A stretch of DNA of 64,000 nt from Mesorhizobium sp. J8 (GTDB lineage: Bacteria; Pseudomonadota; Alphaproteobacteria; Rhizobiales; Rhizobiaceae). The DNA is taken from assembly GCF_016591715.1 (NCBI RefSeq), contig NZ_AP024109.1, positions 2,108,001 to 2,172,000 on the forward strand, in the 5' to 3' direction. The position numbers were made by a program, and so were the translations under genes. Below, in pieces: positions 1 through 64,000 of this stretch; positions within the stretch are counted from its first letter, which is position 1, and every line of letters starts with the position of its first letter. The notes below the pieces were generated by a model. It was not told where the DNA came from. It made no database searches and saw only the letters and a list, made by a program, of their open reading frames with translations.

Positions 1-215
1 ATGGCGCCCAGATTTTCCACGCCGGGACCGCCATCAATGGCGGCGCGCTGGTCGCCAATGGCGGTCGCGTGCTCAACGTCACCGCGCTCGGCAAGACTGT
101 AGGCGAGGCCCAGGCGACGGCCTATGCGGCGATCGACCGGATCGACTGGCCGCAGGGCTTCTACCGCCACGACATCGGCTGGCGCGCCGTCGAGCGCGAG
201 AAGGCCAGCGGCTGA
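1..215 (+). CDS. purD: Phosphoribosylamine-glycine ligase, C-terminal end (5' partial)
   Basis: The reading frame that starts at base 3 runs without a stop to TGA at 213-215. It encodes the last ~70 residues of a GARS-type ATP-grasp ligase. The stretch FHAGTA followed by a [11 protein letters not shown] segment and a terminal [10 protein letters not shown] is characteristic of the PurD C-terminal domain. PurD joins glycine to phosphoribosylamine in purine synthesis, in the cytoplasm. The start lies outside the window. It is convergent with the next gene. Confidence 0.9.
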
Positions 216-239
216 TATCGGCTGGCGAGTGCCGGAAAG

Positions 240-1400
240 TCAGCGCTTGGCGCTGTCGAGCGTGGTCGAGGCGGTGCTGACCGGATCCGCTGCGGCGAAG
301 GCCGCGTCGATCTGCTCGGGCGTGCGCTGTCCGGAGCGTTGCCAGGCGACATATTGCACGATGCCGAAAATGGCGCGCCGCGGCACCGTCTTCACCACCG
401 GCATGCGGAACCCGTCGCGGAATTTCTCCCAGCGCGCGCCGAGCACGGCAACCATTTCCTCCACGGTCGGCGGCGTCGCCACATCGGCATAGGTAATCGT
501 GACCTTGCCGGCGAGGGCTTTTTCGCGCGGTATCGGCACCGGGATCGAGGCAAGGTAGTCGGCCGGCACGTCGAGCAGCCCGCCGAAGGCCCATTGCCGG
601 CGCAACTCGTCGGCGCTCATCGGCGCGACGCTGACATCGATGTCGTTGGGCGTGCCGGGCACGCGGTAGGGGCAGGAGAAATGGCCGCAATTGGCCTGCG
701 CCGAGAACTGCCAGAGCGCATAACCCTGCCAGTTGCCCATCGGGAAATGCACGTCGATGTCCGGCTTGTAGCGCGCATACCACAGCGGCAGCCGCGACAG
801 GAGCCGATACTGGTAGCGGTTGTCGGCGATATACTGGGCGGTCTTGCCGTTGACATAGAGCACCGGGAAGCGGCCGAGGCGGCGATGCACCTGGCGCACG
901 AATTCCTCGGCGTCGTCCAGCGACATCCATTGCGTAGGGTCAATGCCTTCAATGTCCAGGGCCATCAGCTCATCCGGCGCCGGCTCGGCGAAATCGATGA
1001 AATTGTTGGCCTGCTCGACCGGGTTGCCGGGACGGGCCAGGTGATAGGCGCCCCATTTCAGGCCGAGCGCCTTCGCCACGACCTTGCGCGTCTGGAACAA
1101 TTCACGCGTCACCGCATAGCGCTTCCACTGCGCCTTGCAGAGTTTGACGTCCGCCTCTGCGCCGAAGCAGACATAGGGCGGCGGCAGCCCGTCGGACGCC
1201 TTGTTGATGAAGCCGGCGATGCGCTTGTCGGTGACGAGCTGCTGCCAGTCGATGGAATTGTATTCGTAGGCGTCGATCACCAGCGGGCGGTCGGCATTCT
1301 TCCACGGCTCGGAGAAATCCGAGGCCTGTGCCGCCGTGCCCAGCGCAATCGCCGTAGCGAGAAGCGCCAGGCGGCGAAGAGGGCGCGCCGGCTTTTTCAA
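240..1400 (-). CDS. Secreted GH25-type lysozyme-like glycoside hydrolase
   Basis: This 386-aa protein begins with a signal peptide (basic MKKPARPLRR, a hydrophobic core, cleavage probably after AQA near residue 26). The mature part has the glycosyl hydrolase 25 pattern: a VIDAYEYNSIDW opening strand, KASDG, then KWGAYHLARPGNPVEQANNF, an acidic MALDIEG strand and LWQFSAQANCG with a PNDIDVSV segment. GH25 enzymes cleave the MurNAc-GlcNAc bond of peptidoglycan, so a periplasmic wall-remodelling role is likely. The start codon is TTG; the codon just upstream in frame is a stop, so no earlier start is possible. A C-terminal extension of about 100 residues past the GH25 fold is unassigned. It is divergent from the AraC-type gene. 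Confidence 0.8.
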   Translation of the reverse strand: MKKPARPLRRLALLATAIALGTAAQASDFSEPWKNADRPLVIDAYEYNSIDWQQLVTDKRIAGFINKASDGLPPPYVCFGAEADVKLCKAQWKRYAVTRELFQTRKVVAKALGLKWGAYHLARPGNPVEQANNFIDFAEPAPDELMALDIEGIDPTQWMSLDDAEEFVRQVHRRLGRFPVLYVNGKTAQYIADNRYQYRLLSRLPLWYARYKPDIDVHFPMGNWQGYALWQFSAQANCGHFSCPYRVPGTPNDIDVSVAPMSADELRRQWAFGGLLDVPADYLASIPVPIPREKALAGKVTITYADVATPPTVEEMVAVLGARWEKFRDGFRMPVVKTVPRRAIFGIVQYVAWQRSGQRTPEQIDAAFAAADPVSTASTTLDSAKR

Positions 1401-1612
1401 TCAGGGTGTCCCCACTGACCAGTGAACGATCCTGAACCGCTATGGTTAAGGAATTGCTTTCAAAACATCGGCTTGCTTCGGTCCGCGTCGAAACGTCAAA
1501 AAAGTATCGGTCGGGTGGACAAGCCGTGGTGGCAGGCGCTTCAATTGCCGCCTAAGCTTTCAACCACGGTGGCCAGTGGGAAGACACGGACCCGCCTGAC
1601 GAAGCGCAGCAA

Positions 1613-1628
1613 CCGGTCAAAAGACCGG
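1613..1628 (+). other. Leader hairpin of the AraC-type gene
   Basis: A perfect 6-bp stem CCGGTC/GACCGG with an AAAA loop lies 8 nt before the ribosome-binding site. It may affect mRNA stability or initiation. No T-run follows, so it is not a standard terminator. Confidence 0.4.
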
Positions 1629-1652
1629 ACCCGCGCGGGGAGGAAAATGAAG

Positions 1653-2537
1653 ATGAATCCGGACCTGGAAGTCGTCCAGATCAGACAGGGAGAGTCGTTC
1701 AAGGCCTGGGCCCACGGCTACCCTTTCCGCACCGTGCGCTGGCACTTCCATCCCGAATACGAATTGCATCTGGTCGTCGCCACCACCGGCCGTTATTTCG
1801 TCGGCGACTTCATCGGCGAGTTCGAGCCGGGCAATCTCGTTCTCACCGGGCCCAACCTGCCGCACAACTGGGTCAGCGACGTGCCGCCGGGCGAGACCGT
1901 GCCGCTGCGCGGCCGTGTCGTGCAGTTCTCGGAGGAATTCATCGCCGGCGCTTCCGCCGCCTTGCCCGAACTTGCGGCCTGCGCCGGTATCCTCGAAACC
2001 AGCCGCCGCGGCGCGCTGTTCTCGCCGGCAACGGCCGAACTCGCCGCGCCTTTGCTTGCGGAGCTGACCGAGGCGCAGGGCGTGCGCCGCCTGGCGCTGT
2101 TCATGGCCGTGCTCGACATCTTGAACCGCGCCGGCGATGTCCGCACGTTGGCCAGCGCCGGCTATCTTCCGGATCCCTCCGGCTTCATGTCGGCCGGCAT
2201 CAACCAGGCGCTCGCCTACATCAACTGCCACCTCACCGAGCCGTTCAGCGAAGGGACGCTTGCCGAGATTGCCGGGCGCAGCCCGAGCGCCTTCTCGCGC
2301 AGCTTCCGCCGTCACACCGGAATGGCGCTGGTGCAGTATGTCAACCGGCTGCGCATCAACCTCGCCTGCCAGCTTTTGATGAGCGAGGCGCAAATGTCGA
2401 TCACCGAGATTTGCTACGCCGCCGGCTACAACAACATCTCGAATTTCAACCGCCAGTTCCTGGCGCAGAAAGGCATGTCGCCTTCGCGCTTCCGGGCCTT
2501 GCTGGCTGAGAACATCAACGCGGAGATTGCCGCCTAA
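1653..2537 (+). CDS. AraC-family transcriptional regulator, probable activator of the ribitol cluster
   Basis: The N-terminal half is a cupin-like sensor domain (TVRWHFHPEYELHLV, then LVLTGPNLPHNWVSD). The C-terminal ~100 residues form a double helix-turn-helix AraC domain (LAEIAGRSPSAFSRSFRRHTG; ITEICYAAGYNNISNFNRQF). The frame is open upstream to 1422, but a GGGGAGG ribosome site at 1637-1643 lies 9 nt before ATG 1653 and only 3 nt before ATG 1647, so 1653 is preferred and 1647 is possible. A CCGGTC-AAAA-GACCGG hairpin (1613-1628) sits just upstream of the ribosome site. The gene precedes the transporter and pathway genes on the same strand, which suggests local control by ribitol or a related polyol; the ligand is inferred. 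Confidence 0.85.
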   Translation: MNPDLEVVQIRQGESFKAWAHGYPFRTVRWHFHPEYELHLVVATTGRYFVGDFIGEFEPGNLVLTGPNLPHNWVSDVPPGETVPLRGRVVQFSEEFIAGASAALPELAACAGILETSRRGALFSPATAELAAPLLAELTEAQGVRRLALFMAVLDILNRAGDVRTLASAGYLPDPSGFMSAGINQALAYINCHLTEPFSEGTLAEIAGRSPSAFSRSFRRHTGMALVQYVNRLRINLACQLLMSEAQMSITEICYAAGYNNISNFNRQFLAQKGMSPSRFRALLAENINAEIAA

Positions 2538-2834
2538 CAGGGAGGAAGCGGGAGGAGCTCAAAGCAATTCCAGTCCGAAGATCTTTCGTCAGGAATTGCA
2601 CCAAACAAGGAAACATTCAGGGAAGGAAAAACGCGGGGTGCAGGGCACCCTGTGCTGGGGTTCGTTTGCCCGAAATCCAGCACGTTCAGGAGGATGTCCG
2701 CGTGGCTTATCGGGATCGAGTGATCCCCGGCCGCCGTCATACTCCTCGCAACAGTTCGACATGCAGTCAAGGCCTGGCGCGCCGTCCACCGCGCGGGTCC
2801 TCGTGAAACCATTTCTCGAAACGGAGACATTCGA
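2538..2834 (+). promoter_or_regulatory. Intergenic control region upstream of the ribitol transporter genes
   Basis: This 297-bp stretch has no supported gene. It holds a perfect 15-bp hyphenated palindrome, GGGTGC-AGG-GCACCC at 2636-2650, that could be an operator or a hairpin ending the araC transcript. It also holds AT-rich tracts around 2600-2630 that could be promoter elements, and a weak ribosome site just before ATG 2835. An AraC-type site is expected here because the regulator gene is immediately upstream, but I cannot identify direct half-sites by eye. Confidence 0.45.
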
Positions 2835-3917
2835 ATGACCAGACATGCTTGGAAATCGCCGTTTGCCTTGAAACCGACGATCGCCGCCGTTTTCGCCGTC
2901 TCGCTGCTCGGCAGCACCGCGGCATTCGCGGACACGGTCACCGACGCCACGGTGGCCTTCCTGATGCCTGACCAGGCATCGACCCGCTACGAGCAGCACG
3001 ATTATCCGGGCTTCGTCGCGGAGATGAAGAAGCTCTGCCCGGGCTGCAAGGTGATCTACCAGAACGCCGATGCCGACGCGGCGCGCCAGCAGCAGCAGTT
3101 CAATTCGGTGATCTCGCAGGGCGCCAAGGCGATCGTGCTCGATCCGGTCGATTCAACCGCCGCCGCCTCGCTGGTCAAGCTGGCGCAGAGTCAGGGCGTC
3201 AAGGTCATCGCCTATGACCGGCCCATCCCGACGGCGCCCGCCGATTTCTACGTGTCCTTCAACAATGAAGGCATCGGCAAGGCCATCGCCGATTCGCTGG
3301 TCGGGCATCTCAAGGCGCTCAAGGTCGACCCGGCCGGCGGCGGCCTGCTGCAGATCAACGGCTCGCCGACCGACGCCGCTGCGGGCCTGATCAAAAAAGG
3401 CATCCATGAGGGCCTCGACAACAGCGGCTATCCGATCCTGGCCGAGTTCGACACGCCGGAATGGGCGCCACCGAAGGCCCAGCAATGGGCGAGCGGCCAG
3501 ATCACCCGCTTCGGCACCAAGATCCTCGGCGTCGTCGCCGCCAATGACGGCACCGGCGGCGGCGCGATCGCGGCCTTCAAGGCGGCCGGCGTCGATCCGG
3601 TTCCGCCGGTGACCGGCAACGACGCGACGATCGCGGCGCTGCAGCTGATCATCGCCGGCGACCAGTACAACACCATCTCCAAGCCGAGCGAGATCGTCGC
3701 GGCCGCCGCGGCCAACGTCGCCGTCAAGCTGTTGTCGGGCGAGACGCCGAAGGCCGAGATGACGCTCTACGACACGCCTTCGCAGCTCTTCACGCCCGCG
3801 GTGGTGACACAGGAGAACCTCAAGGCCGAGATCATCGACAAGAAGATCAACACGGCGGCCGAGCTCTGCGTCGACCGCTATGCCGAGGGCTGCAAGAAGC
3901 TCGGTATCACCAACTGA
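2835..3917 (+). CDS. Periplasmic sugar/polyol-binding protein of an ABC importer (probable ribitol)
   Basis: The 360-aa product has a signal peptide (hydrophobic residues 15-32, cleavage near AFA-DTV) and the periplasmic-binding-protein type 1 fold of the XylF/RbsB group: FLMPDQASTRYEQHD, an AKAIVLDPVDSTAAASLV strand, VIAYDRPI, and a GVVAANDGTGGGAIAAF hinge segment. Such proteins capture pentoses or pentitols for CUT2 importers. The ATPase and permease follow directly, and ribitol dehydrogenase and a ribulokinase-like enzyme come next, so ribitol is the likely ligand (inference). A strong hairpin just after the stop may keep this transcript more abundant than those of the membrane components. 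Confidence 0.85.
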   Translation: MTRHAWKSPFALKPTIAAVFAVSLLGSTAAFADTVTDATVAFLMPDQASTRYEQHDYPGFVAEMKKLCPGCKVIYQNADADAARQQQQFNSVISQGAKAIVLDPVDSTAAASLVKLAQSQGVKVIAYDRPIPTAPADFYVSFNNEGIGKAIADSLVGHLKALKVDPAGGGLLQINGSPTDAAAGLIKKGIHEGLDNSGYPILAEFDTPEWAPPKAQQWASGQITRFGTKILGVVAANDGTGGGAIAAFKAAGVDPVPPVTGNDATIAALQLIIAGDQYNTISKPSEIVAAAAANVAVKLLSGETPKAEMTLYDTPSQLFTPAVVTQENLKAEIIDKKINTAAELCVDRYAEGCKKLGITN

Positions 3918-3925
3918 TCAAGTGG

Positions 3926-3953
3926 CATCCGGCCGTCCCTCGGCGGCCGGATG
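3926..3953 (+). terminator. Intra-operon stem-loop after the binding-protein gene
   Basis: A perfect 9-bp stem CATCCGGCC/GGCCGGATG with a 10-nt loop lies between the stop of the binding-protein gene and the start of the ATPase gene. No poly-T tract follows, so it is more likely an mRNA-stabilising or partial-attenuation hairpin than a full terminator. Confidence 0.6.
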
Positions 3954-3984
3954 TCCAACGAAAGACTGTCAGGAAAGGCGGAGC

Positions 3985-4815
3985 ATGAGCGAGAGTTTTG
4001 AAAGGTCAGCTTCCGTCGGCGAGCTGGTGCTCAGCCTGCGCGGCATATCGAAGAATTTCGGCGCCGTCTCGGCGCTGACCGATATCGATTTCGATGTCCA
4101 TGCCGGCGAGGTCGTAGCACTTGTCGGCGACAACGGCGCCGGCAAGTCGACGCTGGTCAAGATCCTTGCCGGCGTGCACCAGCCGAGCTCGGGCACGATC
4201 AATTTCCGCGGCCAGCCGGTCACGCTCCCCGACCCGCGCGCGGCGCTGACGCTCGGCATCGCCACGGTCTTCCAGGATCTGGCGCTTTGCGAGAACCTCG
4301 ATGTGGTCGCCAACATCTTCCTCGGCAACGAGCTCAGCCCGCTGCGGCTGGACGAGGTGGCGATGGAGATGCGCGCCTGGACGCTGCTCAACGAATTGTC
4401 GGCGCGGATTCCCAGCGTGCGCGAGGCGGTCGCCTCGCTGTCCGGCGGCCAGCGCCAGACGGTCGCCATCGCGCGCTCGCTGCTGCTTGAGCCGAAACTC
4501 ATCCTGCTCGACGAGCCGACCGCCGCTCTCGGCGTGGCCCAGACGGCGGAGGTGCTCAACCTCATCGACCGCGTCCGCGCGCGCGGCCTCGGCGTCGTCA
4601 TGATCAGCCACAACATGGAGGATGTCCGCGCCGTCGCCGACCGCATCGTGGTGCTGAGGCTCGGGCGCAACAACGGCGTCTTCGAGCCCGACGCCTCGAA
4701 CCAGGACCTGGTGAGCGCCATCACCGGCGCGTCCAACAACGCGGTGTCGCGCCGCGCCGAGCGCCTGCGGGCAGAACGCGATCACAGCGCACAGGCGGGG
4801 GAGCAGCGTCCATGA
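3985..4815 (+). CDS. ABC transporter ATP-binding protein, CUT2 sugar type
   Basis: This single nucleotide-binding domain of 276 aa has Walker A GDNGAGKST, a Q-loop (VFQDLALCENL), the signature SGGQRQTVAIARSLL, Walker B LILLDEPTAAL and the switch His in ISHNM. It is about half the length of two-domain RbsA/XylG proteins and resembles single-domain ATPases such as FrcA, which would act as a homodimer. The start ATG 3985 follows an AGGAAAGGCGGAG ribosome site. The stop overlaps the permease start (ATGA), indicating translational coupling. It powers import together with the flanking binding protein and permease. Confidence 0.88.
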   Translation: MSESFERSASVGELVLSLRGISKNFGAVSALTDIDFDVHAGEVVALVGDNGAGKSTLVKILAGVHQPSSGTINFRGQPVTLPDPRAALTLGIATVFQDLALCENLDVVANIFLGNELSPLRLDEVAMEMRAWTLLNELSARIPSVREAVASLSGGQRQTVAIARSLLLEPKLILLDEPTAALGVAQTAEVLNLIDRVRARGLGVVMISHNMEDVRAVADRIVVLRLGRNNGVFEPDASNQDLVSAITGASNNAVSRRAERLRAERDHSAQAGEQRP

Positions 4816-6062
4816 CGGAGCAAGGCAATTCGGCTCCCCTGGCGCTCGACCGCGCCGATGCCCGGGTGAAGCATGAAGCCGGCATCGGCGGCGCGATCAG
4901 CGCCTTCCTCGACCGCGTGCGCAGCGGCGATCTCGGCTCGCTGCCGGTCATCGTCGGCCTCGTCGTCATCTGGACCGTGTTCACCAGCCTCAACCCGGTC
5001 TTCGTTTCCAGCAGCAATCTGGTCAATCTCCTGTTCGACTGCTCGACGGTCGGCGTCATCGCGCTCGGCATCGTCTGCGTGCTGATGGTCGGCGAGATCG
5101 ACCTCTCGGTCGGCTCGATCAGCGGCTTCGCCTCGGCGCTGGTCGGCACGCTCTGGGTCAACCAGGGCTGGCCGGTTGCGCTCGCCATCTTGGCCGCGCT
5201 GGCTTTCGGCGCCCTGATCGGCTCGCTCTATGCGCTTTTGTTCAACCGGCTCGGCATGCCGAGCTTCGTTTCGACGCTGGCCGGCCTGCTCGCGGTTCTG
5301 GGCATGCAGCTTTACATCCTCGGCTCCACCGGCTCGATCAACTTGCCATACGGCTCCGCCTTGGTGGATTTCGGCCAGTTGATGGTGATGCCGAAATGGG
5401 TTTCCCACACCTTGGCGGTTGTCCCAGGCCTGGCCATGCTGGTCACAGGACTTCGCACCGTCACGCGCCGCCGCGCGGCCAATCTGTCGGCACCGTCCGT
5501 GGCTGGGCTCGTCCTGCGTGTCGTTGCCATAACCGTCGGCCTCCAGCTGATCGTCGCCTACCTCAACCAGTCGCGTGGCATCCCGTGGATGTTCGGCCTG
5601 TTCGTCGGCCTCGTCGTGGCGATGAACTATGCGCTGACCCGGACCAAATGGGGGCGTTCGATGACCGCCGTCGGCGGCAACCGCGAGGCGGCACGCCGCG
5701 CCGGCATCAAGGTACGCGCCATCTATCTCAGCGCCTTCGCGCTGTGCTCGCTCTTTGCCGCGCTGGGCGGCGTGCTCGCGGCGGCGCGGCTTGCTTCCGC
5801 CAGCCAGCAGGCCGGCACCGGCGACGTCAACCTGAACGCCATCGCGGCCGCCGTCATCGGCGGCACCAGCCTGTTCGGCGGCCGCGGCAGCGCCTATTCC
5901 GCGCTGCTCGGCATCATCGTCATCCAGTCGATCGCCAGCGGCCTGACGCTGCTCGATCTGTCCTCGTCGCTTCGCTACATGATCACCGGTGCCGTTCTAG
6001 CCATCGCCGTGATCGTCGACTCCCTAGCGCGCCGTTCCCGTGCTTCGCACGGCCGCGCCTGA
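4812..6062 (+). CDS. ABC transporter permease, CUT2 sugar type (probable ribitol)
   Basis: This 416-aa membrane protein of the BPD_transp_2 family (XylH/RbsC-like) has about ten hydrophobic segments. The family motif region GEIDLSVGSISGFASALVG is present after the third segment, and AARRAGIKVRAIYLSAF corresponds to the cytoplasmic coupling loop. The C-terminal part has the usual AAAVIGGTSLFGGRGS. It overlaps the ATPase gene by 4 nt. With the upstream genes it forms a complete importer. The substrate assignment rests on the dehydrogenase downstream. Confidence 0.87.
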   Translation: MTEQGNSAPLALDRADARVKHEAGIGGAISAFLDRVRSGDLGSLPVIVGLVVIWTVFTSLNPVFVSSSNLVNLLFDCSTVGVIALGIVCVLMVGEIDLSVGSISGFASALVGTLWVNQGWPVALAILAALAFGALIGSLYALLFNRLGMPSFVSTLAGLLAVLGMQLYILGSTGSINLPYGSALVDFGQLMVMPKWVSHTLAVVPGLAMLVTGLRTVTRRRAANLSAPSVAGLVLRVVAITVGLQLIVAYLNQSRGIPWMFGLFVGLVVAMNYALTRTKWGRSMTAVGGNREAARRAGIKVRAIYLSAFALCSLFAALGGVLAAARLASASQQAGTGDVNLNAIAAAVIGGTSLFGGRGSAYSALLGIIVIQSIASGLTLLDLSSSLRYMITGAVLAIAVIVDSLARRSRASHGRA

Positions 6063-6086
6063 ACAGTTCAAACGAGAAGGGTACAC

Positions 6087-6815
6087 ATGGCTCAAGATCT
6101 TTCGGGAAAAGTCGCCGCGGTCACCGGCGCGGCATCGGGCATCGGCCTCGAATGCGCCAGGGCGATGCTTGCCGCCGGCGCCCGCGTCGTGCTGGTCGAT
6201 CGCGCCGAGGACAGGCTGAAGGAGGTCGTTGCCGAGCTCGGCGACGGCGCGATCCCGCTGGTGGTCGACCTCACCAACCCCGCCAGCGTGGCGACCATGC
6301 TGCCCGGCATCCTCGACAAGGCCGGCCAGCTCGACATCTTCCATGCCAATGCCGGTTCCTATGTCGGCGGCGAGATCCTCAACGGCGATCCCGACGCGTG
6401 GGACCGCATGCTGAACCTCAACATCAACTCGGTGTTCCGCTCGGTGCATGCGGTGCTGCCGCATATGGTTGGACGCAAGACCGGCGACATCATCGTCACC
6501 AGTTCGATTGCCGGGCTCGTTCCCGTGGTCTGGGAGCCGGTCTACACGGCCTCCAAGCACGCCATCCAGGCCTTCGTCCACACGCTGCGCCGGCAGGTCG
6601 CCAAGCATGGCCTGCGCGTCGGCGCCGTGGCGCCGGGGCCGGTCGTGACGGCCCTGATCAGCGACTGGCCGAAGCAGAAGCTCGAGGACGAGCTGGCGGC
6701 CGGCGGGCTGATGCAGCCGACAGAGGTCGCGGAAGCCGTATTGTTCATGCTGACGCGACCGAGGAATGTCACCATTCGGGATCTGGTGATCCTGCCGCAG
6801 AGCAACGATCTATAG
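6087..6815 (+). CDS. rbtD: Ribitol 2-dehydrogenase (short-chain dehydrogenase)
   Basis: This 242-aa classical SDR has the cofactor motif TGAASGIG, the structural NAG in FHANAGS, and catalytic Ser and YTASK. The whole sequence follows the Klebsiella ribitol dehydrogenase pattern as I recall it: [52 protein letters not shown] and a terminal [16 protein letters not shown]. The reaction is ribitol + NAD+ to D-ribulose + NADH in the cytoplasm. It sits 24 nt after the permease with an AGAAGGG ribosome site. Its partner step, D-ribulose phosphorylation, is probably done by the kinase at 6964. Confidence 0.85.
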
Positions 6816-6816
6816 T

Positions 6817-6949
<133 letters not shown>

Positions 6950-6963
6950 TTTGAGGTCCCCCC

Positions 6964-8571
6964 ATGCCCTCTCACTTCCTCGGCATCGATGTCGGTACCG
7001 GCAGCGCGCGCGCCGGCCTCTTTGACGAGCGCGGCGATCTGCTTGCTTCCGCCAAGCGCGATATCGCGCTCTTCGTCGAGCCCGGTGAGATCGCCGAGCA
7101 GTCGAGCCGCGACATCTGGCAGGCGGTCTGCGCCAGCGTGCGCGAGGCGGTTGCGAAGGCGGGCGTCGATCCCCGGGAAATCGGCGGCATCGGCTTCGAC
7201 GCGACCTGCTCCCTGGTGGTGGTCGGCGATGATGGACAGCCTTTGCCGGTCGGCCGCTCGGGAGAAAGCGACAGGAACATCATCGTCTGGATGGATCATC
7301 GCGCCCTCGACCAGACCCGGCGCATCAACGCCCTCCGGCATCCGGTCCTCGACTATGTCGGCGGCGTCATTTCGCCGGAGATGGAAACGCCGAAGCTTTT
7401 GTGGCTGAAGGAGAACCTGCCCCAGACCTTCGCCAAAGCGAGGCATTTCTTCGATCTCGCCGACTATCTCACTTGGCGCGCCACCGGCAGCCTTGCCCGT
7501 TCGGTCTGCACGCTCGCCTGCAAATGGACCTATCTCGGCCACGAGCGGCGATGGGACGAAAGCTATTTCCATGCCGTGGGGCTCGGCGAGCTTGCCGAGG
7601 AAGGTTTTGCCCGCATCGGCACCGATGTTGTCGATCCCGGCACGGCGCTGGGCGCCGGTCTGACGGAAGCGGCGGCCGCTGAATTGGGGCTGGTCGCGGG
7701 CACGGTCGCCGCCGCCGGGCTGATCGATGCCCATGCCGGCGGCGTCGGTACGGTAGGCGCCGCGGGCGACGCCGGCACTATTTCCTCGCGCATGGCCTAT
7801 GTGCTCGGCACCTCGGCCTGCACCATGGCAAGCAGCAACGGCCCGGCCTTCGTTCCAGGAGTCTGGGGCCCCTATTATTCGGCCATGGTGCCTGGCTTAT
7901 GGCTGAGCGAGGGCGGACAGTCGGCGGCCGGCGCGGCCATCGATCTCCTGGTGCATTTTCATCCGGCCGCGGCCGAGGCTGCCGCGCGCGCCGCGGCCGA
8001 CGGCAAATCGCTTGTCGATTGGCTGGCGGCGGCCGCCACCGCGGCTTCGCCCGATTTGTCGGCCGCCGCCACACTTGCGGGCAGCATGCACGTCGTGCCC
8101 GAATTCCTCGGCAATCGTTCGCCCTTGGCCGATCCCGATGCGCGCGGCCTGATCGCCGGGCTAAGCACCGACCGTTCCGTCGAAAGTCTCGTCGGTCTCT
8201 ACGTGGCCGGACTTTGCGGCCTCGGTTACGGCGTGCGCCAGATCGTGGCTGCGATGGCGTCCTCCGGTCTCGCCGTCGACACCATCGTCATCAGCGGCGG
8301 CGCCGGACAGTCGCCGCTGGTGCGCCAGTTGCTTGCCGACGCAGCCGGCCTGGCGGTCGCCGCGTCGCAATCGCCCGAACCGGTGCTGCTGGGCGCCGCC
8401 ATGCTCGGTGCGGTGGCATCCGGCCGCTATCCTGACCTTTCCACCGCCATGCCTGCAATGTCCCGGCTTGGCGACGTTTTCAGGCCTGCGACCGGCACCG
8501 TGCGGACGTGGCATGACAAGCGTTACGAAGCCTTCCTGGCGCTGCAGGCGGTGGGCCGCAACATACGCTGA
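6964..8571 (+). CDS. FGGY-family carbohydrate kinase, probable D-ribulokinase
   Basis: The 535-aa protein has both FGGY sugar-kinase domains. The N-terminal phosphate-1 motif is [15 protein letters not shown], with [10 protein letters not shown] and WMDHRA in the sugar-site region. The C-terminal half has [12 protein letters not shown], the [13 protein letters not shown] segment and a nucleotide-site [17 protein letters not shown]. This pattern matches the YDR109C/human FGGY D-ribulokinase subgroup rather than AraB or XylB. It would convert D-ribulose from ribitol into D-ribulose 5-phosphate. The ATG follows a GAGG site 7 nt upstream. It is separated from the dehydrogenase by the heptamer array, so it may be co-transcribed or have its own promoter. 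Confidence 0.85.
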
Positions 8572-8579
8572 GGGATCGA

Positions 8580-8816
8580 TCAGCGCCTGAACAGCGACGG
8601 AACCTCGAACGGATCGGGCGCCGGCTCTTGCGGCAACGTGCCTTCGGCCCTGCGCTTCTTGTGATGCGCGAGCGAGCATTGCGCCGAGCACAATAGGCCG
8701 CGATCGGTCCAGTAGGCGGCGCCTTCTTCCAGCATGCCATGATAGTATTGGAAGCCCGGTGCCCCATAGGGCAGGCCGCATTCGATGCAACGATAGGCGT
8801 CGGGTCTGGCAAGCAT
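8580..8816 (-). CDS. Small zinc-ribbon-like protein of unknown function
   Basis: This 78-aa protein has two cysteine pairs, CIEC near residue 10 and CSAQC near residue 43, a spacing compatible with one zinc ribbon. It is basic near the C-terminus (HHKKRRAEG). No enzyme motif is visible. It ends 8 nt from the end of the kinase gene and is convergent with it. I do not recognise a named family; coding potential is supported by the conserved-looking Cys spacing and a clean start with a GGAAC site upstream. Confidence 0.6.
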   Translation of the reverse strand: MLARPDAYRCIECGLPYGAPGFQYYHGMLEEGAAYWTDRGLLCSAQCSLAHHKKRRAEGTLPQEPAPDPFEVPSLFRR

Positions 8817-8992
8817 GGGGTGTTCCGGTTCGCTTTGGTCCGCAATCGACGGATCATACCAGCCGGTTGCAATTCGGCGTAGAAGTTTTGAGCAGCAATT
8901 GCTTCGCGCCCCTCCACCCGTGGATGACGAAGCTCAGATGTGTTCGCTCCGCCCATGGTGACGACCTCTACACAAAATCCGCGTGACAAAGT

Positions 8993-9008
8993 TTGACGTT
9001 TACGTAAA
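8993..9008. promoter_or_regulatory. Candidate LiuR-type operator upstream of the acyl-CoA dehydrogenase gene
   Basis: TTGACGT-TT-ACGTAAA is a 16-bp inverted repeat with TTKACGT half-sites, 75 nt before the start codon at 9084. This form resembles sites described for MerR-family regulators of branched-chain amino-acid and fatty-acid degradation (LiuR). No regulator gene of that type is in the window, so the assignment is by motif resemblance and context only. Confidence 0.5.
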
Positions 9009-9083
9009 AAGAAGGTGCGAACCGACGCATGGTTTCGCTTCGGCCATGCGATTACGGTTGGCTGGAACGGAGGAGGAGCAGAT

Positions 9084-10853
9084 ATGTATCGCGCGCCGGT
9101 CGGGGATATCGCCTTTACGCTCAAGCACGTAGCGGGGTTGAAGCCGGCGCTTGATGCCGGCACTTTCGGCGATCTCGGCGAGGATATTGTCGACGCGATC
9201 CTGGCGGAAGCCGGGCGCTTCGCCAGCGAGGAAGTGGCGCCGCTCTATAGGATCGGCGACGAGCATGGCGCGGTGCTTAAGGACGCCACCGTCACCACGC
9301 CGCCCGGCTGGAAGGAGCTTTACCGGCGCTGGATCGAGGGTGGCTGGAACGCGCTGTCGGGTCCGGAGGAGTTCGGCGGCCAGGGCCTGCCGACCATGCT
9401 CGGGGTCGCCGCTCTCGAAATGTGGAACTCCGCCGCCATGGCCTTCGGCATCGGCCCGACGCTGACCATGGGTGCGGTCGAGGCGCTGGACAAGCACGCC
9501 TCGGCGGAACTCAAGGCCAAATATCTCGCAAAGCTCGTATCGGGCGAGTGGATGGGCACGATGAACCTGACCGAGCCTCATGCAGGCTCGGACCTCGCGG
9601 CCCTGCGCAGCCGCGCCGAGCCGGTCGGCGACGGCACCTATCGCATCTTCGGCCAGAAGATATTCATCACCTATGGCGAGCATGATTTCACCGACAACAT
9701 CGTGCATCTGGTGCTGGCGCGGCTTCCCGATGCGCCGGCCGGCACGCGCGGCATCTCGCTGTTTCTGGTGCCGAAATTCTTCGTCAACGACGACGGCTCG
9801 CTTGGCGCCCGCAACGATGTCTTCTGTTCCGGCCTCGAGCACAAGCTCGGCATCCATGCCTCGCCGACCTGCACCATGATCTATGGCGACGGTTTCCAGG
9901 GTGCGACGCCCGGCGCCGTCGGCTGGCTGATCGGCGAGGAGAACAAGGGGCTGGCCTGCATGTTCACGATGATGAACAACGCCCGCCTTGCCGTCGGCAT
10001 GCAGGGCGTGGCGGTGGCCGAGACCGCCACCCAGAAGGCGATCGCCTATGCCAATGAGCGCCGCCAGGGTAAGGCTTCCGCCTATTCCGGCTCCGGCATG
10101 GCGCCGATCGTCCATCACCCCGACGTGCAGCGCAACCTGCTCACCATGCGGGCTCTGACCCAGATCGCTCGCTCGATCAGCTATTCCTGCGCCCATGCCA
10201 TCGACCGCGCGCGTGTCGGCGAGGGCGAGGCAGCGGCGAAATGGCACGACCGCGCCAGCCTGCTGACACCGCTCGCCAAAGCCTTCTCCACCGATGTCGG
10301 CGTCGAAGTCGCCTCGCTGGGCGTCCAGGTGCATGGCGGCATGGGGTTCATCGAGGAGACGGGTGCCGCGGCGCTTTATCGCGACGCGCGCATCGCGCCG
10401 ATCTATGAAGGCACCAACGGCATCCAGGCGATCGATCTCGTGGCGCGAAAGCTGCCGCTCGGCGGCGGCGAGCATGTGCATTCCTATATCGGCGAATTGA
10501 AAGCGGTGGCGGACGCCGTGCGCACCTCCAACATCGACGGTTTCGGCCGCACTGCCGACAACCTCGACCGTGCCCTTGCCGATCTCGACGAGGCGACGCG
10601 CTTCCTGCAAAAGCTCACGGGCGAGGGCAAGGCCGACGCCGCGATGGCCGGCGCCACGCCTTATCTGCGCCTCATCTCGCTTGCCGCCGGCGGCGCCTAT
10701 CTGGCGCAGGGCGGGCTCGCCGATCGCAGTCGCATCCCGCTTTGCCGCTTCTTCGCCGAAAATCTGCTCGGCGAGACGCGCGCGCTCAAGGAGCGCGTCC
10801 TCGACGGCGCAGAAAGCCTCGCCGCCGCCGGCAAGGCGCTGATTTCCGCTTAA
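9084..10853 (+). CDS. Acyl-CoA dehydrogenase (long, DmdC-like subgroup)
   Basis: The 589-aa flavoprotein starts at ATG 9084 after a perfect AGGAGGAG site; upstream in-frame codons lack one. Family signatures include MNLTEPHAGSDLAALRSRA, the KIFITYGEHD loop, ACMFTMMNNARLAVGMQG and VQVHGGMGFIEETGAAALYRDARIAPIYEGTNGIQAIDLVARK, with the catalytic Glu expected in YEGTNG. At ~590 aa it belongs to the long acyl-CoA dehydrogenases that include 3-methylmercaptopropionyl-CoA dehydrogenase and related enzymes, not the ~380-aa type. It introduces the 2,3 double bond of an acyl-CoA; the true substrate is unknown. It forms a pair with the crotonase gene 26 nt downstream. Confidence 0.87.
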   Translation: MYRAPVGDIAFTLKHVAGLKPALDAGTFGDLGEDIVDAILAEAGRFASEEVAPLYRIGDEHGAVLKDATVTTPPGWKELYRRWIEGGWNALSGPEEFGGQGLPTMLGVAALEMWNSAAMAFGIGPTLTMGAVEALDKHASAELKAKYLAKLVSGEWMGTMNLTEPHAGSDLAALRSRAEPVGDGTYRIFGQKIFITYGEHDFTDNIVHLVLARLPDAPAGTRGISLFLVPKFFVNDDGSLGARNDVFCSGLEHKLGIHASPTCTMIYGDGFQGATPGAVGWLIGEENKGLACMFTMMNNARLAVGMQGVAVAETATQKAIAYANERRQGKASAYSGSGMAPIVHHPDVQRNLLTMRALTQIARSISYSCAHAIDRARVGEGEAAAKWHDRASLLTPLAKAFSTDVGVEVASLGVQVHGGMGFIEETGAAALYRDARIAPIYEGTNGIQAIDLVARKLPLGGGEHVHSYIGELKAVADAVRTSNIDGFGRTADNLDRALADLDEATRFLQKLTGEGKADAAMAGATPYLRLISLAAGGAYLAQGGLADRSRIPLCRFFAENLLGETRALKERVLDGAESLAAAGKALISA

Positions 10854-10879
10854 GCATCCTGACGTTCAAAGGACCAATC

Positions 10880-11632
10880 GTGACAGACCATATCCTCGTC
10901 GAGCGCCAGGGCGCCGTGCAGATCATCCGCATCAACCGCCCCGACAAGAAGAACGCGCTGACCCGCGCCATGTATGCGAAAATGTCGGCAGCGCTCGCCG
11001 AAGGCGATGCCGATCCGGCGGTCCGCGTCCACGTCTTCCTCGGCGTTCCAGGCGCCTTTTCCTCCGGCAACGACCTCGCCGATTTCCTGGCCATCGCCAC
11101 CGGCGGCGAGGGCGGCAACGAGGTCTGGGATTTCCTGATGGCGCTGGCCAAGTCGCAGAAGCCGATGGTATCGGGCGTCGACGGCATCGCGGTGGGCATC
11201 GGCACCACGCTCAATCTGCATTGCGACCTGACCTTCGCCACGCCGCGCACGCTCTTTCGCACGCCCTTCGTCGATCTCGGCCTGGTGCCGGAGGCCGGCT
11301 CCAGCCTCATCGCGCCGCAGCTTCTCGGACGGCAGGGCGCCTTCGCGCTGCTCGGCCTCGGCGAGGGCTTTTCGGCCGAGCGCGCCAAGGCCGCCGGCCT
11401 GATCTACGAGGTCGTCGCCGAAGACGCGCTGGAAGGCGCGGTGCTGGCGGCCGCTAACGGCATCGCCGCCAAGCCGCCGCAGGCGCTGAAGATCGCGCGC
11501 GACCTGATGCGCGAGCCGCGCGCGGAATTGATCGCCCGCATCGAGGTCGAGAGCCAGCATTTCCGCGAGCGGCTGACCTCCGAAGAGGCGCGCGCCGCGC
11601 TCACCGCTTTCATGACACGCAAGAAGGGCTAA
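10880..11632 (+). CDS. Enoyl-CoA hydratase/isomerase (crotonase superfamily)
   Basis: The 250-aa product starts at GTG 10880, which gives a normal crotonase N-terminus (LVERQGAVQIIRINRPDKKNALT); the frame is open further upstream only inside the preceding gene. The oxyanion-hole segments FSSGNDLADF and GIAVGIGTTLNLHCDLTFA are present, and the GLVPEAGSSLIAPQLLGRQGA segment places one acidic residue as in the enoyl-CoA isomerase-like branch. It probably hydrates or isomerises the enoyl-CoA made by the upstream dehydrogenase. It is convergent with pdxH. Confidence 0.83.
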   Translation: MTDHILVERQGAVQIIRINRPDKKNALTRAMYAKMSAALAEGDADPAVRVHVFLGVPGAFSSGNDLADFLAIATGGEGGNEVWDFLMALAKSQKPMVSGVDGIAVGIGTTLNLHCDLTFATPRTLFRTPFVDLGLVPEAGSSLIAPQLLGRQGAFALLGLGEGFSAERAKAAGLIYEVVAEDALEGAVLAAANGIAAKPPQALKIARDLMREPRAELIARIEVESQHFRERLTSEEARAALTAFMTRKKG

Positions 11633-11645
11633 GCCCGCCGCAAGC

Positions 11646-12263
11646 TCAAGGATAAAGCCTGGTCTTGTCCCAACCACCGGCGGCGTTGCGCGAGAATACC
11701 ACGCGGTCATGCAGGCGGAACGGGCGGTCGTGCCAGAATTCGATCGTTTGCGGCACGATGCGGAAGCCCGACCAGTGCTTCGGCCGCGGGATCTCGCCGA
11801 TCGCGTAGCGCGCCGTGTATTCGGCCACCGCCTTCTCCAGCGCGAAGCGGCTTTCCAGTGGCCGCGACTGTTTCGAGGCCCAGGCGCCGATGCGGCTGCC
11901 GCGCGGCCTCGTCGCATAATAAGCGTCGGCCTCGGCGTCGCTGACGATCTCCACCGGTCCGCGCACGCGCACCTGTCGGCGCAGCGATTTCCAGTGGAAG
12001 CACATCGCCGCCTTCATGCTGCCAAGTATCTCGCGGCCCTTGGCGCTCTCGAAATTCGTGTAGAAGACAAATCCCTTTTCGTCGAACCCCTTGAGCAGCA
12101 CCATCCGCACATCCGGCATGCCGTCGGCGTCGACGGTTGCCAGCGCCACGCCGTTGGGATCGTTGGGCTCGCTCTGTGTGGCGTCTTCCAGCCATGCGGC
12201 AAACAGCCGAAACGGCTCCGCCGCTTCGGTGAAGTCACTGCTTGTTAACTCGGTTTCGTTCAT
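11646..12263 (-). CDS. pdxH: Pyridoxamine 5'-phosphate oxidase
   Basis: This 205-aa FMN enzyme oxidises pyridoxamine or pyridoxine 5'-phosphate to pyridoxal 5'-phosphate. Typical segments are [68 protein letters not shown] and the C-terminal [17 protein letters not shown] ending in RLYP. The start at 12263 gives the usual family length; the longer open frame upstream is not supported. It is divergent from the lipoprotein gene at 12304, with a short shared promoter region between them. Confidence 0.93.
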
Positions 12264-12303
12264 AGTTTTCCAAATTTTTAACATTGCGGGAGGAGTTCGC
12301 CGA

Positions 12304-12768
12304 TTGTCGCGTATCGCGCAAGCTTTTGACAGCGGGCAATGGAGCGCTATCGCTTCAGCCAGCGCCAAGGCTGCGCTGTTGACGTTGGCGCTTCCTCTTG
12401 CCGCCTGCGGCGCCGGCGGCTTTAGCCTGGAAAAGGTCGATGTCGACCGCTCGATCGTCACCTCCAGCACGCCGTCCTCGCCTGCAGCGCCGGCTACGGC
12501 CGACCAGGATTCCGACCAGACCACCATCGGCAACGCTGTTTCATCCGCCGACATCAAGGAGCTTGGCGGCCAGCCGGTTCCATGGGCCAATGCCGGCACC
12601 GGCTCGCGCGGCGCCATCACCGAACTGGTGGAGCTGAAGGACGGCGGCCTGACCTGCCGCCGCTTCAGCGCCACGCGCGAGAGCTTCGACGGCGTCGCTC
12701 TCTATAAGGGCGAGCTGTGCCTTGCCGGCGCCGGCGGCTGGCGCATGCAGGAATTCAAGGCGCTTTGA
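12304..12768 (+). CDS. Outer-membrane lipoprotein, RT0821/Lpp0805 surface-antigen-like
   Basis: The product of about 154 aa has a lipoprotein signal ([11 protein letters not shown], lipidated Cys near residue 36). The mature part has an acidic, Ser/Thr/Pro/Ala-rich linker followed by a compact domain ([19 protein letters not shown] ... [13 protein letters not shown] ... [13 protein letters not shown]) that resembles the RT0821/Lpp0805 family. A strong GGGAGGAG site at 12288-12295 sits 8 nt before TTG 12304, so I choose this rare start. No enzyme motif is visible. Function is unknown. Confidence 0.7.
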
Positions 12769-12769
12769 C

Positions 12770-12785
12770 TTCAGGACGTCCTGAA
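12770..12785. repeat. Perfect 16-bp palindrome after the lipoprotein gene
   Basis: TTCAGGACGTCCTGAA begins one base after the stop codon. As RNA it could only form a tight stem with no proper loop, so a protein-binding site is as plausible as a terminator. No T-run follows. Confidence 0.5.
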
Positions 12786-12899
12786 ATTCGGGCACTCTGA
12801 GTTTTGCGCGCTAATTGCCCTTGCGCTACTGGAATTTCTTCCTATGCGAGCGCATATAGGGGGCGACCATAAATCCATTCTCTCTTGCAGGCAGGAAGC

Positions 12900-13826
12900 A
12901 TGCGCGACCCCTATGAGGTGCTGGGCGTTGCCAAGAACGCATCGGCCAAGGACATAAAATCGGCTTACCGCAAACTCGCCAAGAAATATCATCCGGACCA
13001 GAATCCGAATGATCCCAAGGCGAAGGACCGTTTTGCCGCTGCCAATCAGGCTTACGAGATCGTCGGCGACGAGAAGACGCGCGCCGCCTACGATCGCGGC
13101 GAGATCGACGCCGATGGCAAGCCGAAATTCCAGGGTTTTGAAGGCGCGGCCGGCGGCGACCCGTTCGCCGGTTTCCGCCGTCAGCAGGGCCCGGGCGGCG
13201 CGCATTTCGAATTCCGCACCGGGCGTCCGGGCGGCGATCCGTTCGACGGCAACAGCGATATCTTCAGCCAGATCTTCGGCGAAGCCTTTTCCGGCGCCCG
13301 CGGCGCCGGCAGGGCCGACCGGCGTCAGCCGGTGCAGGCGGCCGACCTCAACGTCACCATGGATATCAGCGTCGAGGAGGCAGCCACGGCCGATAAGGTG
13401 ACGGCGATGTTCCCGGACGGCCGCAAGGTGGCGGTCAAGCTGCCGGCCTATGTCGAGGACGGCCAGACGATCCGCCTGAAGGGCCAGGGCGAGCAGGGGC
13501 CGGGGCAGCCGGGCGACGCGCTGGTCAAGATCCATATCCGCCGCCATCCGCGCTACCGCATCGAGGGGCGCGACCTGCATGTCGATCTGCCCGTCGATCT
13601 GGCTGACGCGGTGCTCGGCGCCAAGGTGGCGGTCGAGACGCCGACCGGCAAGCTCGCGGTCAACGTTCCGGCGTGGTCGAGCTCGGACAAGGTTCTGCGC
13701 ATCAAGGGCAGGGGTCTGCCGGAAAAGGCCGGCGGCCATGGCGATCTCTATGCCCATGTGCGGCTGATGCTGCCGGAAGGCGGCGATGCTGAGCTTGAGG
13801 CCCTGATGCGCCGCCGAAAAGGCTGA
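12900..13826 (+). CDS. DnaJ-type co-chaperone, CbpA-like (no zinc finger)
   Basis: The 308-aa protein has an N-terminal J domain (residues 1-70) with the HPD triad in [11 protein letters not shown], a Gly/Phe-rich linker (residues ~75-135, [12 protein letters not shown]) and a DnaJ C-terminal substrate-binding domain from about residue 145. The four CxxCxGxG repeats of DnaJ are absent, so this is class B (CbpA/DnaJ-like). It would stimulate DnaK ATPase and hold unfolded clients in the cytoplasm. ATG 12900 is chosen because the J domain begins there directly ([10 protein letters not shown]). Confidence 0.88.
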
Positions 13827-13934
13827 TCGAGGGAATTTTGTTCCTGTTACAGTGTCTTTTGGGCGCTTGAAGGGGCTTTGTGCCTGTGCGATAGGGCTCT
13901 CCACAAAGCGGATATTCTTGCGGAGAGCTTGCAC

Positions 13935-14753
13935 ATGGCAGGTGGACAGGGCCTGATGGCCGGTAAGCGGGGCCTGATCCTGGGCGTCGCCAACAATCGG
14001 TCGATCGCTTTCGGCATCGCCAAGGCTTGCGTCGATCACGGCGCCGAAATCGCCCTGACCTATCAGGGCGAGGCCTTCAAGAAGCGCGTCGAGCCGCTTG
14101 CGGCCGAGCTCAACGCGCATATCGCGGGCCATTGCGACGTCACCGATCCGGAAAGCCTCGACGCCGTCTTTGCCGACGTCGCCAAGCATTGGGGCAAGCT
14201 CGACTTCCTCGTCCACGCCATCGCCTTCTCCGACAAGGACGAGCTCACCGGCCGCTATGTCGAGACCACGCGCGACAATTTCCTGCGCACCATGGATATT
14301 TCGGTGTTTTCCTTCACCACCATTGCCAAGCGCGCCGAGCCGCTGATGAGCGAAGGCGGCTCGCTGTTGACGCTGACCTACTACGGCGCCGAGAAGGTGA
14401 TGCCGCATTACAATGTCATGGGCGTCGCCAAGGCAGCGCTCGAGGCCAGCGTGCGCTATCTGGCCGTCGACCTCGGCGCCAAGAAGATCCGCGTCAACGC
14501 GATCTCCGCGGGCCCGATCAAGACGCTCGCCGCCTCCGGCATCGGCGACTTCCGCTACATCCTGAAGTGGAACGAGTATAATTCGCCGCTGAAGCAGACG
14601 GTGACGCAGGAAGAGGTCGGCGATTCCGGCGTCTACTTCCTGTCCGACCTGTCGCGCGGCGTGACCGGCGAGGTTCATCACGTCGATTCCGGCTACCATG
14701 TCGTCGGCATGAAGGCGGTCGACGCGCCGGATATCTCGACAGTCAAGGACTGA
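13935..14753 (+). CDS. fabI: Enoyl-[acyl-carrier-protein] reductase (NADH)
   Basis: The 272-aa SDR-type enoyl-ACP reductase catalyses the last step of fatty-acid elongation. It shows the FabI hallmarks: GKRGLILGVANNRSIAFGIA in place of a classic TGxxxGIG, HAIAFSDKDELTGRY, and the catalytic Tyr/Lys in YYGAEKVMPHYNVMGVAKAALE. SAGPIKTLAASGI is the substrate-binding loop and is intact. ATG 13935 lies after a GGAGAG site; the longer frame upstream adds a non-conserved extension. Confidence 0.94.
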   Translation: MAGGQGLMAGKRGLILGVANNRSIAFGIAKACVDHGAEIALTYQGEAFKKRVEPLAAELNAHIAGHCDVTDPESLDAVFADVAKHWGKLDFLVHAIAFSDKDELTGRYVETTRDNFLRTMDISVFSFTTIAKRAEPLMSEGGSLLTLTYYGAEKVMPHYNVMGVAKAALEASVRYLAVDLGAKKIRVNAISAGPIKTLAASGIGDFRYILKWNEYNSPLKQTVTQEEVGDSGVYFLSDLSRGVTGEVHHVDSGYHVVGMKAVDAPDISTVKD

Positions 14754-14806
14754 TCCGCTCCGCTTGCCCCTTCGTCCCAGGCCCTGGCCCGACCTCGGAA
14801 GACCTG

Positions 14807-15394
14807 ATGTATCCGCTCGCCTACATCGCGCGCCACGGCCAGACGGATTGGAATGCCGAGCACCGCCTGCAGGGCCAGGCCGACACCGACCTCAACGATT
14901 TTGGCCGCGGGCAGGCGAGGCTTAACGGCCGGCGGTTGGCTGAGCTCATCGGAAATCCTGCGAATTTCGATTTTGTCGCCAGTCCGATGCGGCGCACGCG
15001 CGAGACGATGGAATTGATGCGCGAGGCGATGGGCCTCGATCCCACCGCCTACCGCACCGATGCGCGCCTGGTGGAGATAAGTTTCGGCGACTGGCAGGGC
15101 TTCACCTTCGCCGAGCTCGAGCAGCGCGCCCCCGGTTCGACCGACGGCCGCCGCCACGCCAAGTGGGATTTCCAGCCGCCCGGCGAGGGGGCGGAAAGCT
15201 ATGAGATGCTGCTGGAGCGGATAAAGCCATGGTTCGCCGAACTTCGGCAGCCCACCGTCTGTGTCACCCATGGCGGCGTCATCCGCTGCTTCTTCCGCCT
15301 GGTCGTTGGCCTTTCCAAGCAGGAAGCCGCGGGCCTCGATGTCCCGCAGGACCGCCTGCTGCGGCTGGAGGGCCGGAGCTTGGAGTGGCTTTAA
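14807..15394 (+). CDS. Histidine phosphatase (phosphoglycerate mutase-like)
   Basis: This 195-aa protein carries the catalytic RHGQT motif (residues 9-13) and a second His in VTHGGVIRCF. DLNDFGRGQARLNGRRLA and SPMRRTRETMELM are typical of cofactor-dependent PGM-like phosphatases such as the CobC/GpmB group. EISFGDWQGF supplies the acid/base region. Cytoplasmic phosphomonoesterase; the substrate cannot be read from sequence. It follows fabI by about 50 nt, so they may be co-transcribed. Confidence 0.85.
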   Translation: MYPLAYIARHGQTDWNAEHRLQGQADTDLNDFGRGQARLNGRRLAELIGNPANFDFVASPMRRTRETMELMREAMGLDPTAYRTDARLVEISFGDWQGFTFAELEQRAPGSTDGRRHAKWDFQPPGEGAESYEMLLERIKPWFAELRQPTVCVTHGGVIRCFFRLVVGLSKQEAAGLDVPQDRLLRLEGRSLEWL

Positions 15395-15410
15395 CAAATC
15401 GCCACCTGGC

Positions 15411-15532
15411 AAATTCAGGTCAGGCCGAGTCGAGAAGGGTGGATTCCGAGAACCGGAGCGGAGCGTACTTTCAGTACGTGAGCACCGGAAGCGCAGGAAG
15501 CCGCCGTTCGCAGGCCGGCCTCACCTGAATTT
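15411..15532. repeat. Intergenic inverted-repeat element, copy 1, with hairpin core
   Basis: The element is bounded by AAATTCAGGT (15411-15420) and its reverse complement ACCTGAATTT (15523-15532). The core from 15447 reads CGAGAACCGGAGCGGAGCG, then a CGTAC-TTTCA-GTACG hairpin, then TGAGCACCGGAAGCGCAGGA. The same core with different arm bases occurs at 49057-49118. The right arm overlaps the stop codon of the DUF1344 gene on the other strand. It lies between two convergent genes, so it may work as a bidirectional terminator. Confidence 0.8.
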
Positions 15533-15794
15533 AGTTCTGGTCGCTGTCGGGCAACTGCATATCCGTCACGACATTCTCGCCATTGGTCACGTCATAGGCG
15601 ATGACGATATCCATTCCGGGCTTGAGCGAGTCGATGTCGGTCTCGGCGTTGAGCTTGTAGGCCTTACCGTCGTCAAGCGTCAGCGTCAGCGTGTCCTTGT
15701 CGACCTTCTTGATCAGGCCTTCGGTCTGGCCGGCGAACGCGGCGGCGGTGGAAATTAGCAACATGGCGCAGGCAGCGCCAATCAGGGTACGCAT
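15531..15794 (-). CDS. Small secreted DUF1344 protein
   Basis: The 87-aa product has a signal peptide (MRTLIGAACAMLLISTAAAFA, cleavage before GQTEG). The mature domain is short and beta-rich (GLIKKVDKDTLTLTLDDGKAYKL, then MDIVIAYDVTNGENVVTDMQL), matching the DUF1344 family common in Rhizobiales. Function is unknown; the fold suggests a small OB-like domain. The start at 15794 gives a compact signal peptide with an AAGAGGA site upstream. Its stop codon lies within the terminal inverted repeat of the 15411-15532 element. Confidence 0.75.
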   Translation of the reverse strand: MRTLIGAACAMLLISTAAAFAGQTEGLIKKVDKDTLTLTLDDGKAYKLNAETDIDSLKPGMDIVIAYDVTNGENVVTDMQLPDSDQN

Positions 15795-15990
15795 CGTCGT
15801 CCTCTTTGGGTCATTGCGCCGGCTCGTCAGCGGCGGGTCCTCAACGGCGGATGGGAAGAGAGCAGAAACCAACCGAATGTGTCAAAACTAAATCCGCCAG
15901 ATCACAGTTTGATGCAGCCGTTTGACCACTGTGGAAAACGCCAATAGAAGGCAGCCGTAACCGGTTTCTTACCGGGCAGGGCGTATTCTC

Positions 15991-17100
15991 ATGTCTCACA
16001 ACACATTCGGCCATCTCTTCCGCGTCACCACATGGGGTGAAAGCCATGGCGCCGCGCTCGGCTGCGTTGTCGACGGCTGCCCGCCCGGCATCCGGTTCAG
16101 GCGCGAGGACATCCAGGCCGAGCTCGACCGGCGCCGCCCCGGACAGTCGCGTTTCGTCACCCAGCGCCGAGAGCCGGACGAGGTCAAGATCCTGTCCGGC
16201 TTCATCCTCGACGAAGACGGCGAGACCATGATCACAACCGGCACGCCGGTGTCGATGCTGATCGAGAATGTCGATCAACGTTCCAAGGATTATGGCGAGA
16301 TCGCCCGGCAATACCGGCCGGGCCATGCGGACTATACCTACGACGTCAAATACGGCCTGCGCGACCATCGCGGCGGCGGCCGCTCCTCGGCGCGCGAGAC
16401 GGCGGCGCGGGTCGCCGCCGGCGCGCTGGCCCGCAAGGTTGTGCCCGGCATGACGGTGCGCGGCGCGCTGGTCTCGATGGGCGAAAAATCGATCGATCGC
16501 GCCAACTGGAACTGGAATTTCGTCGGCGATGCCGGAAACCCGTTCTTCACCCCGGATCCGGCCTCGGTTCCGGTCTTCACCCAATATCTCGACGGCATCC
16601 GCAAGGCCGGCTCCTCGGTCGGTGCGGTGATCGAGATCGTCGCGGACGGCGTGCCCGCCGGCCTTGGTGCGCCGATCTATGCCAAGCTCGACCAGGACAT
16701 CGCATCCGGCCTGATGTCGATCAACGCCGTCAAGGGCGTCGAGATCGGCAACGGCTTCGAGGCGGCCCGCATCACCGGCGAGCAGAACGCCGACGAGATG
16801 CGCATGGGCAATGACGGCAAGCCGGTGTTCCTGTCCAACCATGCCGGCGGCATCCTGGGCGGCATCTCGACCGGACAGCCGATCGTCGCCCGCTTCGCCG
16901 TCAAGCCGACCTCCTCGATCCTGACCCCGCGCCGGTCGATCGACAAGGACGGCAAGGATGTCGAGGTGATGACCAAGGGCCGCCACGACCCGTGCGTCGG
17001 CATCCGCGCCGTGCCGATCGGCGAGGCCATGGTTGCCTGCGCCATCGCCGATCATTATTTGCGGCACAGAGGACAGACAGGGAAGGGAGTAGGGCAGTAG
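15991..17100 (+). CDS. aroC: Chorismate synthase
   Basis: The 369-aa enzyme removes phosphate from EPSP to give chorismate, using reduced FMN. Signatures include [18 protein letters not shown] near the N-terminus, [30 protein letters not shown] and a C-terminal [27 protein letters not shown]. The normal enzyme ends near RHRGQ; here the last residues (GKGVGQ) and the TAG stop are encoded by the first copies of the octamer array at 17087-17118, so a repeat has replaced the original 3' end. Confidence 0.95.
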
Positions 17101-17192
17101 GGCAGTAGGGCAGTAGGTTCATGCTGCCGCCCGCAGCCCGCCAAAACTTTTTCCTTTCCCCTACTCCCTTACTGCCCTATTCCCCTACTCCC
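17087..17192. repeat. Inverted octamer-repeat element (CAGTAGGG family)
   Basis: The left arm is four in-phase octamers at 17087-17118 (GAGTAGGG, CAGTAGGG, CAGTAGGG, CAGTAGGT). The right arm is four octamers at 17161-17192 (CTACTCCC, TTACTGCC, CTATTCCC, CTACTCCC) that are roughly the reverse complement. The ~42-nt centre includes a GC-rich part and AAAACTTTTTCC. The aroC stop codon TAG is inside the second octamer. The same seed AGTAGG occurs with a 7-nt period at 6817-6949. Confidence 0.88.
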
Positions 17193-17213
17193 TTGCGAGC
17201 GAGGCGAGCACTT

Positions 17214-18314
17214 ATGCCCTACGACCAGAAAAAGATCGTCGAAGCGATCCGCGCCTTCGAGCGCGGCGAGATCGTCGTCGTCATGGACGATGACGGGCGC
17301 GAGAACGAGGGCGACCTGATCGTTGCCGCCGTGCATTGCACGCCGGAGAAGATGGCGTTCATCGTGCGCAACACCTCCGGCATCGTCTGCACGCCGATGC
17401 TGCGCGAGGACGCCAGGCGGCTGAACCTCGCGCCGATGGTGGCGGACAATGACTCCGCCCACACCACCGCTTTCACTGTCAGCGTCGATTTTAAGCACGG
17501 CACGACGACGGGCATTTCCGCCGACGACCGTACGCTGACCGTGCGCAACCTCGCCAACGGCAATGTCGGCCCATCGGATTTCGTACGCCCCGGCCACATC
17601 TTCCCGCTGATCGCGCGCGAAGGCGGCGTTCTGATGCGCTCCGGCCATACGGAGGCCGCGGTGGATCTCTGCAAGCTTGCCGGCCTGCCGCCGGTCGGCG
17701 TCATCTCCGAGCTGGTCAATGACGACGGCACCGTCAAGCGCGGGCCGGAAGTGCAGGCTTTCGCCGAAGAGCATGGGTTGAAGCAGATTTCGGTGGCCGA
17801 CCTCATCGCCTATCGCCAGCGCAAGGAAACGCTGGTCCAGCGCGTCGCCTGTTCCGACATCGACACGCCCGGCGGCAAGGCGCAGGCTTTCACCTACACG
17901 CTGCCATGGGATTCCATGCACCACCTGGCGGTCGTCTTCGGCGACATACGCGACGGCGAGGAGGTGCCTGTGCGCCTGCACCCGGAGGACGTCGTGACCG
18001 ACGTCTTCGGCACCAGCCACCGGCTCGACGGCATCATGAAGGCGATGGGCGAGCGCCGGCGCGGCGTCATCGTCTATCTGCGCGAGGGCTCGGTCGGCGT
18101 CGCGCATCAGGAGCGCAAGCGTCCGCAGAGCGGCGACCGCGAGGACCACGAGGAAGCCCGCCGCCGCGAGAACGAATGGCGCGAGATCGGCCTCGGCGCC
18201 CAGATATTGAAGGACCTCGGCATCTCCTCGATCAACCTGATCGCCTCGCGCGAACGCCACTATGTCGGCCTCGAGGGGTTCGGCATCCATATTGCCAGGA
18301 CCGAGATTCTGTAG
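17214..18314 (+). CDS. ribB: 3,4-dihydroxy-2-butanone 4-phosphate synthase with degenerate GTP cyclohydrolase II-like domain
   Basis: Residues 1-205 form the DHBP synthase domain: VVVMDDDGRENEGDLIVAA, TSGIVCTPM, FTVSVDFKHGTTTGISADDR and RSGHTEAAVDLCKLAGL, all with the acidic and Cys residues needed to convert ribulose 5-phosphate. The C-terminal ~160 residues align with GTP cyclohydrolase II, but the zinc site is gone: where RibA has ECLTGD and RCDCG, this protein has HPEDVVTD and SHRLDG. It therefore probably supplies only the butanone precursor of riboflavin. ATG 17214 lies just after the octamer array and gives the standard N-terminus; the open frame upstream is repeat sequence. Confidence 0.88.
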   Translation: MPYDQKKIVEAIRAFERGEIVVVMDDDGRENEGDLIVAAVHCTPEKMAFIVRNTSGIVCTPMLREDARRLNLAPMVADNDSAHTTAFTVSVDFKHGTTTGISADDRTLTVRNLANGNVGPSDFVRPGHIFPLIAREGGVLMRSGHTEAAVDLCKLAGLPPVGVISELVNDDGTVKRGPEVQAFAEEHGLKQISVADLIAYRQRKETLVQRVACSDIDTPGGKAQAFTYTLPWDSMHHLAVVFGDIRDGEEVPVRLHPEDVVTDVFGTSHRLDGIMKAMGERRRGVIVYLREGSVGVAHQERKRPQSGDREDHEEARRRENEWREIGLGAQILKDLGISSINLIASRERHYVGLEGFGIHIARTEIL

Positions 18315-18331
18315 ACATTCGGGGCAATAGG

Positions 18332-18754
18332 ATGAGCTTCGAGGCATATCTCAATTGCTTTGAAAATGGTGAGGAAAGCTATTTCTCCACCTCAATCGTC
18401 GAGGATACCTTCGCGCCTTTCATCACCAGGCGTGAAACTGAATTCTCATGCTGGGTCGTCACCTATGACGATACCTCGTCGGCCGACCTCTACCTCAATC
18501 TGGACCCCGGTGATGCCTCGCGATGTTCCGGCTTCACCATTGCGCGGCCGCCGGATGATCCGCGCCTCTACGATGCGCTGTGGAAGATACTGCGCGTCAC
18601 CAGCTCGGTCGTTTGTTGCGCTGGAGAGTGCCCGCCATTGGTCGGTTGGCGGGAGACTATGCCTCACTTGAACTCCGACATGGTGGAAGCCCTTGGGACC
18701 CCAGTTGTCGTTTCAAGCGGCGGCGAGATCAAGGAATGGCTCGAAAAGTCATAG
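18332..18754 (+). CDS. Unrecognised 140-aa acidic protein
   Basis: The frame from ATG 18332 (after an AATAGG site) encodes 140 residues rich in acidic and aromatic amino acids, with paired cysteines (SVVCCAGECPP near residue 95). It has no signal peptide and no membrane segment. Its size, acidity and patterns such as FFITRRETEF-like strands and DPRLYDALWKILR recall immunity-type proteins, but I cannot assign a family. No toxin gene is next to it. It starts 18 nt after ribB and may be read through from it. Confidence 0.5.
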   Translation: MSFEAYLNCFENGEESYFSTSIVEDTFAPFITRRETEFSCWVVTYDDTSSADLYLNLDPGDASRCSGFTIARPPDDPRLYDALWKILRVTSSVVCCAGECPPLVGWRETMPHLNSDMVEALGTPVVVSSGGEIKEWLEKS

Positions 18755-18763
18755 CGTCCCACG

Positions 18764-19984
18764 TCACTCCGCCGCTATGACCGCCTCGCCCCGGTCCACA
18801 TCGCAATCACCCGTCGCCAGCCGGCATTGGCCGGCAAGCACGGTGATCAGCGCGATCGCGCCGGCTGCTACGGATACCCAGAAGCCGTTCTGCGGTCCGA
18901 AAGTGTCGACCATCCAGCCGGCGGCGAAGGAGCCAAGCGCCATGCCGATGCCGATGCCGGTCGTCACCCAGGTGATGCCCTCGGTCAGCATCGCCGGCGG
19001 CACGTGGCGCTCGATCAGGCCGAAGGCGGTGATGAAGGTCGGCGAGATCGCGACGCCGCTGACGAAGACGGCGAGCGCCAGCGTCGGGACCGTGTCGACG
19101 AACAGCAGCGGCAGCGTGGTGAGCGCGATCACCGTGACCGCCACCGCCAGTTGCCGCTGCAGGGGCACCTTCAGGCTGAGCGCGCCGACGACGATGCCGA
19201 GCACGAAGGATCCCAGCGCATAGACGCCGATGACCAGGCTCGCCGCCTCGGGCTGGCCAAGCGCCTTGGTGATGGCGACGGTGGTGACTTCCGTCGTGGC
19301 GAAGGTCGCGCCGACGAAGATCAGCGCGAAGGTGATGATCTGGACTGGGCGCAGGCGGATCGCTGAACCGGCCGCGCCATGCTCGGCCGGGCGGATCGGT
19401 GGCTCGGAGGAACGCTGCAGCAGGAATGCCGCCGAGCCGAGCGCGAGCAGCAATGTGCTGACCACCATGCCGGCCTCCGGAAACAGCGCCGCGCTCAAGC
19501 CCACCGACAGCGAGGCGCCGGCGACATAGACCAGCTCGTCCGCGGCCGATTCGAAGGCGAAGGCGGTGTTGAGTTCCGGCCGGTCGCGAAAAATCTCGGT
19601 CCAGCGTGCCCTGACCAGCGCCGGGATGCTGGGCATGGCGGCGGCAAGCAGGGCGGACAGGAACAAGGTCCAAGCCGGCCAGTGCTGGTTGGCCGCAACG
19701 ATCAACGTCGCGAAGGCGAGCACCGAGACCAGTGTCATGGGTGCTGCGATCGCCGTCTGGCCGCGCCGGTCCACCAGCCGCGACACTTGCGGCGAAAGAA
19801 AAGCGTTGACCAGCGCATAGGTCGCCGAGACCGCGCCGGCCAGCCAGTATTCGCCATGCGTCTGCGACAGCATCGCCACGATGCCGATCGGCGCCATGGC
19901 GATCGGCAGGCGCGCCATGAAAGCGGCCGTGGCGAAGCCTTTCGTGCCAGGAGCCCGAAAAATGTCCGCATAGGGGTTTCGCAT
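18764..19984 (-). CDS. MFS transporter, probable exporter
   Basis: This ~406-aa protein has about twelve hydrophobic segments. The loop LSPQVSRLVDRRGQ after the second segment matches the MFS motif A region, and the halves show weak internal symmetry. The start at 19984 has a GAGGAG site 7 nt upstream and begins MRNPYADIFRAPGTKGF. It is divergent from a TetR-type repressor gene across three palindromic operators, the usual layout of a drug or metabolite efflux pump controlled by its own repressor. Substrate unknown. Confidence 0.82.
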   Translation of the reverse strand: MRNPYADIFRAPGTKGFATAAFMARLPIAMAPIGIVAMLSQTHGEYWLAGAVSATYALVNAFLSPQVSRLVDRRGQTAIAAPMTLVSVLAFATLIVAANQHWPAWTLFLSALLAAAMPSIPALVRARWTEIFRDRPELNTAFAFESAADELVYVAGASLSVGLSAALFPEAGMVVSTLLLALGSAAFLLQRSSEPPIRPAEHGAAGSAIRLRPVQIITFALIFVGATFATTEVTTVAITKALGQPEAASLVIGVYALGSFVLGIVVGALSLKVPLQRQLAVAVTVIALTTLPLLFVDTVPTLALAVFVSGVAISPTFITAFGLIERHVPPAMLTEGITWVTTGIGIGMALGSFAAGWMVDTFGPQNGFWVSVAAGAIALITVLAGQCRLATGDCDVDRGEAVIAAE

Positions 19985-20020
19985 GATCAAGCTCCTCGAC
20001 AGGGCTGAATACCACAATTA

Positions 20021-20035
20021 CATACGTCGCGTATG
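20021..20035. promoter_or_regulatory. TetR-type operator copy 1
   Basis: CATACGTCGCGTATG is a 15-bp palindrome with half-sites CATACG and CGTATG. It lies 36 nt from the MFS start codon. It is one of three copies between the divergent MFS and TetR genes. Confidence 0.8.
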
Positions 20036-20049
20036 AACATCAGATAATT

Positions 20050-20064
20050 CATACGCCGCGTATG
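20050..20064. promoter_or_regulatory. TetR-type operator copy 2
   Basis: CATACGCCGCGTATG is the second copy, beginning 29 nt after the first. Only the centre of the site differs between copies; both half-sites are perfect. Confidence 0.8.
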
Positions 20065-20072
20065 TCAATTGG

Positions 20073-20087
20073 CATACGGCGCGTATG
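20073..20087. promoter_or_regulatory. TetR-type operator copy 3
   Basis: CATACGGCGCGTATG is the third copy, beginning 23 nt after the second and ending 17 nt before the TetR start codon. Binding here should block both divergent promoters. Confidence 0.8.
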
Positions 20088-20104
20088 TGAATAAGGCCAG
20101 AGCC

Positions 20105-20698
20105 ATGCACAGACCGCGCAAGGAGATGATCGCCGAGACGCGCGCCAAGCTGATCGCGGCCGCCCGCCATGCCTTCGGCACCATGGGCTATGCCGAGGCC
20201 TCGATGGACGATTTCACCGCCTCGGCCGGTCTCACCCGCGGCGCGCTCTACCATCATTTCGGCGACAAGAAGGGGCTGCTGCAGGCGGTGATCGCCGAGA
20301 TCGACGGCGAGATGGCTTTGCGGGTGAACGAGGTTGCGTCGAAGGCGCCGACCCGCTGGCAGCGTTTCGTCGACGAATGCACCACCTATATCGAGATGGC
20401 GCTGGAACCGGAAATTCAGCGCATCATGTTCCGCGACGGCCCGGCGGTGCTCGGCGACCCGGCGCAGTGGCCGAATGCCAGTGCCTGCGTCGCCTCGATG
20501 ACCGAGCATCTGACCAGGCTGCAGGAAGAGGGCGTGGTCGTCGCCGATGTCGATCCCGAGACGGCCTCGAGGCTGATCAATGGCGCCAGCAGCCAGGCCG
20601 CGCAGCGCATCGCCAATGCCAAGGATCCCGAGGCGACGTCGAAGAAGGCGATCGCCGCCTTCAAGCAACTGCTCGAGGGCTTGCGCAAGAAGACTTGA
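20105..20698 (+). CDS. TetR-family repressor of the divergent MFS transporter
   Basis: The 197-aa protein has a TetR DNA-binding domain at residues 10-56 (TRAKLIAAARHAFGTMGYAEASMDDFTASAGLTRGALYHHFGDKKGLLQAV pattern, recognition helix in LTRGALYHHF) followed by a helical ligand-binding domain. ATG 20105 is preferred because the upstream in-frame start at 20069 would place the third operator inside the coding sequence. Together with the palindromes it forms an autoregulated efflux switch; the inducer is unknown. Confidence 0.85.
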   Translation: MHRPRKEMIAETRAKLIAAARHAFGTMGYAEASMDDFTASAGLTRGALYHHFGDKKGLLQAVIAEIDGEMALRVNEVASKAPTRWQRFVDECTTYIEMALEPEIQRIMFRDGPAVLGDPAQWPNASACVASMTEHLTRLQEEGVVVADVDPETASRLINGASSQAAQRIANAKDPEATSKKAIAAFKQLLEGLRKKT

Positions 20699-20828
20699 GC
20701 GCACGCTTGGGTAACCAAGCCACCGTGTTGTGCACCGGTTTCAGGCCGGTGCAACCCTGCCGCGATTGACAATCAGCAGGGCGAGCGCATCCTCCACCGC
20801 CATCTCTTGGGGTTTGGAGAGTCGGGCC

Positions 20829-21812
20829 ATGTGGGACTTCAGCATTGGCCGGTCGGTGTCCATCATGATGCGGACATGGCCGTTCATCGTCTTTCGCATG
20901 ATCGTTTATTTCGGCATCACGGTCGCCTACATCATGGCGACCGGCACAGGGGCCAGCGTCGGTTACGGCGTCGGTCACATCTCGACCGATCCGGATGGCC
21001 CGATGTCCTTCGCGCTCTGGGGCGGCGTGGTCGGCTTCGGAATCGTCTCGATCGCCGTCTACTGGATCCGCGAATACATCCTCTATGTGCTGAAGGCGGG
21101 TCATATCGCCGTCATGGTGCATCTGATCGACGGCCATGACGTGCCCGACGGCCAGAACCAGATCGCCTATGCCAAGGACGTGGTCACCCAGCGCTTTGCC
21201 GAGGCCAACATCCTTTTCGTCGTCGACCAGCTGGTCAAGGGCGCCATCCGCGCCATCACCGGCCTGATCGGCGGCATCGCCGCCTTCCTGCCCATTCCGG
21301 GCCTGAGCGGCATCGTCAGCTTCATCAACACGGTCATCCGCATCTCGCTGACCTATGTCGACGAGATCATCCTCGGCTACAACATCCGCATCAATTCGAG
21401 CTCGCCCTTCGAGACGGCGCGGCAAGGCGTCGTGCTTTATGCCCAGAACGGCAAGCACATGGTCAAGAACGCCGTCTGGCTGGCGGTGATCATGTGGGGC
21501 GTGTCCTTCGTCATCTTCCTGTTGATGCTGGCGCCCGCCGCGGCGATCCTCTGGGTCATGCCCGGACAATTGGCCGGCTGGGCCTTCGTGCTGGCGATCG
21601 TCTTTGCCTGGGCCTTCAAGGCAGCATTCATCGAGCCGTTCGCCATCGCGTCCTTGATGCAGGTCTATTTCGAAGCCATCGAAGGTCAGGCGCCCAGCCC
21701 CGAATGGGACACGCGGCTCGCCGAGGCCTCGTCCAAATTCAGGGAACTGCGCGACAAGGCGCTCGGCTCCTTCGGCGGCGGCTCGCGTTGGGACACGCCC
21801 CGAGCGGCTTGA
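20829..21812 (+). CDS. Conserved multi-pass membrane protein of unknown function
   Basis: The 327-aa product has at least five long hydrophobic stretches: near residues 20-37, 55-75, 130-160, 217-245 and 245-270. The start MWDFSIGRSVSIMMRTWPFIVFRM carries an amphipathic lead-in. Central loops contain FLPIPGLSGIVSFINTVIRISLTYVDEIILGYNIR. I recall no characterised function. ATG 20829 follows a GGAGAG site. It is convergent with bluB. Confidence 0.68.
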   Translation: MWDFSIGRSVSIMMRTWPFIVFRMIVYFGITVAYIMATGTGASVGYGVGHISTDPDGPMSFALWGGVVGFGIVSIAVYWIREYILYVLKAGHIAVMVHLIDGHDVPDGQNQIAYAKDVVTQRFAEANILFVVDQLVKGAIRAITGLIGGIAAFLPIPGLSGIVSFINTVIRISLTYVDEIILGYNIRINSSSPFETARQGVVLYAQNGKHMVKNAVWLAVIMWGVSFVIFLLMLAPAAAILWVMPGQLAGWAFVLAIVFAWAFKAAFIEPFAIASLMQVYFEAIEGQAPSPEWDTRLAEASSKFRELRDKALGSFGGGSRWDTPRAA

Positions 21813-21817
21813 TCAGC

Positions 21818-22552
21818 TCAGGATTTCGACGGCCCGGCACCGAGACTCGCGATCGCCGATTTGAGCGGCGCTTCGCCGGCGCCGCGAAAAGTCTCGCTCA
21901 TCACCAGTTCGGGCAGCGGCAGGCGCTTGCCCCAGCCATGCGCTTCGAGGTCCGGCTTCGGGGCGAAGGCGGAGACGCGGCCGACGCACAGATAGGCGAT
22001 CGGCGTGACATGCTCCGGGATCGACAGAAGCCGCTTCAGCGCCTCCGTTTCGATGATGCTCACCCAGCCGACGCCGACACCCTCGGCGCGTGCCGCCAGC
22101 CAGAAATTCTGCACCGCGCAGACCGTGCTGTAGAGATCCATCTCCGGATTGTGCCAGCGCCCGAGCGGCGAACCCTTCGAGCGCTGCCGGTCGCAGGTGA
22201 TGCAGAGATTGAGCGCGCTTTCGCATATGCCTTCGAGCTTCAGTTTCCGGTATAGCGCCTGCCGCTCCGCCTCGATCGCCGGCAATTCCTGCTCGCGCGC
22301 GGCGAGGAACAGATCGCGCACTTGTCTGCGCCGCTCGGCATCGCGGATGACGATGAAATTCCACGGCTGCATATAGCCCACCGACGGCGCATGATGCGCG
22401 GCGGTGAGAAGCCGCGCCAGCACGCAATCGTCGAGGTCGTCGGGAACAAAATGGCTGCGCACGTCACGCCTGGTGAACATCGCCCGATAGACCGCGTCGC
22501 GCGCCAGTTGGTCAAAGTCGTCGCCGCTCGCGGCGATCGCTGCTGCCGTCAT
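21818..22552 (-). CDS. bluB: 5,6-dimethylbenzimidazole synthase
   Basis: The 244-aa nitroreductase-fold enzyme cleaves reduced FMN with O2 to form the lower ligand of vitamin B12. Recognisable segments are RRDVRSHFVPDDLDDCVLARLLTAAHHAPSVGYMQPWNF, DLYSTVCAVQNFWLAARAEGVGVGWVSI and IAYLCVGRV. The B12-riboswitch at 22607-22762 on the same strand, ending about 54 nt before the start codon, fits perfectly with repression by cobalamin. The riboswitch makes this assignment firmer than a generic nitroreductase call. Confidence 0.92.
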   Translation of the reverse strand: MTAAAIAASGDDFDQLARDAVYRAMFTRRDVRSHFVPDDLDDCVLARLLTAAHHAPSVGYMQPWNFIVIRDAERRRQVRDLFLAAREQELPAIEAERQALYRKLKLEGICESALNLCITCDRQRSKGSPLGRWHNPEMDLYSTVCAVQNFWLAARAEGVGVGWVSIIETEALKRLLSIPEHVTPIAYLCVGRVSAFAPKPDLEAHGWGKRLPLPELVMSETFRGAGEAPLKSAIASLGAGPSKS

Positions 22553-22887
22553 CGCTTTTCCCCTTGCGACAAGCAGTCCTCCGCCTGACCAAGCGGAAGA
22601 CCGTGTCTGCCGGGCCGGTCTTCTGGCTCGGGATCGTCCCGCCCCGGCGCCTTCCCGTCATCGACAGTGGCGTTTGCCGGCGCGGTCCCCCTCACAGCGT
22701 TGGGCACGCCACGGAGTTCAACCGTGTTCCCGATTCTCCCGCGTCGCGGGCACCAGGCAGCGAAGTGACCTTACCGCGAAGTTGGGCACCCGCCAATGGC
22801 GCGGACGACATGGGCTTGCGCAATTTCCCCAGCCATTCGGCTTTTCAAACATGGTCATTGCGGCCGCGGGTGCCTAGATTAGGCGCC
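22553..22887. promoter_or_regulatory. Divergent leader region between bluB and the deacetylase gene
   Basis: This 335-bp gene-free stretch holds the cobalamin riboswitch on the minus strand. The remaining ~125 bp (22763-22887) must contain the promoter of bluB and that of the HDAC-like gene on the plus strand. I see no other clear site. Confidence 0.6.
22607..22762 (-). ncRNA. Cobalamin riboswitch controlling bluB
   Basis: Reading the minus strand from ~22762, the leader contains GGTGCCC, then GGGAACACGGTTGAACTCCGTGG, a GCCACTG box, GACGGGAAGGC and the B12 box GAGCCAGAAGACCGGCC (complement of 22613-22629). These are the ordered conserved blocks of the adenosylcobalamin aptamer. A short CTTCCGC/GCGGAGG hairpin between the aptamer and the ribosome site could be the expression platform. 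Boundaries are approximate. Confidence 0.88.
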
Positions 22888-23814
22888 ATGGCCACACGTC
22901 TCTACACGCACCCGATCTTCCTCGAACACCTCACGCCGCCCGGTCACCCCGAGCGGCCCGACCGCCTGCGCGCCATCGAGCGGGTGCTGGACGACGAGGC
23001 GTTTGCGGCGCTCGACCGCGTCAAGGCGCCGGAAGGCGACGAGAAAACCATCCTCTACGCGCACCCCGAGGCTTTCGTCGAGCGCGTGCGCGCGGCGATT
23101 CCTGAGAGCGGCATCGTCTCGATCGATGCCGATACCAGCGCCAGCCCGAAAAGCTGGCAGGCGGTAGTCACGGCGATCGGTGCGGCGAACGCCGCGGTCG
23201 ACGATGTCTTCGAGGGCCGCGCCGCCAACGTCTTCGTCGCCGCCCGTCCGCCGGGCCACCACGCCGAAAAGACCACGGCAATGGGTTTTTGCCTGTTCAA
23301 CACGGCGGCCATCGCCGCCCGTTATGCGCAGAAGAGGCATCAGGCCGAGCGCGTCGCCATCGTCGACTGGGATGTCCATCACGGCAACGGCACGCAGGAC
23401 ATCTTCTGGGACGATCCGTCGGTGCTCTACTGCTCGACGCACCAGATGCCGCTTTATCCGGGCACCGGCGCGAAGAGCGAGACCGGGGCCGGCAACATCG
23501 TCAACGCGCCGCTGGCGCCGCAGACCGGCAGCGACCTGTTCCGCGACGCTTTCCTGTCGCGCGTGCTGCCGTCGATCGACGCGTTTGCGCCGGACCTGAT
23601 CATCATTTCCGCCGGTTTCGACGCGCATCACCGCGATCCGCTGGCCGAGATCAACCTGACCGAGGACGATTTCGACTGGGCGACCGGCCAGTTGATGGAA
23701 CGCGCGGGTCGCCACAGCTCCAACAGGCTCGTCAGCCTGCTGGAAGGCGGCTACGATCTGCAGGGACTGGCATTTTCAGTCGCCGCCCATGTCGGGCGGC
23801 TGATGAAGGGATGA
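22888..23814 (+). CDS. Histone deacetylase-like amidohydrolase
   Basis: The 308-aa arginase/deacetylase-fold enzyme has all the zinc-site segments of class II HDAC-like proteins: PPGHHAEKTTAMGFCLFN (tandem catalytic His), DWDVHHGNGTQDIF (zinc Asp and His), SAGFDAHHRDPL and LEGGYDL. Bacterial members act on acetylpolyamines or acetylated proteins; the substrate here is unknown. ATG 22888 starts MATRLYTHPIFLEH, the normal N-terminus. The stop is directly followed by xseB. Confidence 0.88.
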   Translation: MATRLYTHPIFLEHLTPPGHPERPDRLRAIERVLDDEAFAALDRVKAPEGDEKTILYAHPEAFVERVRAAIPESGIVSIDADTSASPKSWQAVVTAIGAANAAVDDVFEGRAANVFVAARPPGHHAEKTTAMGFCLFNTAAIAARYAQKRHQAERVAIVDWDVHHGNGTQDIFWDDPSVLYCSTHQMPLYPGTGAKSETGAGNIVNAPLAPQTGSDLFRDAFLSRVLPSIDAFAPDLIIISAGFDAHHRDPLAEINLTEDDFDWATGQLMERAGRHSSNRLVSLLEGGYDLQGLAFSVAAHVGRLMKG

Positions 23815-24069
23815 ATGATGGCTGATGAAGCTAACCAAGACGTCAAGGCGATGAGCTTCGAGCAGGCGCTCGACGCGCTGGAGAAGATCGTCGATGATCT
23901 GGAGCGCGGCGACGTCCCGCTCGATCAGTCGATCAGGATCTATGAGCGCGGCGAGGCGTTGAAGGCGCATTGCGACCGGTTGCTGAAAGCGGCCGAGGAC
24001 AAGGTCGAGAAGATCAGGCTGTCGCGCGACGGCAAGCCGGTGGGAACGGAGCCGTTGGACGCGGAATAA
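23815..24069 (+). CDS. xseB: Exodeoxyribonuclease VII small subunit
   Basis: This 84-aa helical protein has the XseB pattern [54 protein letters not shown]. It binds the XseA catalytic subunit for single-strand DNA degradation. It starts directly after the deacetylase stop; ATG 23815 and ATG 23818 are adjacent and either may be used. No xseA gene is in the window. Confidence 0.9.
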
Positions 24070-24106
24070 TTCGGGTGGCAGAGCAAGCAGGTAAGGAGTT
24101 CAAGCC

Positions 24107-24373
24107 ATGTGCCGCAACATCAAGACCCTGGCCAATTTCGAACCGCCGGCAACCAATGACGAAGTGCATGACGCAGCGCTGCAGTTCGTGCGCAAGCTGA
24201 GCGGCACGACGAAACCGTCGAAGCGCAACGAGCACGCTTTCTATCATGCTGTGGAAGCGATCGCGGCCGCCGCGCGCGAACTCATCGATTCGCTCGAAAC
24301 CAGCCAGGAACCGCGCAACCGCGAGGTCGAGGCCGCCAAGGCGAAGGCCAGGTCGGCGCTGCGTTTCGCCTGA
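24107..24373 (+). CDS. DUF2277 family protein
   Basis: The 88-aa protein begins MCRNIKTLANFEPPATNDEV, the signature of DUF2277, a small helical family widespread in alphaproteobacteria and actinobacteria. It is predicted cytoplasmic. No biochemical function is known to me. AAGGAG lies 8 nt before the ATG. It is likely in one transcript with xseB and pirin. Confidence 0.8.
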   Translation: MCRNIKTLANFEPPATNDEVHDAALQFVRKLSGTTKPSKRNEHAFYHAVEAIAAAARELIDSLETSQEPRNREVEAAKAKARSALRFA

Positions 24374-24382
24374 GGGACAGTT

Positions 24383-25303
24383 ATGAGCTTCTTTCCCGGA
24401 AACGACCCTGAGCCCGGCGATGCCTTCGCCTGCGACCAGATCGAGCTGATGGTCGTTCCCAACGCCAAGGACATCGGCGGCTTCGAGGTGCGCCGCGCCT
24501 TGCCGACGGCGAAACGCCGTCTGGTCGGGCCATTCATCTTCTTCGACCGCATGGGCCCAGCCATCCTGCGCGCCGGCCACGCGCTCGACGTGCGCCCGCA
24601 TCCGCATATCGGCCTTTCCACCGTCACCTATCTGTTTGACGGCAAGATCAGGCATCGCGACTCGCTCGGCACCGAAATGGTGATCGCGCCCGGCGACGTG
24701 AATTTGATGACCGCCGGGCGTGGCATCGTTCATTCCGAGCGCACGCCGGAAGAGCTGCGCGGCGCTCCGATGTCGGTCTCCGGCTTGCAGACCTGGCTCG
24801 CGCTGCCCGATGGCAAGGAAGAAATCGCCCCGGTCTTCGCCAATACGTCGGTTGCCCGATTGCCGCAGATCGACACCGGGGGCGTCAGCGGCCGCGTGGT
24901 CATCGGCGAATTCTCAGGCCTGCGCTCGCCCGTCGCGACCGCGTCGGACACGCTTTACGCCGATCTCAGGCTGGCCGCGGGCGCCAGCGTGCAAATTCCG
25001 GCCGATGCCGAGGAACGCGCCATCTACACGCTGGAAGGCGAAGTCTCGATCGCCGGCGATGTTTTCCCGGCCGAGCGGCTTCTGGTGTTCAAGCCGGGTG
25101 AGGAGATCGTCGTCTCCTCCGAGCGCGGCGCGCATTTCATGCTGTTCGGCGGCGCTTCGCTTGGCTCCCAGCGCTATATCTGGTGGAATTTCGTCTCGTC
25201 CTCGAAGGAACGTATCGAGCAGGCCAAGCAGGAATGGAAGACGGGCCGCTTCGATATCGTTCCCGGCGACGAGGAAGAGTTTATTCCGCTGCCTGAGAAC
25301 TAG
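24383..25303 (+). CDS. Pirin family bicupin protein
   Basis: The 306-aa protein has the N-terminal pirin cupin (RRALPTAKRRLVGPFIFFDRMGP, RPHPHIGLSTVTYLFDGKIRHRDSLG with metal-binding His residues, and GDVNLMTAGRGIVHSERTP) and a second cupin near residues 180-280. Bacterial pirins include quercetin dioxygenases and redox-sensitive regulators; which applies here cannot be read. It starts 9 nt after DUF2277. Confidence 0.86.
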   Translation: MSFFPGNDPEPGDAFACDQIELMVVPNAKDIGGFEVRRALPTAKRRLVGPFIFFDRMGPAILRAGHALDVRPHPHIGLSTVTYLFDGKIRHRDSLGTEMVIAPGDVNLMTAGRGIVHSERTPEELRGAPMSVSGLQTWLALPDGKEEIAPVFANTSVARLPQIDTGGVSGRVVIGEFSGLRSPVATASDTLYADLRLAAGASVQIPADAEERAIYTLEGEVSIAGDVFPAERLLVFKPGEEIVVSSERGAHFMLFGGASLGSQRYIWWNFVSSSKERIEQAKQEWKTGRFDIVPGDEEEFIPLPEN

Positions 25304-25430
25304 GAATCGCTCAACCTGCGCGTCACCGACACGCATTTACATTCGCCCGCCGGCGGCCTATTCCGCGCATGATTATGGCGCAATCTGCTGGTAGCGCCGT
25401 GTTCGATCAATTGAGGCAGGACGCGCCCGA

Positions 25431-27338
25431 GTGAAGCCAGACACGCCGCTGCTCGACAAGGTCCGCATTCCCGCGGACCTGCGGATGCTCGATGAGAGCG
25501 CGCTGCCGCAGCTTGCCGCGGAACTGCGTGCCGAGCTCATCGACGCCGTGTCGCAGACGGGCGGCCATCTTGGCGCCGGTCTTGGCGTCGTCGAACTGAC
25601 GGTTGCCCTGCATTATGTCTTCAACACGCCGCAGGACCGGCTGATCTGGGACGTCGGCCACCAGGCCTATCCGCACAAGATTCTGACCGGCCGCCGCGAC
25701 CGCATCCGCACGCTGCGCCAGGAGGGTGGCCTCTCCGGTTTCACCCGGCGCGCCGAGAGCGAATACGACCCGTTCGGCGCCGCGCATTCCTCCACCTCGA
25801 TTTCGGCCGGCCTCGGCATGGCGATGGCGCGCGACCTGTCGGGCGGCCGAAACGATGTGATTTCCGTTATCGGCGACGGCTCGATGTCGGCCGGCATGGC
25901 CTTCGAGGCGCTGAACAATGCCGGCGCACTCGATGCCCGGCTGATCGTCATCCTCAACGACAACGACATGTCGATCGCGCCGCCGACCGGCGCGATGAGC
26001 GCCTATCTGGCGAGGCTTGCGTCGGGCAAGGCCTATCTCGGCCTGCGCGATTTCGGCAAGAAGCTGACCTCCTATCTCGGCAAGCGCGCCGACCGCGCCA
26101 TCACCCGGGCGGTCGAGCATGCGCGTGGCTATGTCACCGGCGGCACCTTGTTCGAGGAACTCGGCTTCTATCACATCGGCCCGATCGACGGGCACAATCT
26201 CGAGCACCTCATCCCGGTGCTGAGGAACGTGCGCGACAACGGCAAAGGTCCGGTGCTGATCCATGTCGTGACGCAGAAGGGCAAGGGCTACGCGCCGGCG
26301 GAGGCAGCGGCCGACAAATATCACGGCGTCAACAAATTCGACGTCATCACCGGGGCGCAGGCCAAGGCGCCGGCCAACGCGCCCGCCTACACCAAGGTCT
26401 TCGCCGAGAGCCTGATCCAGGAGGCGCGCGAGGACGACCGTATCGTCGCCATCACAGCCGCCATGCCGAGCGGCACCGGCCTCGACCTGTTCGGCGAGGT
26501 GTTCCCGAAGCGGACCTTCGATGTCGGCATCGCCGAGCAGCACGCGGTGACCTTCGCGGCGGGGCTCGCCACCGAAGGCTACAAGCCCTTCGCCGCCATC
26601 TATTCGACCTTCCTGCAGCGTGCCTACGACCAGGTCGTCCACGACGTGGCGATCCAGAAGCTGCCTGTGCGCTTTCCCATCGACCGCGCCGGCTTCGTCG
26701 GCGCCGACGGCGCCACCCATTGCGGCGCCTTCGACACCACTTTCCTCGCCTCGCTGCCGGGCTTCGTCGTCATGGCGGCGGCCGACGAGGCGGAGCTTCG
26801 CCATATGGTGCGCACCGCCGCGTCCTATGATGACGGCCCGATCGCCTTCCGCTATCCGCGCGGCAACGGCGTCGGCGTCGACATGCCGGAGCGGGGCTCG
26901 CTGCTCGAAATCGGCAAGGGCCGCATCCTCAAGCAAGGAACCAAGGTCGCGCTGCTTTCCTTCGGCACGCGGCTGCAGGATTGCCTGCTCGCCGCCGAGG
27001 AGCTCGGCGCCGCGGGTCTCTCCACCACCGTCGCCGATGCCCGCTTCGCCAAGCCGCTCGACGAGGATCTCATTCGCCGGGTCGCCCGTTCGCACGAAGT
27101 GCTTGTGACCGTGGAGGAGGGCGCCATCGGCGGCTTCGCCAGCCAGGTGCTGCACTTCCTCGCCCATCAAGGCCTGCTGGAAAGCGGCCTGAAGGTGCGC
27201 CCGCTGGTGCTGCCGGACGTGTTCACCGACCACGCCAAGCCCGAAAAGATGTATGCCGACGCCGGCCTGGACTCGGTCGGCATCGTGCGTACCGTCTTCG
27301 CGACGCTCGGCCATGGCGTACAGGCGCAGCGCGCCTGA
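25431..27338 (+). CDS. dxs: 1-deoxy-D-xylulose-5-phosphate synthase
   Basis: The 635-aa thiamine-diphosphate enzyme condenses pyruvate and glyceraldehyde 3-phosphate, the first step of the MEP isoprenoid pathway. Seen are [59 protein letters not shown] and NDNDMSI (ThDP site), and in the pyrimidine domain [17 protein letters not shown] plus [18 protein letters not shown]. The start is GTG, at the normal family N-terminus. The downstream MEP enzyme IspH is also in this window (43713). Confidence 0.95.
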
Positions 27339-27383
27339 ATCAGAACGTCAAGACGCTGAATCAGTTTGCCGGCTTTCGGATAT

Positions 27384-27401
27384 AAGCGTTTGTTAACGCT
27401 T
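27384..27401. other. Stem-loop after dxs
   Basis: AAGCGTT-TGTT-AACGCTT is a perfect 7-bp stem with a 4-nt loop, 46 nt after the dxs stop. It lacks a T-run, so it may be a weak terminator or a protein site. Confidence 0.4.
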
Positions 27402-27449
27402 CCGTTTGGCCGTTCGCTTACCCTGTCTCTTGGCCGATTTTCAACGGCG

Positions 27450-27479
27450 CCCTGCTAAGACCTTGGTCCTAAGGCAGGG
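27450..27479 (+). other. Leader hairpin that may cover the ribosome site of the 27490 gene
   Basis: CCCTGC at 27450-27455 pairs with GCAGGG at 27474-27479, and GACC-TT-GGTC forms an inner stem. The AGGGG ribosome site (27476-27480) lies in the 3' arm, 9 nt before ATG 27490, so folding would hide it. Confidence 0.45.
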
Positions 27480-27489
27480 GATAAGAACA

Positions 27490-27777
27490 ATGAAGGCGTT
27501 CCTTTGCGGCATGGCCATTTTGGCTGCCATGGCCGCGCCGTTGGCAGCCGAAACGCGTTACGACCGCAACATCGAAAAGGCGGCGAGGGATATCGTCGCC
27601 GGCAAGATGGGCAACATCCGCGGCGGTTTCACCTACAAGCAGAGACCGCAGTTCGTTGTACTACCGGATGCCCCGCTACCCGTGGCGGTGCCGGCCGAGC
27701 CGCCGCGCAAGGAAGCCTCCGGCAATGATGGCCTGACACCGGCCGTCGAGCGCCAGGTCTCGCGAACCGTATTTTAG
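27490..27777 (+). CDS. Small secreted protein of unknown function
   Basis: The 95-aa protein has a signal peptide (MKAFLCGMAILAAMAAPLAA, cleavage before ETRYD). The mature part is about 75 residues, with a basic first half (YDRNIEKAARDIVAGKMGNIRGGFTYKQRPQFV) and a Pro-rich tail. It resembles short rhizobial periplasmic proteins without known function. It is convergent with the GFA-like gene, overlapping its 3' end by four bases. Confidence 0.6.
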   Translation: MKAFLCGMAILAAMAAPLAAETRYDRNIEKAARDIVAGKMGNIRGGFTYKQRPQFVVLPDAPLPVAVPAEPPRKEASGNDGLTPAVERQVSRTVF

Positions 27778-28175
27778 AACCACATATCGCGCACGCAACG
27801 CCCATCCCGCGGCAGGTCGTCGAATGTGTCGAGGCCGTCGAAATGGTCGATTGGCAGGTCGGCGACTTCCTCGGGCGGCGCCAGCCTGACATTGACCGCG
27901 ATGCGCGTGCGGCCGCTCTTGCCGGAACGCAAGCCGCGCCAGGCGACCACACAGGCGCAGGTCGGGCAGAACAGGATTTCCAGCGCGGGTTCGGCCACCT
28001 CGGGGCGTGTGTAGGACTTCAGCGGCCCGGCGACGCGGATGCGCTCGTCGACATAATCATAAGCCCACAGCGTGCCGTAACGGCGGCAAAGCGTGCAGTT
28101 GCAGGCGGTGATTCCGCCGGGATCGCCTTCCAGCGTCCAATGGGCGGCGCCGCAATGACAGGTCCCCTTCAGCAT
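27774..28175 (-). CDS. GFA-family (glutathione-dependent formaldehyde-activating-like) protein
   Basis: The 133-aa protein has the GFA zinc-binding pattern: GTCHCGAAHW near the start, ACNCTLCRRYG and FCPTCACVVAW, which supply two zinc sites. Most family members have no proven activity on S-hydroxymethylglutathione. The ATG at 28175 has a very close GGAGGAGG site (2-3 nt spacing), but no better in-frame start exists nearby; a GTG four codons upstream is an alternative. Confidence 0.75.
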   Translation of the reverse strand: MLKGTCHCGAAHWTLEGDPGGITACNCTLCRRYGTLWAYDYVDERIRVAGPLKSYTRPEVAEPALEILFCPTCACVVAWRGLRSGKSGRTRIAVNVRLAPPEEVADLPIDHFDGLDTFDDLPRDGRCVRDMWF

Positions 28176-28277
28176 TACCTCCTCCACCGACCGGCATGCT
28201 CCAGTCGGCATTCTGCAGCCTCTTGCGTCATATTCAAACCCATTGCGTTCGCGCCCGGCTTTCGCCAATGAAGGCCG

Positions 28278-29054
28278 ATGGGTTCCCCTTTGCCATCAAG
28301 CCAGCGCCAGCGGCTCGACGAATTGCTCGTCGGGCGCGGTCTGTTCGCCAGCCGCTCGCGCGCCCGCGACGCGATCGAGCGCGGCACCGTGACGGTCGAC
28401 GGCGCGATTGCCCGTAAGCCCGGCCAGCCCGTTGGGCCGGACTGCGTTGTCGCTATCGACGATCCGGCGCAAGCCTATGTGTCGCGCGCGGCCCTGAAAC
28501 TGATCGCCGGCCTCGATCGTTTCGGCCTCGATCCTTCCGGCAGCGAGGCGCTCGATATCGGCGCCTCGACCGGCGGCTTCACTCAGGTGCTGCTGAAACG
28601 CGGCGCGGCGCATGTCACGGCGATCGATGTCGGCCACGCCCAGATGCATCCCGAGATTGCCGGCGACCCGCGCGTAACGGTGATCGAGGGACTGAACGCC
28701 CGCGATCTGAAGGCCGCCGATCTCGGCGGCCGCGTTCCCGGTTTCCTGGTTTGCGACGTCTCCTTCATCTCGCTGAAGCTGGCGCTGCCGCCGGCGCTGG
28801 ACTTGGCGGGCGAGGGCGCCAAGGCAATCCTTCTGGTCAAGCCGCAATTCGAGGCCGGACGCGAGGCGATCGGCAAGGGCGGCCTGCTCAAGGATCCGGG
28901 CGATGCCGAGCGCATTGCCGGGAATTTGCGCGATTGGCTTGCCGACATTTCCGGCTGGCGCGTGCTGGGACTCCACCCGTCGCCGATCGAAGGGGGCGAC
29001 GGCAACCGCGAGTTCCTGCTTGCCGGCATCAAGGACGCAGGACCATGGCGATGA
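28278..29054 (+). CDS. tlyA: TlyA-family rRNA 2'-O-methyltransferase / hemolysin-like
   Basis: The 258-aa protein has an N-terminal S4 RNA-binding domain (residues ~9-65, QRLDELLVGRGLFASRSRARDAIERGTVTVDG) and an FtsJ-like SAM methyltransferase domain (LDIGASTGGFTQVLLKRGA, VCDVSFISLKLALPPAL, KPQFEAGREAIGKGG). TlyA methylates cytidine 2'-OH in rRNA. It overlaps the next gene, another RNA methyltransferase. Confidence 0.87.
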   Translation: MGSPLPSSQRQRLDELLVGRGLFASRSRARDAIERGTVTVDGAIARKPGQPVGPDCVVAIDDPAQAYVSRAALKLIAGLDRFGLDPSGSEALDIGASTGGFTQVLLKRGAAHVTAIDVGHAQMHPEIAGDPRVTVIEGLNARDLKAADLGGRVPGFLVCDVSFISLKLALPPALDLAGEGAKAILLVKPQFEAGREAIGKGGLLKDPGDAERIAGNLRDWLADISGWRVLGLHPSPIEGGDGNREFLLAGIKDAGPWR

Positions 29055-30292
29055 GCACACGCTTCACCATCGCGAGGCTCGGCTCGCAGGGCGACGGCAT
29101 TGCCAATGCGGAGGGCGAGGAGGTGTTTGTCCCGTTCACGCTGCCGGGCGAAACGGTCACGGCCGCGCGACAGAAGGATCGCGCCTCGCTAATGTCGGTG
29201 CTGGAAGCCTCGTCGCTCAGGATCGATCCGGCCTGCCGCCATTTCACCGAATGTGGCGGCTGCGCGCTGCAGCATTTCGAAGCCGAAGCCTACCGGCAAT
29301 GGAAGCGCGAGAGGGTCGTGCAGGCACTGAAGGCCAAGGGCATCGCTTGCGAGGTCGCTGCGCTGGTGCCCTGCGCGCCGCACACCCGCCGCCGCGTCAC
29401 TTTCAGCGCCAGGCGCACCGAGGCCGGCATGCTGCTCGGCTTCGTGCGCGCGCTATCCTCAGAGATCATCCCGATCGAGGAATGCCCGATCTCGCTGCCG
29501 GCGATCGTCTTGGCGCTCGATAAATTGCGCGCCCTCGCCGGACTGGTCTGCGCCACGCCGAAGGCGTTTCACATGACGGTGACCGTCACCGCGTCGGGCC
29601 TCGACATCGCCGTCCATGATGCCGGTAAGCTTGGCGACCAGCAGCGGCGCATCGCGTCGAATTTCGTCATGGCCGAAGGTCTGGCCAGGCTTTCCGTCGA
29701 TGGTGAGATCGTCGTCGAGCCGAAGAAGCCGGTGGTTCAGTTCGGACCGGTCGCCGTCGCGGTGCCGCCCGGCGCTTTCCTGCAGGCGACGGAAACCGCC
29801 GAGCAGACGATGGCGGGCCTCGTCGGCCAGCATCTGTCGCGCGCCAAGAAGGTCGCCGACCTGTTCGCCGGCTGCGGCAGCTTCGCGCTTCGGCTGGCGG
29901 CGAAGTCGGAGGTCCATGCCGTCGAAGGCGATGCGCCGGCGCTTGCCGCGCTCGACCGTGCCTACCGCTTCGCCAGTGGCCTGAAGCGGGTGGCCAGCGA
30001 ACGCCGTGACCTGTTCCGCCGGCCGCTGACCTTCAAGGAGTTGAACACCTTCGACGGGCTGGTCTTCGATCCGCCGCGCGCCGGCGCCGAGGACCAATCC
30101 AAGCAGATCGCCCGCTCCGACGTGCCGCTGGTCGCCGCCGTCTCCTGCAATCCGGTGACGCTCGCGCGTGATCTGCGGATCCTGATCGATGGCGGCTATG
30201 CGCTGAAGAGTGTCACGCCGATCGACCAGTTCCTGTGGTCGCCCCATGTCGAGGCCGTGGCGCTACTGGAAAAGCCGAGAAGACGGCGATAG
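29045..30292 (+). CDS. rlmD: Class I 23S rRNA (uracil-5-)-methyltransferase, RlmD/RumA-like
   Basis: The 415-aa protein has a TRAM-like N-terminus, the iron-sulfur cysteines in CRHFTECGGCALQHF, the SAM motif ADLFAGCGSFALRLA, FDPPRAGAEDQ and the catalytic Cys in VSCNPVTLARD. It methylates U at C5 in 23S rRNA; whether the site is U1939 or another is not certain, because alphaproteobacterial members differ. The start overlaps tlyA by 10 nt (ATG 29045; ATG 29051 also possible), giving translational coupling. Confidence 0.83.
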   Translation: MAMSTRFTIARLGSQGDGIANAEGEEVFVPFTLPGETVTAARQKDRASLMSVLEASSLRIDPACRHFTECGGCALQHFEAEAYRQWKRERVVQALKAKGIACEVAALVPCAPHTRRRVTFSARRTEAGMLLGFVRALSSEIIPIEECPISLPAIVLALDKLRALAGLVCATPKAFHMTVTVTASGLDIAVHDAGKLGDQQRRIASNFVMAEGLARLSVDGEIVVEPKKPVVQFGPVAVAVPPGAFLQATETAEQTMAGLVGQHLSRAKKVADLFAGCGSFALRLAAKSEVHAVEGDAPALAALDRAYRFASGLKRVASERRDLFRRPLTFKELNTFDGLVFDPPRAGAEDQSKQIARSDVPLVAAVSCNPVTLARDLRILIDGGYALKSVTPIDQFLWSPHVEAVALLEKPRRRR

Positions 30293-30450
30293 CTCGCGGC
30301 CGGGGCTCGCGTGAAAACTGTGAAGCCTCCGATGAAATTGCGCCCTAAAGCCGCCTTTTTGCAGGGTCTTAATTCCGCTGGTAGGGAAAAATTCCTGCCT
30401 CTCCGGCGTTATCGCGCTGGGCGAAGGGCGGACAAGGATTGCGGATTGCA

Positions 30451-33078
30451 ATGCGCTCGCTTCGGAAAGTCATCGGTCTTGTCGTCATTCTCATCGCGTT
30501 CGCCGTCGCGTCCACGACCGGCGCTCTTGCCCAACAGCAGAAACGTCTCGCATTCGTCATCGGCAACGCCGCCTATCCGTCGGATGCGCTTGCCACCTCC
30601 GCGAATGACGCCGGCCTGATTGCGCAGACCCTGCAGGCAGCGGGATTCGATGTGGTCGGCGCACGTGATGTCGACCAGGAATCCTTGCGTGGCGCGCTGC
30701 GCGATTTCCTTGGAAAGGTTTCCGCCGCCGGTCCGGACGCGACCGTTTTCGTGTACCTTGCCGGCCGCGGCGTGCAGTTCGAAGGTGAGAACTATTTCCT
30801 GCCGGTCGACGCCCAGATCGCCAATCCGGCCGACGTGCCGCTGCAGGCCTTGCGGCTCTCCGACATCACCAGGTCTCTGGCGGGACTGCCGGCGAAGGTC
30901 AATATCGTCGTCCTCGACGCGGCGCGGCCGAGTGCCCTCCCGAAAATGAGCCAGCCGCTGGCCAGCGGTCTCGCGCTGGTCGACCCCGACCCCAACATGC
31001 TGATTGCGTTCAACACGGCGCCCGGAACGGTTGCGCCGGAAGGCAAAGGCCCATACGGCGCCTATGCTCAGGCACTTGCCGAGATGATACGCGAAGCCGG
31101 CTTGTCGCTTGACGAGGTTTTCGACCGCACGCGGCTACGTGTGAACGAGGTGACGCAAGGCGCCGAAGTCCCGTGGGACGCCTCGAAGATCAGCGCGCCT
31201 TTCGTCTTCTTCGAACGCGCGCCGGACGCGCCGCCGCCGAAGGTGTCCGAGGCCGAATCCCGGGCCAACCGGACCAGAGCGATCCGCGATTTCAATGCGC
31301 ATGACGCCTATGTCGCGGCACTCGATCGCGATACCATGGGCGGTTATGAGGATTTCCTCGTCGCCTATCCGCACGATCCGATGGCCAAGCGCGTGCGCGC
31401 CATCATCGCGGCGCGGCGCGAGGCGATCACCTGGCGCGAAACGTGGCTGCGGGATACGCCGGAGGCTTATTGGTCTTACCTGGAGCGCTATCCGCATGGG
31501 CTGCATGCCTGGGACGCGCGCCGCCGGCTCGAGCATTTCGACGCCGAGCTCGAGCCGCCGCCGAGCTTCTCCGTCATCGTCTATGACGTGCCGCCGCCTC
31601 CGCCGGAGGAAATCGTCTATGTCGACCGTCCGGTGCTCTATTTCGACGATCCCGATTTCGATTTCGAGCCGCCGCCCCCGGTCGACGTGATCTTCCTGCC
31701 GCCGCCCCCGCCGGATTTTGTCGTGCTGCCGCCGCCCCCGCCGCCGGTCGATGTTTACGTCCTGCCGACGCCGGTCTTTGTCCCCGTGCCGGTCTGGGTC
31801 AGGCCGCCGCGTGACATCGTGCCGCCGCCGAACGACATCATCTTCAACAACATTCACAACACGACCGTCATCAACAACGTCAACAACACGACGATCAACA
31901 ACGAGCCGGCCAATCAGGCCGGGCAGCCAAACGCCAATGCACCGGGTGGCCTCACCACCGGTCAGAAGATGGCGGTTGGCGCGGGCGCCGCCCTGGCGGC
32001 CAAGGTGGCGCTGCCGCCGTTGCTGCAGAAAAGGGCAGTGTTGTTCAAGCAAAATCAGGGCGGCCAGCCGCTGAAGCCCGGCCAGGCTGCAACGCAGGCC
32101 CAGCAGCCGGGCGCGGCCGCGCAACCGCTGAAGCCCGGCCAAGCTGTCACGCAGGGCCAGCAGCCGGGCACGACGCCGCAGGCGAGGACGATGGGCAAGC
32201 TCTCGACCGATCACGCCTTGCCGGGAGCTGACGGCAAGGCGCTGCCGCTCGTCAACGGCAAGCCGGCGCTCAACGGCCAGAATGCGCCCAACAGGAAGGT
32301 GCCGGGCAAGCAAGGCACGGCGAGTGGCAACCAGCAGGCTACCGGGAATGCCGGCGCCCCCGTTACGGGCAGCGGCCAACAGAACGGAGTTGTCGACAAT
32401 CAGGGCAAGAAGGGCAAGTTCCGGAAGCTGCCGACCGTCAACAGCGCGCCGGGCGAGAAAGGGCAGAACGCCCAGCAGAGGTTCGGGAAGAACAACCCAA
32501 ATGCGTTGTCCGGCCAGAACGAAGGCAGGCCGAGGAAGCTGACCCGCAAGGATCTGTCGGCAGGCCAGACGGCTGTCGGCCCGAGCGATCAAGGCTCGGT
32601 CAATGGAAGCGATAGAGGTAAGAAGCTCCGCAAGCTTCCGACGGTCAACGGGGCGCCGGCCGAGAATCGGCCGAGCGTGCAGGAGCGGCTCAGGAGAAAC
32701 AATCCGAGTGTTTTCTCCGATCAGAATCAAGAGTCCGCCAATGAAAACAGGAAGCTCCGCAGGCTGCCGAACGGCGAAGAAGGTTCTGCCGGCGCGGGCA
32801 CCGACCTCCAGCGCAAATTCAAGCAGGAAAGGCCGAACGTGCAGGTGCTCAGGCCGCAAAGGCCAGAGTTCCAGGCGCAGCCAAAGCCTCGGATGCAAGA
32901 GAGACGCCTGCAGCAGTTGAGGCCTGAGCCTCAGATGCAAGAAAGACGCTTGCAGCAGCCGCGGCTTCAGCCTCAGATACAGGAACGGCGCCTGCCGCAG
33001 CAGCCCAAGGAGCAACCGCCGCAGGGAAACAAGAAGCCGACCTGCGGGCGTCCTGGCGAGCCGCCCTGCCAGCAGTAG
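30451..33078 (+). CDS. Secreted caspase-fold (peptidase C14) protein lacking both catalytic residues, with long repeat tail
   Basis: The 875-aa protein has a signal peptide (residues 1-28), then a C14/metacaspase p20-like domain (~30-255): KRLAFVIGNAAYPSDAL, DATVFVYLAGRGVQFEGENYFLPVDA and NIVVLDAARPS. Active members have His in SGHG and Cys in DACRN; here these are Arg106 (codon CGC, 30766) and Ala158 (codon GCG, 30922), so it should not be a protease. Residues 260-365 are helical. Residues 369-460 are Pro-rich, and 466-484 Asn/Thr-rich. The tail has a 19-residue pair (QPLKPGQA at 539 and 558), a 69-residue pair (RKLPTVN at 658 and 727) and three 14-residue units (QERRL at 816, 830, 844). ATG 30451 is preferred over TTG 30439. 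Role unknown; probably a periplasmic or surface scaffold. Confidence 0.82.
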   Translation: MRSLRKVIGLVVILIAFAVASTTGALAQQQKRLAFVIGNAAYPSDALATSANDAGLIAQTLQAAGFDVVGARDVDQESLRGALRDFLGKVSAAGPDATVFVYLAGRGVQFEGENYFLPVDAQIANPADVPLQALRLSDITRSLAGLPAKVNIVVLDAARPSALPKMSQPLASGLALVDPDPNMLIAFNTAPGTVAPEGKGPYGAYAQALAEMIREAGLSLDEVFDRTRLRVNEVTQGAEVPWDASKISAPFVFFERAPDAPPPKVSEAESRANRTRAIRDFNAHDAYVAALDRDTMGGYEDFLVAYPHDPMAKRVRAIIAARREAITWRETWLRDTPEAYWSYLERYPHGLHAWDARRRLEHFDAELEPPPSFSVIVYDVPPPPPEEIVYVDRPVLYFDDPDFDFEPPPPVDVIFLPPPPPDFVVLPPPPPPVDVYVLPTPVFVPVPVWVRPPRDIVPPPNDIIFNNIHNTTVINNVNNTTINNEPANQAGQPNANAPGGLTTGQKMAVGAGAALAAKVALPPLLQKRAVLFKQNQGGQPLKPGQAATQAQQPGAAAQPLKPGQAVTQGQQPGTTPQARTMGKLSTDHALPGADGKALPLVNGKPALNGQNAPNRKVPGKQGTASGNQQATGNAGAPVTGSGQQNGVVDNQGKKGKFRKLPTVNSAPGEKGQNAQQRFGKNNPNALSGQNEGRPRKLTRKDLSAGQTAVGPSDQGSVNGSDRGKKLRKLPTVNGAPAENRPSVQERLRRNNPSVFSDQNQESANENRKLRRLPNGEEGSAGAGTDLQRKFKQERPNVQVLRPQRPEFQAQPKPRMQERRLQQLRPEPQMQERRLQQPRLQPQIQERRLPQQPKEQPPQGNKKPTCGRPGEPPCQQ

Positions 33079-33110
33079 GCTCGTAGCAGGCCGGGACGGC
33101 AGCTCTTCGT

Positions 33111-33137
33111 TGATGGGCCGGCCTTCCTGGCCCATCA
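33111..33137. terminator. Stem-loop after the pseudo-caspase gene
   Basis: A perfect 9-bp stem TGATGGGCC/GGCCCATCA with a 9-nt loop lies between two convergent genes. There is no T-run on either side, so termination strength is uncertain. Confidence 0.55.
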
Positions 33138-33217
33138 GTCCGGGGATCAAGCGACTACGGCCCGTGGCGCGCCGATCCGCCTGAGGCGGGCCGAGCGGGC
33201 GAGCAGGCAATGTCAGT

Positions 33218-33889
33218 TTACGAGCTTGGAGACAGCCGTTTCGCCGTGCCGCCGCGCTGGTTGAGCGAAACCCAGACATTCGGGTTCTGCTGCGACTGTC
33301 GTTTCAGGAAATAATAGCCGGTGGCGTTCCACGGCCGGATTTCGTCGACGAGATTGTCCAGCACGAGATCGCCCTTGTCGGTCTTCACGGTCAGGATCGT
33401 GTGGCCCTCGTTGTGCAGGTCGCGCACCACCGTCATCAGCAGCGCCTGCCGGGGAAATCCCGCTTCCTGGAGAAGCTTGCGCTTGTAGAGAGCGTAGATC
33501 TTGCAATCGCCCTTGCCGTCCGTCGGATAGTCCCAATGGTCCATCATCGTGCCCCAGTGATCGTAGTTGCTGACGGGCGTGATGGAGCGGTTCGCCTTCT
33601 GGTTTATCCGCTTGAGGATGCTCATGTTCTGCGCGGTCAGCTTGACGCTCGCGGCGGGCAGGGGGGGCACCTTGCACTCCTTCGGCCGGCGATGACAGAA
33701 ATCGAGCCAGCCATACGGCACGCTGGTGCTGGCGCCGACGGTGGCGGAACTGGCAGATTGCGCCGCCATTCGCTTGAACCATGTCGACTGGGCCGCCGCG
33801 GCAGGGCCTGCCTGCAACGACGTCGCACCAATCAACGAAACGAAACCAAGAAGGAAAGAAGAGGTCAGGACGCCAGGGGAACGCTGCAT
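33218..33889 (-). CDS. Secreted transglutaminase-like cysteine proteinase (BTLCP family, DUF920)
   Basis: The 223-aa product has a signal peptide (cleavage near AQS, residue 34). The domain has a likely triad Cys129 (GKGDCKIYALYKR), His163 (HNEGHTILTV) and Asp178 (DLVLDNL), as in the LapG/BTLCP family of periplasmic proteases. It also has FCHRRPKECK, typical of alphaproteobacterial members. LapG cleaves surface adhesins under c-di-GMP control, but no LapD or LapA homologue is in the window, so the target is unknown. It is convergent with the pseudo-caspase gene. Confidence 0.83.
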   Translation of the reverse strand: MQRSPGVLTSSFLLGFVSLIGATSLQAGPAAAAQSTWFKRMAAQSASSATVGASTSVPYGWLDFCHRRPKECKVPPLPAASVKLTAQNMSILKRINQKANRSITPVSNYDHWGTMMDHWDYPTDGKGDCKIYALYKRKLLQEAGFPRQALLMTVVRDLHNEGHTILTVKTDKGDLVLDNLVDEIRPWNATGYYFLKRQSQQNPNVWVSLNQRGGTAKRLSPSS

Positions 33890-34127
33890 TTTGCCGACAC
33901 CACCGCAACGAGAAGACTGGCGGCAGGCTAATGCGCAAACGTCCGCCCCGCCAATTAAACAATTAATAATGTCCTAACACGATTGTGTTCACTTCAAGGT
34001 GGGGGGTGCACTCAAACCGGAATCAACCGCTTGGCGCGCGCGGGATGATTGCTGGTCAGGCAGCGACCGATAGCGTTTGTATAAATCGGCAGCAGCACCT
34101 TACCTGTGTAAGAACGAAGGTATCGGG

Positions 34128-34145
34128 CCAGGGTTCAAACCCTGG
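34128..34145. other. T-arm-like hairpin over the tldD stop codon
   Basis: CCAGGG-TTCAAA-CCCTGG is a perfect 6-bp stem. The tldD stop (TGA on the minus strand, 34135-34137) lies in the loop. It looks like a tRNA T-arm but has a 6-nt loop and no cloverleaf around it. It may act as a weak terminator. Confidence 0.45.
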
Positions 34146-35547
34146 TGCCGCCCACCGTCATCTGGTTCATCCTGAGATGCGGCTGGCCGACGCCGACCGG
34201 CACGCCCTGCCCGGCCTTGCCGCACATGCCGATGCCATTGTCGAGCTGCATGTCGTTGCCGACCATGCTGACGCGGTGCATGGCATCCGGCCCGTTGCCG
34301 ATCAGCATCGCGCCCTTGATCGGCTGCGTCACCTTGCCGTTCTCGATCATGTAGGCCTCGGTGCAGCCGAACACGAATTTGCCCGAGGTGATGTCGACCT
34401 GGCCGCCGCCGAAGGAGACCGCGTAGATGCCGTTCTTGACCGAGGCGATGATCTCTTCCGGCTGCATATCGCCCGCGGTCATGTAGGTATTGGTCATGCG
34501 CGGCATCGGCTGGTGCGCATAGCCTTCGCGGCGGCCGTTGCCGGTCGCCTTCATGCCCATCAGCCGGGCGTTCTGGCGATCCTGCATATAGCCGACCAGT
34601 TTGCCGTCCTCGATCAGCACATTGCGCGCCGAAGGCGTCCCTTCGTCGTCGACGGTGAGCGAGCCGCGCCGCTCGGGGATGGTGCCGTCATCGACGACGG
34701 TGACGCCCTTGGCCGCCACTTGGCTACCCATCAGGCCGGCGAAGGCCGACGTCTTCTTGCGGTTGAAGTCTCCTTCGAGCCCATGGCCGACCGCCTCGTG
34801 CAGCATCACCCCCGGCCAGCCGCTGGACAGCACGATGTCGAACGTGCCCGCCGGCGCCGGAACCGCTTCCAGGTTGACCAGCGCCTGCCGCAGCGCCTCG
34901 CCTGCCGCGTGCTTCCAGCTTTCCTCGCTGACGAACTCGCCGAAGCTCTTGCGGCCGCCCATGCCGTAGGAGCCACTCTCCTGCCGGTCGCCGCTGCCGA
35001 CCACGACCGAGACGTTGATGCGGACCAGCGGGCGGATGTCGCGCACGATCTGGCCGTCGCCGCGCACGATCTCGACATGCTGCCAGGAGGCTGCGAGCGA
35101 GGCCGTCACCTGGCGAACACGCGGATCCTTGGCCCGCAGCCAGCCGTCGATCTCCTGCAACAGCTTGGCCTTGGCCTCGAAGGACGGGGAGGGGATGGGG
35201 TTCTCGTCACCATAGAGATGGCGGTTGGTGCGCGCGGGTGCCCCGGCCAATGTGCCGGAATAGCCGCCCTTGACCGCCGAGACGGCATCGGCCGCGCGCA
35301 GCAGCGAGGCTTCGGAAAGATCGCTCGAATGCGCGTAGCCGCTGGCTTCCCCGGCCACGGCGCGCAGGCCGAACCCCTGGTCGGTGTTGAAATTGGCCGT
35401 CTTCAGCCGGCCGTTGTCGAACATCAGCGCTTCGCTTTCGCTGTACTCAAGGAACAGCTCGCCGTCGTCGGCGCCCTTGATGGTGTCGGCGACGATCTCT
35501 TTGACGCGATCGTCGGAAATGTCGAATTGGCCGATCAGGCTGTTCAT
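34135..35547 (-). CDS. tldD: Metalloprotease TldD
   Basis: The 470-aa protein carries the zinc-binding HEAVGHGLEGDF motif of TldD, after GWPGVMLHEAV, and has a standard C-terminal end (GQPHLRMNQMTVGGT). TldD pairs with PmbA/TldE to cleave peptides such as microcin precursors and CcdA-like antitoxins in the cytoplasm. No tldE is in the window. The start ATG 35547 begins MNSLIGQFDISDD, the family N-terminus. Confidence 0.93.
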   Translation of the reverse strand: MNSLIGQFDISDDRVKEIVADTIKGADDGELFLEYSESEALMFDNGRLKTANFNTDQGFGLRAVAGEASGYAHSSDLSEASLLRAADAVSAVKGGYSGTLAGAPARTNRHLYGDENPIPSPSFEAKAKLLQEIDGWLRAKDPRVRQVTASLAASWQHVEIVRGDGQIVRDIRPLVRINVSVVVGSGDRQESGSYGMGGRKSFGEFVSEESWKHAAGEALRQALVNLEAVPAPAGTFDIVLSSGWPGVMLHEAVGHGLEGDFNRKKTSAFAGLMGSQVAAKGVTVVDDGTIPERRGSLTVDDEGTPSARNVLIEDGKLVGYMQDRQNARLMGMKATGNGRREGYAHQPMPRMTNTYMTAGDMQPEEIIASVKNGIYAVSFGGGQVDITSGKFVFGCTEAYMIENGKVTQPIKGAMLIGNGPDAMHRVSMVGNDMQLDNGIGMCGKAGQGVPVGVGQPHLRMNQMTVGGTRV

Positions 35548-35579
35548 GGCAGATCCATTCGTGGAAACAAAATCGTTCT

Positions 35580-35630
35580 AGAGCATGATGCCGAAAAGTG
35601 TGTAGCGGTTTTCGGACGACATCATGCTCT
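35580..35630. repeat. AGAGCATGATG palindromic intergenic element, copy 1
   Basis: AGAGCATGATG at 35580-35590 pairs with CATCATGCTCT at 35620-35630, and CCGAAAA pairs with TTTTCGG inside. This is the type of short palindrome often found many times in Rhizobiales genomes. A related copy lies at 46716-46785. Confidence 0.8.
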
Positions 35631-35713
35631 ATCTCCCTGGTTCTAGGGGATGTAGGCGCGAAGCCGCCGTCGCACAATCGCCAACCTGGATGAAGCCGGT
35701 TATTGCGTCGCCG

Positions 35714-36181
35714 TCACCCGCCGCTCAGGAAGTTCTTGATGTTGCCGGTCATCGCATCCCAATTGGAAAACTGTTCCTGGAGATTGGCTTTGGTGATGCC
35801 GCCGGCGAAAGAGACGTCCATCTTGAAATTCGAGCCGTCGCCCGAATAGGCCTTCACCCAGCGGTATTTTGCGTTCCAGGCATTGGCCTGCTCGGCGGTC
35901 AGCGGGTCGGTGTAGCCGGTCGAGAATTGCAGCGACTTGCAGTTCTCGTGGTCTTCGCAGCCATAGAAGTAGATCACGTATCTGACGCCCTCGATCCGCC
36001 CGGAAATCATCGGATCGCCATTGTCGTCCCTGCCCATCCTGGCCGAGCCGAAACCTTTGGCGATATCGAGGATGGCCGCCGGCTCGGGCTTCTGGAGGAT
36101 TTCATCATCCTCGGCCCGCGCGGCCGAAACCGCGGCGACCAGCACCAGACCGGTGAGGGAAGCGGGGAAATTCGCGCGCAT
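35714..36181 (-). CDS. Secreted YbjN-domain protein
   Basis: The 155-aa product has a signal peptide (MRANFPASLTGLVLVAAVSAARA, cleavage before EDDEI). The mature domain resembles YbjN proteins: IAKGFGSARMGRDDNGDPMISGRIEGVRYVIYFYGCEDHENCKSLQFSTGY, a fold like type III secretion chaperones. The pair of cysteines could form a periplasmic disulfide. The ATG at 36181 directly gives the signal peptide. Function unknown. Confidence 0.68.
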   Translation of the reverse strand: MRANFPASLTGLVLVAAVSAARAEDDEILQKPEPAAILDIAKGFGSARMGRDDNGDPMISGRIEGVRYVIYFYGCEDHENCKSLQFSTGYTDPLTAEQANAWNAKYRWVKAYSGDGSNFKMDVSFAGGITKANLQEQFSNWDAMTGNIKNFLSGG

Positions 36182-36253
36182 TGAACCTCCTGGCCGCCAA
36201 ACGCGCATTCGCCACCAGGCCTCGGCGTCAGGGGCGGCGCATGGGCAAGAAGA

Positions 36254-36793
36254 TCAAGGTAGGGCGGCGAAACCTTCCGCAAAGCCCTTGAGGTCGACGG
36301 GGATGCCGATGCCTTCCTCGGGTGTCTGGAAGACGATGAACGTGGCCGAGGTGCCGCTCTTCAACGTGTCGAGCAGCGGCTTTTCGAGGATCACCTCCGC
36401 GTAGCAGCCGTCCTGGAAGCAGCGCACGAAATAGGCGCGGCCGATATCCTTGCCGTCGACATTGAGGCCGAGTCCGTTGGGAAGCAGCACGCCGAGCGGC
36501 GCCAGCACGCGCAGGATCTCGGCCTTGTTGTCGGCCGTGCGCAGCACCACGACCGAAAGGCCCATCTCGGGACGGTCCTCGGCGACGACGTTCTGCATCA
36601 TCACGCATTGTTCGGAGGTCGCGCCCGCCGGCGTGTCGCAGATGATCGACCACGCGCCATGCGTCGACTTCACCGTGCCGCTCGGCGGCGTGGCATTGTT
36701 CGGCTGGGCGGCGGCGCCAACGGCTATGCCGACGCCGAGCAAGGCAAGGGCAAGAACGACCTTCGCCAAGGTTCTCGAAAGCCAGGAAGTCAT
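36254..36793 (-). CDS. Invasion-associated locus B (IalB) family protein
   Basis: The 179-aa protein has an N-terminal signal/anchor (WLSRTLAKVVLALALLGVGIAVGAAA) and the IalB domain: THGAWSIICDTPAGATSEQCVMMQNV, VVVLRTADNKAEILRVLAPLGVLLPNGLGLNVDGKDIGRAYFVRCFQDGCYAEVIL. Four cysteines are placed for two disulfides. IalB of Bartonella aids entry into red cells; in free-living relatives the role is unknown. ATG 36793 has a GGAG site 6 nt upstream. Confidence 0.82.
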   Translation of the reverse strand: MTSWLSRTLAKVVLALALLGVGIAVGAAAQPNNATPPSGTVKSTHGAWSIICDTPAGATSEQCVMMQNVVAEDRPEMGLSVVVLRTADNKAEILRVLAPLGVLLPNGLGLNVDGKDIGRAYFVRCFQDGCYAEVILEKPLLDTLKSGTSATFIVFQTPEEGIGIPVDLKGFAEGFAALP

Positions 36794-37121
36794 GACGGCT
36801 CCATTGCGAATCACGGCACTTTAAGCTGCGCCGGGGCCAAGTAAAGGACGAGACCGTCGCTGGCCCGCCCCGATACCGGCAATTACGTGCTTTTCCAAAG
36901 CAAATTCGCCCTAATTGCGACCATTGCGCATGGAGCGCGCCAGGGGCTGAAGACCGCCTTCGGCCTGCGCGCAAAAATGCCGCACGGTTTCCTCCGCTCC
37001 TTTCTTGCGGAGGGAAATAGAGTATGGTTTGAACCACCCTAGGGACAGACCGGGATTCCCAATCCCGGCAGCGTCCGTTATTGGTGCGACCAGATCGCGG
37101 GAAGCGGGAGACGAGAGGGCG
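36794..37121 (+). promoter_or_regulatory. Control region of the cytochrome c oxidase operon
   Basis: This 328-bp region between divergent genes has no supported gene. Near its end it has three dyad symmetries in a row: TGGTT-TG-AACCA (37025-37036), CCCTAGGG (37037-37044) and CCGGGATT-CCC-AATCCCGG (37050-37068), all within 100 nt of the coxB start. They could be operators or leader hairpins. Confidence 0.5.
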
Positions 37122-38006
37122 ATGAGGAAATTCCTGGCAAGCGCTGAATTCTTGGCAGGTGCGGCAGCTTCGGCCGTGCTCTTCTCCAGTGCGGCGGCCC
37201 GTGCCGACCAGCCGCGGGAATGGGAGGTGAGCTTCCAGGCGCCGGCGACCGACATGATGCGGCAGATCGAGCGGTTCGGGAACTACACCATGTGGTTCAT
37301 CGTCCCGATCACCATCCTCGTGCTGCTGCTTCTGCTGGTCTGCATCGTCAGGTTCCGCGCCAGCGCCAACCCGGTGCCGTCCAAGACCAGCCACAACACG
37401 CTGATCGAGGTGATCTGGACCGTCGGCCCGGTGATCGTGCTTCTGCTCATCGCCATTCCCTCCTTCCAGCTGCTCACCGCGCAATACACCCCGCCGGAAG
37501 AAGCCAAGCTCACCGTCAAGGCGACCGGTAACCAGTGGAACTGGGATTACGAATACCAGGTCGACAAGACCTTCTCCTTCAACTCGGCGGTTCTCCAGGA
37601 TGCCGACCGCGCCAAGGCCGGCAAGGAAGATCGCGCCCTCTATCCGCGCCTGCTGGCGGTCGACAACGAGCTGGTCGTGCCGGTCAACACCATGACCCGC
37701 GTGCTGATCACGGCGACCGACGTCATCCACTCTTTCGCCGTGCCGTCCTTCGGCATCAAGATGGACGCCGTGCCCGGCCGCACCAACGAGACCTGGTTCA
37801 AGGCGGAGAAGGAAGGCCTCTATTACGGCCAGTGCTCGCAGCTCTGCGGCAAGGACCATGCCTTCATGCCGATCGCAGTCCGTGTCGTGTCCGACGCGCA
37901 GTTCAAGACCTGGCTGGAGACGGCCAAGACCGACGTGCCTGCCGCCAACAAGGCGCTGATGGCCGAGATCGATGGTACCAACAAGGTAGCGGCCGCCGGC
38001 AACTGA
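37122..38006 (+). CDS. coxB: Cytochrome c oxidase subunit II
   Basis: The 294-aa protein has a signal peptide, two transmembrane helices (TMWFIVPITILVLLLLLVCIV and VIWTVGPVIVLLLIAIPSF regions) and a periplasmic cupredoxin domain with the CuA site YGQCSQLCGKDHAFM. Aromatic WNWDYEY is the electron-entry region. It accepts electrons from cytochrome c. ATG 37122 follows GAGAGGG. First gene of the aa3 oxidase operon. Confidence 0.95.
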   Translation: MRKFLASAEFLAGAAASAVLFSSAAARADQPREWEVSFQAPATDMMRQIERFGNYTMWFIVPITILVLLLLLVCIVRFRASANPVPSKTSHNTLIEVIWTVGPVIVLLLIAIPSFQLLTAQYTPPEEAKLTVKATGNQWNWDYEYQVDKTFSFNSAVLQDADRAKAGKEDRALYPRLLAVDNELVVPVNTMTRVLITATDVIHSFAVPSFGIKMDAVPGRTNETWFKAEKEGLYYGQCSQLCGKDHAFMPIAVRVVSDAQFKTWLETAKTDVPAANKALMAEIDGTNKVAAAGN

Positions 38007-38029
38007 TGTCGCGGGTTAGCAAGATTTAG

Positions 38030-39694
<1,665 letters not shown>

Positions 39695-39769
39695 GCAGCG
39701 TCCCGACGCATACGAGGCCGCCGGCATGCCCGGCGGTCTTGGCCAACGGAATGATGGACTTAAGTACGC

Positions 39770-40714
39770 ATGGCCCTTGCCGAAGACAGATTGACGGAGG
39801 AAGCGGGCTTTCGCATGTCGGAAGCGACCGCGGGCGACTTCTTCGCCCTCCTGAAGCCGCGAGTCATGTCGCTGGTGGTCTTCACGGCCTTTGTCGGTCT
39901 GGTCGCGGCGCCAACCGCCATCAATCCGCTGATAGCGCTGGTCGCCATCCTGGCGATCGCCATCGGGGCCGGCGCCTCGGGCGCGCTCAACATGTGGTAT
40001 GACGCCGATATCGACGCCGTGATGACCAGGACCGCCGGCCGCCCGGTTCCCGCCGGCCGCGTCGCGCCGGGCGAGGCGCTGAGCTTCGGCCTCGTGCTCT
40101 CCGTGCTGTCGGTGATGACGCTGGGTGTCTTGGTCAACTGGCTGTCGGCCTCGCTGCTTGCCTTCACCATCTTCTTCTACGCCGTCGTCTACACCATGTG
40201 GCTGAAGCGCTGGACGCCGCAGAACATCGTCATCGGCGGCGCCGCCGGAGCCATTCCGCCGGTGATCGGCTGGGCCGCGGTGACTGGTTCGGTCAGCCTC
40301 GAAAGCGTGATCCTGTTCCTGATCATCTTCCTGTGGACGCCACCGCATTTCTGGGCGCTGGCTCTCTTCAAGTCCGACGACTACGCCCGCGCCGGCATCC
40401 CGATGATGCCGAATGTGGCTGGCCATGCCTCGACCCGTCGGCAGATATTCACCTATGCGCTGATCCTGGCGCCGGTCGGCGTGCTGCCCTGGGCGCTCGG
40501 CTATACCACGGCCGGTTATGGCGTCGTTTCCGCGGTGCTGGGCCTCGGTTTCGTCTGGTATGCCTGGAAGGTGCTCGCCATGGCCGATGACGACCGCGCG
40601 ATGAAACCTGCCAAGGCGCTGTTTGCCTATTCGCTGCTCTATCTCTTCGCCATTTTCGCCGCCTATCTCGTCGATTGCGTCGTCGGGCGCGCGCTCATGA
40701 TGGGGGGAGTATGA
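39770..40714 (+). CDS. ctaB: Protohaem IX farnesyltransferase (haem O synthase)
   Basis: The 314-aa UbiA-type prenyltransferase has the Asp-rich motif [19 protein letters not shown] and the second motif [16 protein letters not shown], with about nine membrane helices. It converts haem B to haem O for the oxidase. An upstream in-frame ATG gives the start at 39770; the second Met ([10 protein letters not shown]) is an alternative. It overlaps the next gene (ATGA). Confidence 0.94.
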
Positions 40715-40902
40715 TCGTGGCCGATAAGAACCTCGAACTGGTCACGTTGACCGAGCGCCAGCAGAAGGCGCGCCGCAGCCGTTCCGCGGCCATAGGTCTC
40801 GCCTTGGCCGCCTTGGTCATCATCTTCTACGTCGTCACCATCGTGCGCTTCGGCCATCATGGCGCGAGCCTCACCGGCTCCGGCCTGCTGGGAGGCGGCT
40901 GA
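40711..40902 (+). CDS. Small membrane protein of the cox operon (CoxF-like)
   Basis: The 63-aa protein has one transmembrane helix ([19 protein letters not shown]) after a basic cytoplasmic N-terminus. It overlaps ctaB by 4 nt and ctaG by 1 nt, so it is translationally coupled to both. Its position and form match the small CoxF/CtaK-type ORFs between ctaB and ctaG in alphaproteobacteria. It may help assemble the oxidase. Confidence 0.78.
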
Positions 40903-41531
40903 TGAGCGGCGAGAGTGCCAAGCACCGCAACAAGGTCAACAACGGCGTCGTTGCTGCCGTCTGCCTCGCCTTCTTCACCGGCATGGTCGGCATGGCCTAT
41001 GCGGCGGTGCCGCTCTACAAGATGTTCTGCCAGGTCACCGGCTACGGTGGCACCACGCAACGCGCCGAAAAGCAATATGCCGGCCGTGTGCTCGACCGCG
41101 ACATCACTGTCCGCTTCGACGCCAACACCAACGGCATTCCATGGCAATTCGAGCCCGTCGCCCGTTCCGTGACGATCAAGATCGGCGAGACGGCCCAGGC
41201 GCATTACAGCGCCACCAACAGTTTCGACCGTCCCATCACCGGCCGCGCTTCGTTCAACGTGCAGCCCGAAATGGCCGGCGGCTATTTCAACAAGGTGGAG
41301 TGCTTCTGCTTCACCGATACGACGCTGAAGCCCGGCGAGACGCTGGACATGCCGGTCGTGTTCTATGTCGATCCAGACATCGTCAATGTGCCGGAACTCA
41401 AGGACTTGAAGACGATCACCCTGTCCTACACGATGTTTCCGGTCGAAAAGAAACAGCCGGTCGCCTCCTCGGCGCCGGCCGCTGGCAACAGCAGCAAAGT
41501 TCCAGATTCCGAAGCAAGCCTCGGGGGTTGA
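40902..41531 (+). CDS. ctaG: Cytochrome c oxidase assembly protein CtaG (Cox11)
   Basis: The 209-aa protein has one N-terminal membrane anchor ([21 protein letters not shown]) and a periplasmic immunoglobulin-like domain with the copper motif [25 protein letters not shown] is the conserved segment after the anchor. It delivers copper to CuB of subunit I. The start overlaps the preceding stop (TGATG). Confidence 0.94.
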
Positions 41532-41532
41532 T

Positions 41533-42414
41533 ATGGCAGACGCGCACGCAAAACCACAACACGACTACCATCTCGTCAACCCGAGCCCCTGGCCCTTCCT
41601 GGGTTCGGTGGGCGCGCTGGTCACCGCGATCGGCGGCGTCTGCCTGATGCAGTATCTGAAGGGCGGTAACTTCCCGGTCTTCGGACACAACATCGCCAAT
41701 CCGTGGCTGTTCTTCATCGGCATGATCATCGTGCTGTACACGATGTTCGCCTGGTGGTCGGACACCATCAAGGAAGCGCATGAAGGCTATCACACGCGCG
41801 TCGTGTCGCTGCATCTGCGCTACGGCATGATCATGTTCATCGCCTCCGAGGTGATGTTCTTCGTCGCCTGGTTCTGGGCCTTCTTCGACGCCAGTCTCTT
41901 CCCCGGTGAGGCGAACCAGTATGCCCGCACCGCCTTCACCGGCGGCGTCTGGCCGCCGAAGGGCCTGGAGGTCCTCGATCCGTTCCATCTGCCGCTCTAC
42001 AACACCATCATCCTGCTTCTGTCGGGCACGACGGTCACCTGGGCGCACCATGCGCTGCTGCATGGCGACCGCAAGGGCTTGATCAACGGCCTGGTGCTGA
42101 CCGTCGGCCTCGGCATGCTGTTCACCATGGTGCAGGCCTACGAGTACATGCACGCTCCGTTCGGCTTCCGGGATTCGATCTACGGCGCCACCTTCTTCAT
42201 GGCGACCGGCTTCCACGGTTTCCATGTCATCATCGGCACCATCTTCCTGCTGGTCTGCCTGGTGCGCGCGATGCGCGGCGACTTCACGCCGAAGCAGCAT
42301 TTCGGCTTCGAGGCGGCGGCCTGGTACTGGCACTTCGTCGACGTGGTCTGGCTGTTCCTGTTCAGCGCCATCTATGTCTGGGCCTCGAGCGGCGCGCTGA
42401 TCGAAGGCCATTGA
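41533..42414 (+). CDS. ctaE: Cytochrome c oxidase subunit III
   Basis: The 293-aa seven-helix subunit starts 1 nt after the ctaG stop. Characteristic segments are [38 protein letters not shown], and [23 protein letters not shown] at the C-terminus. It stabilises subunit I and its proton-uptake path. An intrinsic terminator follows, so this is probably the last gene of the main cox transcript. Confidence 0.95.
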
Positions 42415-42437
42415 ACTGAAGGCCTTCGAAATCCAAC

Positions 42438-42471
42438 GGGCGGCTGCGGCGACGTGGCCGCCTTATTTTTT
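42438..42471 (+). terminator. Intrinsic terminator after ctaE
   Basis: GGCGGC (42439-42444) pairs with GCCGCC (42457-42462) around a 12-nt loop, and TTATTTTTT follows at 42463-42471. This is the clearest plus-strand Rho-independent terminator in the window; it separates the cox genes from DUF983 and SURF1. Confidence 0.8.
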
Positions 42472-42497
42472 GGAGCGAAAGGGTCTAGGGTGCGGAC

Positions 42498-42884
42498 ATG
42501 AACGAAGACAAGGCGATCTGGCCGCCCATCGATCCGATCTCGGCCGGCCTGCATGGCCGCTGCCCGCGCTGCGGCGAAGGCAAGCTGTTCTCCGGTTTCC
42601 TTACCGTCGGCAAGCGCTGCTACAATTGCGGGCTCGACTATTCCTTCGCCGATGCCGGAGACGGACCGGCGGTCTTCGTCATCCTGATCATCGGCTTCAT
42701 CGTCGTCGGCCTGGCGCTGTGGATGGAGGTGACGCTCAGCCCGCCGCTCTGGCTGCACTTCCTTTTGTGGATACCGCTGGCGCTGGTGCTTTGCCTGACG
42801 GCGCTGCGCCTCATCAAGGGCGTGCTGATCACCTTGCAATATTCCAAGAAGGCCGCTGAAGGCAGGCTGGAATCCAACAAATGA
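42498..42884 (+). CDS. DUF983 family membrane protein
   Basis: The 128-aa protein has an N-terminal zinc-ribbon-like part (CPRCGEGKLF, then CYNCGLDYSFADAGDG) followed by two membrane helices. DUF983 proteins are regularly found next to oxidase assembly genes in alphaproteobacteria. The role is not proven. It overlaps SURF1 by 4 nt. Confidence 0.82.
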   Translation: MNEDKAIWPPIDPISAGLHGRCPRCGEGKLFSGFLTVGKRCYNCGLDYSFADAGDGPAVFVILIIGFIVVGLALWMEVTLSPPLWLHFLLWIPLALVLCLTALRLIKGVLITLQYSKKAAEGRLESNK

Positions 42885-43636
42885 ACGAGACGAACAGTCT
42901 GGCTGCCGGCCGTTCGCGGCAGCGCTCGGCGTTGCTCCTCGGTCTCGGCCTCGTCTTGTTCACCGTCCTGATCGGGCTCGGCACCTGGCAGGTCCAGCGC
43001 CTGCATTGGAAGGAAGACCTGCTCGCGACCATCGACAAGCGCGTCCATTCCGCACCGTTGCCGCTGGCCGATGTCGAGAGGGAGTTCGCCGCTTCCCATG
43101 ACGTCGACTACACCCCGGTGACGGTGACCGGCACTTTCCTGCACCAGGGCGAACGGCACTTCTTTTCCACCTGGCAAGGCGACAGCGGCTTCAACGTCTA
43201 CACGCCCCTGCAGCTCGAGGACGGCCGCTTCGTGCTCGTCAACCGCGGCTTCGTTCCCTACGACCTCAAGGATCCGGCCAAGCGACAACAAGGCGAAATT
43301 GCCGGCAAGGTGACGGTGACCGGCCTCGCCCGCAATCCGCTGCCCGCAAAGCCGTCGATGATGCTTCCCGACAACGACGTCGCCAAGAACATCTTCTATT
43401 GGAAGGACCGCGACGTCATGGCGGCGACCGCCGGCCTGCCGCCCGGTTTCGTCCTGGTGCCGTTCTTCATCGATGCCGACAAGACGCCGAATCCCGGCGG
43501 CCTGCCGGTCGGTGGCGTCACCATCATCGACCTGCCGAACAACCACTTGCAATATGCCGTAACCTGGTATGGGCTGGCTGCCGCCCTTGCGGCCGTGCTG
43601 ATCCTGAGGTTGCGCCGCCCCGCGAAAGAGCCGTGA
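42881..43636 (+). CDS. SURF1 family oxidase assembly protein
   Basis: The 251-aa protein has two terminal membrane helices (LLGLGLVLFTVLIGLGTWQVQRLHWK and YAVTWYGLAAALAAVLIL) and the SURF1 core with VNRGFVPYDLKDP. SURF1 helps insert haem a into subunit I. It is coupled to DUF983 by overlap. Confidence 0.92.
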   Translation: MNETNSLAAGRSRQRSALLLGLGLVLFTVLIGLGTWQVQRLHWKEDLLATIDKRVHSAPLPLADVEREFAASHDVDYTPVTVTGTFLHQGERHFFSTWQGDSGFNVYTPLQLEDGRFVLVNRGFVPYDLKDPAKRQQGEIAGKVTVTGLARNPLPAKPSMMLPDNDVAKNIFYWKDRDVMAATAGLPPGFVLVPFFIDADKTPNPGGLPVGGVTIIDLPNNHLQYAVTWYGLAAALAAVLILRLRRPAKEP

Positions 43637-43712
43637 GCGCCGCCGCTCTTGACAGGGCAGGGGTGCGCACCTCATTTCGCGTCCAGCCCTACGACTTAAC
43701 CGGCCAGAATTC

Positions 43713-44717
43713 ATGATTGAGAAAAAGCCACCGCTGACGATCAGGCTCTGCCAGCCGCGCGGCTTCTGCGCCGGCGTCGACCGCGCCATCCAGATCGTCG
43801 TGCTGGCGCTGAAGAAATACGGGGCGCCGGTCTATGTCCGCCACGAGATCGTGCACAACCGCTATGTCGTGGAAGGGCTGCAGAGCCTCGGCGCCGTGTT
43901 CATCGAGGAACTTTCCGAAATTCCGCCGGAGCATCGGCAGTCGCCGGTGGTCTTTTCCGCGCATGGCGTGCCGAAATCGGTTCCGGCGGACGCTGAGGCG
44001 CGCAATCTCTTCTATCTCGACGCCACCTGCCCGCTCGTCTCCAAGGTGCACAAGCAGGCGATGCGCCACCAGCGGCTCGGCCGCCATGTGCTTTTGATCG
44101 GCCATGCCGGTCACCCGGAAGTGATCGGCACGATGGGGCAGTTGCCAGAAGGCGCCGTGACGCTGATCGAGACCGAGGCCGACGCCGCGCGCTTCGAGCC
44201 AGTCGACGCTTCCGCGCTGGGCTTCGTCACCCAGACGACCTTGTCGGTCGAGGACACCGCCGGCATCATCCGGGCGCTCCAGGAGCGGTTTCCGCAACTG
44301 CATGCGCCGGCCGCCGAATCGATCTGCTACGCCACCACCAATCGCCAGGAAGCGGTGAAGGAGACTGCGGTCGGGGCCGATCTCTTCCTCGTCGTCGGCG
44401 CTCCCAATTCGTCCAACTCGCGCCGCCTTGTCGAAGTGGCGGAGCGTGCGGGTGCGACGATGTCGCTTCTCGTGCAGCGCGCCGCCGAAATTCCGTGGGA
44501 TGAGATCGCCGGGATCAGGACGCTTGGTCTGTCGGCCGGCGCCTCGGCGCCGGAGATCATCGTCGACGAGATCATCGACGCCTTCCGGCAGCGCTTCGAC
44601 GTCACCATCGATCTGGCCGTCACGGCCACTGAAACGGAGGATTTCCCGGTGATGCGGGTGCTGCGCGATGTCGAACTGACGGCGGCCGACATGGCCTTCG
44701 TCAACGGAGCGGCGTGA
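43713..44717 (+). CDS. ispH: 4-hydroxy-3-methylbut-2-enyl diphosphate reductase
   Basis: The 334-aa [4Fe-4S] enzyme makes IPP and DMAPP in the last MEP step. Its three cluster cysteines are in [25 protein letters not shown] and [14 protein letters not shown]. The substrate motifs [10 protein letters not shown] and [15 protein letters not shown] are also present. The ATG at 43713 starts [12 protein letters not shown]. dxs, the first enzyme of the same pathway, is at 25431. Confidence 0.95.
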
Positions 44718-44723
44718 AACCGC

Positions 44724-45686
44724 ATGGCCGTCTACACCGACGTCAACGAAGGCGAGCTGACCGCGTTCCTCAAAGCCTATCCGGTGGGAGAACTGCTCTC
44801 TTACAAGGGCATCGCCGAAGGCACCGAGAATTCCAACTTCCTGGTCCACGCCTCGACCGGCTCCTACATCCTGACCCTCTACGAGAAGCGCGTCGACAAG
44901 GCCGACCTGCCGTTCTTTCTCGGCCTGATGGGCCATCTCGCCAGGAAGGGCATTTCCTGCCCGCTGCCGGTGACCGCGCATGACGGCACCGTCATCGGCA
45001 CGCTGGCCGGCCGTCCGGCCGTCATCATCACCTTCCTCGAGGGCCTGTCGCTCAGGCGGCCGACCGCCGCGCACTGCGCAGAGGTCGGCAAGGCGCTCGC
45101 CGGCCTCCATCTTGCCGGCCAGGATTTTCAGATGCGAAGGCCGAACGCGCTGGCGATCGACGGCTGGCGCAAGCTCTGGGCCGCTTCGCGCGACCGCGCC
45201 GACGAGGTCGAGCCGGGCTTGGCGGCCGAGGTCGATGCCGATTTCAGGGATTTCGAGCGCAGCTGGCCTGCCGGCCTGCCGCAGGGCATCATCCACGCCG
45301 ACCTGTTCCCGGACAATGTCTTCTTCCTCGGCGAGAAGCTGTCGGGGCTGATCGACTTCTACTTCGCCTGCGACGATCTCTACGCCTACGATGTCGCCAC
45401 CTGCCTCAACGCCTGGTGCTTCGAGAAGGATTTTTCCTTCAACCTGACCAAGGGAGCGGCGCTCCTTTCCGGCTACCAGTCGGTGCGGCCGCTCTCAGGC
45501 GACGAGAAGGCGGCGCTGCCGACGCTGGCGCGCGGCTCGGCGCTGCGCTTCATGCTCACGAGGCTCTATGACTGGCTGACCATTCCGGATGGCGGGCTGG
45601 TGATGAAGCGCGACCCGACCGAATATATCCGCCGCATGCGCTTCCACCGCGCCATCAAGTCGCCATCCGAATACGGGCTGACATGA
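44724..45686 (+). CDS. thrB: Homoserine kinase (APH-fold type)
   Basis: The 320-aa protein belongs to the alphaproteobacterial ThrB that has a choline/aminoglycoside-kinase fold rather than the GHMP fold. It shows [24 protein letters not shown] (ATP lid region), the catalytic loop [14 protein letters not shown] and [17 protein letters not shown]. It phosphorylates homoserine for threonine synthesis; thrC is at 53964. It starts 6 nt after ispH and overlaps rnhA by 4 nt. Confidence 0.92.
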
Positions 45687-46216
45687 ACAAAAAGGTAGAG
45701 ATTTTCACCGACGGCGCCTGCTCGGGCAATCCCGGGCCGGGCGGCTGGGGCGCGGTGCTGCGCTACAACGGCGTCACCAAGGAACTGTCCGGCGGCGAGG
45801 CCGAGACCACCAACAACCGCATGGAACTGCTCGCCGCCATCACGGCGCTCAACGCGCTGAAGGAGCCTTGCGCGGTCGACCTTTATACCGACAGCAAATA
45901 CGTCATGGACGGCATCTCCAAATGGATTCATGGCTGGAAGAAGAACGGCTGGAAGACCGGCGACAAGAAGCCGGTGAAAAATGGCGAGCTCTGGCAGGCG
46001 CTCGACGAGGCCAACCGGCGCCACAAGGTCACCTGGTACTGGGTGAAGGGCCATGCCGGCCACCCGGAGAACGAACGCGCCGACGAACTGGCCCGGCAAG
46101 GCATGGCGCCGTTCAAGCCGAAGCTGGCAAGGCCCGCGCCGCTTGCGGAGGCCTCAACGCAGAAAGGCGCTCCGGCAAGAAAGCCTGCGCCCAGACGGTC
46201 GACCCAAAGTTATTGA
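45683..46216 (+). CDS. rnhA: Ribonuclease HI
   Basis: The 177-aa nuclease has all four catalytic acids: Asp in [17 protein letters not shown], Glu in [12 protein letters not shown], Asp in [12 protein letters not shown] and Asp in [12 protein letters not shown]. The core ends near residue 150; a basic Pro/Ala-rich tail of ~27 residues follows. It removes RNA from RNA-DNA hybrids. Coupled to thrB by ATGA. Confidence 0.95.
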
Positions 46217-46236
46217 GAGTTTGACGACTTCTCCTG

Positions 46237-46713
46237 TCATCGGATCAGCAGCGCCGTCGAGAACATGCCAAGCGCGAACACCGTGTGCGCCGCGAGATTC
46301 AGCGCGCGCACCTTCGTCGGGTTGGGGGTCTTGGATGCCGCCCAGCCGGCGCCCATGCCTGGCGCCAGCAGGAACCAGCCGGCTCCGACGGTGACGATGC
46401 CGAGGATGAAGGCCGGCAGGAAGGTCGGCGCCGCCAGCCAGCCGGCGCCCGCGAGCACCACCAGGATCACGCCGTATAGGATGCCAACGAGATAGTGGAA
46501 GGCCCAGCCCAGCGCTTTTTCATGCGCATAGGGCGCGGCCTTGCCGATATCGTCATGAAAGACCCTCTCCGGCAGATGCCGGACCCAGCGCCCGACCATG
46601 CCCCAATTGGGCAAGGGCTGGCCGATCGTCTTGTTGAGGATGATCGCCCAGATATCCATGAACACCGTGGCGCCGATGCCGATCGCCACCGCGCGCCAGA
46701 TGGTGTCGAGCAT
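46237..46713 (-). CDS. DUF2938 family membrane protein
   Basis: The 158-aa protein has four hydrophobic helices and the family pattern AIGIGATVFMDIWAIILNK ... LPNWGMVGRWVRHLPERVFHDDIGKAAP ... ALGWAFHYLVGILYG. Function unknown. It is convergent with rnhA. Confidence 0.8.
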   Translation of the reverse strand: MLDTIWRAVAIGIGATVFMDIWAIILNKTIGQPLPNWGMVGRWVRHLPERVFHDDIGKAAPYAHEKALGWAFHYLVGILYGVILVVLAGAGWLAAPTFLPAFILGIVTVGAGWFLLAPGMGAGWAASKTPNPTKVRALNLAAHTVFALGMFSTALLIR

Positions 46714-46715
46714 CA

Positions 46716-46785
46716 GAGCATGATCCCGAACCGGAGGTCAGCGCACGCAAAAAGTGGGAACCGGTTTTCGGACAAGATCATGCTC
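46716..46785. repeat. GAGCATGATC palindromic intergenic element, copy 2
   Basis: GAGCATGATC (46716-46725) pairs with GATCATGCTC (46776-46785), with CCGAACCGG and CCGGTTTTCGG inside. It is a variant of the 35580-35630 palindrome and lies just upstream of the DUF2938 start. Confidence 0.8.
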
Positions 46786-46789
46786 CAAC

Positions 46790-46835
46790 AAAAATGAGAT
46801 CAGGATGGCGGGTCAACGAAACGTCATCCTGATCT
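46790..46835 (-). terminator. Intrinsic terminator of the peroxiredoxin gene
   Basis: On the minus strand an 11-bp perfect stem AGATCAGGATG/CATCCTGATCT (46825-46835 with 46797-46807) with a 17-nt loop is followed within a few bases by TTTTT. It overlaps the stop codon of the peroxiredoxin gene. Confidence 0.75.
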
Positions 46836-47316
46836 AGAGCTGCTCGAGGATCTTGGCGGCGCCGCTCTCGTTGACGCCAGGCTTTGTCTCGACATTGAGC
46901 GCAGTGACCTTGCCGTCGTCAACGATCATCGAAAAGCGCTTGGAGCGCAGTCCCATGCCGGCCGCGGAAAGATCGTTCTCCAGCCCCACGGACTTGGCGA
47001 AATCACCGCTGCCGTCGGCGAGATAGAGGATCTTGCCTTCGCCGCCCGAGAAGCGCGCCCAGGCGCCCATGACATGCACGTCGTTGACCGAGACGACGGC
47101 GATCGTGTCCACGCCACGCGCCAGGATGGCGTCATGGTTTTCCAGATAGCCCGGCAAATGGTTGTTGCTGCAGGTCGGCGTGAAGGCGCCGGGGACGCCG
47201 AAAAGCACCACCTTCTTGCCGGTGAAGATCTCTGTGCCCTTTATGTCCTTCGCGCCATCGGCGGTCATCGTCTTGAAGGTCACGTCGGGCAGTTTTTCGC
47301 CAACCGAAATGGTCAT
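46834..47316 (-). CDS. Peroxiredoxin (Prx5/AhpE-type)
   Basis: The 160-aa protein has the peroxidatic cysteine motif PGAFTPTCSNNHLPGY and VVSVNDVHVMGAWARF of Prx5-group peroxiredoxins. It lacks the C-terminal glutaredoxin domain found in some relatives. It reduces peroxides with thiol or glutaredoxin donors in the cytoplasm. It ends in an intrinsic terminator. Confidence 0.92.
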   Translation of the reverse strand: MTISVGEKLPDVTFKTMTADGAKDIKGTEIFTGKKVVLFGVPGAFTPTCSNNHLPGYLENHDAILARGVDTIAVVSVNDVHVMGAWARFSGGEGKILYLADGSGDFAKSVGLENDLSAAGMGLRSKRFSMIVDDGKVTALNVETKPGVNESGAAKILEQL

Positions 47317-47457
47317 GGGGAGCCTCGTTTACGGGAGATGGGAAGAACCGGCATCTTCGATATCGGACAGCGCGGCTGCCAGCAACCTCTCACAGCAAGT
47401 CCAGGAAAAGTGCGCAGCGGTTTTCCGTCCGGAATTGCGGCTAAAAAAACCGCTGGA

Positions 47458-48264
47458 TCAGGGGAAAGGCAGCAACCCGTCCACCGAACCCTCTGCGCTG
47501 GTCAGCGTGTAATAGAGCCCGCCACCGGTCGGCGTCGCCGACGGCCGGTCGAGGATCGGCACGGTGAAGACGAGCTTGCCGTCCTTCTGGCTGCGCACCG
47601 GCGCGCCGAACATGTAGTCGCGCTCGCCCGCGATGAAGAAATCGACGGATTCCGGGTCACCGGGCGACTGCGCCTGGACGACAAGGGTTTCATGGTCACC
47701 GGGCAGCACGCTTATGCCGAAATCGGGCCGGGCCGGGGAAGGCAGCGTGGCAAGCGCGGTCTTCACCAATGCTGCGTCGGTCGCGTTGTCGGGATCGGAG
47801 CCGGGGTCGACGCTGAGCCGGGTCTGGACCGGAATGCAGATCGTCTCGCAGATGCCAAGGAAGACATGGGCGTCGATGGTCGCCGGCTGGCCGGGCGAGG
47901 ACACAGTGAAGGTCACCGGCAGCGACACCGGACGATCGTAGCCGGCCCATTTGCCGTAGCCGTCGTCATGCCGCTGCGGCGGCGGGAAGGACAATTGCGC
48001 GTCGGCGATGTTGCTGCTGCCCGATATGTCGAGTTGCGGCGGCACGCCGGCATCGCCCGGATCGCGCCAATAGGTCTTCCAGCCTGGCTTCAACGCGATG
48101 TCGAGCACGCCGTGGATCTTGCCGGCGTCGTCGGGCTTGCCGGTGGTCACCAGCCGTACCTTGCCGCCTTCCGAATTGTACCAGATCGAGGAAGAGGCCT
48201 CGGCCGGGGGGCTTGCAGCCCACCCGAAAACGACGCCGAGAACCAGGATTTTCATGTATCGCAT
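47458..48264 (-). CDS. Secreted DsbD N-terminal-domain-like protein
   Basis: The 268-aa product has a signal peptide (MRYMKILVLGVVFGWAASPPAEA). The mature part resembles the alpha domain of DsbD/ScsB: WKTYWRDPGDAGVPPQLDISGSSNIADAQLSFPPPQR and FLGICETICIPVQTRLS, where the CETIC pair would be the redox cysteines. The membrane and thioredoxin domains of DsbD are missing, so it is a stand-alone periplasmic domain. ATG 48255 is an alternative start. Confidence 0.75.
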   Translation of the reverse strand: MRYMKILVLGVVFGWAASPPAEASSSIWYNSEGGKVRLVTTGKPDDAGKIHGVLDIALKPGWKTYWRDPGDAGVPPQLDISGSSNIADAQLSFPPPQRHDDGYGKWAGYDRPVSLPVTFTVSSPGQPATIDAHVFLGICETICIPVQTRLSVDPGSDPDNATDAALVKTALATLPSPARPDFGISVLPGDHETLVVQAQSPGDPESVDFFIAGERDYMFGAPVRSQKDGKLVFTVPILDRPSATPTGGGLYYTLTSAEGSVDGLLPFP

Positions 48265-48390
48265 GCGGTGATTTGACCGTCCGTTCTTGGCCGCGCAATG
48301 ACGTCGTCAGGCTCTCGGTATCATATTTGCGTGACATCGGGGACCGTCACCATCTTTTCGGCGCTGCCGAAACGCGTTACGCTCGGGGCC

Positions 48391-48999
48391 ATGGACTTGC
48401 TGCGCCACAAGAAGGCGGCCGCCGGACGCGGCTTCCTCGACGACCAGTTCCTGATTGCCATGCCTGGCATGAAGGACGACCGTTTCGCGCGCTCCGTCAT
48501 CTACATCTGCGCCCATAGCGACGAGGGTGCGATGGGCTTGATCATCAACCAGACGCAGCAGATGCTGTTTCCGGACCTGCTGGTGCAGCTCGGCATCATG
48601 AACGAGCAGGAAGCGATCCGCCTGCCGGCGCACACGCGCGATTTCGTCGTGCGCAATGGCGGGCCGGTCGACCGCAGCCGCGGCTTCGTGCTGCATTCCG
48701 GCGACTATCGCGTGGAATCCTCGCTGAACGTCTCCGACGACATTTGCCTGACGGCAACCGTCGACATCCTGCGCGCCATCTCCACCGGGCGCGGCCCGCG
48801 TCATGCGCTGATGGCGCTCGGCTACTCCGGCTGGGGTGCCGGCCAGCTCGAGAGCGAGATCGCCGAGAACGGCTGGCTCACCTGTCCGGCGACGCAGGAA
48901 CTTCTGTTCGACGCCGATATCGAGCGCAAATACGACCGCATCCTGGCCTCGATCGGCATCGACCTGGCGCATTTGAGCGCAGCCGCCGGGCATGCTTGA
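48391..48999 (+). CDS. YqgE/AlgH family protein (UPF0301)
   Basis: The 202-aa protein has the family pattern [56 protein letters not shown] and [22 protein letters not shown]. Function is unclear despite wide distribution. ATG 48391 gives the usual N-terminus; the longer frame upstream is not conserved-looking. It is divergent from the DsbD-like gene. Confidence 0.9.
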
Positions 49000-49016
49000 T
49001 CCATCGCCGACATAGA

Positions 49017-49154
49017 GGCCGTTTCGAAACTCGCTCATGCGAGTCATATGGTGGTGATTTCGAGAACCGGAGCGGAGCGTGCTTAACGCACGTGAGCACC
49101 GGAAGCGCAGAAAGCGCCGCCAGATGGCCGCAGGAGTAGAGTTTCCAAACGGCC
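49017..49154. repeat. Intergenic inverted-repeat element, copy 2, with hairpin core
   Basis: The element is bounded by a 16-bp inverted repeat (49017-49032 and 49139-49154, one mismatch). The core from 49060 matches copy 1 (15447 on): CGAGAACCGGAGCGGAGCG, then CGTGC-TTAAC-GCACG, then TGAGCACCGGAAGCGCAGAA. The stem differs from copy 1 by a paired change (A-T to G-C), which keeps base pairing. It lies between convergent YqgE and GGDEF/EAL genes. Confidence 0.8.
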
Positions 49155-49155
49155 C

Positions 49156-52044
49156 CTAAGCCTGGGTCAGCGGATACTGCTCCCGCAGCGTCTTCAGCAC
49201 CTGGTCGCCGGGCATCGGCGCGCCGAACATGAAGCTCTGGACATATTCGCAACCCATCTGGCGCAGCTCCAGCGCGTCGCTTTCGTCCGAAATGCCTTCC
49301 GCCACGACCGAAAGCCCAAGCTCATGCGCCATGTTGACCATGGATTTGAGCAGCACGGCGCGCTTCGGCGTCGCGTCGTCAACGAAGCTCTTGTCGATCT
49401 TGATCGTGTCGAAGGGGAAGCGCGTCAGATAGGAGAGCGAGGAGTAGCCGGTGCCGAAATCGTCGAGCGAGAGCCCGATGCCGAGTTGCTTGAGCTTGGT
49501 CAGCACATGCGCGGTCTGCTCGGGATTGTCCATCACCAGTGATTCGGTGAGCTCGAGCCGGAAGCAGCGCGGTTTCAGATTGGCGCGCGCGATGACGGAG
49601 CGGACGTCGCTGACCAGGTCGCGGCGGATGAGCTGGCGGCTGGAAAGGTTGACCGAGACCGACAGCGGCGCGTCGCCGATCTGCTTTTGCCAGGCGGCCA
49701 GGTCCTCGGCCGCCTGCTGCATGGCGAACAGGCCGAGCTGGACGATCAGCCCGCAATTCTCCGCCACGGGGATGAAGTCCCCCGGTGGGATCATGCCGCG
49801 GCGCGGATGGTCCCAGCGCAGCAGCGCCTCGAAGCCGGCGACGCTGCCGTCCTCCAGCCGCACGATCGGCTGGTAGGCAAGCGTGAACTCGCGCCGCTCG
49901 ATGGCGCGGCGAAGGTCGGATTCGAATTGCAGCCGGTCGGTGCCGACGGTGCGGAAGGCAGGCCGGAACGGCTCGATCCTGTCGCCGCCGAAGCGCTTGG
50001 CCTGGTGCATGGCAAGCTCGGCGTCCTTGACCATGTCCTCGGCGGAGGTCTGCGCCGTCGTCCAGGTGATCAGGCCGATCGAGGCGGTCAGCACGATCTC
50101 GCGCTTGGCGAAGGTGATCGGATTGTTGATCGCGTGCTTGATGGCGTCTGCCATGGCCGCGATGCGGGCCGGGTCCTGCTCCGAAAGCAGCATCAGCGCG
50201 AACTGATCGCCGGCAAAGCGCGACAGCGAATCCTTCGGCTTCAGGAGCCGGTGCAGCCGGCGGGCGACGGTCAGAAGGATGGTGTCGCCGGCGGAAATGC
50301 CGAGGCCGTCATTGACCTGCTTGAAGCGGTCGATATCGATGATGAAGACCGTTGGGCGCACCTTGTCCTCGGTGCGGGCGATCGAGATGATCGCCTCCAG
50401 CCGGTTCATGAACAATTCGCGGTTCGGCAGGCCGGTCAGGTTGTCGTGCACGGCGTCGTGCAGCAGCCTTTCCTCGGATTTCTTCTGCTCGGTCACATCG
50501 ACCATGGTGCCGACGCAGCGGATCACCTCGCCGTCGGAGCCGATCACCGGGCGGGCGCGCAGCGAGAACCAGTGATAATGGCCGTCGGCGCCGCGCAGGC
50601 GGAAGTTCTGCGCCACCTTGCCGCGGCGGTGCTCCAGCACGACGTCGAGCGTGGTGCGGAAGGTGTCCCGGTCGTCGGCATGCAGCACCGGCAGCCAGTT
50701 GCGGGCGGCACCGCCGAGGCTGTTCGGCGCAAGGCCGAGCTGCAGGCTGATGTCCGGCTTCGTCACCACGCGGTCGCGCAGCACGTCCCAGTCCCAGACG
50801 ATGTCGCCCGAGCCTGCGACGGCGAGCGCCTGCCGCTCGAGGTCGGAGAACAGGCCCTGATGCGCCCCGCCGCCGGCGAAGGCGTGCTGCATCACGGTGA
50901 AGCCGATCAGAAGAATGATCAGGATCAGACCGCCGCCCAGCGCGGGCTGCGCGATGTCATTGTCCAGCATGCCGGTGATCGCCATCCACGACCCGCATAG
51001 CCAGAGCAGCACCATGACCCAACTTGGCACCAGCATGATCGCCCGGTCATAGCCGCGGATGCCGAGGAAGATGATCAGGCCGAGGCCGGTGAGCGCGGTG
51101 GCAGCGAAGGAGATGCGGGCGATGCCGGCGGCGACCGCCGGATCGACGATGGCGACGCCGGCGATCAAAAGCAGGCCGAGGATCCAGACCAGCGCGCCAT
51201 AGCTGAAATGGCCGTGCCACCGGTTGAGGTTGAGGTAAGCGAACAGGAACACCACGAAGGTTGCCGCGAGCGCCACCTCCGTCCCGGCCCGCCAGATCTG
51301 CTCGTTGCCGGGCGATATCTCGATGATCTTGTTGAGAAAGCCGAAGTCGACGCAGATATAGGCGAGCACCGCCCATGCAAGCGCCGCGGTCGCCGGGAAC
51401 ATCGAGGTTCCCTTGACCACGAACAGGATGGTCAGGAACAGCGCCAGAAGGCCCGAGATGCCGATGACGATGCCGCGGAACAGCGTGTAGGAATTGACCG
51501 AATCCTTGTAGGAATCCGGCTCCCAGAGATAGACCTGCGGCAGCTTCGGCGAGGCGAGCTCGGCGATGAAGGTCACCACCGTTCCGGGGTTCAGCGTCAC
51601 CCGGAACACGTCGGCGTCGGGACTTGTCTGGCGGTCGAGCGCGAAACCTTCGCTGGGCGTGATCGCCGCGATACGCGTCGAGCCGAGGTCGGGCCAGAAG
51701 ATGCCGGAGTTCACCAGGCGGAAATGCGGCGCGACGATAAGCCGGTCGAGCTGCTGGTCGGTGGTGTTGGCGAGCGCGAAGACGGCCCAGTCGCCGCTCG
51801 AGCGCGCGTCATTGGCCTCGACCTCGATGCGCCGCACGATGCCGTCGGGGCCGGGCGCGGTCGAAACCTGGAAATTCTCGCCCTGATTCCGGTAGATCTC
51901 CACGGCGCCGGAGAGGTCCAGCGCCTTGTCGTCGCGCGCAATCTTGATCGGCTCGACGGCGAAAGCGGGCATCGCCGAAAAAAGCGTGGCGACGATCATC
52001 ATGATGAGGGCGAACAGCGACGCTAATCGCGGAGAATTCGTCAC
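49156..52044 (-). CDS. Membrane GGDEF/EAL protein with degenerate GGDEF, probable c-di-GMP phosphodiesterase
   Basis: The 962-aa protein has a signal peptide (1-29), a periplasmic sensor (30-185, 7TMR-DISM-like), about seven membrane helices (187-390), a PAS domain (405-520), GGDEF (~527-690) and EAL (~705-955). The GGDEF motif reads AGDQF (611-615) and the I-site is KPKD rather than RxxD, so cyclase activity is unlikely. The EAL domain keeps GFEALLRW, NLSSRQL, ELTES, DDFGTGYSSL, KIDKSF and AEG, so it should hydrolyse c-di-GMP. The start is GTG at 52044, 2 nt after the acetyltransferase stop. Confidence 0.88.
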   Translation of the reverse strand: MTNSPRLASLFALIMMIVATLFSAMPAFAVEPIKIARDDKALDLSGAVEIYRNQGENFQVSTAPGPDGIVRRIEVEANDARSSGDWAVFALANTTDQQLDRLIVAPHFRLVNSGIFWPDLGSTRIAAITPSEGFALDRQTSPDADVFRVTLNPGTVVTFIAELASPKLPQVYLWEPDSYKDSVNSYTLFRGIVIGISGLLALFLTILFVVKGTSMFPATAALAWAVLAYICVDFGFLNKIIEISPGNEQIWRAGTEVALAATFVVFLFAYLNLNRWHGHFSYGALVWILGLLLIAGVAIVDPAVAAGIARISFAATALTGLGLIIFLGIRGYDRAIMLVPSWVMVLLWLCGSWMAITGMLDNDIAQPALGGGLILIILLIGFTVMQHAFAGGGAHQGLFSDLERQALAVAGSGDIVWDWDVLRDRVVTKPDISLQLGLAPNSLGGAARNWLPVLHADDRDTFRTTLDVVLEHRRGKVAQNFRLRGADGHYHWFSLRARPVIGSDGEVIRCVGTMVDVTEQKKSEERLLHDAVHDNLTGLPNRELFMNRLEAIISIARTEDKVRPTVFIIDIDRFKQVNDGLGISAGDTILLTVARRLHRLLKPKDSLSRFAGDQFALMLLSEQDPARIAAMADAIKHAINNPITFAKREIVLTASIGLITWTTAQTSAEDMVKDAELAMHQAKRFGGDRIEPFRPAFRTVGTDRLQFESDLRRAIERREFTLAYQPIVRLEDGSVAGFEALLRWDHPRRGMIPPGDFIPVAENCGLIVQLGLFAMQQAAEDLAAWQKQIGDAPLSVSVNLSSRQLIRRDLVSDVRSVIARANLKPRCFRLELTESLVMDNPEQTAHVLTKLKQLGIGLSLDDFGTGYSSLSYLTRFPFDTIKIDKSFVDDATPKRAVLLKSMVNMAHELGLSVVAEGISDESDALELRQMGCEYVQSFMFGAPMPGDQVLKTLREQYPLTQA

Positions 52045-52046
52045 AG

Positions 52047-52643
52047 TCAGCCCTTCGTTCCATCGCCCGGCGGATCGTCCGCGATCCGGGCGTAGAGATA
52101 GTGATCCTGCCAGATGCCATTGATCCTGAGATAGGATCGCAGAAGTCCTTCGCGCCGGAATCCGGCTTTTTCAAGCACACGGATCGACCGGGCGTTTTCG
52201 GGAATACAGGCAGCTTCGATCCGGTGCAACCTGAGCGTATCGAAGGCGAAGCGCGACACCAGCTTGACCGCCTCGGTCATCAGACCGCGGCCGCCGAAGC
52301 GCTCACCGATCCAGTAGCCGATATGGCCGCTCTGCGCGACGCCGTGGCGGATGTTGCCGAGCGTGATGCCGCCGGCGAGCTTGCCGCTCGATTTTTCGAA
52401 GATGAAGAAGGCGATGGCCGTGCCTTGCGCGTAATCCTCGCGGTAGCGGCTGATGCGGAGCCGCCACGCCGTGCGCTCGAGCTCGTCCGGCTGCCAGCGC
52501 GGTTCCCAGGGTTCCAGGAAGGCGCGGCTTTCGCCGCGCACCGCCGACCATTCGCGGTAGTCGTTGGTGAGGGGCACGCGCAGCGTGACCTTTTCGCCTC
52601 TCAGTGCCGGCAGGTCGCGGCGAAAGAAAGGGAGCGCGAACAC
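52047..52643 (-). CDS. GNAT N-acetyltransferase, RimJ/RimL-like
   Basis: The ~198-aa protein has the RimJ pattern: LRVPLTNDYREWSAVRGESRAFLEPWEPRW, GYWIGERFGGRGLMTEAVKLVSRFAF with the acetyl-CoA loop, and RIEAACIPENARSIRVLEKAGFRREGLLRSYLRINGIWQDHYLYA. It probably acetylates ribosomal or other protein N-termini. I choose GTG 52643; the ATG further upstream would overlap the M16 gene. The ribosome site is weak, suggesting coupling to the upstream gene. Confidence 0.82.
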   Translation of the reverse strand: MFALPFFRRDLPALRGEKVTLRVPLTNDYREWSAVRGESRAFLEPWEPRWQPDELERTAWRLRISRYREDYAQGTAIAFFIFEKSSGKLAGGITLGNIRHGVAQSGHIGYWIGERFGGRGLMTEAVKLVSRFAFDTLRLHRIEAACIPENARSIRVLEKAGFRREGLLRSYLRINGIWQDHYLYARIADDPPGDGTKG

Positions 52644-52656
52644 GGCGCTTGTAGGG

Positions 52657-53949
52657 TCAGACGGCGAGCCGGCGGGCGGTCGTCTGCGGACCCGCAAGCG
52701 ATTCGAGGATCGCCTCGTAGGGCGCAAGCGTGCCCACGGGCCCGACCGCGGTGAGCGTCGGCTTGGTCGAGAACAGCCGCGAGGAGAGGTCGGTCAGCCG
52801 GTCGACTGTCAGCGCCGAAAGCCGCTCCATCAATTCCTCCTTGGCGATCGGCCGCCCGAACAGAAGCAACTGCCTGGCAATCTGCGAGGCCCGGCTGGCC
52901 GGGCTTTCGGCCGACATGATGAGGCCGGCGCGATATTGCGCGCGCGCCCGGTCGAGCTCTTCCTGCTGGATGCTCTCGCCGGCCTTCTGCAATTCGTCGA
53001 TGATCACCGGCACCAGCTTGGCGATGTCGCTCTGCCCGGTCGCGGCATGCACGCCGAAGATGCCGGTGTCGGAAAATCCCCAGTGGAAGGCATAGACCGA
53101 GTAGCAGAGGCCGCGCTTCTCGCGCACCTCCTGGAACAGCCTCGACGACATGCCGCCGCCGAGGATCATCGACAGCACCTGCGAGGCGTAGAAGTCGCGC
53201 ACATGGTAGGCGCGGCCCTCGAAGCCGAGCACGATCTGCGCGTCCATCAGGTCGCGGTCCTCGCGGAAATCGCCGCCGACATATTGCGCATATTGCGGGA
53301 TGTTGCCCGCCGCCTTGGCGCGGAAGCCGCCCAGCTGTTTTTCCACCTCGCGCACGAAATTGTCGTGCTTGATGTCGCCGGCCGCCACGATGACCATCCG
53401 CTCGGCGTCATATTGCCGCTCGATGAAGTCGTGCAACTGGCTGGAAGTGAAGGACTTGACCGTCTCCGGCGTGCCCAGGATCGAGCGTCCGATGGTCTGA
53501 TGGCGAAAGGCCGTTTCGGTGAAGCGGTCGAAGACGATGTCGTCGGGTGTGTCGTGCGCGGCGCCGATCTCCTGCAGGATCACGTGCTGCTCGCGCTCGA
53601 GCTCGTCGGGATCGAATTCGGACTCCTGCAGGATATCGGCCAGGATGTCGACCGCCAGCGGCACGTCGTCGGAAAGCACCCTGGCGTAGTAGGAGGTCGT
53701 CTCGACGCTGGTGGCGGCGTTGATCTCGCCGCCGACATTCTCGATCTCCGAAGCGATCTCGAAGGCGCTGCGGCGCTTGGTGCCCTTGAACGCCATGTGC
53801 TCGAGCAGATGGGCCATGCCATGCTCTTCGTCGCGCTCGTTGCGGGCGCCGGACTTGACCCAGGCCCCTAAGGCAACCGATTCGATGCTTGGAAGGGTTT
53901 CGGTGGCGACTGTCAGGCCGTTCGACAGACGGCTTACCTCAACACCCAT
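52657..53949 (-). CDS. M16-family zinc peptidase (mitochondrial processing peptidase-like)
   Basis: The 430-aa protein has the inverted zinc motif HLLEH in MAHLLEHMAFKGTKRRSAFEIASEIENVGGEINAATS and the downstream Glu in the EREQHVILQEI segment. The C-terminal half has GGGMSSRLFQEVREKRGLCYSVYAF. It is close to alphaproteobacterial MPP-beta-like peptidases. ATG 53949 begins MGVEVSRLSNGLTV, the normal start. It follows thrC by 14 nt and is likely co-transcribed with it. Confidence 0.9.
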   Translation of the reverse strand: MGVEVSRLSNGLTVATETLPSIESVALGAWVKSGARNERDEEHGMAHLLEHMAFKGTKRRSAFEIASEIENVGGEINAATSVETTSYYARVLSDDVPLAVDILADILQESEFDPDELEREQHVILQEIGAAHDTPDDIVFDRFTETAFRHQTIGRSILGTPETVKSFTSSQLHDFIERQYDAERMVIVAAGDIKHDNFVREVEKQLGGFRAKAAGNIPQYAQYVGGDFREDRDLMDAQIVLGFEGRAYHVRDFYASQVLSMILGGGMSSRLFQEVREKRGLCYSVYAFHWGFSDTGIFGVHAATGQSDIAKLVPVIIDELQKAGESIQQEELDRARAQYRAGLIMSAESPASRASQIARQLLLFGRPIAKEELMERLSALTVDRLTDLSSRLFSTKPTLTAVGPVGTLAPYEAILESLAGPQTTARRLAV

Positions 53950-53963
53950 ATGGCAAGTACTCC

Positions 53964-55361
53964 TTAACGCGCCGCCCGCGAGTGGCGGCTCACGTAATCT
54001 TCCACCATTTTCAAGTCGGATGGAAGTATCGTGTATTTTTCGTCGGCTGTCATCAAGCCGCCTAGCCATGCGGGCAGGGCAGGGGTCACGCCGCTCGCGG
54101 CCTCGACCGCGGCCGGGAATTTCGCCGGATGCGCGGTGCCGAGCACCACCATGGGCACCGGACCGGAGGCGTGGGAAGCGGCGACATGCACGGCCGCCGC
54201 CGTGTGCGGATCGAGAAGGTAATTGCTCGCCTCCAGCGTCGCGCGGATGGTGGCGGCGACCTCCTCGACGGTGGCGCGGCCGGCGTCGAATTCGGCGCGG
54301 ATGCGCTTGAGCTCGCCTTCCTCGATGGTGAAGGCGCCCGACTGCTTCAGACCGTTCATGTAGCGCCTGACCGTCTCGGCATCGCGGCCGGCCGCCTCGA
54401 ACAGCAGCCGCTCGAAATTCGACGACACCTGGATATCCATCGACGGCGAGGTCGTGGCGAACACGCCCTTGGTGCGGTATTCGCCGCTTGCCAATGTGCG
54501 CGCCAGGATGTCGTTGTCGTTGGTGGCGATGATCAGCCGCTCGATCGGCAAGCCCATGCGCTTGGCGGCGTAGCCCGCGAAAATATCACCGAAATTGCCG
54601 GTCGGCACCGTGAAGGAGACCGGCCGGTCCGGTGCGCCGAGCGACAGCGCGGACGAGAAATAATAGACGATCTGGGCCATGATGCGGGCCCAGTTGATCG
54701 AATTGACGCCCGACAGCGACACCTGGTCGCGAAAGCCGTGGTCGTTGAACATGTCCTTCACCAGGCCCTGGCAGTCGTCGAAATTGCCTTCGACCGACAG
54801 CGCATGGACGTTGGCGGCGCTCGACGTCGTCATCTGCCGCTGCTGCACTGGCGAGACCTTGCCGTGCGGGAAAAGGATGAAGATGTCGGTGCGGTCGCGG
54901 CCGGCGAAGGCGTCGATCGCGGCACCCCCGGTGTCGCCCGAGGTCGCGCCGACGATGATGGCGCGTTGGCCGCGTTCGGCAAGCACATGGTCCATCAGCC
55001 GCGCCAGCAACTGCATCGCCACGTCCTTGAAGGCCAGCGTCGGGCCGTGGAACAGCTCGAGGATGAAGGTGTTTTTCCCTGTCTGCACCAGCGGGCAGAC
55101 GGCCTCGTGCCGGAACGTGGCATAGGCTTCGCGCACCAAGCGCTCGAAGACGGGCGCCGCGATCTCGCCGCCGAGGAACGGCGTCAAGACGCGAATGGCA
55201 AGCTCGGGATAGGCAAGCCCGCGCATAGCGCGGATGTCGGCGGCGGAAAATTGCGGCCATTCGCGCGGCACGTAAAGCCCGCCGTCGCGCGCCAGGCCGG
55301 CCAGCACCGCGTCCGAAAATCCGAGCGCGGGCGCTTCCCCGCGGGTACTCACATATTGCAT
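53964..55361 (-). CDS. thrC: Threonine synthase
   Basis: The 465-aa PLP enzyme converts O-phosphohomoserine to threonine. The N-terminal MQYVSTRGEAPALGFSDAVLAGLARDGGLYVP is the family start; the PLP lysine is in GPTLAFKDVAMQ; GATSGDTGGAAIDAF binds the phosphate; and FTVPTGNFGDIFAGYAAKRMG is conserved. The partner thrB is at 44724, about 9 kb away. ATG 55361 is chosen by the N-terminal match. Confidence 0.95.
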   Translation of the reverse strand: MQYVSTRGEAPALGFSDAVLAGLARDGGLYVPREWPQFSAADIRAMRGLAYPELAIRVLTPFLGGEIAAPVFERLVREAYATFRHEAVCPLVQTGKNTFILELFHGPTLAFKDVAMQLLARLMDHVLAERGQRAIIVGATSGDTGGAAIDAFAGRDRTDIFILFPHGKVSPVQQRQMTTSSAANVHALSVEGNFDDCQGLVKDMFNDHGFRDQVSLSGVNSINWARIMAQIVYYFSSALSLGAPDRPVSFTVPTGNFGDIFAGYAAKRMGLPIERLIIATNDNDILARTLASGEYRTKGVFATTSPSMDIQVSSNFERLLFEAAGRDAETVRRYMNGLKQSGAFTIEEGELKRIRAEFDAGRATVEEVAATIRATLEASNYLLDPHTAAAVHVAASHASGPVPMVVLGTAHPAKFPAAVEAASGVTPALPAWLGGLMTADEKYTILPSDLKMVEDYVSRHSRAAR

Positions 55362-55489
55362 CGTCAAAGGCCCATTGCTGCCGGTCGCGTCATCCACGGC
55401 AATTGGTTAATTTTCCGAGCCGGCTCAGTCGCATTTTTGCCGCGCGGTTGCTATACGTCACCGGCTTTGTGAGAGGGAAGTGCAGTTTC

Positions 55490-56236
55490 ATGGCGTTTTA
55501 TTCGGTCAACCGTCGACTTGTCGCGGGTCTGGCGCTTGCGGGCTTTATGCTTGCCGCCGCCGGCTGCCAATCGAGCGACAATGGTATTCTGAACCTCGGT
55601 TTCGGCAAGAAGACCGATCCGACTGCGCCGCCCCCGCCGCAGGATCCCAAGATTCTCGCCAGCCAATTGCGCGCCTATTGCCCGAAGGTGACGCTGCGCG
55701 ACGGCACCGCCTATTTCAACACCTATGCCAAGGGCGCCACGGCAAAGCCCAAGAAGAAGAAGCTTGATCCGGCGGCGCAGGCCGAGGCCGAGGCGGCCGC
55801 CGCGGCTGCCCAGACCGGCCCCAACGGTCAGCCGATCGATCCGGACCACGATCCATCGAAGATCATCTACCAGGCCTCGATCACCGATGTGACGCGCGAT
55901 TGCACCCATGCCAACGGCCAGATGTCGATGAAGATTGCTGTGGCCGGCAAGGTCGTGCCGGGGCCGATGTTCGCGCCCGGCACCGTCACCATGCCTATCC
56001 GCATCGCGGTCCAGCATGGCGACGAAGTGCTTTATTCGCAGTTGCATCCGTATCAGGTGCAGGTCACCGACCCCTCGGCCGCCACCCAGTTCGTCTTCGT
56101 CGACAACAATGTCGTGGTGCCGGAGCCGACCGCGCGCGACTACCAGGCCTATGCCGGCTATGACGAGAACACGCCGGCCGCCACCACGGACAAGTCGAAA
56201 GGCAAGCGGAAGAAGCGTGCTCCGGCGACGAATTAA
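55490..56236 (+). CDS. Putative lipoprotein of unknown function
   Basis: The 248-aa product has a lipoprotein signal (LVAGLALAGFMLAAAGC, lipidated Cys near residue 26). The mature part has a Pro-rich linker, LRAYCPKVTLRDGTAYFNTYAKGA, a Lys/Ala-rich spacer and a beta-rich C-terminal domain (IIYQASITDVTRDCTHANGQMSMKIAVAGKVVPGP). Similar proteins are common in Rhizobiales without known function. GAGAGGGA precedes the ATG. Confidence 0.72.
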   Translation: MAFYSVNRRLVAGLALAGFMLAAAGCQSSDNGILNLGFGKKTDPTAPPPPQDPKILASQLRAYCPKVTLRDGTAYFNTYAKGATAKPKKKKLDPAAQAEAEAAAAAAQTGPNGQPIDPDHDPSKIIYQASITDVTRDCTHANGQMSMKIAVAGKVVPGPMFAPGTVTMPIRIAVQHGDEVLYSQLHPYQVQVTDPSAATQFVFVDNNVVVPEPTARDYQAYAGYDENTPAATTDKSKGKRKKRAPATN

Positions 56237-56277
56237 GATCTGCGCTCATCGACGCCCGATCCTGGCTTGACGGGCAG

Positions 56278-57840
56278 CTACTCCGGCAATCCAGCTGCCT
56301 GTAGCGCGCTGCCAAGGGCCTGCGCGAGCGCGGGCGCGCAATTGACGCCTGCAAACTGACGGCTGTAGCGAAAAGCCGGCTGCAACTCGCGCACGCGAGC
56401 GGCGGCCGCCTTTGCTTCGTCCAATCGGCCAAGCTTGGCCAGCGCGGCGGCCAATTGCACATAGGTGATGCTATGCGCGGGATTGGCTTGGACAGACTTG
56501 TAGGCCGCACGGCAAGCTTCGTCGTAACGGCCGCGCAACAAATGGCTCATCGCCTGGGCGTCGAATGCGGCCCAGGCCCAGGAATCGAACGGGCTCAGCC
56601 GCAAACCCTGCCTGCTCCATTCTATCGCTCGTTCCGCTTCACCGCTCCATCCGAGAATGACGCTGCCAAGGATGTAGGTCAGCGCCGATGACGGGCTGAT
56701 GGCAAGGGCGGCTTCCAATGCTGCGAACGCAGCGGCGCGATCATGCGCATCCATTCCGATGGAAAAACCCGCCCATGTCAGGGCTAGCGCATCATCCTGT
56801 CCATGGACAAGGGCCGCCCGCGCGTGGCGGATCGAAGACGCGCGGTTGACCTCCTGCAGGCCGGCACGAAGGAACAGGCAATGATGACACATCGCGGCAT
56901 TGCCATGCGCCAGCGCATAGGCCGGCTCGAGGGCGATCGCACGGTCGAGAAGCGCCAGCGCCCTGGTCACCTGCTCCGGCATGCCTGAATCCACGTCAGG
57001 CTGGGCCTGCAGCACGAGATCATAGGCATCGAGACTGTCGGGGCGCTTGCGCCTGACACGTTCGATTTCGGCTTTCCGCACACTCGGCGCAATCGCGCCA
57101 ACCACTGCCAGGGCGATCTCGTCTTGGAGCGCAAAGATGTCGTCGGAACTGCGGTCGTAGCGCTCGGCCCAGACATGTACGCCGGTCGAAGCATCGATCA
57201 TCTGCGCGGTGACACGCACGCTACCGCCGGCCTTGCGCACGCTGCCTTCGAGCACATAGCGAACGCCAAGCTCGCGGCCGACCTGCTTCACGTCGACGGC
57301 GCGACCTTTGTATGAGAAGGTCGAGTTTCGCGCGATGACGAACAGCCATTTGACGCGTGCCAGGCCAGTGATGATGTCGTCGACCATCCCATCGGCAAAA
57401 TACTCCTGCTCTGGGTCGCCGCTCAAATTCGAGAACGGCAGGACGGCGATCGAGGGCTTATCAGGCAAGCTCGGCGCCGAGGCGCCGCCGGTGGTGGCCG
57501 CGGCATCGGGAACATTGGCGGCGACGGCTGGTCCGACATAGCGGTACCCACGGCGCGGCAGTGTTTCGATCCAGTCCGCGACATTCGCCGCGTCGGCCAG
57601 TGTCCGGCGCAAGGCTGCGATCTGAACCGTCAGATTGTTATCGGCAACCGCCGATCCGCCCCAGCCGGCTTCGATCAGTGCATCCTTGGACACGGGTTGG
57701 CCCGCGTTCTGGATCAGCAGCCGCAGCAGCGCGACGGCGCGCTGCCCGAGCATGGTCGGCTCGGCCTCATGAAAGAGAATGCCCACCTCCGGATCGAGGT
57801 GAAAAGAGCCAAAGCGGTAAACGTCGCCACTGACTGTCAT
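56278..57840 (-). CDS. Winged-helix / TolB-like / TPR regulator
   Basis: The 520-aa protein has an OmpR-type winged helix at residues 1-105 (RFGSFHLDPEVGILFHEAEP ... PVSKDALIEAGWGG ... RRTLADAANVADWIETLPRRGYRYVG). A TolB-like segment follows at 130-260 (KPSIAVLPFSNLSGDPEQEYFADGMVDDIITGLARV), then several TPR units to the end. This form is expanded in rhizobia and related to HilA/CadC-like one-component regulators; there is no membrane helix and no cyclase domain. It is divergent from the cupin gene and may regulate it. Confidence 0.85.
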   Translation of the reverse strand: MTVSGDVYRFGSFHLDPEVGILFHEAEPTMLGQRAVALLRLLIQNAGQPVSKDALIEAGWGGSAVADNNLTVQIAALRRTLADAANVADWIETLPRRGYRYVGPAVAANVPDAAATTGGASAPSLPDKPSIAVLPFSNLSGDPEQEYFADGMVDDIITGLARVKWLFVIARNSTFSYKGRAVDVKQVGRELGVRYVLEGSVRKAGGSVRVTAQMIDASTGVHVWAERYDRSSDDIFALQDEIALAVVGAIAPSVRKAEIERVRRKRPDSLDAYDLVLQAQPDVDSGMPEQVTRALALLDRAIALEPAYALAHGNAAMCHHCLFLRAGLQEVNRASSIRHARAALVHGQDDALALTWAGFSIGMDAHDRAAAFAALEAALAISPSSALTYILGSVILGWSGEAERAIEWSRQGLRLSPFDSWAWAAFDAQAMSHLLRGRYDEACRAAYKSVQANPAHSITYVQLAAALAKLGRLDEAKAAAARVRELQPAFRYSRQFAGVNCAPALAQALGSALQAAGLPE

Positions 57841-57949
57841 GGGAGTCTTTTAGCAAATTTTTGGCAACGGATTCACGACTTTCTGGCGTGAGCGGCCGAT
57901 CTTGTTTCAACGCTTGCCGCAAACAAGCGCCCTGTCAGAGGAGGATCAC

Positions 57950-58411
57950 ATGAGCGCTGATGCCGTCATCCGCATGCCCGACGAGAAGAAGGGCGTCATG
58001 CTGCGTGGCCACCCCATGGCTTTCCTCGTCACCGATGAAAATACCAGGCATACGAGCATGTTCGACTGGACGATCCCGCCGAAGTTCGCCACCGGGCGGC
58101 ATGTCCACCGGGTGCAGGAGGAGACCTTTTACCTGCTCGAGGGCGAGTGTGAATGGCACGTCGGCGACAGCACGATCCGTGCAACGCCAGGAACCTTCCT
58201 GTTCATCCCGCCGGGAGTGCCGCACGACATCACCAATGTCAGCGAAAGACCGGCGCGCGTGCTGATGACCGTCTCTCCGCCCGGCCACGAACATTATTTC
58301 GAAGAGCTTGCCGAACTGGCGGCGCACGGGGCGCCGGATCCGAAAGCGCTCGCCGAGCTGCGAAACCGCTACGACACCGACCAACTGTCGACGCTGACGA
58401 CGCGCGCATAG
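57950..58411 (+). CDS. Cupin-domain protein
   Basis: The 153-aa protein has one cupin domain with metal ligands in TGRHVHRVQEETFYLLEGECEWHVG and FIPPGVPHDITNVSERPARVL. It resembles quercetin-2,3-dioxygenase-like cupins, but the reaction is unknown. A strong AGAGGAGGA site lies before ATG 57950. Convergent with the HAD gene. Confidence 0.82.
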   Translation: MSADAVIRMPDEKKGVMLRGHPMAFLVTDENTRHTSMFDWTIPPKFATGRHVHRVQEETFYLLEGECEWHVGDSTIRATPGTFLFIPPGVPHDITNVSERPARVLMTVSPPGHEHYFEELAELAAHGAPDPKALAELRNRYDTDQLSTLTTRA

Positions 58412-58431
58412 GCGCGATCTTCGGCTCTAAT

Positions 58432-59121
58432 CTAGGCGTCTTCCGACCACTCCGACAGCGCGGCGATCGTGCTGCTCAGTTCCGCCCAGCGCCGGATGAC
58501 CGTTTCGGCGCCCGCCTCGGTCAGCGCATCGGCATGGCCCGGATAGCTGTGCCCGGCGCCGGTGAAGCCGATGACGCGCATGCCGGCCGCCCTGGCGCCG
58601 GCGATGCCGTGCACGGAATCCTCGATGACGAAGGTGTTCTTCGGGTTCGCGCCGAGCTTTTCGGCGGCATAGAGGAACACGTCCGGCGCGGGCTTGGTCT
58701 TCTTGCTGGGTATGTCCAGCCCCGAAAAGATGCGGCCGGCGAAGAACGGCAACAGCCGCACCTTCTCCAGCATGAATTCGACCCGCTCGGTGCGCGAATT
58801 GGAGCAGACGGCGCGCGGCGCCGTGACGGCGGCCACCGCCTCGCGGGCGCCGTCGATGATGCGCACGTCGCTGCGCAGCTTGCGGTCGACCAGTTCCTCG
58901 GCGCGGTCGATCAGTGAGGCCTGGAACGGAATCTCGGACTTCTCCTCGAGCCGCAGCATGATGTCCTTGAAGGTCAGCCCGGCATAGGTCTCGAAAATCT
59001 CTTCCGCCGAGATCTCGAATCCGGCCGATGTCAGAAGCTCTGCCTCGACCCGCGCGGCGACGATTTCAGAATCGACGAGCACGCCGTCGCAATCGAAAAT
59101 GACAAGATCTGGCTGGGGCAT
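58432..59121 (-). CDS. HAD-IA hydrolase, beta-phosphoglucomutase-like
   Basis: The 229-aa protein has HAD motif I FDCDGVLVDSE, motif II in VCSNSRTERVEFML, motif III Lys in SKKTKPAPDVFLYAA and motif IV FVIEDSVHGIAGARAAGM. The DGVLVDSE form and DSVHGI are typical of the Gph/PGMB-like subgroup that acts on sugar phosphates. The ATG at 59121 is chosen because motif I follows within ten residues. Confidence 0.87.
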   Translation of the reverse strand: MPQPDLVIFDCDGVLVDSEIVAARVEAELLTSAGFEISAEEIFETYAGLTFKDIMLRLEEKSEIPFQASLIDRAEELVDRKLRSDVRIIDGAREAVAAVTAPRAVCSNSRTERVEFMLEKVRLLPFFAGRIFSGLDIPSKKTKPAPDVFLYAAEKLGANPKNTFVIEDSVHGIAGARAAGMRVIGFTGAGHSYPGHADALTEAGAETVIRRWAELSSTIAALSEWSEDA

Positions 59122-59246
59122 GGGCAATCCGAAAACGTTGGGGGAGGGCCCGATGGGCTCAAGCGGCGCGGCATACACCAATGGGCCGGTCCACGCAAAC
59201 CTCCGCAGCCGGGCCGCAGGCCTTCACCGAATGTTTACGCTGATCG

Positions 59247-59254
59247 GTAACCAT
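59247..59254 (+). promoter_or_regulatory. Weak CtrA-like half-site upstream of ccrM
   Basis: GTAACCAT matches 7 of 8 bases of the TTAACCAT-type CtrA site known in Rhizobiales, 41 nt before the ccrM start. In Caulobacter ccrM is a CtrA target. The match is short and could be chance. Confidence 0.25.
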
Positions 59255-59274
59255 AACGGAGAGTAAAACCGTAA

Positions 59275-60429
<1,155 letters not shown>

Positions 60430-60483
60430 GCGGCTGCCCGCTCTTGAATCAAGACTTCAACGGATCGCCGCAACCGATTCAGT

Positions 60484-61095
60484 TCAAGCCGCAATCCCGA
60501 GCCGTTCAAGGTCCGCTCTAAGCGTCCCGGCATCGGTGAACAGCACCGCTTGCCAGCCGGCGGCCTTGGCGCCGTCGACATTCTTCTGGCTGTCGTCGAT
60601 GAACAGCGATGCCGCGGGATCGAGCCCGAACGAAGCGACGTGGTGGTCGTAGATGGCGCGGTCCGGCTTGATCAGGCCGATATCGCCGGAGACGGTGACG
60701 CCGCGCGGCTTTTCCAGGAACGGAAAACGGGCCCGAGCCTCGCGGAACGTATCCGAAGCCCAGTTGGTGAGCAGCGTCACGTCGTGGCCGTCCTCGATCA
60801 GGCCCTCCAGCAGCGCGACGCTGTCGGCATAGGCGTGCGGCGCCATCTCGTGCCAATGGCGGCGGAAGTTGCGGATGTTCTCGGCGTGATCAGGATGCTC
60901 GGCGATCAGCAGCGCCTCGGCTTCTTCCCAGGTCCGGCCGCGATCCTGCTCCAGATTCCACGCGCTGGTGCAGACATTGTCGAAGAACCACTTCCGCTCC
61001 CGGGCATCCGGGATCAGGCGGCTGAACGGGATGTCCGGATCGTAATGGATCAGCACCTTTCCGATGTCGAACACGATATGGCGGATTTCGGTCAT
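60484..61095 (-). CDS. HAD-family hydrolase (YihX-like)
   Basis: The 203-aa protein has motif I VFDIGKVLIHYDP, motif II TLLTNWASDTF, a Lys in GLIKPDRAIYDHH and motif IV LFIDDSQKNVDGAKAAGW. The second catalytic Asp of DxD is replaced by the DIGKVL form seen in the YihX/epoxide-hydrolase N-terminal subgroup. It probably dephosphorylates a sugar phosphate. It lies close to mutY on the same strand. Confidence 0.85.
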   Translation of the reverse strand: MTEIRHIVFDIGKVLIHYDPDIPFSRLIPDARERKWFFDNVCTSAWNLEQDRGRTWEEAEALLIAEHPDHAENIRNFRRHWHEMAPHAYADSVALLEGLIEDGHDVTLLTNWASDTFREARARFPFLEKPRGVTVSGDIGLIKPDRAIYDHHVASFGLDPAASLFIDDSQKNVDGAKAAGWQAVLFTDAGTLRADLERLGIAA

Positions 61096-61105
61096 TGCAT
61101 GCCTT

Positions 61106-62227
61106 TCAGTGCGAGCTCCGTCTCTTGGTCGCGCCCGGTATGGCCGCCTCGATTACCTTTTTCATGACGGTGGGCAGCGCTTCCCCCGAAATTTCATGGG
61201 CCAGCGACCAGAAATGGCCTGCGGGCGCGTCGCCAGTGAAGTGGGCATGGAAAACATCGAGTTCGAGCGCGAAATGGGTGAAGACGTGCCCGATCCGCCC
61301 GGCGAGACGCCAGTCGGCTGGAAAGGGCGCGGCTTCGGCCGTCGTGGCGCCGTCGACCCGCGCCGTCCAGCCTGTGGTCGGCACCTCGGTCATGCCGCCG
61401 AGCAAGCCCTTCTCCGGCCGCTTGCGCAGCAGGATGGCGCCGTCGTCGCGCTCGGCGACGAAGGCGGCCCCCTTGCGCAACGGCTTGTCGTCCTTCGGCA
61501 GGCGGACCGGGAAACGTTCCGGATCGCCGCTGAGAATGGCGCTGCAATCCTCGCGCACCGGGCACAGCATGCAGCGCGGCCGCTTCGGCGTGCAGATCGT
61601 CGCGCCGAGATCCATCATCGCCTGGGCGAAATCGCCGGGCCGGGTCCGCGGCACCAGCTTTTCGACCAGCGCGCGGATTTGCGGCTTGGCCTCGCTGAGC
61701 GGCGTTTCGATCGAATAAAGCCGGGTCACGACCCGCTCGACATTGCCGTCGACGACGGCGGCCGGCCGGTCGAAAGCGATCGCCGCGATCGCCGCCGCGG
61801 TGTAGGCGCCGATCCCCGGTAGTTCGCGCAGGCCCGCCTCGGTGTCGGGAAAGCGGCCGCCTCGCTGCGCCACTAGGTCGGCGCAGGCCTTCAGGTTGCG
61901 CGCCCTGGAATAATAGCCGAGCCCGGCCCAGGCCTTCATCACGTCCTCAGCCGGCGCCGCCGCCAGCGCCTCCACCGTCGGCCATTTCTCGACGAAGCTG
62001 CGGAAATAGGCCTTCACCGCCTCGACCGTGGTCTGCTGCAGCATCACCTCGGACATCCAGACGCGATAGGGATCGGGCCTGATCCCGCGCGCGAACGCGC
62101 CGGGCGTGACGCGCCAGGGCAGGTCGCGGTGATGCGCGTCGTACCAGGCGAGCAGGCGGGCAGCGATGCCCGTGTCCTCGGACGCGGCGTTCTGTGATGC
62201 CTTGCGGGTCTGGTCTAGCGGTGCCAT
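61106..62227 (-). CDS. mutY: A/G-specific adenine glycosylase
   Basis: The 373-aa enzyme removes A opposite 8-oxoguanine. It has SEVMLQQTTVEAV, GLGYYSRARNLKACA, ELPGIGAYTAAAIAAIAF (HhH), the catalytic Asp in VVDGNVERV and the iron-sulfur cysteines CTPKRPRCMLCPVREDC (C-x6-C-x2-C-x5-C). The C-terminal NUDIX-like domain follows (LLRKRPEKGLLGGMTEVP). The start at 62227 gives normal length. Divergent from the DUF721 gene. Confidence 0.94.
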   Translation of the reverse strand: MAPLDQTRKASQNAASEDTGIAARLLAWYDAHHRDLPWRVTPGAFARGIRPDPYRVWMSEVMLQQTTVEAVKAYFRSFVEKWPTVEALAAAPAEDVMKAWAGLGYYSRARNLKACADLVAQRGGRFPDTEAGLRELPGIGAYTAAAIAAIAFDRPAAVVDGNVERVVTRLYSIETPLSEAKPQIRALVEKLVPRTRPGDFAQAMMDLGATICTPKRPRCMLCPVREDCSAILSGDPERFPVRLPKDDKPLRKGAAFVAERDDGAILLRKRPEKGLLGGMTEVPTTGWTARVDGATTAEAAPFPADWRLAGRIGHVFTHFALELDVFHAHFTGDAPAGHFWSLAHEISGEALPTVMKKVIEAAIPGATKRRSSH

Positions 62228-62259
62228 TGCTTGGATGAAGCTGGGACTGGAGAACGCAC

Positions 62260-62769
62260 ATGGCAGGGAAAAGCCCCTTCGGCAATCCCGTTCCGGTGAG
62301 CGATCTCGCCACCGAGATCCTCGATCCGGTGCTGAGGAAGCGCGCCGGCATCTCGATCGGGCTGGTGCAGTCCTGGGAAGAGATCGCCGGGCCGCGCCTG
62401 GCCACCCATTCGCGGCCGGAGAAGATCCAGTGGCCGCGCCGCCTGCACGAGGACGATCCGTTCGAGCCGGCGACACTGATCATCGCCTGCGAAGGCATGG
62501 CGGCGCTGCATCTGCAGCATGAGGCCGGCGAGGTCATCAACCGCGTCAACGCCTTCCTGGGCTTCAATGCGATCGGCCGCATCAAGATCCTGCAGAAACC
62601 GGTGCTTTCGCAGAAGGCGCGGCCAAAGCCGGCGCCGCGACCACTGAGCGAAGCGGAGAAGTCGAAGCTTTCGCATCTGGTCGGCAAGATCGAGGATGAC
62701 GGCCTGCGCGCATCGCTGGAGCGGCTTGGCGCCACGATTATGGGTGAAAGGAAGCGCAAAGGGCCGTAA
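62260..62769 (+). CDS. DUF721 / DciA-like protein
   Basis: The 169-aa protein has the DciA domain pattern: VSDLATEILDPVLRKRAGISIGLVQSWEEIAGPRLATHSRPEKIQWPRR, then LIIACEGMAALHLQHEAGEVINRVNAFLGFNAIGRIKI. DciA proteins load the replicative helicase in bacteria lacking DnaC. A basic tail follows (residues 120-169). It sits 32 nt from the mutY start on the opposite strand. Confidence 0.82.
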   Translation: MAGKSPFGNPVPVSDLATEILDPVLRKRAGISIGLVQSWEEIAGPRLATHSRPEKIQWPRRLHEDDPFEPATLIIACEGMAALHLQHEAGEVINRVNAFLGFNAIGRIKILQKPVLSQKARPKPAPRPLSEAEKSKLSHLVGKIEDDGLRASLERLGATIMGERKRKGP

Positions 62770-62923
62770 GAAGCGTCATGAATGCGTCACCAATCTCGCG
62801 CATTCGTGATACTGACGATCAAGTTTCGCGATTGGATTGGGGATCGCGATGCCTTAATTCGCGCCAACTCTCGCCTTTTCTAGCCCTTGCATTGCAAAAT
62901 CCAACCGATATCAGGTGATTCGC

Positions 62924-63670
62924 ATGAACCGTGCCCCGTTTGGCAATAGCTTGTCCCGCAGAAACGTTCTGACCGCGCTGGCCGCCGTTCCCGCGGTCGC
63001 GCTGCTCGCGGCATGCAGCGACTCCGGCGAGCAGGCCAAGGCCGCCGACGTGAAGCCTGCCGACCCGTCGACGCCGGCCAAGCCGGCTGCCACCCCGGCC
63101 GCGGTTCAGGTGCCCGAGGCGCAGGGCACCGTCGACATGGCTGAACTTCTCAAGCCCGGCGCATTGCCCGACAAGCAGCTCGGCAAGGACGACGCCAAGG
63201 TCACCATCGTCGAATACGCCTCGATGACCTGCCCGCATTGCGCGCATTTCAACGACACGACCTTTCCTGAGTTGAAGAAGAAGTATATCGACACCGGCAA
63301 GGTGCGTTACATCCTGCGCGAATTCCCCTTCGACCCGAGCGCCGAGGCCGGCTTCATGCTGGCGCGCTGCTCCAAGGACAACTATTTCGCCATGGTCGAT
63401 GTGCTGTTCAAGCAGCAGCCAAGCTGGGTCGGCGTCAACAACACCAAGGAAGCGCTGCTGCAGATCTCGAAGCTGGCCGGTTTTACACAGGAGTCCTTTG
63501 AGTCCTGCTTGACGGACCAGAAACTTCTGGACGATGTGAGAGCAGTCCAGAAACGCGGAGCGGACGAGTTCAAGGTCGACTCGACGCCGACCTTCTTCAT
63601 CAACGGAAAGACCTACAAAGGGGCGATGTCGATTGAGGAAATGTCGGCCATCATCGACCCTCTGCTCTGA
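62924..63670 (+). CDS. dsbA: DsbA-family thiol:disulfide oxidoreductase with Tat-like/lipobox signal
   Basis: The 248-aa protein begins with SRRNVLTALAAVPAVALLAAC, combining a twin-arginine-like SRR and a lipobox LAAC, so it may be a membrane-tethered lipoprotein. After an Ala/Pro linker the thioredoxin domain has the active site MTCPHCAHF and the cis-Pro loop in VDSTPTFFING. It probably oxidises or isomerises cysteines in the periplasm. ATG 62924 is preferred over GTG 62915. It precedes smc. Confidence 0.87.
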   Translation: MNRAPFGNSLSRRNVLTALAAVPAVALLAACSDSGEQAKAADVKPADPSTPAKPAATPAAVQVPEAQGTVDMAELLKPGALPDKQLGKDDAKVTIVEYASMTCPHCAHFNDTTFPELKKKYIDTGKVRYILREFPFDPSAEAGFMLARCSKDNYFAMVDVLFKQQPSWVGVNNTKEALLQISKLAGFTQESFESCLTDQKLLDDVRAVQKRGADEFKVDSTPTFFINGKTYKGAMSIEEMSAIIDPLL

Positions 63671-63682
63671 CATCCAGGCCGC

Positions 63683-63704
63683 GCCGAAGCGGTCCGGCTT
63701 CGGC
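63683..63704. terminator. Stem-loop between dsbA and smc
   Basis: GCCGAAGC-GGTCCG-GCTTCGGC is a perfect 8-bp stem, with an outer CAGGCC/GGCCTG pairing. There is no T-run, so it may be only partly terminating. Confidence 0.5.
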
Positions 63705-63733
63705 GTCATGGCCTGTAGTGTAGGGCGGCGCGA

Positions 63734-64000
63734 ATGAAATTTTCGCGCCTTCGTCTCCTCGGTTTCAAATCCTTCGTCGAGCCCGGTGAGTTCGTCATTG
63801 AACGCGGGCTGACCGGCATTGTCGGGCCGAACGGCTGCGGCAAGTCGAACCTCGTCGAAGCTTTGCGCTGGGTGATGGGCGAAAGCTCCTACAAGAATAT
63901 GCGCGCGTCCGGCATGGACGACGTGATCTTCTCCGGTTCCGGGACGCGCCCGGCGCGCAACACGGCCGAAGTCACGCTTTTCCTCGACAACACCGACCGC
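63734..64000 (+). CDS. smc: Chromosome segregation protein SMC, N-terminal part (3' partial)
   Basis: The first 89 residues are visible: [17 protein letters not shown], Walker [20 protein letters not shown], and [27 protein letters not shown]. These define the SMC ATPase head. The gene continues past the window. SMC condenses and segregates the chromosome as a dimer with ScpAB. Confidence 0.95.

Follow-up and report, generated by a model that had tools for sequence, protein, structure and literature searches.

A pseudo-orthocaspase gene of Mesorhizobium with a fixed alanine at the catalytic cysteine position and a variable histidine site

The window, a stretch of 64,000 nucleotides from Mesorhizobium sp. 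J8 (contig NZ_AP024109.1, positions 2,108,001 to 2,172,000), harbors an open reading frame at 30451-33078 on the forward strand that encodes a protein of 875 amino acids; the span 30451-31215, singled out by a first-pass annotation, comprises its first 255 codons. Two RNA methyltransferase genes lie upstream, the second of which we take to be RlmD, and a convergent gene of the Peptidase_C93 family lies downstream; the product of the latter also gives a weak LapG match, below the NCBIfam cut-off. The features are as follows.

28278-29054, forward: TlyA-type RNA methyltransferase gene, upstream flank (Pfam/NCBIfam)
29045-30292, forward: RlmD-type RNA methyltransferase gene, upstream flank (Pfam/NCBIfam)
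30451-33078, forward: whole gene of the pseudo-orthocaspase, 875 amino acids, apparently exported (ORF, Pfam PF00656, dN/dS)
30451-30531, forward: signal-peptide-like N-terminus, residues 1-27 (by eye; similar hydrophobic N-termini in 12 sequences)
30541-31218, forward: caspase (p20-type) domain, residues 31-256
30607-30609, forward: Asp53, acidic residue at an S1-pocket position (134/134 Ala-clade rows, 50/50 His-Cys rows, 80% of 26 other pseudo rows)
30766-30768, forward: Arg106 at the catalytic His position (codon CGC, motif YLAGRG)
30916-30918, forward: Asp156, second acidic S1-pocket residue (100% in all four groups compared)
30922-30924, forward: Ala158 at the catalytic Cys position (codon GCG, motif LDAAR)
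31249-31536, forward: TPR-like domain of six helices, residues 267-362
31567-31860, forward: proline-rich segment, residues 373-470, pI about 4, low model confidence
32131-33075, forward: basic low-complexity tail, residues 561-875, pI about 11, length variable between strains
33043-33075, forward: C-terminal two-cysteine motif, here CGRPGEPPCQQ, residues 865-875 (conserved in homologues)
33218-33889, reverse: Peptidase_C93 (BTLCP) gene, convergent, downstream (Pfam)

The only Pfam domain found in the protein at E 0.001 is PF00656 (Peptidase_C14), which covers residues 31-250 with 124.5 bits (E 7e-36), a match far above chance. The AlphaFold model consists of a clean caspase fold (pLDDT 93), a helical domain and, further on, mostly regions of low confidence. 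Both results agree with the retained caspase fold described by the first-pass annotation, and the motif GENYFLPVDA, said to be kept, is indeed found in the protein. From the model the helical domain appears TPR-like; Pfam gives no TPR match. The N-terminus presents, by eye, a hydrophobic stretch and then ALA ahead of residue 28, thereby resembling a cleavable signal peptide, and the protein is apparently exported. The earlier term "secreted" is consistent with this signal-like N-terminus, while export itself is something we infer. The whole protein contains only two cysteines, residues 865 and 873, so the caspase domain has no cysteine nucleophile. A C-x6-9-C terminus occurs in 118 of the best 120 of 3784 homologues above threshold (a set that includes the protein of the window), and residues 29-372 are cysteine-free in 118 of the same 120. 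Among the named proteins in the match list, the closest belong to Mesorhizobium.

Both catalytic positions are replaced as first annotated, the His motif reading AGRG (Arg106) and the Cys motif DAAR (Ala158) in ORF 30451-33078. The Cys position is occupied by Ala in 119 of the best 120 of 3784 homologues and by Ser in one, with Cys in none, whereas the His position contains H (43), Q (41), R (18), Y (16) or E (2). Among 75 distinct Mesorhizobium domains taken from whole genomes, Ala is present at the Cys position in all, and the His position is H in 34, Q in 24, R in 11, Y in 3, E in 2 and N in 1. Parsimony mapping on a domain tree built without columns 106 and 158 gives no steps at site 158 in these 75 rows, and likewise none at A104, G105, G107 and Q109; site 106 requires 14 steps, tied third of 226 sites (mean 2.3). 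The Arg106 of the window belongs to a 9-row clade, all Arg (SH-aLRT 98), and Arg occurs separately in L046 and L175; codons at the site agree with single-base steps around CAY and CAR. Fixation of both residues across Mesorhizobium, on which the earlier proposal turned, is thus seen for Ala158 and not for Arg106, Arg being one of several residues at a fast site. To judge from the alignment, the His106 of 43/120 homologues does not restore the Cys-His dyad, as the Cys position is Ala.

Pseudo-orthocaspases are recognized by a caspase p20 domain with one or both catalytic residues replaced, the definition also including the lack of a separate p10 domain and of proteolytic activity (Klemencic and others, 2019, PMC6426788, seen in part); a p20 domain and two replaced catalytic residues (Arg106, Ala158) are found here, and the protein is a member of this described but little understood and uncharacterised group. 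The portion of that paper available to us reports Rhizobiales pseudo-orthocaspases with Tyr-Ala (YA) and His-Ala (HA) dyads, assigns 561 of 582 alphaproteobacterial pseudo-orthocaspases to Rhizobiales and ties pseudo-orthocaspases to photosynthesis; dyad conservation in Alphaproteobacteria is given elsewhere as 75% (PMC3501461, in part). The YA and HA proteins share with that of the window a p20 domain with a lost dyad, Ala at the Cys position, a long C-terminus devoid of Pfam domains and two pocket Asp, the latter reported for prokaryotic pseudo-orthocaspases as a whole (PMC6426788, in part). A secreted pseudo-orthocaspase with such a tail is therefore less unusual than first supposed, Tyr-Ala forms with long C-termini and His-Ala forms having been published there. 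In contrast, Arg-Ala is not among the common dyads named in the same portion of PMC6426788, which also contains no account of a His site that drifts among orthologues, of the TPR-like domain, of the Cys motif or of exchange at a single chromosomal site. Among the open-licence PMC articles listed, none has a title or abstract that deals with His-site drift, the two-cysteine terminus or gene exchange within Mesorhizobium.

Several neighboring classes do not accommodate the protein. FS-type pseudo-orthocaspases with TPR (PMC6426788, in part) likewise have a pseudo-p20 domain followed by TPR-type helices, but the dyad differs: it is Arg-Ala here, and Phe is absent from position 106 in the best 120 of 3784 homologues. 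The EACC1-associated caspase model (NCBIfam NF047832) scores 30.5 bits against a curated cut-off of 140, and none of the PADLOC-DB families, which cover described anti-phage systems, matches at E 0.01. The MALT1 paracaspase is an animal protein, whose residues 340-563 are aligned by the model of the single-Pfam-domain, 875-residue protein (21% identity over the aligned part); its further domains have no Pfam match here. A death domain is also part of MALT1. At Pfam E 0.001 the window's protein has PF00656 only, with neither a death domain nor the Ig-like domains that accompany the paracaspase caspase domain (PMC6426788, in part). The one knockout of a bacterial pseudo-orthocaspase found in the literature concerns SyOC of Synechocystis PCC 6803, whose deletion leads to higher oxidative-stress tolerance (PMC7889975, in part). 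SyOC is also a bacterial caspase homologue with a replaced His-Cys dyad, but differs in being cyanobacterial and in having a deletion phenotype (PMC7889975, in part). As far as sequence can tell, cysteine-protease activity is excluded by a domain without cysteine, and the protein is predicted to be non-proteolytic.

In 369 close Mesorhizobium pairs, dN/dS is 0.069 for the caspase domain (residues 31-256) vs 0.091 for residues 271-372. The domain is thus under purifying selection and the gene is not decaying. The earlier preference for a selected non-proteolytic role over random decay is upheld by this value and by the lack of Cys in all 120 homologues listed. Across 134 rows of the Ala clade, from several Rhizobiales families, 83/226 domain positions are at least 98% conserved; 38 of these, Ala158 included, carry a residue present in less than half of 50 His-Cys rows. 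A run of newly conserved residues lies in and just after helix 1 (A51, G55, L56, Q59, T60, Q62, A63, A64, D67 and G70-R72). Asp53 would be the equivalent of TbMC2 Asp95, the pocket positions being matched by our own reading. Retention of Asp53 and Asp156 agrees with the two pocket Asp kept in prokaryotic pseudo-orthocaspases (PMC6426788, in part). Around them, Asn49, Ser203 and Cys158 of His-Cys rows are each exchanged for another fixed residue in the Ala clade, where Asp197 and Pro204 are replaced too. Of the His-Cys rows, 96-100% have Asp197, Ser203 and Pro204. At position 198 the Gly persists in Mesorhizobium, and the remaining Ala-clade rows have Glu. These changes at 49, 197, 198, 203 and 204 indicate that the substrate side of the cleft is altered, and old-style substrate binding may be gone despite both remaining Asp.

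Orthologues with 58-75% identity from Rhizobium, Agrobacterium, Pleomorphomonas and other Rhizobiales families (59 distinct intact rows; a broken Mesorhizobium copy in the same band, L214, was left out) all have Tyr at the His position, with Ala in 58 and Gly in 1 at the Cys position. By parsimony the 135-row clade had Tyr at its root, and the ancestral state for Mesorhizobium is His or Gln. As Tyr is ancestral to both by this criterion, the His106 seen in 34/75 Mesorhizobium rows probably arose anew from Tyr once the Cys had been lost and would not be the old catalytic residue. In a 187-row tree, all 158 dyad-less rows fall on one side of a branch and 29 His-Cys rows on the other (SH-aLRT 99); the tree omits 24 of 211 rows, namely 23 whose identity is at most about 36% (21 His-Cys and 2 pseudo, the latter being L015 and the second ORF of L169) and the broken L214. 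The 210 intact rows require two changes, and one after the second L169 ORF is dropped, which marks this ORF as a separate loss. A single loss for all 210 rows was accordingly rejected, on account of that ORF alone. The main split receives a support of only 79 in a 73-row mixture-model tree, in which long branches are present; the Ala clade is supported at 96 (135 rows, 187-row tree) and at 94 (its 23 sampled rows, mixture-model tree). These trees give good support to a single deep Cys loss in the Ala clade; that the wider pseudo group (dyads YS, LS, HG, EA, IA and others) also goes back to one loss is likely without being certain.

Relatives at about 50-55% identity (L130, G549:C45; L132, G466:C1) have the dyads HA, HG and LA, and their C-termini end in EAEQ/RAREA repeats, not in the two-cysteine motif. 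In a separate lineage (L140, L145, L147, L151, L152, L153, L157 and L158) His is replaced by Leu or Val and Cys by Ser, the dyad being LS in seven rows and VS in one; here the query match extends through the helical domain.

The gene is present in 73 of 146 Mesorhizobium genomes (76 matches at E 1e-60), with open frames of 719-1167 amino acids in 74 of the 76 matches. In the broken copy L214 (G178:C90) the match spans part of the caspase domain and the frame is 383 amino acids long; the G216 copy has an open frame of only 484. Three genomes have two matches each, and copies without the tlyA-rlmD flank are found at L193, L196 and L206 (G199, G127 and G145). Considering loci of at least 9 kb, the gene lies downstream of tlyA-rlmD in 42 of 49, and this synteny is absent from the 39 loci of the Tyr-Ala group (L214 aside). 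Of the 73 gene-less genomes, 21 were searched for rlmD and 20 loci were examined. All 20 retain the tlyA-rlmD...TldD backbone, and no remnant of the gene is detected at any of them (tblastn, E 1e-4). The distance from rlmD to TldD is 11 and 15 bases at two of these loci (alignment ends), and at five the Peptidase_C93 gene begins 14-250 bases after rlmD. The latter gene occurs at 35/42 sites with the pseudo-caspase vs 5/20 without, kinship being ignored. On a tlyA+rlmD tree of 61 rows (41 with the gene, 20 without) at least 5 gains or losses are needed. Moreover, the gene tree rejects the grouping of 19 gene-bearing rows of one flank clade (p-AU 4e-40, the group having been chosen from the flank tree), a conflict that points to exchange between Mesorhizobium lineages. 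Read from these trees and loci, the gene is accessory and exchanged within the genus, mostly at one site.

Three further PF00656 proteins are encoded in the same genome. Their YAGHG/YSGHG and DACR motifs are intact in every case, and to the eye their N-termini resemble signal peptides. PF00656 matches (E 1e-10) occur in 136/146 Mesorhizobium genomes. Members are found in 63/73 gene-less genomes as well, and the median number of other members is 5 in gene-bearing vs 3 in gene-less genomes (Mann-Whitney p 0.0009), a comparison that ignores kinship and genome size and in which the dyads of the "others" were only partly checked. Relaxing the threshold to E 1 still leaves the pseudo-caspase as the sole PF00656 match in 2/73 gene-bearing genomes. 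One of them, G248, is a single contig at 99% completeness; the other, G251, has 570 contigs, 93% completeness and 8% contamination.

The reading that best fits these observations, with a probability of about 0.55, is that of an exported, non-proteolytic pseudo-orthocaspase whose task in the cell envelope is binding or scaffolding. The absence of Cys together with strong selection suggests that the protein probably binds or holds something and does not cut. The catalytic Cys would have been lost deep in a Rhizobiales lineage, the position having been Ala ever since, while purifying selection kept the fold, the two acidic pocket residues and the conserved domain positions. Following export to the envelope, the old S1 pocket may hold an Arg or Lys side chain of a partner, or of the protein's own tail, uncut; the TPR-like domain may bind a second partner, and the basic tail and a terminal disulphide could tether the protein. 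Without catalysis the His position would be nearly free, which explains its variation (H, Q, R, Y, E and N in Mesorhizobium). Against a binding or scaffold role stand the half of Mesorhizobium genomes that do without the gene and the replacement of Asp197, Ser203 and Pro204 in the Ala clade. A more specific version is improbable: throughout Rhizobiales the fold would be an envelope binder in which Asp53 and Asp156 latch, uncuttably, onto Arg/Lys of the own tail or a partner, with the former His site tuned in Mesorhizobium (Tyr to His, Gln, Arg, Glu, Asn) and the module exchanged at one site.

The least unlikely alternative is a surface or cell-wall structural protein in which the caspase fold is no more than a rigid body. 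In soil or on roots it would serve in adhesion or envelope anchoring, and selection would act on what follows the caspase fold, namely the helical domain, the tail and the terminal cysteine pair. The strongly kept C-terminal motif behind an unconserved tail, the proline-rich segment of low model confidence with the basic tail, and the swapping of an accessory gene between lineages are consistent with it, but the caspase domain is constrained at least as much as the helical domain (0.069 vs 0.091), and no Ala-clade row lacks the pocket acids. Ranked below it, and doubtful, is a decoy or allosteric partner that would pair with the same cell's exported orthocaspases or capture their Arg/Lys substrates; c-FLIP for caspase-8 and TbMC4 in trypanosomes are precedents (PMC6426788, in part). 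The three PF00656 proteins with intact dyads and signal-like N-termini, the larger number of other members in gene-bearing genomes (kinship and genome size ignored) and the retained pocket acids speak for it. However, such a role is deemed unlikely for prokaryotic pseudo-orthocaspases (PMC6426788, in part), most gene-less genomes have PF00656 members as well, and G248 and G251 have no other, so that an obligate role as decoy or inhibitor is unlikely, though the protein may play it occasionally. The non-proteolytic part of the first-pass proposal stands, while its decoy is weakened where taken as obligate. A dead remnant drifting under relaxed constraint is very improbable and was already disfavoured: the fast His site, L214 (G178), broken inside the domain, and the short G216 frame would fit, but dN/dS, the invariant Ala158, the conservation across several Rhizobiales families and the near-universal long frames do not. 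Lowest of all is a new catalytic activity using other residues at the old site. Novel invariant polar residues of the Ala clade (T49, N188, T193, Y202) could be cited for it, but position 158 offers no nucleophile, residues 29-372 lack cysteine in nearly all of the best 120 of 3784 homologues, and the His site varies freely in Mesorhizobium.

Bacterial pseudo-orthocaspases are numerous, with Rhizobiales foremost, and this lineage provides a clean natural experiment, in which the Cys loss is old and fixed and the His site drifted later in one genus. Strains with and without the gene have common flanking genes, so knockouts, allele swaps and partner pull-downs should be straightforward in ordinary laboratory strains of Mesorhizobium. 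What we find moderately surprising is that a Cys-to-Ala loss this old and fixed goes together with a His site free to vary within one genus, and that the single-gene module is mobile. Elsewhere in the window, a cobalamin riboswitch (22596-22772, reverse strand, 106.7 bits) lies ahead of a nitroreductase-family gene (21818-22552, reverse strand), presumably of BluB type.
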